DNA of 40,273 nt from Paludibacter sp. (GTDB taxonomy: Bacteria; Bacteroidota; Bacteroidia; Bacteroidales; Paludibacteraceae): positions 1-40,273 of the forward strand of contig JADGPS010000026.1 in assembly GCA_017882285.1 (NCBI GenBank), written 5' to 3'. A program made the position numbers and the translations under genes. The notes below the pieces were generated by a model. The model saw nothing but the letters and a program-made list of their open reading frames with translations. It ran no database searches and had not been told where the DNA came from. Shown here piece after piece: positions 1 to 40,273 of the stretch. The stretch's first letter is position 1; every line of letters begins with the position of its first letter.

Positions 1-59
1 TAATACTAAGTTTTCTTTTAAGAACGCATTACAAACCTGCCTGCCGCATTTATCTGCCT

Positions 60-166
60 TTGGTAGAGGCAAGTGCTAAGAATACAAAAGTTGGGATTAG
101 AAATAAATCCCACCAACAGCGTCCAGCATTTGAGCATCTAAGAAGTTATATAGTCGGTTGGACAGG
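60..166 (+). repeat. Degenerate R3-family intergenic repeat (copy H)
   Basis: Carries the R3 hallmark hairpin GGGATT (93-98) / AATCCC (106-111) flanked by GTT and CAAC, the phrase CTAAGAATACAA seen again near 15626 and 17458, and ends with GTTGGAC (157-163), comparable to the GTAGGAC ends of better copies. The remainder is too diverged to set exact borders. It abuts the CRISPR repeat at 167. Bases 1-59 hold a short ACCTGCCTGCCGC module and nothing else recognisable. Confidence 0.45.
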
Positions 167-202
167 GTCTAAACGACTTTTTAAATTTCTACTATTGTAG
201 AT
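167..202 (+). CRISPR. Solitary Cas12a-type (type V-A) CRISPR direct repeat
   Basis: A 36-nt unit starting GTCTAAACGACT and ending AATTTCTACTATTGTAGAT. The 3' half is the near-invariant Cas12a crRNA handle: stem TCTAC / GTAGA around the loop TATT, preceded by AATT. The 5' half (GTCTAA.CGAC.TTTTAAA) resembles repeats of Moraxella, Francisella and Porphyromonas type V-A loci. No second repeat lies one repeat-spacer period (about 60-70 nt) up- or downstream and no cas gene is in the window. It is a lone repeat, either an array remnant or a mini-CRISPR making one crRNA-like transcript. A processed guide would begin at 203 (TTACGCCCGTTCCTG). Confidence 0.8.
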
Positions 203-484
203 TTACGCCCGTTCCTGTTCCTGTATACAGACGTTTATAAAGTGAATCATACAAATCGTGAAGAATGAATTTGATTATACTGAAATAGTAGTTTAATATT
301 GTTGCAAACAAATAACCATTAACCCCTCGTTTGCAATTAGTGGGAATAAGAGAGAAATTAATGGTGGGCAAATGCAATCCGGGATAATAGTTATCAACAG
401 CTAACCTAAAAGCAGATTGATAATCAGATTATTATCCTGTTCATAACTTTGTTGAAAAGTTGTTTGCAAAAACAGGGTAAAATA
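203..484. other. Gene-free spacer between CRISPR repeat and ncRNA promoter
   Basis: AT-rich sequence with no convincing gene on either strand. The first ~25 nt are the potential guide segment of the lone Cas12a repeat. An imperfect self-complementary stretch is visible around 412-440 (AGATTGATAATCAGATTATTAT). No further repeat, tRNA or promoter was recognised. Confidence 0.5.
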
Positions 485-516
485 CTTGCAAATCTATGTT
501 CAATACATTATATTTG
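485..516 (+). promoter_or_regulatory. Bacteroidota-type promoter of the large ncRNA
   Basis: A -7 box TATATTTG (509-516) matches the Bacteroidota consensus TAnnTTTG exactly. A -33 box CTTG (485-488) lies 20 nt upstream, within the usual 19-21. Transcription would begin about 522, right at the UUCG hairpin that opens the ncRNA. No reading frame starts here. Confidence 0.75.
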
Positions 517-1897
517 CACCATGAGTTTCGACTCAAGGCATGAAATGAAATGTTGAAACGTTCTTTGAAATACTGATACAAACATCAAAAAAAGTCAATA
601 GTTAAATATTTGAACCCAAATTCAGAGGTGCAAATCTGTTTTATGTAAAGAACGAACTGACTATTAAAACATAGTTATCTCCGTTATTGTATACGCAAGT
701 GTGCAATGAGATGTATAGCAATGTAAATAGTTTTACGGTCTCTGGCAAAAACAGAATTCCCTGTGAGTTAGACTCTATAAATATAATTATGGTGCGTTTG
801 AATAAAACGTAACCCTGTCTCTCTGAGACAGGAAAGCCGGGTAGTCGGGATGGGAATTCTATAAAAGTAATTCGTTACTTATATTCGTTTCCGGCCACAA
901 AAGTAGAAACAGCAATGTTTTGAACTTGTGACTAACAGTTTCAGGCGAGCAGTACAAAAAAATTAAAAGTCGCGGCAGTTCAGTGTTTAATTATATAAAT
1001 GAGTTTATAATTGAACGAATTTTATTTTTTGGTAATACTACCAACAGAGTAAAACAGTCAAAAGTAAATGAGTTGTATACGTATAAGCTTAATAGCAGTA
1101 TTAAGATTGTACGGGAAAGATGAAGCAAACAAAATCAGTCGGTCTGAATGCAAAAAATTTGACCGGGACACCCGAAGAACCGAAATCCCCATAACACGGG
1201 ACTGAAGTTTAACCGGTGTGAAACGGAAAAAATTGCCGGCAAGTGACAGCGGATGGGTTTCCATTCACAGTTGCTAAGCCGTAAAAGGCGTCAGAGTTGA
1301 TAACGGTTTTCATGGTAATTCTACGATAATGAAGGGATCTGCAAAGAAACACTCATTATCCGGATTCGAAGCTATGCAAATAGTGGAAAGCCTTGAACGT
1401 CGGAAATGATAGCGAACAGCATTATCCGAAAATACTTCCATTGGTCAAACAATGAAAGTATATATACAGCATTTCAATTCCTATTGACCGGTGATTTGAG
1501 TTCTTTGAAGAGAAGTGATTTAACTTTAAATCCGTAAAAGGAAGATGAGTTGAAACACGTGCTTTGCGCCAACAGGTTTAAGAATTAACTGAGAAATCAG
1601 TTGAAACAGACACCTGATACGATCAGAAAATTGTTAACAAGTAGTTTTGTAAAAAACTGCATACAACAAGCCTGATTCAGTAAAGTAGAAAACGAATCAA
1701 AGACAGAGATGGCTGCAATACGCTATCCGGTGCAGGAGCGAATAGAAAGACTGGTAAAACAGTCCGGAAAGTCAATCTGAAGCGGAAAGATACAGCAGCT
1801 GTAAACAAGGTAAAACCCAGTTTATTAAAACATATCCAAATCAAACTCATGGTGGTTAATCAGTATACAAAGATATCAACAATCTATTTCGTGTTCA

Positions 1898-1925
1898 AAG
1901 AGGGTGCTGTTAAAGGCACCCTCTT
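1898..1925 (+). terminator. First intrinsic terminator of the ncRNA
   Basis: A perfect 10-bp stem, AAGAGGGTGC / GCACCCTCTT, with an 8-nt loop TGTTAAAG. It is GC-rich at the apex and followed by TACTGTTTAAAA. The U-tract is weak, which may explain the second terminator directly behind it. Confidence 0.75.
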
Positions 1926-1934
1926 ACTGTTTAA

Positions 1935-1964
1935 AAAAGGTCGGACTAATAATCTGACCTTTTC
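1935..1964 (+). terminator. Second intrinsic terminator of the ncRNA
   Basis: Stem AAAAGGTC (1935-1942) / GACCTTTT (1956-1963) followed by CTATTTC. Because it is symmetric with A- and T-runs on both sides it could act in both directions. Its position 10 nt after the first stem makes a tandem terminator. Confidence 0.7.
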
Positions 1965-2073
1965 TATTTCAATAAAAACCAGTTGAATCTCAACAAATCA
2001 ATGTTGAGCATTGTTTTTAAGCTGACATAGTCTGGAGACTACCCCGAACCACGGTCGCAAGTTTACAGAGTAA

Positions 2074-2220
2074 TACCGATTGCACAAACAATATAGCCCA
2101 ATTTCGACTCCCATCAAGTCGGGACAAGTTCGTCTTATTGTCCGATTTGTTTGTATGCATCGGCATTAACAACAGTAAACATATAAAACAGATTGGACTG
2201 TTTTATATGTACAGTTGGTA
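2074..2220 (-). repeat. R2 element, copy 1 (147-bp MITE-like palindromic repeat)
   Basis: Read on the minus strand this is almost identical to 39301-39447, with the same 147-bp length. The ends are short inverted repeats (TACCAACTG on one side, CAATCGGTA on the other), with TA/TTA dinucleotides flanking, suggesting a TA-type target. Inside are a 13-bp perfect hairpin (ACATATAAAACAG and its complement) and a second stem TCCCG / CGGGA. There is no coding capacity, so it would need a transposase in trans, if mobile. Confidence 0.8.
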
Positions 2221-2331
2221 TAAACAGAACAATAACAATTTAATATCAATAAAATGGAAATCAGCTACCATTAAAAAAAAACGAGGCGACACCGAAAAGC
2301 CAAACGAGTAGGGAAAATAAAAGAATAAAAA

Positions 2332-2664
2332 ATGGAAGATTCAATTTTAATAACAACAAGCACTTCGTTGGATGGTTACAAAGTGACAAAACAATTAGGC
2401 TTGGTACGGGGCATAACCGTTCGTTCCAGAAGCATATTTGGTAATATTGCAGGAGGTTTTATGACAATATTCGGTGGAAAAAGTGTTATCTATACCGAGT
2501 TGTGTGAAAAAGCAAGAGAAGAAGCTTTACAATTAATGATTAATCATGGTAAAGAGTTGGGATGTAATGCAATTATCAATGTGCGGTATGACGCCAATGA
2601 TATAATGAGTGGATTAACCGAAGTTCTTGCATACGGAACGGCAGTAATCGTCAATCGTCAATAA
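2332..2664 (+). CDS. YbjQ/UPF0145 family protein
   Basis: 110 residues, the normal length of the YbjQ (UPF0145, DUF74, putative heavy-metal-binding) family. Visible family features are the start ITTSTSLDGYKVTKQLGLVRGITVRS, the FGGK(S)..YTEL segment near residue 48, the helix with AREEAL..M..H(A)(K)ELG, and NAIINVRYDAND near residue 80, ending in a strand with YGTAVIV. These proteins form homopentameric assemblies, and the biochemical role is unsettled. No signal peptide or membrane segment, so cytosolic. It stands alone between R2 copy 1 and a convergent lipoprotein pair. ATG follows an A-rich AAAAGAATAAAAA leader, usual in this phylum. Assignment to the family is secure; function is not known. 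Confidence 0.88.
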   Translation: MEDSILITTSTSLDGYKVTKQLGLVRGITVRSRSIFGNIAGGFMTIFGGKSVIYTELCEKAREEALQLMINHGKELGCNAIINVRYDANDIMSGLTEVLAYGTAVIVNRQ

Positions 2665-2820
2665 AAACAGTTAAAATTTGTTCAACGAAGGTTATATAGA
2701 AAGTACCTCAGGTGAGCGTAGCATCTCTATATTTTCTAAGTTTGTGCACACTGCGTTCAATGTCTGAGCGAAGCGGGTACTTCCCGCCGACTTGGGACAC
2801 GGTGGCCAGGAAATAAAATC

Positions 2821-3456
2821 TTAATTATCATCTGATTTTTTAATTAGATTTTTATTTCCTTTTACAAATTCAATTTCATCAAAGTACTTATTATCCAGAA
2901 AAATGGAAAATTTTGGGTTTTGAGAGCCGGAGGAGATATCAATTCCTAATCCGGACTTTATAATGTGAATGGGGAACTCGGAACAAAAAAATGCAGAGCT
3001 GTCGGAAGCATTATATAGTTCGTCAAAAGGAGTTTTATGTTTGAGATAGTATTTGGCTTTTGAGATGATGATGTTATTCGTGTCGGGACGGAAGCGAACA
3101 ATATGAACCGATTCAATTCTGCTATCGTTCATAAAATATTCCAAAGTACAGATTTGAACTCCATCCGTGTCTGAAACTTTTTTGGAGAGACAATGTATCA
3201 CATACAGTTTTCCGGTACTATCTTTCTGAATTATGCCACAATGCGAAATGTCCAGCGTGTCTTTTAATTTGGCTACCACTATTTCGCTTATTAACCCGTA
3301 ACTTTTACGTAGAATAATATCACCATTTTGCAGATTGACAGTTGAGTAAGAACTGATATGAGTTGTTTTTGTTGGAAAGTCGCAATTCTCCAACAAAAAC
3401 AACAGCATAAAGAGAAAAAAAATACGGATTATTTCAGTTTGTATTGTACTAACCAC
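2821..3456 (-). CDS. YiiX/YebB-like permuted NlpC/P60 (papain-fold) lipoprotein candidate
   Basis: 211 residues. A hydrophobic N-terminus (residues 9-23, IIRIFFLFMLLFLLEN) precedes Cys25, a plausible though atypical lipobox. The body fits the permuted NlpC/P60 amidase group (YiiX/YebB): GDIILRKS near residue 46, SHCGII near 72 with the Cys-His pair, and FFCSEFP near 156, where the family carries its catalytic Cys. Such enzymes are thought to hydrolyse amide or thioester bonds in the envelope; the substrate is unknown. The start overlaps the upstream gene's end by 28 nt, implying translational coupling. Met17 (about 3408) is an alternative start but would leave a very short signal. Family call is moderate, based on motif spacing only. 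Confidence 0.65.
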   Translation of the reverse strand: MVSTIQTEIIRIFFLFMLLFLLENCDFPTKTTHISSYSTVNLQNGDIILRKSYGLISEIVVAKLKDTLDISHCGIIQKDSTGKLYVIHCLSKKVSDTDGVQICTLEYFMNDSRIESVHIVRFRPDTNNIIISKAKYYLKHKTPFDELYNASDSSAFFCSEFPIHIIKSGLGIDISSGSQNPKFSIFLDNKYFDEIEFVKGNKNLIKKSDDN

Positions 3457-3827
3457 TTATCTTGTAGTTTTACCATGTGAAGTTTGGTGGTGACTGAGTC
3501 CTTTACTCCACCCGTATTCATATCGATGCTACCCATTATTATGCCTTCTACTTCAGCTGAATTGCCATCTTCTGCCAATTTCACATCTTTTGTTTTGTAT
3601 TTAATATCGGATTTTTTCATTTCAGGCACTTTTTCTTGTACCATAGCTGCAATAAAATCTACCACTTTTCGGGTGTCTTCGGTACAAAGTCCTTTTGCTA
3701 CTTCAAAGTCAGCTTTGTAAAGCGCAATGTTGAATTTTGTGGCTACTGCTTCAGGAGTGTTACTGTTGGAACATGATGCCATTAATACCATGATTAGCAA
3801 AATCATAAATGAATTTAGTTTTCTCAT
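3429..3827 (-). CDS. DUF4878-type small lipoprotein
   Basis: 132 residues. Signal peptide with lipobox MASC, lipidated Cys at residue 19, then a short Ser/Asn linker. The mature part follows the NTF2-like DUF4878 layout: TPEAVATKFNIALYKADFEVAKGLCTEDT (helical start), a middle helix ending VPEMKK, then beta strands with AEVEGII and a final KLQDKWLVQYKL strand. Members are envelope lipoproteins common in Bacteroidota and have no defined biochemical role. It is the first gene of a two-gene minus-strand unit with the papain-fold protein, with overlapping ends. Start is the only sensible Met before the signal peptide. Upstream 3828-3960 is extremely AT-rich and holds the likely promoter, but no clear TAnnTTTG box was picked out. 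Confidence 0.75.
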   Translation of the reverse strand: MRKLNSFMILLIMVLMASCSNSNTPEAVATKFNIALYKADFEVAKGLCTEDTRKVVDFIAAMVQEKVPEMKKSDIKYKTKDVKLAEDGNSAEVEGIIMGSIDMNTGGVKDSVTTKLHMVKLQDKWLVQYKLK

Positions 3828-3959
3828 AATGAATTGATTTTAAAGATTAATACTTGCTTGAATTGAATATTTATGTATAAAACAGATTGTAAAAATACAC
3901 ATTTATTTATTATTTACAAAAAAAAATGAAATTTTTTTAAAATTATCAACCGCTACCGC

Positions 3960-4143
3960 GAATCTTCAATCCCCTGATGCCCGTAGTGTAGTTTGGCGGT
4001 CTATGGTTCGGCGTACGTCTCCCGACTACGTCGAGTTAGAAGCAAGGCTTTTGCCTTGCATATTAAAACACAATCGACTGAATCTATCTACGCTAACCGT
4101 TGGTTCAATAAGAAAGTTCAGTCGATATTTTTTTATCTCCCCT
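3960..4143 (+). repeat. Structured intergenic repeat with two hairpins
   Basis: A perfect 7-bp hairpin GCAAGGC-TTTT-GCCTTGC (4042-4059) and a long-range stem ATCGACTGAA (4073-4082) / TTCAGTCGAT (4117-4126) followed by a T-run. It looks like a terminator on the + strand although no + strand gene precedes it. The inner phrase CTACGCTAACCGTTGGTTC (4088-4106) recurs, reverse-complemented, in R3 copy B (14159-14177), so it shares a module with R3. The ~70-codon ORF across it (4003-4212) is a by-product of the repeat. Confidence 0.5.
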
Positions 4144-5328
4144 TTATGGGTTAGGGGGTCGCTTACATTCAATTATCACTTTTTGCTCATTTGCCAATGT
4201 GCAAGCGAATAAATAAGTGTCTCCACCTTCTTTTATCCTGAGCTTTTTACGAAGTTCGTCAACGGACAGCGGATAATTACGTGTGCTGATATTAGCTTTA
4301 GGCACATTTTCGAGCAATTCTTTCAGCTCTTTTTTAGAGTTTTCCCAAACCTTTTTCACTTCAAATACGCGTCCCGGAAATTCAAGTGATAATTCAGGTG
4401 AAGTATATAAGTGCGTATTGGTATGCAATTTATCCAATTCAAATTTGTTTGCAATTAAGCGGAATGCACCGCTTTTCATCACAGCTGCATTTGGCTCGTA
4501 CAGGTATTTTTCGATAATAGGTTCATAATCAATTTGCACTGTACTTTCTTCCTGCTGATAAAATTCAAACACATCGGTTTTACTTTTTTTTCCGAAGTTA
4601 ATAGTTTTAATTTTTTGATTTGAATGTATTTCCTGGTCAAGTATTAGTAAAACTTCCTTACATTCATTATTAACACTAATAATGTGAATTTCATCTGCAG
4701 TAGGTAATTCACGAAGGGCAGCCGTAACATCTATCATGGGTGATAGTTTTATCATTACCCGCCTTGCTTTTTCAAGCAAACGGGATGATAAGATGGAAAC
4801 ATCCGGTTCGCAATCGGATAATAACACTACTTTTTTTCCACTCGAACTCCGACGTGCCGGATCGATAAAAATCCAGTCGACAGGTTCCATTTCGGCAAGA
4901 TATTTTTCGGTTTCAGAGTGAATTACCCGGATTTGATTTCTCCCAAGTGCTTTAAAATTATGGGAAGCCAAATCACATAATTCTGCTTGCCGTTCGACAT
5001 ACGTAACTTCTTGAAAATTTTCCGACATAAAGCAGCAATCTACTCCGAATCCGCCGGTGAGGTCGACGAGTGTATTGCCTTCGCAAAGTGTGGATTTATA
5101 TTTAGCAGTTGATTCAGAGGAAGATTGCTCTAGAGAGAGTTGAACAGGGTATAAAATGGCATCTGTTTGACAAAACAAGGGAACTTTTGATTTTATTTTC
5201 TGTTTTCCGTTGATTTGACGAATAGCGAGGGGCATATCAACCAATGGAAAACGAGCGGATTGCAATGCTAATTGATGCACATCAGTATCAATATTTTCAA
5301 AAATAAATTGTTTGGTTTCTTTGTTCAT
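4144..5328 (-). CDS. THUMP-like class I SAM-dependent methyltransferase
   Basis: About 394 residues from the preferred start (MNKETKQF). A Rossmann methyltransferase core is clear: motif I LVDLTGGFGVDCCFM, acidic YVERQ ending strand 2, and IDPARR as motif IV, the RNA/cap-guanine-N2-methyltransferase-like arrangement. The C-terminal third (GAFRLIANKFELDKLHTNTHLYTSPE, later NISTRNYPLSVDELRKKLRIKEGG) fits the THUMP-like RNA-binding domain of this Bacteroidota family, so the target is probably RNA; the site is not known. The frame is open upstream to 5445, but that start lies inside the neighbour's terminator and adds a basic non-conserved stretch, so the Met at 5328 is favoured. The last residues RPPNP and the stop come from a CCCC..GGGG palindrome (4138-4160). 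Confidence 0.8.
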   Translation of the reverse strand: MNKETKQFIFENIDTDVHQLALQSARFPLVDMPLAIRQINGKQKIKSKVPLFCQTDAILYPVQLSLEQSSSESTAKYKSTLCEGNTLVDLTGGFGVDCCFMSENFQEVTYVERQAELCDLASHNFKALGRNQIRVIHSETEKYLAEMEPVDWIFIDPARRSSSGKKVVLLSDCEPDVSILSSRLLEKARRVMIKLSPMIDVTAALRELPTADEIHIISVNNECKEVLLILDQEIHSNQKIKTINFGKKSKTDVFEFYQQEESTVQIDYEPIIEKYLYEPNAAVMKSGAFRLIANKFELDKLHTNTHLYTSPELSLEFPGRVFEVKKVWENSKKELKELLENVPKANISTRNYPLSVDELRKKLRIKEGGDTYLFACTLANEQKVIIECKRPPNP

Positions 5329-5412
5329 GTAAATTCGATAAATTTGTTTCAAAAATACATTATTAAATTTATTCCACGAAAAGTTAGGAAAAAGATATTT
5401 TGAAAATTGATA

Positions 5413-5450
5413 TAAAAAAAGGTGTCTGATTTTGATTTCAAACACCTTAT
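5413..5450 (-). terminator. Intrinsic terminator after the 5468-5878 lipoprotein
   Basis: On the minus strand, stem AAGGTGT / ACACCTT (5419-5425 with 5442-5448), with partial inner pairing, is followed by TTTTTTTATATC. It ends the upstream lipoprotein transcript and argues that the methyltransferase downstream has its own promoter and a start inside its frame. Confidence 0.75.
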
Positions 5451-5467
5451 ATATCTAATGTCGTAGA

Positions 5468-5878
5468 TTATGGCCACATAAGTACTACCCGAAAGTCCAT
5501 TGCAATCGGCTGATCAACTGCAAAATCAGAATTTGTTACATAAAAGTTCATGCCACCTAAAGCATAATCAAAATCAACTGTCCGGGTCCACAGCGTTCCA
5601 TAAACATCTTCATAATGACGAACATAAGGTAAAACCTGTTGGGCATTATCTATTAATATGTAAGAAGTAACAGTACCATTATTAAATACGGTTGAATTTA
5701 TTTCCGGCATGGAGAACTGATAAGAATAATACCTGTTTAAACTATCTTTATCTATATTTTCAATCCAATCACTGCTTTTAACTGTTAAATCGATAACTTT
5801 CATTTTCAGATCTTTATTTGAATCATCGCATGATACAACGAACAATGCGACTAAGAAGAATAAAAGTGTTTTTTTCAT
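5468..5878 (-). CDS. Hypothetical lipoprotein
   Basis: 136 residues. Signal peptide MKKTLLFFLVALFVVSC with lipidation at Cys17, followed by acidic DDSNKD; no Bacteroidota surface-export signal (K-(D/E)2) is sharp. The mature part is mixed alpha/beta: KVIDLTVKSSDWIE, then several beta-rich segments (YYSYQFSMPEI, TVTSYILIDN, GGMNFYVTNSDF, MDFRVVLMWP). The ending resembles hypothetical Bacteroidota lipoproteins that begin with a predicted strand after an N-terminal helix, but I do not recognise a family. It is a single gene: its own terminator follows and 260 bp of AT-rich DNA separates it from the divergent SRP RNA gene. Start is fixed by the signal peptide. Confidence 0.75.
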   Translation of the reverse strand: MKKTLLFFLVALFVVSCDDSNKDLKMKVIDLTVKSSDWIENIDKDSLNRYYSYQFSMPEINSTVFNNGTVTSYILIDNAQQVLPYVRHYEDVYGTLWTRTVDFDYALGGMNFYVTNSDFAVDQPIAMDFRVVLMWP

Positions 5879-6104
5879 GGGGAATGATGTTATAAATTAG
5901 CTTATTAAATGACTTTAAGATAGTTGGATAGGAATATGCTTCTTGTTAGCATATAGAATGATTTCACTTATTTTATTAAAACAAATATTATGCCTAATAG
6001 TTCACTTTCAAGAAATTTGTAAGAAATATTTTAAAATTATTAATAAATAGTTTTCTGAAAATGAATAGAGTAGGGGCTTATACAAAAAAATATGAGAATA
6101 ACCC

Positions 6105-6135
6105 TTTGTAAATTCGCCGAAAAGCAGTACTTTTG
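6105..6135 (+). promoter_or_regulatory. Promoter of SRP RNA
   Basis: -33 TTTG (6105-6108), 19-nt spacer, -7 TACTTTTG (6128-6135), an exact TAnnTTTG match. Predicted start about 6140 coincides with the 5' end of the SRP RNA helix. It likely also drives the tRNA downstream. Confidence 0.8.
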
Positions 6136-6138
6136 TGC

Positions 6139-6237
6139 CGGGTAAGTCCTACACGACCAGCTCCTTTTGAACTCCCCCAGGGCCTGACGGCAGCAAGGGT
6201 AGAAAGTTGTAGCGGTGCGATGTAGGGGGCTTACCCA
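6139..6237 (+). ncRNA. ffs: Bacterial small signal recognition particle RNA (4.5S type)
   Basis: About 99 nt forming one long hairpin. The closing helix is GGGTAAGTCC (6140-6149) with GGGGGCTTACCC (6224-6235). The apical domain contains CCCAGGGCC-TGAC-GGCAGCAAGGG, the conserved asymmetric internal loop (AGCA) bound by Ffh. The tetraloop is UGAC, a URRC type instead of the GGAA type of most proteobacteria. The RNA pairs with Ffh and FtsY for co-translational membrane targeting. It is preceded by a consensus promoter and followed after 3 nt by tRNA-Thr, so the two are probably one precursor. Confidence 0.93.
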
Positions 6238-6240
6238 CTT

Positions 6241-6314
6241 GCCTCTTTAGCTCAGTTGGCCAGAGCACGTGATTTGTAATCTCGGGGTCGTTGGTTCGAA
6301 TCCGACAAGAGGCT
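6241..6314 (+). tRNA. tRNA-Thr (anticodon UGU)
   Basis: A 74-nt cloverleaf. Acceptor GCCTCTT / AAGAGGC with U discriminator, D-arm AGCTCAGTTGGCCAGAGC, anticodon loop TTTGTAA reading threonine ACA-family codons, T-arm with GTTCGAATC. The anticodon stem CGTGA / TCTCG contains one U-U mismatch at its centre. No CCA is encoded. It lies 3 nt after the SRP RNA and just before a strong terminator. Confidence 0.95.
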
Positions 6315-6321
6315 CAAAGCG

Positions 6322-6357
6322 AAAGCCGCTTTCATTCAGTTGGAAGCGGCTTTTTTA
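6322..6357 (+). terminator. Terminator of the SRP RNA-tRNA unit
   Basis: Stem AAAGCCGCTT (6322-6331) / AAGCGGCTTT (6344-6353) with a 12-nt loop and TTTTTT at the 3' side. It sits between the + strand RNA genes and the convergent btuG-like gene. Confidence 0.85.
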
Positions 6358-6385
6358 TTATAGTGCCTACACAAAAAAGATTCTT

Positions 6386-7477
6386 TTAGTTGTTAGAGAT
6401 AAATATTGTTTTAACCGGATTTAAACCAGTATTGAAAGTATATTTCAATATTCCGGCTTGGCTAAAGCAATACATTTTTCCAGTATTTGTATAGTCGGTT
6501 TCGCCAATGAAAATATCCTTCGTAACCGGATTAACATCAATACTGTAAGGAGTTTTAGCTACAGCCGATGATGCAATGAAAGCTGTATTTATAATCATTT
6601 TGTTTTTGACGTCATAAAGCGTAAAGGTTTTATTAACCACATTATAATTGGTATCATAATCGTAATCATACATGTAGGCAAAATCACCATCAATCGTTAA
6701 ATTATAAGCTCTTATTCCTGTAAGTTTAGTGACTTTCTCAGGTGTGACTGTCGCTTCAATACGTTGTAAAGTATAGGGAATCGTGCTGTAATTTCCCATT
6801 GAAATAACATATAAATCGCCATAGGAATCTGATTTCAAAACGATGGGATTGATCACCACTTTAATTTTTCGTATTTCGGTAAATGAAACCGGATCGATGA
6901 CAGAGATTGTACTGTCAGGAACCGCAGCCATACCGCCTGAATTACTGACATAAATCAGATTGTTTGCAACCGCTATACCTTCAGGATTACTTCCAACCTT
7001 AACTATTTTTTCAATATTGAATGTAACTGTGTCAAGACGGGCAACGTGTCCATCGTAAAGTGTTACATAAACTTTTCCGTTGTAGCAAGTCAGCGAACGT
7101 GGCAAACTGGGCATATTCAGCTCATTAAGCATGGGAATTGTTTTTATTGATGCAGCTGTTTTTGCATTTATAATTTCTATAATACTCGATTGGTACATTG
7201 CAATGTAAATCTTTGAACCATATTGTAGCATGTCTTGCCCGGTATCACCTAAATCACGATTGTTTTTGGCATTAAAAATATCATAAGGTAAACGGGTTGT
7301 AAAATCGAAATACGTCAACGAAGCATTATTTGATTTATAATTCCCCTGGTTGAGTACATATAATCCTGTGTTGATCACCGATGTTGGAGTTATTTCTTCT
7401 TTCTTATCGCACGAAGTAAATAATGCATTACAAAATGCTGAGAAAAATAGAAACGAAAGAAGTTTGGTTATTTTCAT
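6386..7477 (-). CDS. btuG: BtuG-like cobalamin-binding beta-propeller lipoprotein
   Basis: 363 residues. Signal peptide with lipobox LFTSC (Cys about residue 23) followed by DKKEE, an acidic tract typical of surface-exported Bacteroidota lipoproteins. The rest is a YncE/YVTN-like beta-propeller with blade phrases such as TGLYVLNQGNY, SKIYIAMYQSSIIEIINAKT, GKVYVTLYDGHVARLDT, VGSNPEGIAVANNLIYVSNSGG and SISVIDPVSFTEIRKIKV. In Bacteroides, BtuG is a surface lipoprotein of this fold that captures corrinoids with very high affinity and caps BtuB. Here it lies 83 nt downstream of a BtuB-like receptor under a cobalamin riboswitch, which makes the BtuG assignment strong. Fold is seen; ligand is inferred from context. 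Confidence 0.82.
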   Translation of the reverse strand: MKITKLLSFLFFSAFCNALFTSCDKKEEITPTSVINTGLYVLNQGNYKSNNASLTYFDFTTRLPYDIFNAKNNRDLGDTGQDMLQYGSKIYIAMYQSSIIEIINAKTAASIKTIPMLNELNMPSLPRSLTCYNGKVYVTLYDGHVARLDTVTFNIEKIVKVGSNPEGIAVANNLIYVSNSGGMAAVPDSTISVIDPVSFTEIRKIKVVINPIVLKSDSYGDLYVISMGNYSTIPYTLQRIEATVTPEKVTKLTGIRAYNLTIDGDFAYMYDYDYDTNYNVVNKTFTLYDVKNKMIINTAFIASSAVAKTPYSIDVNPVTKDIFIGETDYTNTGKMYCFSQAGILKYTFNTGLNPVKTIFISNN

Positions 7478-7560
7478 AATAAGTTATTGAATAATTGATA
7501 ATTAATTGAATGTAAATGATATGTACGCTTATTTACAGGTAAATAATAAAACACAAGGCG

Positions 7561-9576
7561 TTAAATATTTACAGAGATTGTTATTCTGAAATTTCGTCCC
7601 GGCATGGGATAAAATTTAATAATTTCATATTGTTCGTTTAATAAATTGATAATCTCACCTTTAATAAAGAAACATTTATATCCGGTTGAAGCAAAAACAG
7701 AATGTTCCATGTACCCATTCAATTGGTTTGCCGGTATGTTCTGACCACTCCAGCGCATACCTGAAAATAGCATATTATAACCTATTTCCCAACATTCAGT
7801 TTTATAAGAAATTGATCCTGAACCCGATGAAAACGGTGTATATGGAATTTGTTCGCCATAATTGGAGGTATCAGGTGTTTTATCGGTTGCTTTTTGATAC
7901 GTGTAATTCATTCTCACCACAATATCGTTGGAATCTCTTATTGTCACTCCAAATTTTAAGCTCAAATCAACACCCCGAATTTCAACTTTTCCTTTGTTAA
8001 TCATCGACCAATGAAATAAATCGCGTGGAATGGCGATGATTTTATCGGTTACTTCGTTCAGATATCCATCCATGCTGAACTCTAATCCATTCATAAAACC
8101 TGATCTGTTCAACCTATAAAGCAATCCAAGGTTATACTGATTGGTATTTTCGGGACGCAGATTTATATTCCCTAAATCCTGATAGTAAAGGTCGTTGAAA
8201 GTAGGTACACGAAAAATATTCTTGTAAAACGCTCTTATTGTCAAATCGTATTTTGAAAATAATTTATAGGATACATTTACGTTGGGTGACAATTTGTTTC
8301 GGTCGGGCGATGGAGTCCCCACGCGAACCTGTTCGCGAGTCATGGTGTTCAATACATTAGCTCCCAACGAAAATCTTTCTGTAGCATATTTGGCTGCAAC
8401 ATTAATCAGTCCTGTATTTCGGATTGGAAACACAAAGTTTTTAAAATTGAGGTTTGAATTGATATTTAAATCGTTGAGCCACCAATCGAAAGCAACTGAA
8501 GTACTTAATTGTTCGATGGGTTGAAAAGCTGCCGAATAAGATACATAATATTCTTTTTGTAAATAATTGTCGGTTAAAAATCCTTCCGGGTATTTTGAGT
8601 CTGCATCTTTATATACAGAGTTGGTCTGATTGTATTTGGCAACTAATTGGTATTGAAATTTTTCGGTTGGTCTGTTCATATAATGAATCTGTGAAAATAA
8701 AATATTTTCCAGCAATCGTTGTTTATTAAAGGTGTTGTAATACGTTACATTGGGCAAACCTCGTTCCGAATTTATGTAATTGGTTTTAAATGAGATATAT
8801 TCATCCGCATGAATTAAACAGGTCGTATTTATTTCACTACGAATGGATTGCACATCGGCATTGGTGCGGGTGATTATTTCCGACAAGTTATTTTGATTGC
8901 CATAATGTTGAACGAAGGGATATGCACCTGTGGCTTTGAGCCAATCGGAGAACAAATTTATATTCCACTTTTTATTGAAATTTTTGTTGAGAAACAAAAT
9001 TGCATTAGCCAGTCCAAACGAACCGGTCTTCCCTGTGATTTTAGCATCGAACGACTTCATGCTGTTGAAATCCGGTTTTTTAGTAGTTAGTTCAATCACG
9101 CCTGAGTAGGCAAACATGCGTGCAGTTTGGAATATATTGTTCGGCTGACTGTTGCTGACTGAAATTTCCGATAAATTATCAAGTGAGAAACGTCCTAAAT
9201 CAATTTGCCCGGTCTGAATATCATTAAGCATTATACCATCATAACTTACACCGGTTTGTTGAGCTCCTAATCCTCTAAGCGATACGGTTTTCATACCGCC
9301 AATGCCACCATAATCTTTAACTGTTACACCTGAGAAATGTTTGACAATATCTGAAACAGTACCTGCATTTGACAGTTCAATTTCTTTTTCCGAAAATACC
9401 TGAACTGGCAATGATGCACGAATCTGATAGATTCCTTTCACTGTAACTTCTTTAATATCCCGATGCAGTAAGGTGTCTGTTACAAGATTTAAAGCAGAGA
9501 CCGAAGTGCAACAAAAGTATGTATTCCACAAAAGGAATAAGCCGATAGAAATTGATTTAAAGATTTTTTTTGACAC
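7561..9576 (-). CDS. btuB: TonB-dependent cobalamin (vitamin B12) receptor, BtuB-like
   Basis: 671 residues. N-terminal signal peptide (to about residue 28), then a plug domain: EVTVKG..., FSEKEIELSNAGTVSDIVKHFSGVTVKDYGG, MKTVSLRGLGAQQTGVSYDGIMLNDIQTGQIDLGRFSLDNLSEISV, and the G-V-I-E-L-T-T end of the plug. The rest is a 22-strand-type barrel with alternating aromatic strands (YISFKTNYIN, YQLVAKYNQT, LRPENTNQYNLGLLYR) ending FRITISVNI, with a terminal hydrophobic strand. It imports corrinoids across the outer membrane using TonB energy. The cobalamin riboswitch upstream and the BtuG-like gene downstream fix the substrate. Length is typical; no break seen. Confidence 0.88.
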   Translation of the reverse strand: MSKKIFKSISIGLFLLWNTYFCCTSVSALNLVTDTLLHRDIKEVTVKGIYQIRASLPVQVFSEKEIELSNAGTVSDIVKHFSGVTVKDYGGIGGMKTVSLRGLGAQQTGVSYDGIMLNDIQTGQIDLGRFSLDNLSEISVSNSQPNNIFQTARMFAYSGVIELTTKKPDFNSMKSFDAKITGKTGSFGLANAILFLNKNFNKKWNINLFSDWLKATGAYPFVQHYGNQNNLSEIITRTNADVQSIRSEINTTCLIHADEYISFKTNYINSERGLPNVTYYNTFNKQRLLENILFSQIHYMNRPTEKFQYQLVAKYNQTNSVYKDADSKYPEGFLTDNYLQKEYYVSYSAAFQPIEQLSTSVAFDWWLNDLNINSNLNFKNFVFPIRNTGLINVAAKYATERFSLGANVLNTMTREQVRVGTPSPDRNKLSPNVNVSYKLFSKYDLTIRAFYKNIFRVPTFNDLYYQDLGNINLRPENTNQYNLGLLYRLNRSGFMNGLEFSMDGYLNEVTDKIIAIPRDLFHWSMINKGKVEIRGVDLSLKFGVTIRDSNDIVVRMNYTYQKATDKTPDTSNYGEQIPYTPFSSGSGSISYKTECWEIGYNMLFSGMRWSGQNIPANQLNGYMEHSVFASTGYKCFFIKGEIINLLNEQYEIIKFYPMPGRNFRITISVNI

Positions 9577-9704
9577 AGTAAAAACTATTTGACGATGAAT
9601 AAACCGTTAAATAGCTTTCGGAAATAAACATAACAAAAGCAAAAGGTAATTATTGCGGATGTCCCGTCGCTTTTTCCTCGAAAGCTTCTGAAAATAAGTT
9701 ATGA

Positions 9705-9985
9705 TTGGCAGGTCTTCTGACTTACTCCCGTTATTGAACGCCTTCCCGATTTAGTCGAATGGTTAATTTGTTAATCTGTGATTCGTTTTTTAAACTATCA
9801 TCTGTCAACTATCAACTGTCAACTGAAATTACCAGTGGCAAAAGTGTTGTTCAAAACGTTTATTAAATAACTGTCAACTGTGAATTATTAACTGTCAATT
9901 ATTTAATGGAGCTTACAGCAGCGGGACTGTACAGGATTTTCACCTGTTTCTCTTTTAATTCAATCCTCAAAAAAACGAAAATTGA
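9705..9985 (-). promoter_or_regulatory. Cobalamin riboswitch upstream of btuB
   Basis: On the minus strand it runs from about 9985 down to 9705. Conserved parts: the 5' block CAGGTGAAAATCCTGTACAG followed by TCCCGCTGCTGTAAGCTCC (9909-9946), GCCACTGGT (9831-9839), then CGGGAGTAAGTCAG and the B12 box AGACCTGCC (9707-9730). Adenosyl- or methylcobalamin binding would switch off btuB-btuG expression. Peripheral loops are enlarged by low-complexity ACTGTCAACT repeats on both sides of the CCACTG block (9800-9826 and 9870-9899), making the element unusually long. The core appears intact. Confidence 0.9.
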
Positions 9986-10075
9986 AACCAAAGCGATACA
10001 AAAGTAATGTATATTTTTCAAAGAAGTATCCAAATCGTAGAATTATTCCTACATCAGAATATTAATGTTTATTTA

Positions 10076-10116
10076 AACAAAAAGAAAGAGGTTGTGTGAC
10101 AACCTCTTTCTTTTTG
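10076..10116 (-). terminator. Bidirectional terminator downstream of def
   Basis: A perfect 12-bp stem GAAAGAGGTTGT / ACAACCTCTTTC (10084-10095 and 10099-10110) with a GTG loop, extended by A/T pairs, with A-runs and T-runs on both sides. It ends the ruvX-def transcript just before the riboswitch leader and would block read-through. Confidence 0.88.
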
Positions 10117-10130
10117 TTTTTTTTATCAAC

Positions 10131-10682
10131 TTATGCAGATTTTACTTTATAATTGCAGGTTGCTTTTCCTTTTACAATATTCGTAAGTTTTGATTTTAGT
10201 AATTGACGACGGATCGGAGTAACTTTATCTGTAAATAAGTGTCCTTGCAGATGATCGTTTTCGTGTTGAACCACACGGGCTTTGTAACCTTCAAATTCTT
10301 CGATATGTTCTTTAAAATCAGTATTTAAGAATTTAATTTTTATTTTTTCGGCACGTAAAACCATTTCGTGAATGCCCGGAATACTCAGACAACCTTCTTC
10401 GCCGGCAATTTCTTCATTACTTTTTTCAAGAATCGTAGGATTAATCATCACTATTTTAAAAGCTCCCAATTCAGGGTCTTCTTCTTTGAGAGGAGCTAAA
10501 TCTATCACCAGTAATCGAATAGGTAATCCAACTTGTGGCGCAGCCAATCCGACACCTTCGGCATGATACATGGTTTCAAACATATTGGATATAACGACAT
10601 TCAAATCAGGATAATCAGCTTTAACAGGTAGGGCTACTTTTCTTAAAATAGCATTGCCATAGGTATAAATAGGTAAAATCAT
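10131..10682 (-). CDS. def: Peptide deformylase
   Basis: 183 residues, normal length. All three deformylase motifs are present: EGVGLAAPQVG (residues 42-52, motif 1), EEGCLSIP (95-102, metal ligand Cys98) and QHENDHLQG (139-147, ligands His140 and His144, catalytic Glu141). It removes the formyl group from N-terminal Met of nascent proteins in the cytosol, using a divalent metal. Second gene of a unit with ruvX (49-nt gap), a pairing common in this phylum, and followed by a strong terminator. Start MILPIYTYG matches family N-termini exactly. Confidence 0.96.
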   Translation of the reverse strand: MILPIYTYGNAILRKVALPVKADYPDLNVVISNMFETMYHAEGVGLAAPQVGLPIRLLVIDLAPLKEEDPELGAFKIVMINPTILEKSNEEIAGEEGCLSIPGIHEMVLRAEKIKIKFLNTDFKEHIEEFEGYKARVVQHENDHLQGHLFTDKVTPIRRQLLKSKLTNIVKGKATCNYKVKSA

Positions 10683-10731
10683 TATTATCAGTTAGTAAAG
10701 CTTGCCAGCTGCAAGCAGGTTCATAAAGTTT

Positions 10732-11154
10732 TTAAAGTTGAAAGTTTTTACTTTCCAAATATGATTGCAAAATAATAGTGGCAGAAATTTTATCAACCAG
10801 TTCTTTATTTTGTCTGTTTTTTTTCTTTAAACCGCCCTCCAGCATAGCTTTGTGAGCCAAAACGGAAGTAAAACGTTCATCTACATAAACAAGTTCAATC
10901 TTCGGAAACTTTCGCTGCAAACCCACCACAAAAGGACGTATATACCGCATTGAATCAGATTCCTCACCGTTCATTTGCTTAGGCAGTCCGATTACAAATT
11001 TTTCAACAGGTTCTTTGGCAATGTATTTCTCGAGATAATCCAGCAAGTCATGTACTGACACCGTTTCCAAACCATTAGCAGTGATATGAAGCATATCGGT
11101 AACTGCGAGTCCCACACGTTTTTGCCCATAATCAATCGCCAGAATTCGTCCCAT
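10732..11154 (-). CDS. ruvX: Holliday junction resolvase-like RuvX/YqgF
   Basis: 140 residues, the usual length. RNase H-like fold: GRILAIDYGQKRVGLAVTD at the N-terminus with the first catalytic Asp (residue 7), FVIGLPKQMNGEESD in the middle (strand plus loop), YVDERFTS near residue 90 with the second acidic site, and KISATIILQSYL at the end. Family members are linked to pre-16S rRNA 5' maturation and possibly Holliday junction cleavage. It is the first gene of the ruvX-def unit. A short hairpin GCTTGCCAGCTGCAAGC lies in the 49-nt gap to def (around 10701-10717). Confidence 0.94.
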   Translation of the reverse strand: MGRILAIDYGQKRVGLAVTDMLHITANGLETVSVHDLLDYLEKYIAKEPVEKFVIGLPKQMNGEESDSMRYIRPFVVGLQRKFPKIELVYVDERFTSVLAHKAMLEGGLKKKNRQNKELVDKISATIILQSYLESKNFQL

Positions 11155-11399
11155 TGTTTTTTACTTTGAAATTATGAATATTATAAATATGGGTTAGTTA
11201 AAATATCCCTTATTTTTGACTAATTTGTTAGCCTTACCAATTTATTTTTTCAAAAAATCATAAATAATTAATTATCAGATATTTACAAAACAGGTTTTTG
11301 CCTTGCCTTGCCACACTTATTTTTGCAGAAACAAACAAGTCTCTCTAACTTTGGGTACAAATTTAATAAAAATTATTCAAACATTAAAAAACAATCCCT

Positions 11400-11765
11400 A
11401 TGAAACGTTCAACTGTATTTTCATTTTTATTTGTGCTTTTAGCCAGTAGTGTTTTTGCGTCAACAACAGGAATCAGCTTATTTAAAGATCAAATACCTCC
11501 GGGTCCAAAGCCTCTGTCTCTAACTTTTATTCCAGTTAGTGCCACTATTAGCGAAACGACATTATCAGTCTATTTTGATTCGCCTGTTGGTAATGCAACT
11601 ATTACAGTGTATGATGCCAGTAATAATGTAGTATCACAAGAAACGGTGGACACTTATTCCACTTCTGAAGTTTTTATAGCTACCGATACATGGGCAAGTG
11701 GTAATTATACAATTAAAGTTAGTTATGGAGCTACAACCTTATCGGGTGTATTCTTAGTCGAATAA
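11400..11765 (+). CDS. Small secreted DUF3244-like beta-sandwich protein
   Basis: 121 residues. Signal peptide MKRSTVFSFLFVLLASSVFA cleaved about residue 20. The mature ~100 residues are beta-rich with the layout of DUF3244 secreted proteins: PLSLTFIPVSATISETTLSVYFDSPVGNATITVYDASNNVVSQETV ... WASGNYTIKVSYGATTLSGVFLVE, i.e. an Ig-like sandwich ending in the G-x-Y-x-I / L-x-G-x-F strands also seen in type IX sorting domains. It is not a bona fide T9SS CTD because the whole protein is this domain. No operon partner; a 21-bp tandem repeat array lies downstream. Function unknown; secretion is secure. Confidence 0.75.
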   Translation: MKRSTVFSFLFVLLASSVFASTTGISLFKDQIPPGPKPLSLTFIPVSATISETTLSVYFDSPVGNATITVYDASNNVVSQETVDTYSTSEVFIATDTWASGNYTIKVSYGATTLSGVFLVE

Positions 11766-11846
11766 TTATAAAACAGATTCAAGTAAGAATATTTTATGAT
11801 TAGAAAAGAGTGTTTCATTCTTCGGACTAAAACATTCTTATAAAGA

Positions 11847-12034
11847 AATAAAAGTTTGCGATTCAACTATAAAAGTTTCTTGCTTGAATATAAATTGTTG
11901 CCATCTTGATATAAAACTTCGCCATTCAGATTTAAATGTTTTATGCTTGGGAATAAAAGTTTGCGATCAAGATATAAAACTTTGCAATCTTGGAATAAAA
12001 GTTCGCGATCAAGATATGAAATTTACTTGCATTT
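11847..12034 (+). repeat. Nine-unit 21-bp degenerate tandem repeat
   Basis: Nine consecutive units, eight of exactly 21 bp and the last 20 bp, beginning at 11847, 11868, 11889, 11910, 11931, 11952, 11973, 11994 and 12015. The core is (A/T)ATAAAA(G/C)TTTGC(G/A)ATC followed by AAGA or TTGG. Units 6 and 8 carry CAAGA where unit 7 carries TCTTG, so neighbours can pair into hairpins. Phasing at 21 bp equals two helical turns and seven codons. The frame YK(T/S)LQSWNKSSRSR is open from unit 4 but has no good start, so coding is doubtful. The array lies in the 350-bp gap between two unrelated genes. Confidence 0.8.
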
Positions 12035-12115
12035 AAATAATTCTTTATATTTCAATTACTTATATGATTTTACGTTTAAATAATCAAATTATTAATCCTT
12101 TAATTTAAAAAAATC

Positions 12116-12781
12116 ATGGCAGATTACATTCCGCAAAATGATGCCAAAATGAATTTATGGCAGAAAAATTTAGTCGAAATTGTTGAATCTAAGGTTACCG
12201 CATGGGGTATTTTGGCTGACGATTTCACCTTGGTAAAAGCAAAACAAGTAGTGTGGGAAGCAGCTTTTGACAAGGTTAGTAACAAACAAAACCGCACCGC
12301 CGCCGATGTATTGGCAAAAGACGAAGCATACGAAGACTATGTGGCAACAATTCGCCCATTCGTAGCTCAATGGTTAGCTAACAACAGCAAAGTCACCGAC
12401 AGTGACCGCGCCCGCATGGGATTAACCGTGAAAACCGGAACACGCACACCTACTCCCGCACCAACAACAAGTCCGGTGGGAACAGTTGATTTTTCGGTAC
12501 GTCAACAGCACATTATCCATTATTACGATGAAGCTTCTGCTCACAGCAATGCAAAACCGGAAGGCGTACATGCTTGTGAGATATTCATGAAAGTGGATGG
12601 CGATGCACCTAAAGATGCTTCGGAACTAACGTACGTGGGAACTTGTACGGCTACACCCTATACGGTAAAATTTGATGGAGCTAAAACCGGTAAAATGGTC
12701 TATTACTGGCTTCGCTGGGTAAATACAAGGGGTGAATACGGTCCATGGAGTAGCACCTTAAGCGCAATGGTGGTGGGGTAA
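12116..12781 (+). CDS. Hypothetical protein with C-terminal fibronectin-III-like domain
   Basis: 221 residues, no signal peptide or membrane segment. N-terminal ~100 residues are helical (MNLWQKNLVEIVESKVTAWGI, TLVKAKQVVWEAAFDKV, YEDYVATIRPFVAQWLANNSKV). A Pro/Thr-rich linker TRTPTPAPTTSPVG (residues about 109-122) leads to a C-terminal beta domain with Trp/Tyr placement of an Fn3 fold (HIIHYYDEAS, CEIFMKVDGD, YYWLRWVNTRGEYGPWSSTLSAMVVG). I recognise it only as a recurring uncharacterised Bacteroidota protein. GC content and codon use are richer than the neighbours, hinting at transfer; it lies next to a decayed integrase. Start is supported by the AT-rich leader TTAATTTAAAAAAATC before ATG. 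Confidence 0.75.
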   Translation: MADYIPQNDAKMNLWQKNLVEIVESKVTAWGILADDFTLVKAKQVVWEAAFDKVSNKQNRTAADVLAKDEAYEDYVATIRPFVAQWLANNSKVTDSDRARMGLTVKTGTRTPTPAPTTSPVGTVDFSVRQQHIIHYYDEASAHSNAKPEGVHACEIFMKVDGDAPKDASELTYVGTCTATPYTVKFDGAKTGKMVYYWLRWVNTRGEYGPWSSTLSAMVVG

Positions 12782-12828
12782 AAATTTCACCCCTAACTCC
12801 TCTCCTCGAGGAGAGGGGAATGAAAAAA

Positions 12829-12875
12829 GGCGGAAGCGGTCTGGAATTGTTAGCGCAACCAAACCGGCTTCCGCC
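12829..12875 (+). terminator. Stem-loop downstream of the 12116-12781 gene
   Basis: GGCGGAAGC (12829-12837) pairs with GCTTCCGCC (12867-12875), extended by GGT / ACC with one bulge. The T-run behind is short (GATTTTC). It is preceded by a CCTCTCCTCGAGGAGAGG palindrome (12799-12816). Likely a terminator or mRNA-stabilising hairpin. Confidence 0.5.
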
Positions 12876-12885
12876 GATTTTCAAT

Positions 12886-12991
12886 TCAGAGTCTGCTGGA
12901 CATTCAAGCAGCAAAACGACAGAGATTTACGCATATCACCACCAAGGGCTTCGATCAGATAAAAAATCCTTTAGACAATCTAAATATATAA
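12886..12991 (+). pseudogene. C-terminal remnant of a tyrosine recombinase/integrase
   Basis: Frame one reads GHSSSKTTEIYA (12898-12933), the recombinase box with conserved His and the catalytic Tyr. One base later a shifted frame continues ITTKGFDQIKNPLDNLNI and a stop at 12991. Joined, this is the standard C-terminus of Bacteroidota XerC/D-like integrases (EIYTHI(T/S)TKG...NPLDNL), with a 2-bp deletion inside TAC(AC)GCA. The upstream part (expected LLGH) has another indel, and nothing earlier of the ~300-400-residue enzyme survives. It marks a past integration event at the left edge of the repeat-gene array. Confidence 0.75.
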
Positions 12992-13127
12992 AGAAAAAGG
13001 TTGTTATTATAAAAATAAACACATAACTTTGTGAAGTAAATATAACTAATACAAATAATTTCTTTTCGAATAAAATTTAGAGTTCTGGTTGTTGGAAGTT
13101 ACAGTAATTTAAATTAAAGAGTTTATC

Positions 13128-13250
13128 GGATTGAAAACCTGCCTGTGGCATACAGGTACTAATAATACTGTTACGACGTGATTACAAATCACGTCAACCA
13201 GATCGAACTTTTGTTCATTTAATTAAGAATATATCCGGAAGGACGTGTAT
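13128..13250 (+). repeat. R3 repeat, copy A (single end)
   Basis: Contains the perfect 9-bp hairpin GACGTGATT-ACA-AATCACGTC (13175-13195), then CAACCAG...TTCATTTAATTAAGAATATATCCGGAAGGACGTG, the R3 right end. A smaller ACCTG...CAGGT hairpin lies at 13138-13158. The opposite end is missing. It stands between the integrase remnant and the first gene of the array. Confidence 0.75.
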
Positions 13251-13430
13251 TCAAAATTAAAATAATATCAGAAAAATCAATAAGGCGAATGTATGGGAAA
13301 CACAGTTTCTTATACAGATTTGAGTTTCTCATAGGGAATCGTTATGGGCAACAGCAAAAAATGAAAAAAGAACTTGAGTGTTGCTAAAATAAGAGACAAA
13401 AACCTATATAAGAAACTAATTTATAAAGAC

Positions 13431-13727
13431 ATGAGAACAACAATGTTATTGTTTACTTTACTGACATTTTTTTTACAAGTTAAATCACAAGATTCAGAAG
13501 TAGAAATTTACTTAATGCAAAATAATTCTATTGTGAAAGGTAAGCTTTTAGAGAGTTCCAATGATTCTGTTCGTATCATGGTGGACAGTGTGACTACATT
13601 GGCATTTGCAAAATCTGAATTGGAAGGAAAAGAATTACCCGTTTCGAAAGAAGTAAATAAATTTCGCAAAAAACTAATGAGAAAAGAAAGTATAAAAATT
13701 ATGAATGCATTTCCTGGTATTTATTAA
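13431..13727 (+). CDS. Small secreted hypothetical protein
   Basis: About 98 residues from the Met that begins a good signal peptide (MRTTMLLFTLLTFFLQVKSQ, cut before Asp). The frame is open back to 13374, but the extra residues MSVAKIRDKNLYKKLIYKD would bury the signal. The mature part, VEIYLMQNNSIVKGKLLESSNDSVRIMVDSVTTLAFAKSELEG, is a short beta-rich segment with the I-x-G-x-x-x-E-x-x-x-D-S-V pattern of small Sm-like barrels seen in other Bacteroidota secreted proteins. A basic tail ends KKLMRKESIKIMNAFPGIY. Family not recognised. It is followed after 33 nt by a small membrane protein, probably co-transcribed. Confidence 0.65.
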   Translation: MRTTMLLFTLLTFFLQVKSQDSEVEIYLMQNNSIVKGKLLESSNDSVRIMVDSVTTLAFAKSELEGKELPVSKEVNKFRKKLMRKESIKIMNAFPGIY

Positions 13728-13760
13728 ATAAGGAATGGAGAAATAACAAAAGGTAAAATC

Positions 13761-14036
13761 ATGTTCACATTTTTTACTCTTGGATTAATTGGAATGATTT
13801 CATCAGGTGTAGTTTACGTTGTTGTATTAACAGCTATTCCGGGATTATATGGCGTTTTAGTTGCTTTTGTAAAATTTATGATTGTATTTGCTCCATCATG
13901 TGCATTTTTGGGTGTTGGTTCAGGATGGTCAACAGGTGATAGGTATAAATCAATTGAAAAGAAAGTCAAAAACAGGTATTACTATCGTGGTATAATTTCT
14001 TCAAGTAACTCTATTCCCCTTTCGATCCGGATATGA
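13761..14036 (+). CDS. Small membrane protein, C-terminus made by a repeat
   Basis: 91 residues with two hydrophobic segments (residues about 2-26, FTFFTLGLIGMISSGVVYVVVLTAI, and 31-54, YGVLVAFVKFMIVFAPSCAFLGVG), then a basic region GDRYKSIEKKVKNRYYYRG. The last ~8 residues (SIPLSIRI) are encoded by the left end of R3 copy B (from about 14013), so the original C-terminus was probably replaced or truncated by the repeat. Co-directional with the secreted protein before it (33-nt gap). No family recognised. Confidence 0.55.
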   Translation: MFTFFTLGLIGMISSGVVYVVVLTAIPGLYGVLVAFVKFMIVFAPSCAFLGVGSGWSTGDRYKSIEKKVKNRYYYRGIISSSNSIPLSIRI

Positions 14037-14180
14037 ATATTAAATGAGAAAATAGTTGTGCTGGTTGGTCCTGTCCACACGGATATGAATATTAGATGAG
14101 TAAAGTTTTGCGCTGGTTGGTGGGATTTTCTTTTTAATCCCACCGTTTGTACAATGAGGAACCAACGGTCAGCGTAGCTA
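14013..14180 (+). repeat. R3 repeat, copy B with a duplicated left end
   Basis: Two left ends occur in tandem: CGGATATGAATATTAAATGAG at 14026 and again, as ...TTAGATGAG, at 14081, each leading to GCTGGTTGG. The second continues into the hairpin GGTGGGATT (14119-14127) / AATCCCACC (14136-14144), with outer CGCT / AGCG pairing (14111-14114 and 14171-14174). Suggests one copy inserted in, or duplicated within, another. It overlaps the end of the gene before it. Confidence 0.7.
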
Positions 14181-14540
14181 ATTGTATTCCAAAAAACCAA
14201 CCTATGCAGCATAGATATTAAATAAAATTTACTAAATTTGTGGAGTTATATTTACTCTCTTTTCGACCAAGTTTGCAGTCGTTGGATAGCGCAGGTCTAA
14301 GTGAAACGGAGACCTCCCGCCAAGTCGGGACAAGTTGTGCTGGAAACTCGAAAAGTTTGTAACTTTGTATTTTAATCAGTTCTAAACTGCACCGGTTTTC
14401 AGCTTGCCTGCTGCAAGCAGGTCCAAGATACACTTCGTTAATCTTGAACTATGCAGCATGTGCAAACTTGGAATAAATGGTGGGGAGAATAATTTAATTG
14501 AAAAGAAAGTATTGAGTAATAAATTTTTAAAAAAAGTTTT
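14181..14540. other. Repeat-rich non-coding stretch
   Basis: No gene recognised. It holds CTCCCGCCAAGTCGGGACAA (14307-14326), the reverse complement of the inner module of R2 (TTGTCCCGACTTG.CGGGAG), and a GCTTGC-CTGCT-GCAAGC hairpin (14402-14418) that also occurs in the ruvX-def gap. A weak promoter-like TAACTTTG lies near 14361. The ~70-codon minus ORF over it is repeat-derived. Confidence 0.5.
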
Positions 14541-15566
14541 ATGAATATCAAATATACCTTTTTGTTTTTCAGTGTACTCTTGTTGTTAAGTTGTGAGAAG
14601 AAAGAAGATCCTTTTAAGTTGGAGACTCTTGACAGTAAAGGCGGTTTTCCTCAAATTCCCCAAAATCTTTCCATTTTCAATTCGGTATACGATGACTACA
14701 ATTCTGATATAGAACCGGGAATGTATGATAATAATACATTTGTTTTCTCATCAAACAGAAATTCAAAAGGTCGGGATTTTGATTTTGTATTATATTCAAT
14801 GGGCATTACTTACTTGTATGATAAAAATGTTGTTTCTGTTTATAAAAGTAGTAATGGTACTTCATTATCAGGAACAGTAGAATCAATGTTGCTTAACATT
14901 AATACGTCAAGTAATCAATTTGGCCCTTATATTTATCCGCTTACTTACGATATAAATCATGCTGCAGAAGAATTCATATTCTTTTATACTCAGGAAACGA
15001 ATGGAACTGCTGATATAAAATATATGCTATATCGGGTAACTAAAAGTGGGTATTATACCTTTGGAAAAACTGAAGGTCCGTATGATTTAAAACTCATTAA
15101 TACACCGAAAAATGAAAGTTATATTTCCATTTCGAATAATAAAATCTATTATTGTTCGGATAAAGATGGAAATTATGATATCTATCAATTGCCAATAGAT
15201 ACGACAAAGAATATTGTAGATTTCTTGTCGGGAGAGTATTCTGATAAATCGGAAAAGATTGATATCCTAAATAGTGATAAAGACGATAAATGCCCTTTTG
15301 TAAAAGATAATTTAATGGTTTTTACATCAAACAGAGACGGCGGGCTTGGTGGTTATGATTTATATTACTCAAAATTCAATGGAACTAACTGGGAAAAGCC
15401 AACTAATTTTGGACCGAACTATAACTCCGAGGCGGATGAATTCAGACCAATTATTGTAAAATATAGCAAAGTGCCAAATGATCTGATGATTTTTTCTTCA
15501 AACAGAAAGGGAGGATTGGGTGGCTTTGATTTATATTATACTGGAACTGATTTATTGAGAAAATAG
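14541..15566 (+). CDS. PD40/TolB-like beta-propeller lipoprotein
   Basis: 341 residues. Signal peptide with lipobox LLLSC (Cys18) followed by EKKED, an acidic surface-export type tract. Several WD40-like PD40 blades with the signature FxSNRxGGxGGxDLYY are visible: TFVFSSNRNSKGRDFDFVLY (residues about 69-88), KIYYCSDKDGNYDIYQ (about 205-220), MVFTSNRDGGLGGYDLYYSKFNG (about 259-281) and MIFSSNRKGGLGGFDLYYTG (about 317-336). Such repeats occur in PorE/OmpA-linked and TolB-like envelope proteins. This one lacks an OmpA domain and is only the propeller. Standalone + strand gene bracketed by repeats; 30 nt after its stop R3 copy C begins. Role unknown, likely structural or binding at the cell surface. 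Confidence 0.82.
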   Translation: MNIKYTFLFFSVLLLLSCEKKEDPFKLETLDSKGGFPQIPQNLSIFNSVYDDYNSDIEPGMYDNNTFVFSSNRNSKGRDFDFVLYSMGITYLYDKNVVSVYKSSNGTSLSGTVESMLLNINTSSNQFGPYIYPLTYDINHAAEEFIFFYTQETNGTADIKYMLYRVTKSGYYTFGKTEGPYDLKLINTPKNESYISISNNKIYYCSDKDGNYDIYQLPIDTTKNIVDFLSGEYSDKSEKIDILNSDKDDKCPFVKDNLMVFTSNRDGGLGGYDLYYSKFNGTNWEKPTNFGPNYNSEADEFRPIIVKYSKVPNDLMIFSSNRKGGLGGFDLYYTGTDLLRK

Positions 15567-15596
15567 GAAAAAGCTTTATTTTTTCAGAAAAGTAAA

Positions 15597-15738
15597 GGTT
15601 GGTGGAATACCCGTTGGTTCCTAAGAATACAAGAACTGGGATTGCAAACCCCAGTGGCGATGCGCAGTATTTATGCATTTAATGAGCATATCCAGAAGGA
15701 CAGAGCTTCCACCCGGTAAGACGGGGTCTTTCGATATA
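15597..15738 (+). repeat. R3 repeat, copy C
   Basis: Has CTAAGAATACAAGAACTGGG (15622-15641), the stem CTGGG / CCCAG around ATTGCAAAC, and the right end GCATTTAATGAGCATATCCAGAAGGAC. The left inverted end is lost. It begins 30 nt after the propeller lipoprotein and ends about 32 nt before the next gene. Confidence 0.75.
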
Positions 15739-15769
15739 TTTTATTATTAACTTCAATTCATTTACATTT

Positions 15770-16264
15770 ATGAAAAAACTCAATCCTCTCGCAGTATTTT
15801 TGTTTTTTTTGATCCCCTGCATTTATTCTCAAACCAGTGAAAATCCATTAACTACTACTCCCCCCGCACTTAAACATCATTCAGTTTATGCAGAATTAGG
15901 TGGAAATTCAGGTATTTATTCTTTAAATTATGACTATACTTTATCAACTTCCGAAAAAACACAAATTGCATTTGGCTCCGGATTTGGTTTCTATTCTTTT
16001 CATCCAGATGATTTATTTTCAGGAGGTAGAAATACTACATATTACCTGACTCCCAGCATGAATTTTTTATATGGTAAGAATTCCCACCATTTAGAAGCAG
16101 GTATAAGTGTCTTGTTGATAGGGGCAGCAATACCGTCCGTTAGATTAGGCTATCGATACCAACCTGTTAAAGGAGGATTTTTATTCCGAATAGCCATTAC
16201 TCCTCTGGTTTTAAGTGGTATGCCTGTTCCCTGGGGTGGGCTTTCATTCGGTTATACTTTCTAG
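15770..16264 (+). CDS. Small outer-membrane beta-barrel-type protein
   Basis: 164 residues. Signal peptide MKKLNPLAVFLFFLIPCIYSQ, cut about residue 20. A short Thr/Pro linker (NPLTTTPPAL) is followed by amphipathic strands with aromatic ends: HHSVYAELGGNSGIYSLNYDYTL, KTQIAFGSGFGFYSF, TYYLTPSMNFLYG, HHLEAGISVLLIG, PSVRLGYRYQPVKGGFLFRIAITPLVL, WGGLSFGYTF, ending in the C-terminal Phe typical of BAM substrates. The number of strands suits an 8-stranded barrel. The sequence resembles hypothetical Bacteroidota barrel proteins found as single genes. It sits alone between R3 copies C and D. Function unknown. Confidence 0.75.
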   Translation: MKKLNPLAVFLFFLIPCIYSQTSENPLTTTPPALKHHSVYAELGGNSGIYSLNYDYTLSTSEKTQIAFGSGFGFYSFHPDDLFSGGRNTTYYLTPSMNFLYGKNSHHLEAGISVLLIGAAIPSVRLGYRYQPVKGGFLFRIAITPLVLSGMPVPWGGLSFGYTF

Positions 16265-16362
16265 TAATTTGCCTGGCAGCTAATAATTATTTTCCTACCG
16301 TTATCAATATATCTTTAAACGCTATAAATTTTAGACTAAAAAAACATTTAATGAAACAAATC

Positions 16363-16547
16363 TCCCGCCGAGTCGGATATGAATATTAAATTAGCAAAAG
16401 GTGGTGCTGGTCGTTGGAATCTGCGATCACAACTGTATGTATTATCAGGATTTTTAATCCGAAATAGACCACTCCTGATTGCAAATCCCAGTGACAATGC
16501 GCAACTTTTATTCAATTAAAGAGCATATCCGGTAGGACGGGGACGGG
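16363..16547 (+). repeat. R3 repeat, copy D (both ends present)
   Basis: Left end GTCGGATATGAATATTAAAT (16372) and right end CAATTAAAGAGCATATCCGG followed by TAGGACGGGG form imperfect terminal inverted repeats. Inside: GTGCTGGTCGTTGGAATC, the hairpin GGATT-TTT-AATCC near 16452, and GATTGCAAATCCCAGTG. It ends about 33 nt before the next start codon. Confidence 0.8.
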
Positions 16548-16579
16548 ATCGTTATGCGTAATTTTAAAAAATAAAAAAA

Positions 16580-17209
16580 ATGGAGTACGACAAAACAAAG
16601 TTTACAGCATGGACATGGAAACATTGGTCTATGATTCATTGGATTCTAAATCCAGGACTAGTAATTAATGAATTAATTTTAGGACAAAGAGTGCCAAAAG
16701 TTCTACTTTTCGACAAGACAACGGACAAACCACTTAAGGAAAGACAATTCGTTCCTTGTCCTCATTGCGGAGAATTGAATGACGGAAGATTGTGGGCGAA
16801 AAAGAATGGATTCGGAAATTGGTTTGGTTATTATTGTCCAAATTGTGGCAACACAATTCCATGTTTACGAAATTTGACAAGTTTGGTTGTAATCATTTTG
16901 ACATTTCCGATTTGGATTTGGTTTGTGAAAAGGTGGAAAAAGAATTGGTTAAACAAGCAACCAGCAAGATTTGAGAATCTCAACATAGAAGAATTAACAC
17001 ACGAAAACGCTTCATGGTTGAAGACAGGGATTAGTTGGGGTGCATTTATGTTTGTTTTTATGACAATCGTTTACCCACTAATTGAAGGAAAAGAAATAAC
17101 TCTGAAAATGATTTTGATTGGTATCCCAATTTGGATAGTGGCTGGACTTGGAGATGGATATACCATGAAATATTGGATGGGTAGACGCACAAAACCTGAA
17201 ACGAATTAA
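16580..17209 (+). CDS. Zinc-ribbon membrane protein, unknown function
   Basis: 209 residues. A CPHC (residues 59-62) plus CPNC (86-89) pair spaced 23 residues apart forms a zinc ribbon: FVPCPHCGELNDG...YYCPNCGNTIPC. Hydrophobic segments follow at about 95-114 (LTSLVVIILTFPIWIWFVKR), 148-166 and 177-192, so the ribbon faces one side of the inner membrane and the tail ends GRRTKPETN. Trp-rich N-terminus (FTAWTWKHWSMIHWILNPG). This type appears scattered as accessory genes in Bacteroidota and I know no function. Base composition and Lys/Asn-heavy codon use fit an acquired gene. It stands alone between R3 copies D and E. Confidence 0.75.
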   Translation: MEYDKTKFTAWTWKHWSMIHWILNPGLVINELILGQRVPKVLLFDKTTDKPLKERQFVPCPHCGELNDGRLWAKKNGFGNWFGYYCPNCGNTIPCLRNLTSLVVIILTFPIWIWFVKRWKKNWLNKQPARFENLNIEELTHENASWLKTGISWGAFMFVFMTIVYPLIEGKEITLKMILIGIPIWIVAGLGDGYTMKYWMGRRTKPETN

Positions 17210-17307
17210 AAAAATACGCATAGTACTAGAACGAATCTATTAAAATCATGAGCAAAATAAAAGTATTTCCTAACTTTTGGCAAGCATTATTATACAATTA
17301 TCTTTTA

Positions 17308-17540
17308 CCCCGTCCAACTGGATATGCTCATTAAAAGAGAAAATAGTTGCACTGGTTGTTGGGATATGTTATCCCAACTGTATGTATTATCAGGATTTTT
17401 AATCCGAAATAGACAAATCCGATTTACATCCAGATGTAATACTGGATTGAAAATCCAAAGAATACAAGAACTGGGATTGCAAATTCCAGTGGCGGTACGC
17501 AGCTTTTATTTAATTAAAGAACATATCCGGTAGGACGGGG
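17308..17540 (+). repeat. R3 repeat, copy E (most complete, 233 bp)
   Basis: Terminal inverted repeats of about 40 bp: CCCCGTCCAACTGGATATG at the left, CATATCCGGTAGGACGGGG at the right. Between them are four consecutive hairpins: TTGGGATA-TGT-TATCCCAA (17359-17377), GGATT-TTT-AATCC (17393-17405), TGGATT-GAA-AATCCA (17443-17457) and CTGGGATT..AAATTCCAG (17471-17489). No coding capacity. Serves as the reference copy for the family. Confidence 0.88.
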
Positions 17541-17676
17541 TATTTATAATTAAATCTTTTTGACGAATTAATTTATATATTTTTTAATAAACTTAAGAAG
17601 TAATCATTGTTATAAGAATTGGTTTTTTATAATTAGATTACTTTTTAAGTTGTTTTTTAATCTTAATCATTTGAAA

Positions 17677-18429
17677 ATGAAATATTCAAAATATGTTATT
17701 AGCGTTTTTGCGTTAACTTTGCTGTCGTTTTTGAGAGTTTACGCTCAAAAAGAAGTATTCTTCGACACATTGAAAATAAAAGACATAAAAGTACAACAGA
17801 TGCAGGGCGTTGAAATAGGTTCAGGGTTGTATCCGACCAATATTTTTATGAATTTAAGTTCTAGTATAAAAGACAATACTATTCCCATAGTAATAAGCTA
17901 TTTTAATGAAAAGCGAATAGCTTCAACATGGACGTTGATTTCCAGAATTAAACTTCAAAATAATCTGAGTAACTCGCCAGTATCTAGCTATGATTCGATT
18001 AATCATAGCTATCAGTTTGACAGTAATTCTCACTATCAAACAACCTATTCACTGGAATTAGGAGTTGAAATTGAACCCCGTTGGTATTTCGGATATAAAA
18101 GCCGGTATCAGTTGGGTAAGGCTCAATTAAACTCCGGATGGTATCTTTCACTGCCGTTGCAATTAAGCACTACCCTGATTAATACTTATAAATATCCTCA
18201 ACCTGAAAATCTGATTACTTATAAAAATTTAGCAAATTTGACTTTAGCTCCTACTATTGGGTATCGTCAATCGGTTTCAAAACAATTGTTTTTTGAAGCA
18301 AATTTAAGATTAGCTTATAGTACGCTGTACTTATATAGTATAAACAATCATGTAAACGTGAGTTATTCTTATCCTTCCGTTACATTATTCCCCGAATTAA
18401 GTTTCAAAATAGCTTACACCTTTAAATAA
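17677..18429 (+). CDS. Hypothetical periplasmic/outer-membrane protein
   Basis: About 250 residues from the Met opening a signal peptide (MKYSKYVISVFALTLLSFLRVYAQ); the frame is open 9 codons further upstream without support. The mature part is rich in beta strands with alternating aromatics (YFNEKRIASTWTLISRIKLQN, SLELGVEIEPRWYFGYKSRYQLGKAQLNSGWYLSLPLQLS, LAPTIGYRQSVSKQLFFEANLRLAYS, FPELSFKIAYTFK), ending in Phe-Lys, consistent with a barrel-like envelope protein. It is separated by only 6 nt from the DUF4249 lipoprotein and is upstream of a TonB receptor, so it likely forms the first gene of a three-gene envelope unit. Confidence 0.7.
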   Translation: MKYSKYVISVFALTLLSFLRVYAQKEVFFDTLKIKDIKVQQMQGVEIGSGLYPTNIFMNLSSSIKDNTIPIVISYFNEKRIASTWTLISRIKLQNNLSNSPVSSYDSINHSYQFDSNSHYQTTYSLELGVEIEPRWYFGYKSRYQLGKAQLNSGWYLSLPLQLSTTLINTYKYPQPENLITYKNLANLTLAPTIGYRQSVSKQLFFEANLRLAYSTLYLYSINNHVNVSYSYPSVTLFPELSFKIAYTFK

Positions 18430-18435
18430 TCGATA

Positions 18436-19299
18436 ATGTTATCCATAAGAAACTCTGTCTATCTCCTGCTTTTTTGCTTGTTAACCTCCTGTGCCAATTC
18501 CGTAATTGAAATTGCTCCATGGAATAACACTCCTGTTCCGGTGGTATTTTCCATCCTGTCGCCCACAGAACCTGTGCAGGTATACTTATACCGAACATGG
18601 AACGAGAATTATCCCTTATTAAAGAATCCTTACCCCGAAGCAAAGGTTTATCTGTGCAGTGGGGATAGCAACTGGGTTGAACTTACCCGCTTATCGCCCG
18701 ATACCTGCATTTTTGAAGACAGTCAGAAAAAGCTAATCGTTGAAAAAGGAAAAACCTTTTTTCTGAAAGTAGTACTAAGCGACCGAACAGTACACGCTCA
18801 AACTACCGTAATTCCTGATCCGGCACTTATTACTGATGCAAATTGCGTATTTACAGGCGAAACCGATATTAGTTATATTTATGGAACTTTCCCAAATAAT
18901 AAGTACGATACCCTAAATGTCAATAGTTTAGTCATTAAATACTCAGTTCCGGCTAACCATGATTATGGTTACGAGTTTAGCTCCTATTTAGGAACAATCT
19001 GGGGAACAACGTTACTTAATGAAGGCATCTTTCAAACAAGCAATTTCGAAACACGGCAGGATACCACTTCGTTTACGGTGAAGTTAACCACTTTCGATCC
19101 ATTGTGCTATAAATACCAGAAAGCACAGGAAATTAATTCATTATCGTCGAACTATAGCTATAACTCACCGGTATTGGCATTGATTCAGTCCTTTGGCGGT
19201 GTGCTTCCTAAATTCTCCAATATAGTGAATGGTGTGGGGCTTTTTGGTAATGCAGTAAGCGATAGTAAACGTGTAGTTATAACTGCCCCTAACCCCTAA
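18436..19299 (+). CDS. DUF4249 domain lipoprotein
   Basis: 287 residues. Signal peptide with lipobox LLTSC (Cys19). The mature part follows DUF4249: VIEIAPWNNTPVPVVFSILSPTEPVQVYLYRTW (Ig-like start with the V-x-x-x-L-S-P-x-x-P-V-x-V-x-L pattern), PYPEAKVYLCSGDSNWVELTR, FEDSQKKLIVEKGKTFFLKVVLSDRTVHAQTTVIPDPA, then a longer beta domain. DUF4249 lipoproteins are usually encoded beside a TonB-dependent receptor with an N-terminal carboxypeptidase-like domain, exactly the arrangement here (next gene 84 nt away), suggesting a receptor-lipoprotein complex of unknown substrate. The last codons (APNP) and the stop are contributed by a CCCCTAAAGGGG palindrome, so the natural C-terminus may be altered. 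Confidence 0.8.
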   Translation: MLSIRNSVYLLLFCLLTSCANSVIEIAPWNNTPVPVVFSILSPTEPVQVYLYRTWNENYPLLKNPYPEAKVYLCSGDSNWVELTRLSPDTCIFEDSQKKLIVEKGKTFFLKVVLSDRTVHAQTTVIPDPALITDANCVFTGETDISYIYGTFPNNKYDTLNVNSLVIKYSVPANHDYGYEFSSYLGTIWGTTLLNEGIFQTSNFETRQDTTSFTVKLTTFDPLCYKYQKAQEINSLSSNYSYNSPVLALIQSFGGVLPKFSNIVNGVGLFGNAVSDSKRVVITAPNP

Positions 19300-19304
19300 A
19301 GGGG
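19293..19304. repeat. CCCCTAAAGGGG palindrome over a stop codon
   Basis: A 12-bp perfect palindrome that supplies the TAA of the DUF4249 gene. It is nearly the same as the REP at 36488-36500 (TCCCCTAAGGGGA) and the one at 38862-38873. A related TCCCTTTTAGGGA lies at 19359-19371, so a pair sits between the DUF4249 and TonB genes. Confidence 0.65.
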
Positions 19305-19383
19305 AATTTCAAAATACTTTGATTTTTTTCAAACACAAATAACAACTACTTTTTAATCCCTTTTAGGGAATTGGGTTCTTACT

Positions 19384-21786
19384 ATGAAAAATACCATTAT
19401 TTTAAAACAATTTGCTATTCTGCTGTTTTGTTTTATTTATTTCGCTAATCTCTCCGCTCAGGAATCGGAAATGCGCTTCAAAGTGCATGGAAAAATTATT
19501 GATGCCCGAACAAAAAAAGGAATAAAGAAAATTCCGATTAAAGTACTTCCTTTCAACAGAGTGATTGAAACCGATAATAACGGTACTTTTCTGTTTAATA
19601 TGCCGAAAGGGAATTATTCGTTTGTAATGGATTATTATCCGTTTGTAAAACAGGAAGTAAAACTGAGTTTACAGTCCGATACAACGCTGGTGGTAGAAAT
19701 GCAAACTATCCCGGGATCAATTTATCTGGGCGAAGTGGAAGTAATAGGTTCGCGACCGGCTACCGAATCACCTGCATCGTTGGAGCAAATTGAAGGTCGT
19801 CAACTCAAAACCTTACCTGCTTTAATTGGCGAACGTGATATACTGAAAGCCTTCAGCCTTACAGCCGGAGTAACATCGAGCACCGACGGAGCTGCCGATA
19901 TGCAGGTTCGGGGCGGCTTGCATGGTCAGAACCTGTATCTGTTGGATGGGGTTCCGTTATATTCCACCGAACATTTTTTCGGGCTGATCTCTGTCTATAA
20001 TCCTACCATCATTAAAAATGCTAAACTATATAAATCCGACTTTCCTGCCGAGTACGGAGGCAAAATATCTTCGGTCATCAATGTGCAGACCGAAGATGCC
20101 GACCTGAAGAAATTCAAAGGGGAAGCTGAAATTAGTATGCTAACGAGCAAACTGGCATTAAATATTCCTTTGGTAAAAGACAAATTGGCCTTATCGCTTG
20201 CAGGGCGGTTATCCAATTACAGTATCGTTGATATTATTTCGCCCCTTCTCCCTGAGCAGTTAGGAACACGTTTTGGAGTACATTTTGGAGATATTAATGC
20301 CAATCTGTTCTGGAAACTATCAGACAAAGATAAATTGAAACTGACTTTTCTGAGCAATACGGATGGGATTGATGTGAAAAGTACCATGGATAATACTGTG
20401 AATAAGGTTTGGATGAATAATAATCAACAGAATCTGGGTCTGAACTGGTATAAGACAATTTCGGATAAAGTCGAAAATCATTTACTGGTTTATGGCGATA
20501 TTTACGGATATGATTTTGGTAATTCATCGCTGGAACTTAACACCAATCTGAAACAAATGATGCAGATGCTTACAGGAATAAACTCAGCCGGATTGGTTGA
20601 TAAATTCAGTTATCAGTTGTCCGACAAATTGAATCTGAATGCAGGTATCACGTTCAAAACATTCGGTTTTTCCCCCGTTCAGTTTAATGTGAATGATTCG
20701 AACTTAAACAATGTAAAAGCCAAAGAACAAATACGTTTAAACGAGGGAGTTGTTTTTGCTGAGGGGGAATATAAACTTGCCAAACAACAAACTTTTACAG
20801 CCGGATTGCGGGCAAGTACTATTGGGAATCAGGATAAAATGTATACCAACCTTGAGCCCCGGATTGGATATCATAGCATTTTTGCCAACGATTATTCCAT
20901 CAGTGCTTCCATCGACCGTATGACTCAGCCCATTCATCGGGTTGCCAATTCCGGTCTGGGTTTACCTTTCGAAATATTCTTTCCGTCTGGTTCAACACTT
21001 CTGCCCGAAGCATCGTGGAACTTCTCGCTCGGAGCAGCAAAAGACTTATCATTGAAAAATGCTAAGTTATCATTAAAAGTGGATGCATGGTACAAAACTA
21101 TGGAGAATATGGTAGAGTTTCAGGATGGATATGATGCTTTTTATACATTGACTTATGCTACCCAGAGCAATTTAATGAGCGATACGAGGAAATACCTCAC
21201 GCAGGGAAACGGAAAAGCGTATGGAATCGACTTCTCAGCTAAATACAATACCAACGGTTTAAAACTCACTGCCGATTATACCCTGATGAAAGCTGTTTGT
21301 CAGTTTGATGAATTAAATGGTGGCCTGCCCTTTGCAGCTCCAACTGACATTCGAAACTCCCTTTCGCTGACTTCTGAGTTTAAGCTCTCAGATTCATGGT
21401 CTTTCTCTGCTACATGGCAATTCAATTCAGGTAAACCCATCACCGTTCCTACTTATATCTTTGTGAATCCGACAGCGAATTATCAGCCATTTCAGGTTCA
21501 CGACTATGATGGAAGAGATTTTCAGTTGGTGGAAACCGAACGTAATAATTACCGGACAAAGCCATTTCATCGAATGGATGTTTCGTTTAATCATAACTAC
21601 AAAACCCGAAAGAAACATTTGGATGCAAGCATCTCATTGGGTATTTATAATATATATAATCAGGCAAATCCATATATATACTATATAGACGGTGTTCAAA
21701 ATTCTGATAAATCATATACTCCGGTATTGAAATCAATGTCTTTGTTTACAATTTTGCCATCGTTTAGTTGGTCTGTGAAGTTTTAA
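19384..21786 (+). CDS. TonB-dependent receptor with carboxypeptidase-regulatory-like N-terminal domain
   Basis: 800 residues. Signal peptide (MKNTIILKQFAILLFCFIYFANLSAQ). A CarboxypepD_reg-like Ig domain follows, about residues 33-107 (KVHGKIIDARTKKGIKKIPIKVLPFNRVIETDNNGTFLFNMPKGNYSFVMDYYPF). The plug is at about 118-245 (GEVEVIGSRPATESPASLEQIEGRQL, GAADMQVRGGLHGQNLYLLDGVPLYSTEHFFGLISVYNPTIIKNAKLYKSDFPAEYGGKISSVINVQT), then a barrel ending FTILPSFSWSVKF. The FxAEYGG variant of the plug end is typical of the DUF4249-partnered class. It should import an unknown nutrient via TonB. There is no SusD gene beside it, which argues against a glycan PUL. Length is normal and uninterrupted. Confidence 0.88.
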   Translation: MKNTIILKQFAILLFCFIYFANLSAQESEMRFKVHGKIIDARTKKGIKKIPIKVLPFNRVIETDNNGTFLFNMPKGNYSFVMDYYPFVKQEVKLSLQSDTTLVVEMQTIPGSIYLGEVEVIGSRPATESPASLEQIEGRQLKTLPALIGERDILKAFSLTAGVTSSTDGAADMQVRGGLHGQNLYLLDGVPLYSTEHFFGLISVYNPTIIKNAKLYKSDFPAEYGGKISSVINVQTEDADLKKFKGEAEISMLTSKLALNIPLVKDKLALSLAGRLSNYSIVDIISPLLPEQLGTRFGVHFGDINANLFWKLSDKDKLKLTFLSNTDGIDVKSTMDNTVNKVWMNNNQQNLGLNWYKTISDKVENHLLVYGDIYGYDFGNSSLELNTNLKQMMQMLTGINSAGLVDKFSYQLSDKLNLNAGITFKTFGFSPVQFNVNDSNLNNVKAKEQIRLNEGVVFAEGEYKLAKQQTFTAGLRASTIGNQDKMYTNLEPRIGYHSIFANDYSISASIDRMTQPIHRVANSGLGLPFEIFFPSGSTLLPEASWNFSLGAAKDLSLKNAKLSLKVDAWYKTMENMVEFQDGYDAFYTLTYATQSNLMSDTRKYLTQGNGKAYGIDFSAKYNTNGLKLTADYTLMKAVCQFDELNGGLPFAAPTDIRNSLSLTSEFKLSDSWSFSATWQFNSGKPITVPTYIFVNPTANYQPFQVHDYDGRDFQLVETERNNYRTKPFHRMDVSFNHNYKTRKKHLDASISLGIYNIYNQANPYIYYIDGVQNSDKSYTPVLKSMSLFTILPSFSWSVKF

Positions 21787-22109
21787 TCCGAAAGATTCAT
21801 ATAAGCAAAAATAATCGCCCAAAAAGCAAAAAAAGCCACACCAAGGTAGAGTTATTAGAATTGTCTTGCTGTGGCTTTATAGCTTTTTTAATAGGGCAGA
21901 ACGGTCACAGTATATTTTATTTCCGGCAAAAGCCGATAAATAAAATACACGATGAAAGTGTTCACATCAGTTGCGAAGTTTCATCTGGCAATGTAAAACT
22001 GAAATATAACCAGACACAACTTTGTGTTGACAATAAATTTGACAGCAATACTTTAAGTGAAAAAAATCTTATTATATTTGCAAACAAAAACAATTATTTA
22101 CATGGCTGA
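21768..22109 (+). CDS. Doubtful ORF, possibly a gene fragment
   Basis: A 113-codon frame overlapping the TonB receptor end by 19 nt. Residues 30-113 (LLELSCCGFIAFLIGQNGHSIFYF...ISCEVSSGNVKLKYNQTQLCVDN) have a possible hydrophobic stretch but match nothing I know. The ATG has no leader of its own. It ends where a second short frame starts (ATGGCTGACAACTATTTG, 22102), which itself stops after 16 codons. It looks like disrupted, formerly coding DNA. Confidence 0.2.
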   Translation: MVCEVLIRKIHISKNNRPKSKKSHTKVELLELSCCGFIAFLIGQNGHSIFYFRQKPINKIHDESVHISCEVSSGNVKLKYNQTQLCVDNKFDSNTLSEKNLIIFANKNNYLHG

Positions 22110-22590
22110 CAACTATTTGACAGATTTAAAGAAGAACAAACAACAACACTAACGACTAAACTCTTTGTGCGAAAAGAAACAAATGCGAAAGAAAACGGAA
22201 AACCTATTCTATACAACCAATGCACGTTTGGTAACACACGTATGCGCAATAGCCTTTACAGTGCGGTTTTGGAGGTTCATCTCCCGCATTAGCTTTGTAG
22301 TAGTTCGACAGTGAACATTCCCGCAAATCGGCTACTGCTCATAGCCTCGGTCGATGAACCTGGTAAATAATTATACGCAATATATCCTGTTTTGTTAGAT
22401 TTGTTTACAAACTATAGCCAATAAAATGCTTCATAAATAAAAACTGTACTAAATGCTGCTTTTAAACACAAAAAAGACTAAAACATTTTATGAAAAAAAA
22501 ATGGTTTAGTGAAAAAGTTGTAGTAATTTTGAGAGATTTTTTTTTTATTTTTTTTCATCTTTATTTTTTTGAAACATTAATTATTAATAG
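22110..22590. other. Non-coding region with a structured element before hppA
   Basis: No full gene. At 22271-22361 AGGTTCATC (22273-22281) pairs with GATGAACCT (22353-22361), enclosing GTTC/GAAC and GGCTA/TAGCC (22330-22346) stems, a compact multi-stem fold. The region contains the phrase GCGCAATAGCCTTTACAGTGC. The last 100 nt before hppA is a T/A-rich leader. Whether the fold is an RNA or an old insertion scar is undecided. Confidence 0.4.
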
Positions 22591-22595
22591 TATTT

Positions 22596-25064
22596 ATGAA
22601 ACAAATGAAAAGGGCTGTTTTGCTGCTATTTGCAGCAATATTCACATCAGCCAAAACGTTTGCCAGTGAGGCAGACATCGCCATTCCGGATTTACATGCC
22701 GGTCAATTTCACATTTTCGGACAAGTTGTTACATCATGGGATTTCTTATTCTATGGAGCACTGGTTATCTGCTTTACGCTGGGTATCAGTTTGTGGTTAC
22801 GTTCCCAGGTTAAGAAACAGAAGGCACACGTTTCCATGCTCAAAGTTTCCGAAACAATTTATCAAACCTGTAAGACTTATTTATTACAACAAGGCAAATT
22901 TCTGTTGATGCTTTTTGCATTCGTTGCTGTAATTATGTCGTACTACTTCCTGGCGCTTCAGGGAAAAACGGTTGGCACATTATTATTTGTACTTTTATTC
23001 TCTATTGTTGGTATGGGCGGCTCTTACGCAGTGGCCTGGTATGGTATTCGTATCAATACCTATGCAAACTCCCGTACTGCTTTTGCATCGCTTCGCGGTA
23101 AACCATGGGATGTTGTAAATATTCCGTTACGTGCCGGAATGAGTGTTGGACTTTTTCTTATTTCGCTCGAATTAGTCATGATGGTCATTATTCTTTTATT
23201 TGTTCCCCGCGAAATTGTGGGTATTTGTTTCCTTGGATTTGCAATTGGTGAATCATTGGGTGCTTCGGTACTCAGAATCGCCGGTGGTATTTTTACTAAA
23301 ATTGCAGATATAGGTTCCGATTTAATGAAAGTGGTTTTCAAGGTAAAAGAAGACGATCCACGTAACCCGGGCGTTATTGCCGACTGTACCGGTGACAATG
23401 CAGGTGACAGCGTTGGACCAACAGCTGATGGTTTTGAAACATACGGTGTTACCGGTGTGGCTTTGATTACATTTATTACGCTGGCAGTACCATTTGCATT
23501 TCCCGGTAAACCGGAAATGATTGGAGAAATTCAGGCAAAACTGATTGTATGGATTTTTGGAATGCGCTTCCTGATGGATCTTATGTCAGGTATTTCGTAC
23601 TTTATCAATCAAGCCATTTCAGAACGCAAATACAAAGGACTTAAAATGTTCGATTTTGAAGCACCTTTGATGCGTCTAATCTGGATTGCTGCTATCTTAA
23701 GCATTTCTACATCATTCTTTATGAGCCATTTGCTGGTTGGAGATTTAGCTCAAATTACCGGTAATCCTGCAGATGCATCGTTGTGGTGGAAATTGGCCGG
23801 AATTATTAGTTGTGGTACGTTAGCTGCCGTATTGATTCCTGAATTTACAAAACTGTTTACCAGTTCAAAATCATCTCATGTAAATGAAATTGTAACTGCT
23901 TCACGTGAAGGCGGACCTTCATTAAATATCCTTTCAGGAATCGTATCGGGTAACTTCGGTGCATTCTGGACAGGTTTATTAATCGTAGGCTTAATGACAG
24001 GTGCTTATTTTATCAGTCTGCTGGGTCTTACTTCTATACTTGGACCTCACGCATCTATTTTCGCTTTTGGATTAGTCGCTTTCGGTTTCTTGTGTATGGG
24101 ACCTGTTACCATTGCTGTTGACAGTTATGGACCTGTTACCGATAATGCTCAATCAATTTTTGAATTATCACAAATTGATCAAATTCCAAATATTAAAGAA
24201 GAAATTGAAAAAGATTTTGGATTTACACCTGATTTTGAATTGGGAAAACATTACCTCGAAGCGAACGACTCTGCGGGTAATACGTTTAAAGCTACTGCTA
24301 AACCGGTATTAATCGGGACTGCTGTTGTTGGAGCAACAACCATGATTTTCTCAATCATTTTATTACTCGAAAGTAAAGGATTATTGAGCGTTTCACTTAC
24401 TTCTGCACCTATTTTGTTGGGTCTTATTTGCGGTGGTGCTGTTGTCTTCTGGTTTAGCGGCGCTTCCATGCAAGCTGTTACTACCGGAGCTTATCGTGCA
24501 GTTGAGTTTATCAAGAGTACGTTTGATTTTGATAAAAAAGAAGCTGATATTAAGGATTCAAAAGAAGTTGTAAAGATATGTACACAATACGCTCAAACAG
24601 GTATGTGGAACATTTTTGTTGCTTTGATTTGTTTTACGCTTGGTTTTGCATTTTTTGACAGTAACTTCTTCGTGGCTTACCTGATTTCAATAGCTACTTT
24701 TGGTTTATTCCAGGCAATTTATATGGCCAATGCCGGTGGTGCATGGGACAATGCAAAGAAAGTGGTGGAAGTTGATTTGAAAGAAAGAAACACCCCTTTG
24801 CATGAAGCTGCCGTAATTGGCGACACTGTAGGTGATCCTTTTAAAGATACTTCCTCCGTATCGTTGAATCCGATTATCAAGTTCTCAACTTTGTTCGGAT
24901 TGTTAGCTACCGAAATTGCATTGAAAATGAGATTGGATGCTGTTGCAGCTAACAGTATAGATTACAGCGGATTTATCGGTGCCGGATTCATTGTGATTGC
25001 ATTGGTATTCGTATGGCGTTCGTTCTACAAAATGCGGATTCCACTTCTTGAAAAAGCGAAATAA
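22596..25064 (+). CDS. hppA: Membrane-bound ion-pumping pyrophosphatase
   Basis: 822 residues with about 16 transmembrane helices. Substrate loops are intact: DDPRNP (residues 253-258), GDNAGDSVGPTADGFETYG (266-284), the GPVTDNA loop mid-chain and GGAWDNAKK...GDTVGDPFKDTSSVSLNPIIK near the C-terminus, all ligating Mg-pyrophosphate. The enzyme hydrolyses pyrophosphate and pumps H+ (or Na+) across the inner membrane. In the loop GNTFKATAK the position that is Ala in K+-dependent and Lys in K+-independent enzymes is Lys, so K+-independence, usually with H+ pumping, is inferred. A helical insertion (DQIPNIKEEIEKDFGFTPDFELGKHYLEAND) lengthens the cytosolic loop. Monocistronic with its own terminator. 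Confidence 0.95.
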   Translation: MKQMKRAVLLLFAAIFTSAKTFASEADIAIPDLHAGQFHIFGQVVTSWDFLFYGALVICFTLGISLWLRSQVKKQKAHVSMLKVSETIYQTCKTYLLQQGKFLLMLFAFVAVIMSYYFLALQGKTVGTLLFVLLFSIVGMGGSYAVAWYGIRINTYANSRTAFASLRGKPWDVVNIPLRAGMSVGLFLISLELVMMVIILLFVPREIVGICFLGFAIGESLGASVLRIAGGIFTKIADIGSDLMKVVFKVKEDDPRNPGVIADCTGDNAGDSVGPTADGFETYGVTGVALITFITLAVPFAFPGKPEMIGEIQAKLIVWIFGMRFLMDLMSGISYFINQAISERKYKGLKMFDFEAPLMRLIWIAAILSISTSFFMSHLLVGDLAQITGNPADASLWWKLAGIISCGTLAAVLIPEFTKLFTSSKSSHVNEIVTASREGGPSLNILSGIVSGNFGAFWTGLLIVGLMTGAYFISLLGLTSILGPHASIFAFGLVAFGFLCMGPVTIAVDSYGPVTDNAQSIFELSQIDQIPNIKEEIEKDFGFTPDFELGKHYLEANDSAGNTFKATAKPVLIGTAVVGATTMIFSIILLLESKGLLSVSLTSAPILLGLICGGAVVFWFSGASMQAVTTGAYRAVEFIKSTFDFDKKEADIKDSKEVVKICTQYAQTGMWNIFVALICFTLGFAFFDSNFFVAYLISIATFGLFQAIYMANAGGAWDNAKKVVEVDLKERNTPLHEAAVIGDTVGDPFKDTSSVSLNPIIKFSTLFGLLATEIALKMRLDAVAANSIDYSGFIGAGFIVIALVFVWRSFYKMRIPLLEKAK

Positions 25065-25087
25065 ACAAATTTAGTTCATAATTTAAA

Positions 25088-25126
25088 ACGCCATATAAGT
25101 TAAACACATACTTATATGGTGTTTTT
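25088..25126 (+). terminator. Terminator of hppA
   Basis: Stem ACGCCATATAAG (25088-25099) / CTTATATGGTGT (25111-25122), with an 11-nt loop and GTTTTT at the 3' side. Lies 24 nt after the stop codon. Confidence 0.87.
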
Positions 25127-25138
25127 GCATCTATAACA

Positions 25139-25169
25139 TTTCGGCTTTTGAAAGAATTTCTTATCTTTG
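25139..25169 (+). promoter_or_regulatory. Promoter of the DUF4494-yggS-miaA unit
   Basis: -7 box TATCTTTG (25162-25169) fits TAnnTTTG. The -33 position shows TTTCG (25139-25143) instead of TTTG, 19-20 nt upstream. Transcription would start about 60 nt before the DUF4494 ATG. Confidence 0.55.
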
Positions 25170-25231
25170 TATATCAAAAAAACAAGAAATATCAAGATAC
25201 AAACAATTCATTTTTAAAACAATAAGTAAGT

Positions 25232-25660
25232 ATGCACAACTGGTTCGAATGTAAAATTAAATACGAAAAAACAGCCGAAGAAGGCAAAATTGTAAAAGTA
25301 AACGAAGCTTATTTGGTTGATGCCTTGACCTTTTCAGAAGCAGAAAAACGTATTAATAAAGAAATAGAGCCCTTTATCAGTGGTGAATTTTCCGTTTCCA
25401 ACATTCGCCGGGCACGCATCAATGAAATGTTCTTTAACGAAAACGGTGATAAATGGTACCGCTGCAAAGTGTTTTTCATTACACTCGACGAAGAAAAAGG
25501 CATTGAGAAAAAAATTGCAACAACCATGATGGTGCAGGCAAACGATGTAAAAGAAGCCTGGGACGGTTTGCATGAAGGTATGAAAGGTTCTATGACTGAT
25601 TACTCAGTTGCTGCCATTTCTGAAACAACGATTATGGATGTGTATAAATATGAAGCTTAG
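25232..25660 (+). CDS. DUF4494 domain protein
   Basis: 142 residues. Family features: start MHNWFECKIKYEKTAEEGKIVKVNEAYLVDALTFSEAEKRINKEI, then FSVSNIRRARINEMFFNENGDKWYRCKVFFITLDEEKGIEKK, and the end MTDYSVAAISETTIMDVYKYE. No signal peptide, so cytosolic. The family is restricted to Bacteroidota and has no established function. Its place directly upstream of yggS is conserved in many Bacteroidales, which suggests a shared transcript. Start codon matches family N-termini. Confidence 0.92.
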   Translation: MHNWFECKIKYEKTAEEGKIVKVNEAYLVDALTFSEAEKRINKEIEPFISGEFSVSNIRRARINEMFFNENGDKWYRCKVFFITLDEEKGIEKKIATTMMVQANDVKEAWDGLHEGMKGSMTDYSVAAISETTIMDVYKYEA

Positions 25661-25714
25661 TCTGTAGTAGGAAGTCATCAGTAAGTACTTAAAAATAAAT
25701 CAATTGACAACTAC

Positions 25715-25756
25715 AAACTATCGACTATAAACTACCGACTACAAACTACCGACTAC
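25715..25756 (+). repeat. Three 14-bp tandem repeats at the yggS leader
   Basis: Units AAACTATCGACTAT, AAACTACCGACTAC, AAACTACCGACTAC, followed 3 nt later by the yggS ATG. The array occupies the leader where an RBS would be, so unit number could affect yggS translation. Similar ACT-rich repeats are in the cobalamin riboswitch loops. Confidence 0.85.
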
Positions 25757-25759
25757 GAA

Positions 25760-26431
25760 ATGTCCATCCAACAAAACATTGAAGAAATCCGTCAACATAT
25801 TCCACCGCATGTGAGCTTGGTCTGTGTGTCGAAGTTTCATCCGAATGAAGCTATTGAAGAAGCGTATGGAAGTGGTGAACGGATTTTCGGTGAAAGTAAA
25901 GTGCAGGAAATGTGTGGCAAACACGAAACACTTCCTGCTGATATTTCGTGGCATTTTATTGGTCATTTACAAACGAATAAAATAAAATATATCGTTCCTT
26001 TTGTTTCGTTAATCCACGGAGTTGATTCGTATAAATTGTTGGTTGAAATTAATAAGCATGCTGCAAAAGTCGGAAAAACAGTCAATTGCTTGTTGCAGAT
26101 TCATATCGCTCGAGAAGAAAAAAAGTTCGGATTTTCGGCTGATGAATTGATTGAAATGCTTGGAGTAGGAGAGTGGAAAGACCTGAAAAACATACAACTA
26201 TGCGGTTTAATGGGTATGGCTACTTATACTGACAACCTTGAACAAATTCGGTCTGAATTTCGGGGTTTGAAATCTCTTTTCGATCAGGTTAAAACTTTCT
26301 ATTTTGCTTCAGAAACTTCATTTTGTGAACTATCGATGGGTATGTCCGACGATTACAAAATTGCCATTGAAGAAGGAAGTACGCTGGTTCGTATTGGCAG
26401 TTCTATATTTGGAATACGACAATATAATTAA
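25760..26431 (+). CDS. yggS: YggS/PLPBP family pyridoxal phosphate homeostasis protein
   Basis: 223 residues, normal length. PLP-binding features are clear: VSLVCVSKFHPNEAIEEAYGSGERIFGESKVQEM with the PLP lysine (VSK, residue about 23), WHFIGHLQTNKIKYIVPFVSLIHGVDS, GLMGMATYTDN and LSMGMSDDYKIAIEEGSTLVRIGSSIFG near the C-terminus (phosphate binding). It is a TIM-barrel protein that binds PLP without known catalysis and maintains vitamin B6 and amino-acid balance. Lies 99 nt after DUF4494 and 24 nt before miaA, all on the + strand. Confidence 0.95.
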   Translation: MSIQQNIEEIRQHIPPHVSLVCVSKFHPNEAIEEAYGSGERIFGESKVQEMCGKHETLPADISWHFIGHLQTNKIKYIVPFVSLIHGVDSYKLLVEINKHAAKVGKTVNCLLQIHIAREEKKFGFSADELIEMLGVGEWKDLKNIQLCGLMGMATYTDNLEQIRSEFRGLKSLFDQVKTFYFASETSFCELSMGMSDDYKIAIEEGSTLVRIGSSIFGIRQYN

Positions 26432-26455
26432 TTCACAATTTATAATTCATAATTA

Positions 26456-27373
26456 ATGGATTATCAACTTGTAACAATTCTTGGACCGACAGCTTGTGGT
26501 AAAACCACACTTGCTTGCGCGTTGGCTCATAAACTGGATACGGAGATTATCAGTGCTGATTCCCGTCAGGTATATCGTGGAATGGATATTGGAACCGGTA
26601 AAGATTTGTCTGATTATGTAGTTGAAAGTAAGAAAATTCCCTATCATCTGATTGATATTTGTGATGCAGGCGAAAAATACAATGTTTATGAATTTCAGCA
26701 TGATTTTCATAAAGCTTTTTCTGAAATAACCGGCAAAGGAAAGTTGCCGATTCTTTGCGGTGGAACGGGCATGTACATCGAAGCCGTGTTGAAAGGATAT
26801 AAACTGTTGCGTGTTCCCGAAAATAAGGAATTGCGGAAAAGTCTCGAAAACAAATCATTGAACGAACTGACTGAAATGTTGAGCCGGTACGCTTCTCTTC
26901 ACAATAAATCTGACTTAGATTCTGCCAAACGTACCATACGAGCTATTGAGATTGCAGAATATACAAGAAATAGTGAGCCTGAATACCAGGAATTTCAACC
27001 GATTAATAGTTTGATTATCGGAATTGATCCCGACAGGGAAATTCGCCGGCAAAAAATCACCCAACGCCTGAATAGTCGCTTGAAAGAAGGTATGATTGAA
27101 GAAGTAAAAGCTTTGCTCGACAAAGGATTAGCATCGGAAGACCTGATTTATTACGGTCTGGAATACAAGTTTGTAACACACTATCTGATTGGTGAGTTAA
27201 GTTACAAAGAAATGTTCTTGCAACTCGAAATTGCCATTCATCAATTTGCCAAACGACAAATGACCTGGTTTCGTGGCATGGAACGACGTGGTTTTACAAT
27301 TGAATGGATTCCGGCGGAACTGTCATTAAATGAAAAAGTTGAAATGATAGAACATTTATTACTCAAAGTGTAA
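26456..27373 (+). CDS. miaA: tRNA dimethylallyltransferase
   Basis: 305 residues. P-loop GPTACGKTT (residues 10-18), then ISADSRQVYRGMDIGTGKDL, which binds A37 and substrate, CGGTGMYIEAVLKGY and SAKRTIRAIEIAE, and FAKRQMTWFRGMERRGFTIEWI at the end. It transfers the isopentenyl group from DMAPP to A37 of UNN-reading tRNAs. Its 3' end overlaps the convergent ABC transporter gene by 11 nt. The chain is slightly shorter in the middle insertion domain than E. coli MiaA, as usual for Bacteroidota. Confidence 0.95.
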   Translation: MDYQLVTILGPTACGKTTLACALAHKLDTEIISADSRQVYRGMDIGTGKDLSDYVVESKKIPYHLIDICDAGEKYNVYEFQHDFHKAFSEITGKGKLPILCGGTGMYIEAVLKGYKLLRVPENKELRKSLENKSLNELTEMLSRYASLHNKSDLDSAKRTIRAIEIAEYTRNSEPEYQEFQPINSLIIGIDPDREIRRQKITQRLNSRLKEGMIEEVKALLDKGLASEDLIYYGLEYKFVTHYLIGELSYKEMFLQLEIAIHQFAKRQMTWFRGMERRGFTIEWIPAELSLNEKVEMIEHLLLKV

Positions 27374-28751
27374 TTCTCTTTATTCCAATACCTTCCACTT
27401 GCACATTTTCGTGTGTTGCCCATACCACCATCGATTTATATGCAACGATCCATTTCACAAGGAAGTCGATTATTCTGATTTTTAATTCATTATCCAAACC
27501 TGTTAATGGCTCGTCCAATAATAAAACATCTGATTGTACGGCCAATGCGCGTGCCAATCCAACCCGTTGTTGCTGACCTCCGCTTAATTCATGCGGATAT
27601 TTGTGTGCATGCTGTGTCAATTCCATATTATCCAACAAATAAGCTACCAAATTGCTGACTTCCTGCTTTTGTAAATGATTTGAATTCAATACATAGGCAA
27701 TGTTTTCAGATACAGTGAACCAAGGAAGTAAACGTACATCCTGAAATGAATAGCCAAAACTAAGATTGTCTGCTGACAGAATCTCTCCATTATCCGATTT
27801 CTCTAGTCCTGTCAATAGTCGGAGCAAGGTTGTTTTTCCTTTACCTGAATGTCCTTTAATTAAAGTAATATTGTTGGTATTAAATTCCAGGTTTAACGAT
27901 TCAAACAATGTTACACCATTAAACGTTTTTTTTAGATTCAGCACTTTAATTTCCTTTATATCAGATTTTTGTACAGTATGATTTAATTCATATTTTATTG
28001 CTTCAGGAAGTTGTTTTTCAATATGTATTTTCTGAATTTGATTGATAATAAACTCAAAAAGATAACTGATTCCAATGGCTACAACAGTCCAGGCTATTAA
28101 TTCCGAAACATTGATATATGCCTGAGCTTGTTTCATCGCCGAACCAATTCCATGAATGGGTTGTGCCAGTACTTCACCGATAATAATGGCACGCCACCCG
28201 AATCCCATAGCGGTTTTAATTCCATCGAAAATCACTTTTTTTGCCGAAGGAATGTAAATATTGGAAAACTGATTGGATTTCGATTTACCAAAAACCGTTG
28301 CCATTTCCAATAAGCGTTTGTCGGTTTGTTCCAAACCCGTGAGAACATTTTGATACAAAATAGGAAACATAGTTATCAGAGCAATAAAAACCGGCAGTTG
28401 GGGAGGAGAGAACCAGAATAATGCAATCAAAACCAGTGAAATAATAGGTATAGAGCGACTTACAACAACAATGGGATGAAAAAAAGCTTTCCAGAATGAA
28501 GAAAATGCAGCTATTGTTGCAAGTAAAAAGGCAAGGACAAGAGCAAAAACTACGCCGATAATACCACGTAAAATGGTGAAACTGATTTCAATAAAAAAAT
28601 TCTCACTTACTATTAGTCGGCATGTTTGTTTTAGTAAATCAACCAGAGAAGGAAATATAGCAGGAAAACCGATTTTCAAAGCAATAATTTCCCATACAAT
28701 ACCTAAAAAGAGAATGGAAAGTAAAGTTGGTATGAGTTTTATTTGTTTCAT
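27363..28751 (-). CDS. Fused ABC importer permease-ATPase (NitT/Tau/Ssu type)
   Basis: 462 residues combining two normally separate subunits. Residues 1-240 are a binding-protein-dependent permease with about six helices and the EAA-like loop around 141-195 (EQTDKRLLEMATVFGKSKSNQFSNIYIPSAKKVIFDGIKTAMGFGWRAII). A short linker leads to a compact ATPase (266-462): Walker A GHSGKGKTT (300-308), Q-loop YSFQDVRLLPW (334-344), signature LSGGQQQR (389-396), Walker B VLLLDEP (409-415), D-loop TGLD, and switch His in WATHE (about 447). The permease and ATPase of this class (SsuB/SsuC, TauB/TauC, ThiY-associated) are usually two genes. The binding lipoprotein lies 110 nt upstream on the same strand. Substrate unknown. 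No frame break is seen at the junction. Confidence 0.85.
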   Translation of the reverse strand: MKQIKLIPTLLSILFLGIVWEIIALKIGFPAIFPSLVDLLKQTCRLIVSENFFIEISFTILRGIIGVVFALVLAFLLATIAAFSSFWKAFFHPIVVVSRSIPIISLVLIALFWFSPPQLPVFIALITMFPILYQNVLTGLEQTDKRLLEMATVFGKSKSNQFSNIYIPSAKKVIFDGIKTAMGFGWRAIIIGEVLAQPIHGIGSAMKQAQAYINVSELIAWTVVAIGISYLFEFIINQIQKIHIEKQLPEAIKYELNHTVQKSDIKEIKVLNLKKTFNGVTLFESLNLEFNTNNITLIKGHSGKGKTTLLRLLTGLEKSDNGEILSADNLSFGYSFQDVRLLPWFTVSENIAYVLNSNHLQKQEVSNLVAYLLDNMELTQHAHKYPHELSGGQQQRVGLARALAVQSDVLLLDEPLTGLDNELKIRIIDFLVKWIVAYKSMVVWATHENVQVEGIGIKRITL

Positions 28752-28861
28752 TTCATGTGATTCCTAATCTGTCAGCCAATGTAGAATTTAGTTCAAACTG
28801 TTTTAAAGATAAATATGTAATGTAAATATCTTTCTCAAAGTAATTTAAAGCGCCCCCTAAT

Positions 28862-29842
28862 TTATTTCAATTTATCGGAATGGGGATTTGGGGTAAAAAT
28901 AAAGTCTTTATCGGGCAATTTTCCACCAATGCTTTTCGGGTTGAAATTATAAAAAATCTGGAGATAACTATTAATTTCCTCCTCGATGGCAAACGACCCG
29001 ACATAATTGATATTACATAACGAAATTGTTTGTTTTGCAAGTCCCGAATCAGATGCTATTTTATGTTTAATGAGCAGTTTGGCTGCTTTTTCGGGCTGTT
29101 CATTTATAAAATTACAACTTTTCGAATACAATTCGCAAACCCGTGACACTAATGTTGGTTTAAGTGTTATAAATCTATCACTTACGAGAAAAGCTGTTTG
29201 TACGAATATGTTCTTATCCGAATTAAGTAAAAATTCTTCGCAGGTCAGTTTACTCACACAATGTATCGAAGAATCCCGGGCAAGGAGTTTACTTACCAAA
29301 GGTTCGGAAACAACAGCAAATTTGATTTTTTTTAATCTCAATGCCTGTGCAATATCGCTGTTGGTGCTTAATGTATAGTCAATCCGGACATTTGAAACTT
29401 TATATTTCTGAATCATTCGTTGCAATAATACATCTGAAGTTGAACTTTGTCCGAATACGGATATGGTTTTATTTTTCAGTTCAGTAATTTTATGCGCATT
29501 GCTGTTTGTCAATATATAAAGCGTTCCCCATATAGGACAAGCCACCATGTGATATTGAACTCCTTTGTTGTACAAATTAGCAGCCATAACCGTCGGAAGT
29601 ATTGCAAAATCGAGTTCTCCCTGCATCATCATCGCCTGAATCTGTTGTGGCTCGTTTTTCAAAATAATCTCCACTTTTTGTCCATCAAGAACAGTCGGTT
29701 TGTCAATTAACTGAATAAAACTTACAGCAGAAGGTCCTTCCAAAACTCCAATCCGGATAGTTTCGGGCGAATTACCTGAACAAGAACTAAGAAATATCAC
29801 TGCAAAGGCTACTATCAATAATTTGTATGCTAATTTTTTCAC
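28862..29842 (-). CDS. ABC transporter substrate-binding lipoprotein (NMT1/SsuA-like)
   Basis: 326 residues. Lipobox FLSSC (Cys about residue 21) tethers it to a membrane. The fold is the two-lobed type II periplasmic binding protein of the NMT1/TauA/SsuA group: IRIGVLEGPSAVSFIQLIDK (strand 1 and anion loop), VEIILKNEPQQIQAMMMQGELDFAILPTVMAANLYNKG, VACPIWGTLYILTNSN, LKNKTISVFGQSSTSDVLLQRMIQKY and IKFAVVSEPLVSKLL. It delivers the ligand to the fused permease-ATPase. The family covers sulfonates, nitrate, thiamine precursors and riboflavin-like ligands, and nothing in the neighbourhood decides between them. The stem FAILPTVMAANLYNKG is typical of the Bacteroidota subgroup. Confidence 0.88.
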   Translation of the reverse strand: MKKLAYKLLIVAFAVIFLSSCSGNSPETIRIGVLEGPSAVSFIQLIDKPTVLDGQKVEIILKNEPQQIQAMMMQGELDFAILPTVMAANLYNKGVQYHMVACPIWGTLYILTNSNAHKITELKNKTISVFGQSSTSDVLLQRMIQKYKVSNVRIDYTLSTNSDIAQALRLKKIKFAVVSEPLVSKLLARDSSIHCVSKLTCEEFLLNSDKNIFVQTAFLVSDRFITLKPTLVSRVCELYSKSCNFINEQPEKAAKLLIKHKIASDSGLAKQTISLCNINYVGSFAIEEEINSYLQIFYNFNPKSIGGKLPDKDFIFTPNPHSDKLK

Positions 29843-29942
29843 AGCCGTTTGAAATTAGTATAAATTGATTTTTTTAAAATAATAAAATAAAAGTTCTTTT
29901 AATACGCACAAAGATACAAATTTTTGTTATAATAGCTTGCGT

Positions 29943-29976
29943 TTTGCAAAATTAAGAAGCAAAATAACTACATTTG
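29943..29976 (+). promoter_or_regulatory. Promoter of the M48 protease gene
   Basis: -33 TTTG (29943-29946) and -7 TACATTTG (29969-29976), spacer 22 nt, slightly longer than usual. On the opposite strand a TATCTTTG box (29909-29916) faces the transporter genes, so this 170-bp gap holds divergent promoters. Confidence 0.55.
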
Positions 29977-30013
29977 TGCTTTAAATATTAATTTATAACC
30001 TCAAATAATCAAT

Positions 30014-31243
30014 ATGGCCCAATTGCTTTTTATCATAATCATTGTTATTCTCGTTGCCGATTTTGGTCTTGAACGTTATCTGGCTTTTTTAAATATCAAA
30101 GAATCCGGTAAAGAACTGCCGGTATTGTTACGTGATATTTACGATCCGGAAAAATACGCGAAGCAGCAGGATTATTTCCGCACCAATTCACGTTTCGAAA
30201 TATTGACCAGTTGTTTTAGTTTTGTTATTACCTTATTAATGTTCTCATTAGGTGGATTTCATTGGGTCGATCAGTTGGTTCAAGGTTATGTGCAAAGTGA
30301 AATATGGACTCCGATTATTTTCTTTGGCGTGTTGTTTTTCGCAAATGATATATTGAGTATTCCTTTCGATTGGTACGATACTTTTGTTATCGAACAGAAG
30401 TTCGGGTTCAATAAAGTCACGCTCAAACTTTTTATCCTCGATAAACTGAAAGGGTATGGGATGACCATTATTTTGGGTGGTGGAATTTTATTTGTGATCA
30501 TTTGGATTTATACATTGACTCCAACTTATTTCTGGTTGCTGGCATGGGCAGTGGTTACCGTTTTCAGCCTGTTTATGACTATGTTTTACTCACAGATTAT
30601 TGTTCCGTTGTTCAACAAACAAACTCCGCTTGGAGAAGGTGAATTACGCACCGAAATTGAAAAATTTGCCCTCAAAACAGGATTTAAACTGGATAATATC
30701 TTTGTAATTGATGGTTCAAAACGTTCTACAAAAGCCAATGCATATTTCAGCGGGTTGGGAGCGAAGAAACGTATAGTGCTCTATGATACGTTGATGGATA
30801 AAATGACGGTGGAAGAAATTGTGGCTGTGCTGGCTCATGAGGTTGGTCATTATAAACACAAACACACCCTGATTAATTTCATGATTTCCATTCCATCAAC
30901 TTTGTTGCTTTTCTTTGCTTTTGGATATATTCTGAAAAGTGATACTTTTGCACAAGCATTAGGCGGAACGGTGGCTTCATTTCATCTCAATGCTTTAGCA
31001 TTTAGCATTTTATATTCACCTATTTCGTTGTTGCTGGATATTGCTACCAATGTACTATCCCGCAAATTTGAATATCAGGCTGATGCTTTTGCAGCAAAAT
31101 ACGGATATGCACAACAATTAACGTCGGGATTGAAAAAGCTGACTGCCACTTCATTGGGAAACCTGATGCCGCATCCGCTTTATGTATTTTTTCATTATTC
31201 TCATCCAACGCTTTATCAACGAATTCAGAAAATTACCAATTAG
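30014..31243 (+). CDS. M48 family (Ste24-like) membrane metallopeptidase
   Basis: 409 residues. Zinc site HEVGH at residues 275-279 within VLAHEVGHYKHKH, with the third ligand Glu in FEYQADAFA (about residue 353). Multiple helices before the site (residues 1-20, 60-80, 100-118, 148-170, 172-195) and after it (285-305, 325-345) give the seven-helix cage of CAAX prenyl protease 1 homologues. VIDGSKRSTKANAYFSGLGAKKRIVLYDTL is the family motif ahead of the zinc site. In bacteria these enzymes act in membrane-protein quality control, since prenylated CAAX substrates are absent. It precedes mtnN by 79 nt. Confidence 0.93.
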   Translation: MAQLLFIIIIVILVADFGLERYLAFLNIKESGKELPVLLRDIYDPEKYAKQQDYFRTNSRFEILTSCFSFVITLLMFSLGGFHWVDQLVQGYVQSEIWTPIIFFGVLFFANDILSIPFDWYDTFVIEQKFGFNKVTLKLFILDKLKGYGMTIILGGGILFVIIWIYTLTPTYFWLLAWAVVTVFSLFMTMFYSQIIVPLFNKQTPLGEGELRTEIEKFALKTGFKLDNIFVIDGSKRSTKANAYFSGLGAKKRIVLYDTLMDKMTVEEIVAVLAHEVGHYKHKHTLINFMISIPSTLLLFFAFGYILKSDTFAQALGGTVASFHLNALAFSILYSPISLLLDIATNVLSRKFEYQADAFAAKYGYAQQLTSGLKKLTATSLGNLMPHPLYVFFHYSHPTLYQRIQKITN

Positions 31244-31322
31244 TCAATGTCCAATTTCCAATAAATATGTTCTGGTTTTTTAATTGTAAATTGTAAATGA
31301 AAAAATTGTAAATCAACAAGAT

Positions 31323-32075
31323 ATGTTACTTGGAATAATGGGCGCCATGCCCGAAGAAATGGAAAAAATAATTTCTGCCATTGAAAACAAGGAAATTGTG
31401 GAGCGGGGCGGCCGGATTTATTATCGTGGTGAATTGTTTGGACAAGACGTGGTGGCTGTATTTTCGCGCTGGGGGAAGGTTGCTGCAGCCACAACAGCTA
31501 CCAATATGATTCTGGAATTCAATGTCGACCGAATTATTTTTACTGGTGTGGCAGGTGCCATTTCGTCCGAATTAAATGTGGGTGATATCGTTATCGGTGA
31601 ACGGTTATATCAACACGATATGGATGCCCGTCCGTTGATGCGTCGATTCGAAATTCCGTTAACGGGAAAAACTTCTTACGAAACTCCACAACAAAATGTG
31701 GATACGATGGCACAAGCAGTGCATAACTTTCTGAAAAACAATAGGGAATTCCGCCAGTTGCTTACCGAACAACATATCAGCAATGTAAAAATGCTGACGG
31801 GTGATATTGCCAGTGGTGATTTATTTATTTCGAGTATAGAGATGAAACATGCGTTGATAAAGAATTTACCGTCAGTAGTTTGTGCCGAAATGGAAGGAGC
31901 TGCCGTTGCTCAGGTTTGCGATGATTATGGCGTGCCGTTGATTGTTGTTCGTGTTATATCCGATTCAGCTGATGAAGAAGCTCACATTTCCGCAATCGGC
32001 TTTGTAAATCAACATGCAGGCGATTATTCCTTGTCAATTCTGAAAGAATATATTACTCTGATTAACAGTAAGTGA
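31323..32075 (+). CDS. mtnN: 5'-methylthioadenosine/S-adenosylhomocysteine nucleosidase
   Basis: 250 residues. Motifs: LGIMGAMPEEMEKI at the start (catalytic Glu12 region), VFSRWGKVAAATTATNMILEF, IIFTGVAGAISSELNVGDIVIGERLYQHDMDARP, CAEMEGAAVAQVCDDYGVPLIVVRVISDSADEEA with the ribose-binding Glu and the catalytic Asp. It cleaves MTA, SAH and 5'-deoxyadenosine to adenine and the thioribose, recycling methionine and relieving methyltransferase inhibition. It is about 18 residues longer than the E. coli enzyme; the extra length is around residues 110-150. Start by family alignment. Confidence 0.95.
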   Translation: MLLGIMGAMPEEMEKIISAIENKEIVERGGRIYYRGELFGQDVVAVFSRWGKVAAATTATNMILEFNVDRIIFTGVAGAISSELNVGDIVIGERLYQHDMDARPLMRRFEIPLTGKTSYETPQQNVDTMAQAVHNFLKNNREFRQLLTEQHISNVKMLTGDIASGDLFISSIEMKHALIKNLPSVVCAEMEGAAVAQVCDDYGVPLIVVRVISDSADEEAHISAIGFVNQHAGDYSLSILKEYITLINSK

Positions 32076-32094
32076 TTATTAGTAGGAGAGAAAT

Positions 32095-33303
32095 TTACTT
32101 CACTGCAACCCATTTATTCTTCCATGCAGGATATTTATCAAGCACTTGCTGGGGGGAATAAGTATAAAATCCATAGCCATCTCGTCTTTCGCGAACCACT
32201 TCTGCTAATGAATAAACCACCTTGCTATCGCGATTACAGAACAACGGTCTATGTGTTTTCAACTCATAATAGCGTGTCCAGATAGCCGGAGCAGTTGAAT
32301 CAATTACTATCACCTTATCAGTAGCCGACACTTTGTAAGGCGTTTGTACTCGTGGTGCAGGAATGGTTTTTACACGTGTATTGTGAATAATAGATTCATC
32401 GAACCAGGCGACTGCATTTTGAATTGCATCAATGATTTCCTTTTTGGGATGGTCGATACTCATTAAAAACAGCACCAGTTCGGCACTTTCTTTATTACAA
32501 ATACTGGGCGGTTCAAATTTCCTTGCCCAGGCAGGTTGTAAAGTCACTTCATAGTACTGCTGACACCATGCAGTGGGCTTACCCGCATCGTTTATCTGGG
32601 TTTTAATAATGCAGTCCATTCCTTTATTATAAGCACTTTCTAATCTTTCGCGAAGTTTGCTGTCAATAAAAGCATATTGAGGTTTTCCATCCAGAATATC
32701 CTTGATTAATTGCATGACACCGATCATTGCTCCATCGTTGAATGTGATATGACTGCTGTAATTGTCTTTTTCTATTGGATAATATTGAGGCCAACCGCCA
32801 TTTTTATATTGTGCCTTTAAAACAAATTCCAATCCTCTCAGACAAGCTGTTTTATATTTCTCAACTCCGGTGGCTTTGAATGCTATTGCCAACGCAGCAA
32901 TCTGAGTATAGGTATTGCCGTTATCGAAGGTCGTATTCGTTTCGCCTTTAGCTGCTTTTACAGTATTTTTTTGTTCGGGAGTCAGGATAGCAAAAAAATC
33001 ATAATTTTTTGGCCAGCCTCCGTTGTTCTTTTGAAATAAGAGTATATTATTGGCAATATTAGTAATTTCAGTCTGTTTATAACGGGGACGAGCGGGTAGG
33101 GCATTAATCATATTATGCTTATCGGCTATGTCGTACCAATGATGGGTATTATCCTGAAACGGCTCATAATCAATGGTTGAATAAGGAGAATGAATTCCTT
33201 TCGTTTTCTGGGCAAAACCAAAAAACGAAAAAAACATCAATGAAACAACTAATGATGTTTTTACTAAGAGAGTGGTTTTGTTACGAAATGCTGAAAATCT
33301 CAT
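32095..33303 (-). CDS. Pectate lyase, PL10 family
   Basis: 402 residues. Signal peptide to about residue 31 (VVSLMFFSFFGFAQ). PL10 hallmarks: NNGGWPKNYDF, ETNTTFDNGNTYTQIAALAIAF, NGGWPQYYPIEKDNYSSHITFNDGAMIGVMQL, KPTAWCQQYYEVTLQPAWARKFEPPSICNKESAELVLFLM, TRYYELKTHRPLFCNRDSKVVYSLAEVVRERRDGYGFYT. The enzyme beta-eliminates polygalacturonate with Ca2+, in the periplasm or outside the cell. No CBM or dockerin is attached. It is a single gene here, without a PUL susCD pair. With the GH51 enzyme 3.6 kb away it points to pectin/arabinan use. It ends 20 nt from the convergent mtnN. Confidence 0.92.
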   Translation of the reverse strand: MRFSAFRNKTTLLVKTSLVVSLMFFSFFGFAQKTKGIHSPYSTIDYEPFQDNTHHWYDIADKHNMINALPARPRYKQTEITNIANNILLFQKNNGGWPKNYDFFAILTPEQKNTVKAAKGETNTTFDNGNTYTQIAALAIAFKATGVEKYKTACLRGLEFVLKAQYKNGGWPQYYPIEKDNYSSHITFNDGAMIGVMQLIKDILDGKPQYAFIDSKLRERLESAYNKGMDCIIKTQINDAGKPTAWCQQYYEVTLQPAWARKFEPPSICNKESAELVLFLMSIDHPKKEIIDAIQNAVAWFDESIIHNTRVKTIPAPRVQTPYKVSATDKVIVIDSTAPAIWTRYYELKTHRPLFCNRDSKVVYSLAEVVRERRDGYGFYTYSPQQVLDKYPAWKNKWVAVK

Positions 33304-33588
33304 GATAATTTATTTTAATTTTTAAGAACTAAATCAACGTACAAAATTAATGATATAAACCGATACTCATGTGTAAAATATGACCTTTATGAGTATAATT
33401 TTTGACATAAATGCAATTGTCAGAATCAGAATCCGTCAGTGGACGGACAGGTTTTATAGAATTCAAGAATTTACAGAATGAAGATACGGATTAAAAATCA
33501 GTTTATATGGTAAGTTTGTTGCCTCCCTAGACTGACGAGAGTCTATGATTACGAGTAGATTTAATTTTAGTAATATGCTAAACTGAAT
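33304..33588. other. Intergenic region without recognised feature
   Basis: 285 bp between the pectate lyase and the DUF4251 gene. Small hairpins only: CCGTC..GACGG near 33437 and TAGACT..AGTCTA near 33529. No MITE-type repeat or promoter box was identified. Confidence 0.5.
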
Positions 33589-34059
33589 TTAATCCACATC
33601 TCCAAAATAAGTCATCGTGCTTCGTTCGTTTGAAGTTACTATTGCAACTGCACGCCCTTTTGTTGAAATTGTGATATTCACCTGATAAATGTATGGATCA
33701 CTTTTCACTTTAAACGTTACGACCCATCCTCCATCATGATTTTTATTCATTATAAAGTCATACATAGGTTCATTAAAACTAATGGGGTCCAAAGGTATTT
33801 CCAATTGCTTTACGTTCAACATTCCATGAAATGGCAGATTTGCACAGGCCATACCATTTTTTACTTTTAAAACCACATCAGAATTAAATCCTGAATTTAC
33901 CAGATCAGTTGGACTACAACGTGAAACATAGATTGTAAAATCTTTCGATTCTACTTTTTGTTGTAATGTTTTTTTATTCGAAACAGAGTTTTTCATTACA
34001 GAACATGACGCGAATAAAAATACAAGCGTCCATAGCAAAATTGTTTTACTGGTTTTCAT
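33589..34059 (-). CDS. DUF4251-like lipoprotein
   Basis: 156 residues. Lipobox FASC (Cys about residue 19), then a Lys/Ser/Asn-rich stretch and QQKVESKDFTIYVSRCSP. The middle ACANLPFHGMLN and the C-terminal VVTFKVKSDPYIYQVNITISTKGRAVAIVTSNERSTMTYFGDV fit the DUF4251 pattern (LPFxG, then a long beta hairpin with an NxRxxxxYxG-like close). The family is secreted and Bacteroidota-specific without a known role. Single gene; its 3' side abuts a 285-bp gap and its 5' side a 160-bp gap. Confidence 0.65.
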   Translation of the reverse strand: MKTSKTILLWTLVFLFASCSVMKNSVSNKKTLQQKVESKDFTIYVSRCSPTDLVNSGFNSDVVLKVKNGMACANLPFHGMLNVKQLEIPLDPISFNEPMYDFIMNKNHDGGWVVTFKVKSDPYIYQVNITISTKGRAVAIVTSNERSTMTYFGDVD

Positions 34060-34219
34060 AAATATTTGATTTTGATTATTTTATATAATTATAAGTTGTA
34101 TACAAATTCTACTCTGGGGAGAACGACTTTAAGACGTGCCCCGGTTTTAGATTTATCCGGTTAATCAAAGTTCAGGCAACCTCAGGATTATCCATATGCT
34201 ATGCCGAACTGTGAGAACT

Positions 34220-35167
34220 TTAAAAATGCAATGTCAAACGCAAAGTTCCTGCCGGGCCAAATATAGAACTCAGATTATCTGAATCAAAACCAAAAGAAGT
34301 TGAACCTCCGGTAGGATGAATGGTTGTTTTAACGACTGTACCATCCCAGTATTGAGATGTAGATGTGCCTTCACCAACAGTACTTAACATTAATCCCCAG
34401 CCAAATTCTCCTCCAATAGCTATTTTAGGAAAAAGAAAATACTCAGCTCCGATAAAACCTCTGAATCCCAAGCCAAATGAAGTACCTGATTTATTTTCTA
34501 CCAAACGACTCCATGGATTATAAGATGACAGATTATTTCCATAAGTTTTAGATGTACTGGATGACGACACTGCCAATCCAGCTTCAGCCCCATAAAAACC
34601 TTGTAAACGGGTCTTGCCTTTTCGCCATTCCATACCGAATGTCAAACCGATATTTGTATTTGAAGTAGTAGATACATCGTCTACATAATAAATAGGTTCA
34701 GGAGTTGGAATGTATAAAACTTTTGATACAGAGGTGTTGGAAGCAAATCCCAAAAGAGCTCCCAAACGATATGCTTTTTCAGAGTCAACATAATATTTCC
34801 CCAGAATGGTCTGATTCCCGGATAAAAAATTGAAAACAGGTGCTGAATTTGTTCCGGATGAGCCTACTAAGTTCCCTACATATCTGAGAATAGGACTTGC
34901 ATCGATACTGATAGCCCAATCGCCGGATTCAGGGAGAATGGCCTCACCTTTTTTAGTAACAAGTTTCGATTTCTGTAAGTGGGTAACTGCAAACTCACTC
35001 ACAATGCGTTTGTTGCCCACTGAGTCACGCGTAGCTACTTTGTAATATTGCGACTTTCCGGCTGCGTTAATTGCCTCACTTTTTACCACAGAGTAAATGG
35101 TGTCCTGAGCGTAAACAATACTACAAAGTAATGAAAGCGTGAGAACAAATAGGATCCTGATTTTCAT
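34220..35167 (-). CDS. Outer-membrane beta-barrel-type hypothetical protein
   Basis: 315 residues. Signal peptide MKIRILFVLTLSLLCSIVYAQ. Residues about 22-80 (TIYSVVKSEAINAAGKSQYYKVATRDSVGNKRIVSEF) are polar. From about residue 82 strands alternate with turns: DWAISIDASPILRYVGNLV, LGALLGFASNT, NTNIGLTFGMEWRKGKTRLQGFYGAEAGLAVS, TSFGLGFRGFIGAEYFLFPKIAIGGEFGWGLML, and terminal GTLRLTLHF, ending in Phe. This is the OprF/OmpW-like 8-10-strand architecture used by many uncharacterised Bacteroidota barrels. Secretion and barrel are inferred from composition. No operon partner. Confidence 0.78.
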   Translation of the reverse strand: MKIRILFVLTLSLLCSIVYAQDTIYSVVKSEAINAAGKSQYYKVATRDSVGNKRIVSEFAVTHLQKSKLVTKKGEAILPESGDWAISIDASPILRYVGNLVGSSGTNSAPVFNFLSGNQTILGKYYVDSEKAYRLGALLGFASNTSVSKVLYIPTPEPIYYVDDVSTTSNTNIGLTFGMEWRKGKTRLQGFYGAEAGLAVSSSSTSKTYGNNLSSYNPWSRLVENKSGTSFGLGFRGFIGAEYFLFPKIAIGGEFGWGLMLSTVGEGTSTSQYWDGTVVKTTIHPTGGSTSFGFDSDNLSSIFGPAGTLRLTLHF

Positions 35168-35358
35168 AAATTTCTTTTTATTATATGTGAATTACAATTT
35201 GTTTATATACAGATGCATGAAAGTGCTTAATCGTTGCATGAATAATTAAGTTTTTTTGCTCCTCCGGCTTATTTCTGTTTTACAAGTTTAAATTTATACC
35301 GTACGTAAATTACAAGCCCGATAATGAGCATGGCTAAATCAGTAGCAATAGCAATAGT

Positions 35359-35940
35359 TCAAGGATCAATTAATCCTTTTCCATTGAGAATTTGGGGGAT
35401 ATATTTTTCAACCCTTAATTCCCGGGTTTTGGATTGTTTGGGTTGAGAAAAATAAAAAATGTATGCTCTTTGCCGTCCCTGCGTCAATGCATCAAAAGCA
35501 GTTTTCAAGGCAGGAATTTCATCTAATCTATTTTGAAATTCTTCAGGAATCGTATATTCTGTTGTCTTTTTAAAACTCACTTCCAAACCGACTTTTTCAA
35601 CTTCAATGGCTTCCTGAATATAGGCTTTCAAGATGGTTTCCATCTCAACTATTTCCCGAACATTGGTGAACCGAATCTGGCGCCCCGCCTGTACATTCTC
35701 CGTTTGTTGGGTTAGAATACTATGGGCATCATGTAGCAAGGCACCTTTGATAAACAAAAGCGCACAATATTCTTTAAATCCATGTATTAAAACTATGTTT
35801 CCTTTTTGAAACGTGTAACAAGGTTGACCCCACTTCAATTCTTCGGTCAACTGACAGTCAAGAATGATCATTCTCAATTTCTCAAATTCTTCCTGCCACT
35901 TTTTGGCTTTACTAAAATAAAAATCAACCTTAGGATTCAT
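35359..35940 (-). CDS. YdeI-like DUF1801/OmdA protein
   Basis: 193 residues. N-terminal DUF1801 (frataxin/YdhG-like) domain: MNPKVDFYFSKAKKWQEEFEKLRMIILDCQLTEELKWGQPCYTFQKGNIVLIHGFKEYCALLFIKGALL, containing the LKWGxPxY motif (residues about 36-43). The C-terminal part EFQNRLDEIPALKTAFDALTQGRQRAYIFYFSQPKQSKTRELRVEKYIPQILNGKG fits the bacteriocin-protection YdeI/OmpD-associated (OmdA) helix-rich tail (FxxLxxGRQRAYxFYxxxAKQxxTRxxRIEK). Cytosolic. Biochemical role not established; E. coli YdeI links to tolerance of antimicrobial peptides. Standalone gene. Confidence 0.9.
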   Translation of the reverse strand: MNPKVDFYFSKAKKWQEEFEKLRMIILDCQLTEELKWGQPCYTFQKGNIVLIHGFKEYCALLFIKGALLHDAHSILTQQTENVQAGRQIRFTNVREIVEMETILKAYIQEAIEVEKVGLEVSFKKTTEYTIPEEFQNRLDEIPALKTAFDALTQGRQRAYIFYFSQPKQSKTRELRVEKYIPQILNGKGLIDP

Positions 35941-35994
35941 TCTACTCTTTGTTTTAGTATGTTATTTTAATTTGTTTACAATTGTTTCCTTATA

Positions 35995-36456
35995 TTATTC
36001 GATTTCTTTAAATACATATCGTTCATCATAATCTATTTCAAACAAATCTAATAATTTTCGATATTCATCTGAAAATTTCATTTTTCTTTGATGCTCTTTT
36101 TGTGTTTTGATATAATGATAAACATTATCAAGCTGTGACTTTCCATAACTAAACACCCCAAAACCTTCCTACCATGAGAATTTTCCAAGAACTAATTTAT
36201 TATCATTAATCCATAATGAAGAATTGCGTTTGATATCATGCATCAAATCGGAAGGAGATTCTTTTGGATTCATGCTTACAAGTGCATGGATATGATCAGA
36301 CATTCCATTTATTATATAGGGTTTATGATCGTTTTTAGTAATAATTCCACCCATATATTTATATAAATCTTCTTCCCATTTCGGAGAAATTAATGACATT
36401 CTGTTTTGAACAGCAAGGACAAAATGAAGATATATTTGCGAATAGGTATTTGCCAT
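35995..36456 (-). pseudogene. REP-associated tyrosine transposase (RAYT), broken by an in-frame TAG
   Basis: The frame gives 95 residues: MANTYSQIYLHFVLAVQNRMSLISP... with the HUH metal motif DHIHALVSM and ending GKFSW before a TAG (36169-36171). Translation in the same frame beyond the stop continues EGFGVFSYGKSQLDNVYHYIKTQKEHQRKM... to TAA at 35995, exactly the expected rest of the protein (the family reads SWQEGYGVFSYS.SQ...VYNYI..Q.EHH) with the catalytic-Tyr helix. So one Gln codon (CAG) has become TAG: a single-base nonsense mutation, otherwise 153 codons intact. The enzyme is an IS200/IS605-like Y1 transposase that acts on REP palindromes; such palindromes lie directly upstream. Confidence 0.88.
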
Positions 36457-36487
36457 AATAGTATTAATTGAAGGTTTTTATTATTTA

Positions 36488-36669
36488 TCCCCTAAGGGGA
36501 AGTGCTCTTTATGTATCTTTGTTTTTATGACTAATTATCCCCTACGGGGAATTCCTTATTTCGAATCGACTCTCAACATAGAAGAAACATATCAAAACCT
36601 TTATATTTGCCCGTAGGGCATTTATCATCATAAAAAACTCATCAGTATGTTTGTTTCCCCGGTAGGGGA
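36488..36669. repeat. REP palindrome cluster beside the RAYT gene
   Basis: Four short palindromes: TCCCCTAAGGGGA (36488-36500), TCCCCTACGGGGA (36538-36550), GCCCGTAGGGC (36609-36619) and TCCCCGGTAGGGGA (36656-36669). The loop reads TAA/TAC in the first two and GTA/GGTA in the last two, meaning opposite orientation, as in BIME clusters. The third has GCCC/GGGC in place of CCCC/GGGG, a matched change. They begin 32 nt before the RAYT start codon. Confidence 0.75.
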
Positions 36670-36779
36670 TTAATACTATCTTCATTTATCCTTTTCTTGC
36701 TCAAAGTCTATTCAATCCAAGTTACAACTTCGTCTATACTTGCATTTTTAATCCGCTAATTACTAATTGTTTATTGATT

Positions 36780-36884
36780 CGGATTATAAATCCTTGTAAT
36801 ATTTAAAGGTGTGATTGCAAATCACACCAACCCGTGCCAACCTTTTCTCATTTAATTAAGGTCATATCCGGTTCGACGGAAGAG
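36780..36884 (+). repeat. R3 repeat, copy F (right end)
   Basis: Perfect hairpin GGTGTGATT-GCA-AATCACACC (36808-36828), then CAACC and TCATTTAATTAAGGTCATATCCGG followed by TTCGACGG. GGATTATAAATCC precedes it (36781-36793). It abuts the 3' side of the GH51 gene. Confidence 0.78.
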
Positions 36885-36901
36885 TTTCTTATTTTTAATT
36901 T

Positions 36902-38452
36902 TTATATCTCTAACTCCACAATTGATTTTGAAGGCATTTTCACTTGCAAAACGTTGTCTTTCACATTAATTTGAGTGAATTTCTGTAGCTTTACTTTTTC
37001 GGGAGTTCCAAAATCATTAAATGAATTAATAGCTTCGGACGTGAGAATTTCTCCACTGATTGACGACACCTTCATTGAACCCGGATCAATTGTCACCGTG
37101 TTTTCCGCATTTGGATCGAGGTTCACAAGCGTGATATGAATCTTACCTTTCGAATCTTTTGAAGCGGATGCATTAATGGAAGGAATTGTTTCGTTATTAA
37201 ACTCATAATTCCGACAAGTTACGGAAACCGGAATTAATGTTGCGCCCTGATGCACTTTAAACATTTTAAAAACATAATAAGTAGGCGTTAATACCAACTG
37301 ATTTCCGCGGGTTAAAATCATTGATTGAAGAACATTCACTACTTGTGCTATATTGGCCATTTTCACCCTGTCGGCATGATTATTAAATATATTCAGGTTG
37401 ACAGCGGCAACCATCGCATCGCGAAGTGTATTTTGTTGAAACAGGAAGCCGGGATTTGTGCCGGGTTCCACATCATACCAGGTACCCCATTCATCCACCA
37501 TTAAACCAACCTGTTTTTTTTTGTCGTATTTATCCATTACTGCCAAATGTCTATCAATGAGGGTATCCATTAAAAGGGTTTTCTTTAATACAGTAAACCA
37601 TGCACCTTGTGTAAAATCCGTAGCAGATCCTTTTTTTTCCCAGTTTCCGGGTAATGTGTAATAATGCAATGACACACCCTGAACGTTTGTACCCACGTTT
37701 TTCATCACTACATCGGTCCAGTTCACATCATTATCACTTGCTCCTGATGCGATTTTAAGAATGCCATGTCCTGCATAATTTAAATAGGTGCCATATTGCC
37801 TGCATAGATTGGAATAATATTCAGGAGTCATATTGCCACCGCATCCCCAGGCTTCATTACCTATGCCAAAGTACTTTACTTTCCATGGTTTTTCACGTCC
37901 GTTTTGTTTGCGGAGTTTTGTCATGGGCGATTCGGAATTTGAAGTCATGTATTCTGCCCATTCGGCCATTTCCTGAACTGTACCACTACCTACATTACCC
38001 GAAATATAAGCATCACATCCCAATATTTCACACAAATTGAGAAATTCATGCGTACCAAAGCTATTATCCTCTGTAACACCACCCCAGTTTACATTGACAA
38101 TGGAAGCACGTTTATCGAGCGGTCCAATACCATCTTTCCAGTGATACGTATCGGCAAAGCAACCGCCGGGCCAACGTAAAACCGGGATATTCATATCTTT
38201 TAAAGCTGCTATGATATCATTTCTGTATCCATGTGTATTTGGAATGGCTGAATTTTCGCCAACCCATATACCGTCATAAATGCAATGTCCCAGATGCTCG
38301 GCAAATTGTCCGTATATATCTTTGCTGATAAGGGTTTTGGAGCTTTCAGTATTTAAAACAACTACATTTTCTGCTTTGCTCTGTGCAGATAAAATTTGAA
38401 AACCTGAAAGAATAAACAAGGGAATGAAAAGAATACGCTTAAAAATTTTCAT
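36902..38452 (-). CDS. Alpha-L-arabinofuranosidase, GH51 family
   Basis: About 516 residues from the Met opening the signal peptide (MKIFKRILFIPLFILSGFQILSAQ); the frame extends 30 codons upstream to 38542, but those lie in front of the signal and are unsupported. (beta/alpha)8 barrel: IYGQFAEHLGHCIYDGIWVGE, VLRWPGGCFADTYHWKDGIGP, NVNWGGVTEDNSFGTHEFL, FGIGNEAWGCGG with the acid/base Glu (about residue 200), GVSLHYYT, and MVDEWGTWYDVEPG with the nucleophile Glu (about 320). A C-terminal beta-sandwich (KIHITLVNLDPNAENTVTID...) completes GH51. It releases arabinofuranose from arabinan and arabinoxylan. Gene is flanked on both sides by R3 ends (copies F and G). Confidence 0.95.
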   Translation of the reverse strand: MKIFKRILFIPLFILSGFQILSAQSKAENVVVLNTESSKTLISKDIYGQFAEHLGHCIYDGIWVGENSAIPNTHGYRNDIIAALKDMNIPVLRWPGGCFADTYHWKDGIGPLDKRASIVNVNWGGVTEDNSFGTHEFLNLCEILGCDAYISGNVGSGTVQEMAEWAEYMTSNSESPMTKLRKQNGREKPWKVKYFGIGNEAWGCGGNMTPEYYSNLCRQYGTYLNYAGHGILKIASGASDNDVNWTDVVMKNVGTNVQGVSLHYYTLPGNWEKKGSATDFTQGAWFTVLKKTLLMDTLIDRHLAVMDKYDKKKQVGLMVDEWGTWYDVEPGTNPGFLFQQNTLRDAMVAAVNLNIFNNHADRVKMANIAQVVNVLQSMILTRGNQLVLTPTYYVFKMFKVHQGATLIPVSVTCRNYEFNNETIPSINASASKDSKGKIHITLVNLDPNAENTVTIDPGSMKVSSISGEILTSEAINSFNDFGTPEKVKLQKFTQINVKDNVLQVKMPSKSIVELEI

Positions 38453-38589
38453 TGGTGGATTGTATTTAGTAAATAATGATTTTTTTTTAGAATTGTTGGT
38501 AACGTAAGCTAGCGTAGGTCTGCGACCCTGTGCCATCTTCAATTTTCAAAAATAAAGCTCTCTTTTCTTTCCTTTGAAACTGAAATTCG

Positions 38590-38668
38590 CACCAGCGGGT
38601 CAAATCACACCAACCAGTACCAAACTTTACTCATTTAATTAAGTACATATCCGACTCGAGTGAGGGCT
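38590..38668 (+). repeat. R3 repeat, copy G (right end)
   Basis: AAATCACACCAACCAGTACC, then TACTCATTTAATTAAGTACATATCCGACTCGAG. The left arm of the hairpin is reduced to CGGGTC. Same orientation as copy F, so the two are direct repeats bracketing the GH51 gene. Confidence 0.7.
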
Positions 38669-38750
38669 TCAAAAGTACAAACTCTTTTTAATACCCCCAA
38701 CATTTTATGTAATTATTTTAATTAATCGTAAAAGTATTGAATTAAATGTA

Positions 38751-38789
38751 TAAAAAAACCGTCCTGATAATACTATCAGAACGGTCTTT
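38751..38789 (-). terminator. Intrinsic terminator on the minus strand
   Basis: Stem ACCGT.CTGATA / TATCAG.ACGGT (38758-38785) with an ATAC loop and one C/A mismatch. On the minus strand it is followed by TTTTTTTAT. It could end the transcript of the small membrane protein gene (39083-39277), 300 bp upstream on that strand. Confidence 0.7.
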
Positions 38790-38861
38790 AAAAGAGTAAG
38801 ATTAAACCTTATCCAGGGAACGTAAACCACTATAAACTCCTAAGAAACAAACCGCCCCAAG

Positions 38862-39020
38862 CCCCTAAAGGGGATGTTTATAATGCTATAAACTCTTAAC
38901 TAACAAAATTATTTGAACGCAAATCATGCAAATAAAAGCATTTTTTTGTTAGTTCTGTTTTTTACTAAATCCAATATTCTCACTATCCAAAAGTCCCCCT
39001 TTAGGGGGATTTAGGGGGCC
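38862..39020. repeat. CCCC-TAAA-GGGG type palindromes in a gene-free gap
   Basis: CCCCTAAAGGGG (38862-38873) and CCCCC-TTTA-GGGGG (38995-39008), the latter followed by ATTTAGGGGGC. Both are surrounded by CTATAAACT phrases, suggesting duplicated REP-like units. Same palindrome class as beside the RAYT gene and at 19293. No gene between 38543 and 39082. Confidence 0.65.
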
Positions 39021-39082
39021 GCTATAAACTATCCTACAGCCAATACTTTACAGGGTTTTGTTATTTTAATTAGTTGCTTCAA

Positions 39083-39277
39083 TTACTGATGAGGTATCAG
39101 AACAAAGCCAAAAGTCATTACAAAATAAATAATACCAACTAACATCAAAAAAGCGAAAATCCAAAAAATCAAACTGTGATGTATCACTTTCCAGTGAAAC
39201 TTGTGTTCGTGTTGATCTTTGATAATATCCTGCCCAATAGTTGTGTTTTCATTTTTCCCATTTACTTTCATATTCAT
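39083..39277 (-). CDS. Small single-pass membrane protein
   Basis: 64 residues. Polar N-terminus MNMKVNGKNENTTIGQDIIKDQ, then a His/Lys-rich stretch HEHKFHWKVIHH (residues about 23-34), one transmembrane helix SLIFWIFAFLMLVGIIYFVMTFGFVLIP (35-62) and a short tail HQ. The His cluster beside the membrane could bind a metal. I recognise no family; it may belong with respiratory or stress-associated small proteins, given the universal stress protein gene upstream on the same strand. Start MNMK is preceded by an A-rich leader; the second Met (residue 3) is equally possible. Confidence 0.6.
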   Translation of the reverse strand: MNMKVNGKNENTTIGQDIIKDQHEHKFHWKVIHHSLIFWIFAFLMLVGIIYFVMTFGFVLIPHQ

Positions 39278-39300
39278 TTTTTTTTAATTATTTCTTATTA

Positions 39301-39447
39301 TACCAACTGTACATATAAAACAGTCCAATCTGTTTTATATGTCTATTGTTGTTAATGCCGATGATTACAAACAAATAGAACAATAAGACGAACTTGTCCC
39401 GACTTGACGGGAGTCGAAATTGGACTATATTGTTTGTTCAATCGGTA
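39301..39447 (+). repeat. R2 element, copy 2 (147 bp)
   Basis: Ends TACCAACTGTAC and CAATCGGTA. Perfect 13-bp hairpin ACATATAAAACAG (39311-39323) / CTGTTTTATATGT (39330-39342), loop TCCAAT. Second stem TCCCG..CGGGA near 39398-39414. Nearly identical to copy 1 in reverse orientation. Confidence 0.85.
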
Positions 39448-39605
39448 TTATTCGCATGGGTTGATTTTATTTACCATACGAATCCTATCACGAATATTTG
39501 ATTCTGGATAAATCTTTCATCCCTTATACTATTTTTGCTCACCGGGTTCAATTCGTATCATTTCATAATCGATGACCCACATAAATCCGGTTTAAGTGAA
39601 ACTGA

Positions 39606-40064
39606 TTAATCTTCTTTTTTCTTTACCGGAACAATTAAAATAGGGAACTGTGAGTTCTCTAATACGTCTTCAGACTGACTTCCCGGAAAAATACTTTCCA
39701 ACCATTTCCGGTTATGCGATCCCATAACAATGATATCCACATGCATTTCTTTAGCCGTTTTTAAAATAGTCTCGGCTATTTCACCTTCTTTTAAAACTGT
39801 CTGAACAGCATCGTCACCCAAATGTTTTTTTGTTTTATCCAAAAATGCCTGAGTAGTTTTATTTAAATCCCCTAACATATCATCCTTAAACACATGGGTG
39901 TAGTTAGACTCAGAATAATAAACCGGCAATTCGGAAATTACATGCAATAATATAGTTTCCGCATTCATGGACTCTGCCAGTGAATAACCTACTTCAGACA
40001 CTTTTTTTGAAGTTTGATCATAGTCCAATGCAATCAATATTTTCTTAATCTTGTTTGTTTTCAT
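39606..40064 (-). CDS. Universal stress protein (UspA family)
   Basis: 152 residues. Typical Usp fold: IKKILIALDYDQTSKKVSEVGYSLAESMNAETILLHVISELP at the start, IAETILKTAKEMHVDIIVMGSHNRKWLESIFPGSQSEDVLENSQFPILIVPVKK at the end. The ATP loop G-x2-G-x9-G-S reads GSHNRKWLESIFPGSQS, with Asn at the second Gly, so nucleotide binding may be altered. Single domain, cytosolic, usually induced in stasis or stress. It lies between two direct copies of R2 (39301 and 40135). Confidence 0.93.
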   Translation of the reverse strand: MKTNKIKKILIALDYDQTSKKVSEVGYSLAESMNAETILLHVISELPVYYSESNYTHVFKDDMLGDLNKTTQAFLDKTKKHLGDDAVQTVLKEGEIAETILKTAKEMHVDIIVMGSHNRKWLESIFPGSQSEDVLENSQFPILIVPVKKKED

Positions 40065-40134
40065 GTTCGTTGTATTTTAAAATGTGAGTTTGATTTCAAG
40101 TTTGTTAGTTAGAAATTGACTGTAAACATTGTTA

Positions 40135-40273
40135 TACCATCTGTAATTATAAAACAGCCCAAAAAATGTTTTATAATTCTACTGTGGTTAATGCCGTTGC
40201 TTCAAACAAATAGTATCAATGAGACGAACTTGTCCCGACTTGACGGGAGTCGAAATTGGGCTATATTGTTTGT
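40135..40273 (+). repeat. R2 element, copy 3, cut by the window end
   Basis: Starts TACCATCTGTAATT; 139 bp visible. The hairpin arms are AATTATAAAACA (40145-40156) and TGTTTTATAATT (40167-40178). Compared with copy 2, two positions on one arm and their partners on the other have changed together, keeping the stem. The inner segment AACTTGTCCCGACTTGACGG is unchanged. Confidence 0.85.

Follow-up and report, generated by a model that had tools for sequence, protein, structure and literature searches.

The 40,273-nt stretch of Paludibacter DNA that was analysed (hereafter the window) carries at 509-1965, on its forward strand, a unit bounded by a -33/-7 promoter of Bacteroidota type and by tandem terminators, with no conserved reading frame, and on the evidence of sequence comparison it is almost certain that this unit encodes a real, new, large structured RNA. 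The sequence-only reading of the window had proposed a large and possibly new RNA class here, and this is supported by homologues across the genus, covariation, the lack of any retained frame and negative Rfam searches; the boxA-like signal, leader-trailer helix, conserved upstream element and length variation described below go beyond that reading. Very few bacterial RNA classes of comparable size and complexity have been described, their functions being mostly open, and we know of no giant RNA class in the Bacteroidota. The Paludibacter RNA, larger than most of the known large classes, is a new candidate for this short list of giant bacterial RNAs and brings with it a testable, rRNA-derived mechanism of assembly. 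Taking the observations as a whole, we favor, as the probable explanation, a free-standing chromosomal structured-RNA gene whose transcription is assisted by boxA, whose product is closed by leader-trailer pairing and which would act in trans as a scaffold.

Homologues were found by blastn across one genus, Paludibacter, with the unit matched from promoter to terminator in related genomes; the matched records that bear names are MAGs of Paludibacter and of Bacteroidales. A covariance model of the 5' module (R1) detected the RNA in 19 of 48 Paludibacter-genus genomes, a count that excludes one genome (G020) whose 56-nt match covers the terminator only, and had no match among 392 other Bacteroidales genomes. 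A model of the conserved core (R2) found it in 16 of the 48, two carriers (G017 and G068) being without the core; the sole R2 match elsewhere, in another family (G187), lies inside a protein gene and was rejected as a chance hit. The RNA is absent from a complete genome taken as P. propionicigenes (G016) by blastn, R1 and R2 alike. Eighteen homologues are readable (662-1731 nt), and 12 of these are close and full-length. Despite 61-86% identity the close homologues, from 12 species, are all 1413-1429 nt long, a narrow range which suggests that the fold is constrained in its entirety. Most homologues are about 1.4 kb and all share hairpin 1, hairpin 2, the boxA-like element and the terminator around a variable interior, so that total length is 662 nt in G068, 743 in G028, 1163 in both G026 and G069, and 1731 in G027. 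These natural variants of 0.66-1.73 kb provide ready-made minimal and expanded forms for structural work.

The borders of the unit are conserved. Twenty nucleotides separate the -33 TTG from the -7 box TATATTTG, both elements are kept in all 18 aligned homologues, and the promoter sequence TATATTTGCA is invariant among them. The -7 box with its -33 spacing, the UUCG hairpin at the predicted 5' end and the tandem terminators had all been picked out in the sequence-only reading and are confirmed here; one homologue rebuilds the hairpin, and the first terminator is present in 18 of 18. The span 485-1965 given in that reading holds for the unit and proved slightly narrow, as a conserved upstream promoter element extends back to about 388. 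The conserved TGTTNAWAA-like repeats of this element suggest a shared regulator. In the same genome a similar triple array of 9-mers, TGTTGAAAA/TGTTGATAA, is located 5' of mraZ (L099, 1501-1570), and from the similarity of the arrays it is possible that one regulator is common to the RNA gene and mraZ. We also considered the upstream array as a set of DnaA boxes and rejected this, the dnaA region of P. propionicigenes being without a cluster of such boxes.

Long, non-coding and covarying in its homologues, the predicted transcript has the general properties of a large structured bacterial ncRNA. The abundance of local hairpins seen at first inspection was borne out by folding and by covariation: (i) the consensus folding energy is -380 as against -176±10 in 32 column-shuffled and refolded alignments, 20 sd beyond the null, and the same test gave 94 pairs with double compensatory change versus 28±5 in the shuffles; (ii) a separately made alignment yielded a structure of 32 helices and 246 pairs, 90 of them changed on both sides versus 36.9±4.2 in 500 shuffles, a number reached in none of the 500 and compared with 27-33 in slid controls in which partners were moved by 1-3 columns; (iii) in windowed, RNAz-like consensus folding most windows scored z between -3 and -9; and (iv) when an R-scape-like test was restricted to the structure, 6 of 396 pairs were significant with 0.05 expected, while the all-pairs form of the test, its power limited by the 12 sequences used in both, returned no single significant pair. 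For the GCAA-capped hairpin (686-707), a GCAA or GUAA loop could also be read by eye in the divergent homologues. The positions of these features are collected in the table.

Table. Features of the RNA gene (window coordinates)
Feature	Position	Strand	Basis or remarks
Upstream promoter element	388..472	+	TTATCAACA, then an array of TGTTNAWAA-like 9-mers; alignment of 18 homologues
Promoter, Bacteroidota type	486..516	+	-33 TTG 486-488, -7 TATATTTG 509-516; read directly
Large structured RNA, ~1.4 kb	519..1926	+	Homologues, covariation, non-coding indel pattern; predicted start ~519-523
Hairpin 1, GAGU-UUCG-ACUC	523..534	+	Kept in 18/18; rebuilt as AAGC-UUAG-GCUU in G028
Hairpin 2, 537-541 with 550-554	537..554	+	U-A to C-G compensatory change in G022
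boxA-like element CGNUCUUUGA	559..568	+	Match to rRNA boxA sequences
Leader strand	562..578	+	Pairs with 1858-1874; directly overlaps boxA
Long 5' domain arm, 619-653 with 738-769	619..769	+	27 pairs, 12 changed on both sides (helix 1)
GCAA-capped hairpin	686..707	+	3 covarying pairs (helix 4)
Conserved core	771..862	+	Hairpins GCGUUU/AAACGU and CCUGUCU/AGACAGG, then GCCGGGUAGUCGGGA; model R2
Strongly covarying hairpin	1327..1358	+	8/11 pairs changed on both sides (helix 19)
Covarying arm, 1621-1627 with 1671-1677	1621..1677	+	6/7 pairs changed on both sides (helix 26)
Covarying 3' hairpin	1800..1826	+	7/10 pairs changed on both sides (helix 31)
Trailer strand	1858..1874	+	Duplex with 562-578, -14.2 kcal/mol; in 18/18 with compensatory changes
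Terminator 1	1898..1925	+	11-bp stem, 4 covarying pairs, 97% of cells paired (helix 32)
Terminator 2	~1936..1964	+	Read directly; only in some homologues

Two features of the RNA recall the way in which rRNA precursors are made. The first is the boxA-like element. All 18 readable homologues have CGNTCTTTGAA near the 5' end, UCUUUGAA lies at a constant distance from the promoter in every one of them, and the boxA-like CGNUCUUUGAA is common to all, one having UG instead of CG. In P. propionicigenes (as G016) each of the three rRNA operons has two copies of CGATCTTTGA, one in the 16S leader and one immediately ahead of the 23S gene, and the rRNA leader of the carrier G017 contains it as well; the 10-mer of the RNA is therefore identical to the rRNA boxA of its own group, where boxA is assigned by position in the rRNA operons. 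The gamma-proteobacterial boxA consensus is GYTCTTTAANA (PMC5725501). In E. coli pre-rRNA the antitermination complex is recruited through boxA, which is both necessary and sufficient for this step, and the precursor is closed by a helix between leader and trailer whose formation may be promoted by tethering (PMC10250234). The second feature is a comparable leader-trailer helix. A duplex of 11-16 bp joins the two ends in all 18 RNAs across their full range of lengths, its trailer strand lies 76-81 nt before the end of the unit however long the RNA is, and independent compensatory changes have occurred, from A-U to U-A in G026, G069 and G028 (one lineage) and from U-A to G-C in G068. An alternative 5'-3' pairing, the perfect 12-nt complement of 517-528 with 1843-1854, is strong in 9 of the 12 close homologues; it was rejected as it is weak or absent in most divergent homologues and would cross the better-supported leader-trailer helix.

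Given these observations, we think it fairly likely that boxA functions in this RNA and that the leader-trailer helix closes the molecule. In our working model the gene would be transcribed from its own promoter and the nascent RNA would present the boxA-like element soon after initiation. By analogy with rRNA, this element may recruit NusB/NusE (S10), which would let the polymerase continue over more than 1 kb of untranslated sequence and assist the folding of the RNA. When the 3' end has been transcribed, the leader strand with its boxA would pair with the trailer just before the terminator and close the molecule; this order of folding and the stability of the RNA are both part of the model. 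The finished RNA, with some 30 covarying helices and an interior that differs between lineages, would most likely act in trans as a scaffold, alone, self-associated or bound by proteins as an RNP. The build thus looks like that of pre-16S and pre-23S rRNA, with boxA near the 5' end, boxA-assisted transcription and then leader-trailer closure of a long untranslated RNA around a variable interior. Unlike pre-rRNA, the Paludibacter RNA is not ribosomal and its boxA strand itself takes part in closure; in E. coli the partner of the trailer is a separate strand, boxC (PMC10250234). A more far-reaching idea, which we put forward tentatively and as rather less assured than its parts, is that of a non-ribosomal RNA class built by rRNA-style logic, in which boxA-dependent antitermination and co-transcriptional folding would come first and completion of the 3' end would then let leader and trailer pair and bury the boxA strand, giving a large RNA particle with a cellular role of its own. 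If true, boxA on a non-ribosomal RNA would extend the role of Nus factors to long untranslated RNAs in general.

The same structured RNA could also be produced by ordinary transcription, with UCUUUGA serving only as one half of the closing helix and no functional boxA. Since the boxA strand takes part in that helix, pairing alone could conserve part of boxA, and for the seven bases complementary to the trailer co-conservation by pairing would be enough. The CG upstream of them lies outside the helix, however, and pairing explains neither its conservation nor why the 10-mer CGATCTTTGA exactly matches the two boxA sites in the rRNA operons of P. propionicigenes as well as the G017 rRNA leader; moreover, the element is placed where a boxA is expected, shortly after the start. 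We therefore consider the pairing-only explanation unlikely, and a boxA that functions remains the reading we favor.

Less likely again, and in our view improbable, is that the unit is mobile or selfish, the RNA element moving in one piece from promoter element to terminator. Its borders of similarity are sharp, it adjoins different genes in most species, and its carriers are scattered on a radical SAM gene tree in a way that requires at least nine gains or losses, a count that rests on one gene tree rather than a species tree and in which some absences may be assembly gaps. (A pyrophosphatase gene tried as the marker proved to be two paralogues, and the radical SAM gene was used instead.) This scatter indicates that the RNA gene is accessory, through loss or transfer. 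Gene order turns over fast generally, however: neighbours are shared in 5 of 136 pairs for the RNA and in 7 of 136 for the ordinary radical SAM gene, so that the turnover around the RNA gives no sign of unusual mobility. The neighbours differ between species and are ordinary chromosomal genes, the RNA is present in single copy, no transposase, integrase or reverse transcriptase was seen near it, and phage, plasmid and viral-contig collections held no homologue of it. By the neighbour comparison it moves no more than ordinary genes do. A linked partner protein gene was likewise sought in the neighbourhoods of the homologues, and none was found.

A remote member of a known large class (OLE, ROOL, GOLLD or raiA) that the models had missed would share the size range, the GNRA and UUCG loops and the stand-alone gene of the Paludibacter RNA, and we regard this as very improbable. 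Rfam 15 gave no gathering-level match in 485-1965 or in the RNA regions of divergent homologues, none of the four classes matched 485-1965 even at a permissive threshold, and the weak matches to other families at that threshold were at chance level; by the curated models the RNA is not a member of OLE, GOLLD or ROOL. ROOL and GOLLD resemble it as very large, stand-alone structured ncRNAs of unknown role with length-variable regions, but they are located in phages and prophages near tRNA islands (PMC12286853), whereas the Paludibacter RNA is chromosomal, is confined to Paludibacter in the genomes searched and matches neither model. OLE, an RNA of about 600 nt from the Bacillota with known protein partners (PMC9723947), is similarly a large ornate ncRNA conserved within one bacterial group, but the Paludibacter RNA has no sequence or model match to it.

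Finally, a long unit without an ORF (the longest start-to-stop sense ORF is 46 codons, in keeping with the earlier statement that none reaches 60) might be what is left of a protein-coding gene, or the long untranslated leader of a gene next to it. Both are highly improbable: a decayed gene is ruled out because only 8 of 254 indels among the 12 full-length homologues are divisible by three, and covariation is strong, terminators close the unit and the downstream genes vary in identity and strand. A retained reading frame, which the sequence-only reading had named as the mark of a decayed gene, was sought in the homologues and none was seen, nor do stop-free stretches line up across the 12.

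Several other elements lie in the window. One intact Cas12a-type (type V-A) CRISPR repeat, GTCTAAACGACTTTTTAAATTTCTACTATTGTAGAT, is present at 167-202 and is probably an orphan mini-array or the end of an array; the sequence before it (1-145) is shared with the end of another contig (G000:C55, L110), where the repeat recurs. Exact type V-A repeats occur in six genomes of the genus survey, five of which also carry the RNA, small numbers that may reflect chance, and a link between the RNA and the repeat was rejected as the arrays of other carriers are on other contigs. A MITE-like repeat at 2080-2220 contains a perfect inverted repeat of 13 bp and recurs near the V-A repeats in L110. A DUF805 RNA (RF03081) at 2249-2318 lies 5' of a YbjQ-family gene (2332-2664) and not of a DUF805 gene, a Bacteroidales small SRP RNA at 6133-6315 directly adjoins a tRNA-Thr gene, and a cobalamin riboswitch at 9690-10007 (minus strand) is located upstream of a TonB-dependent receptor gene.
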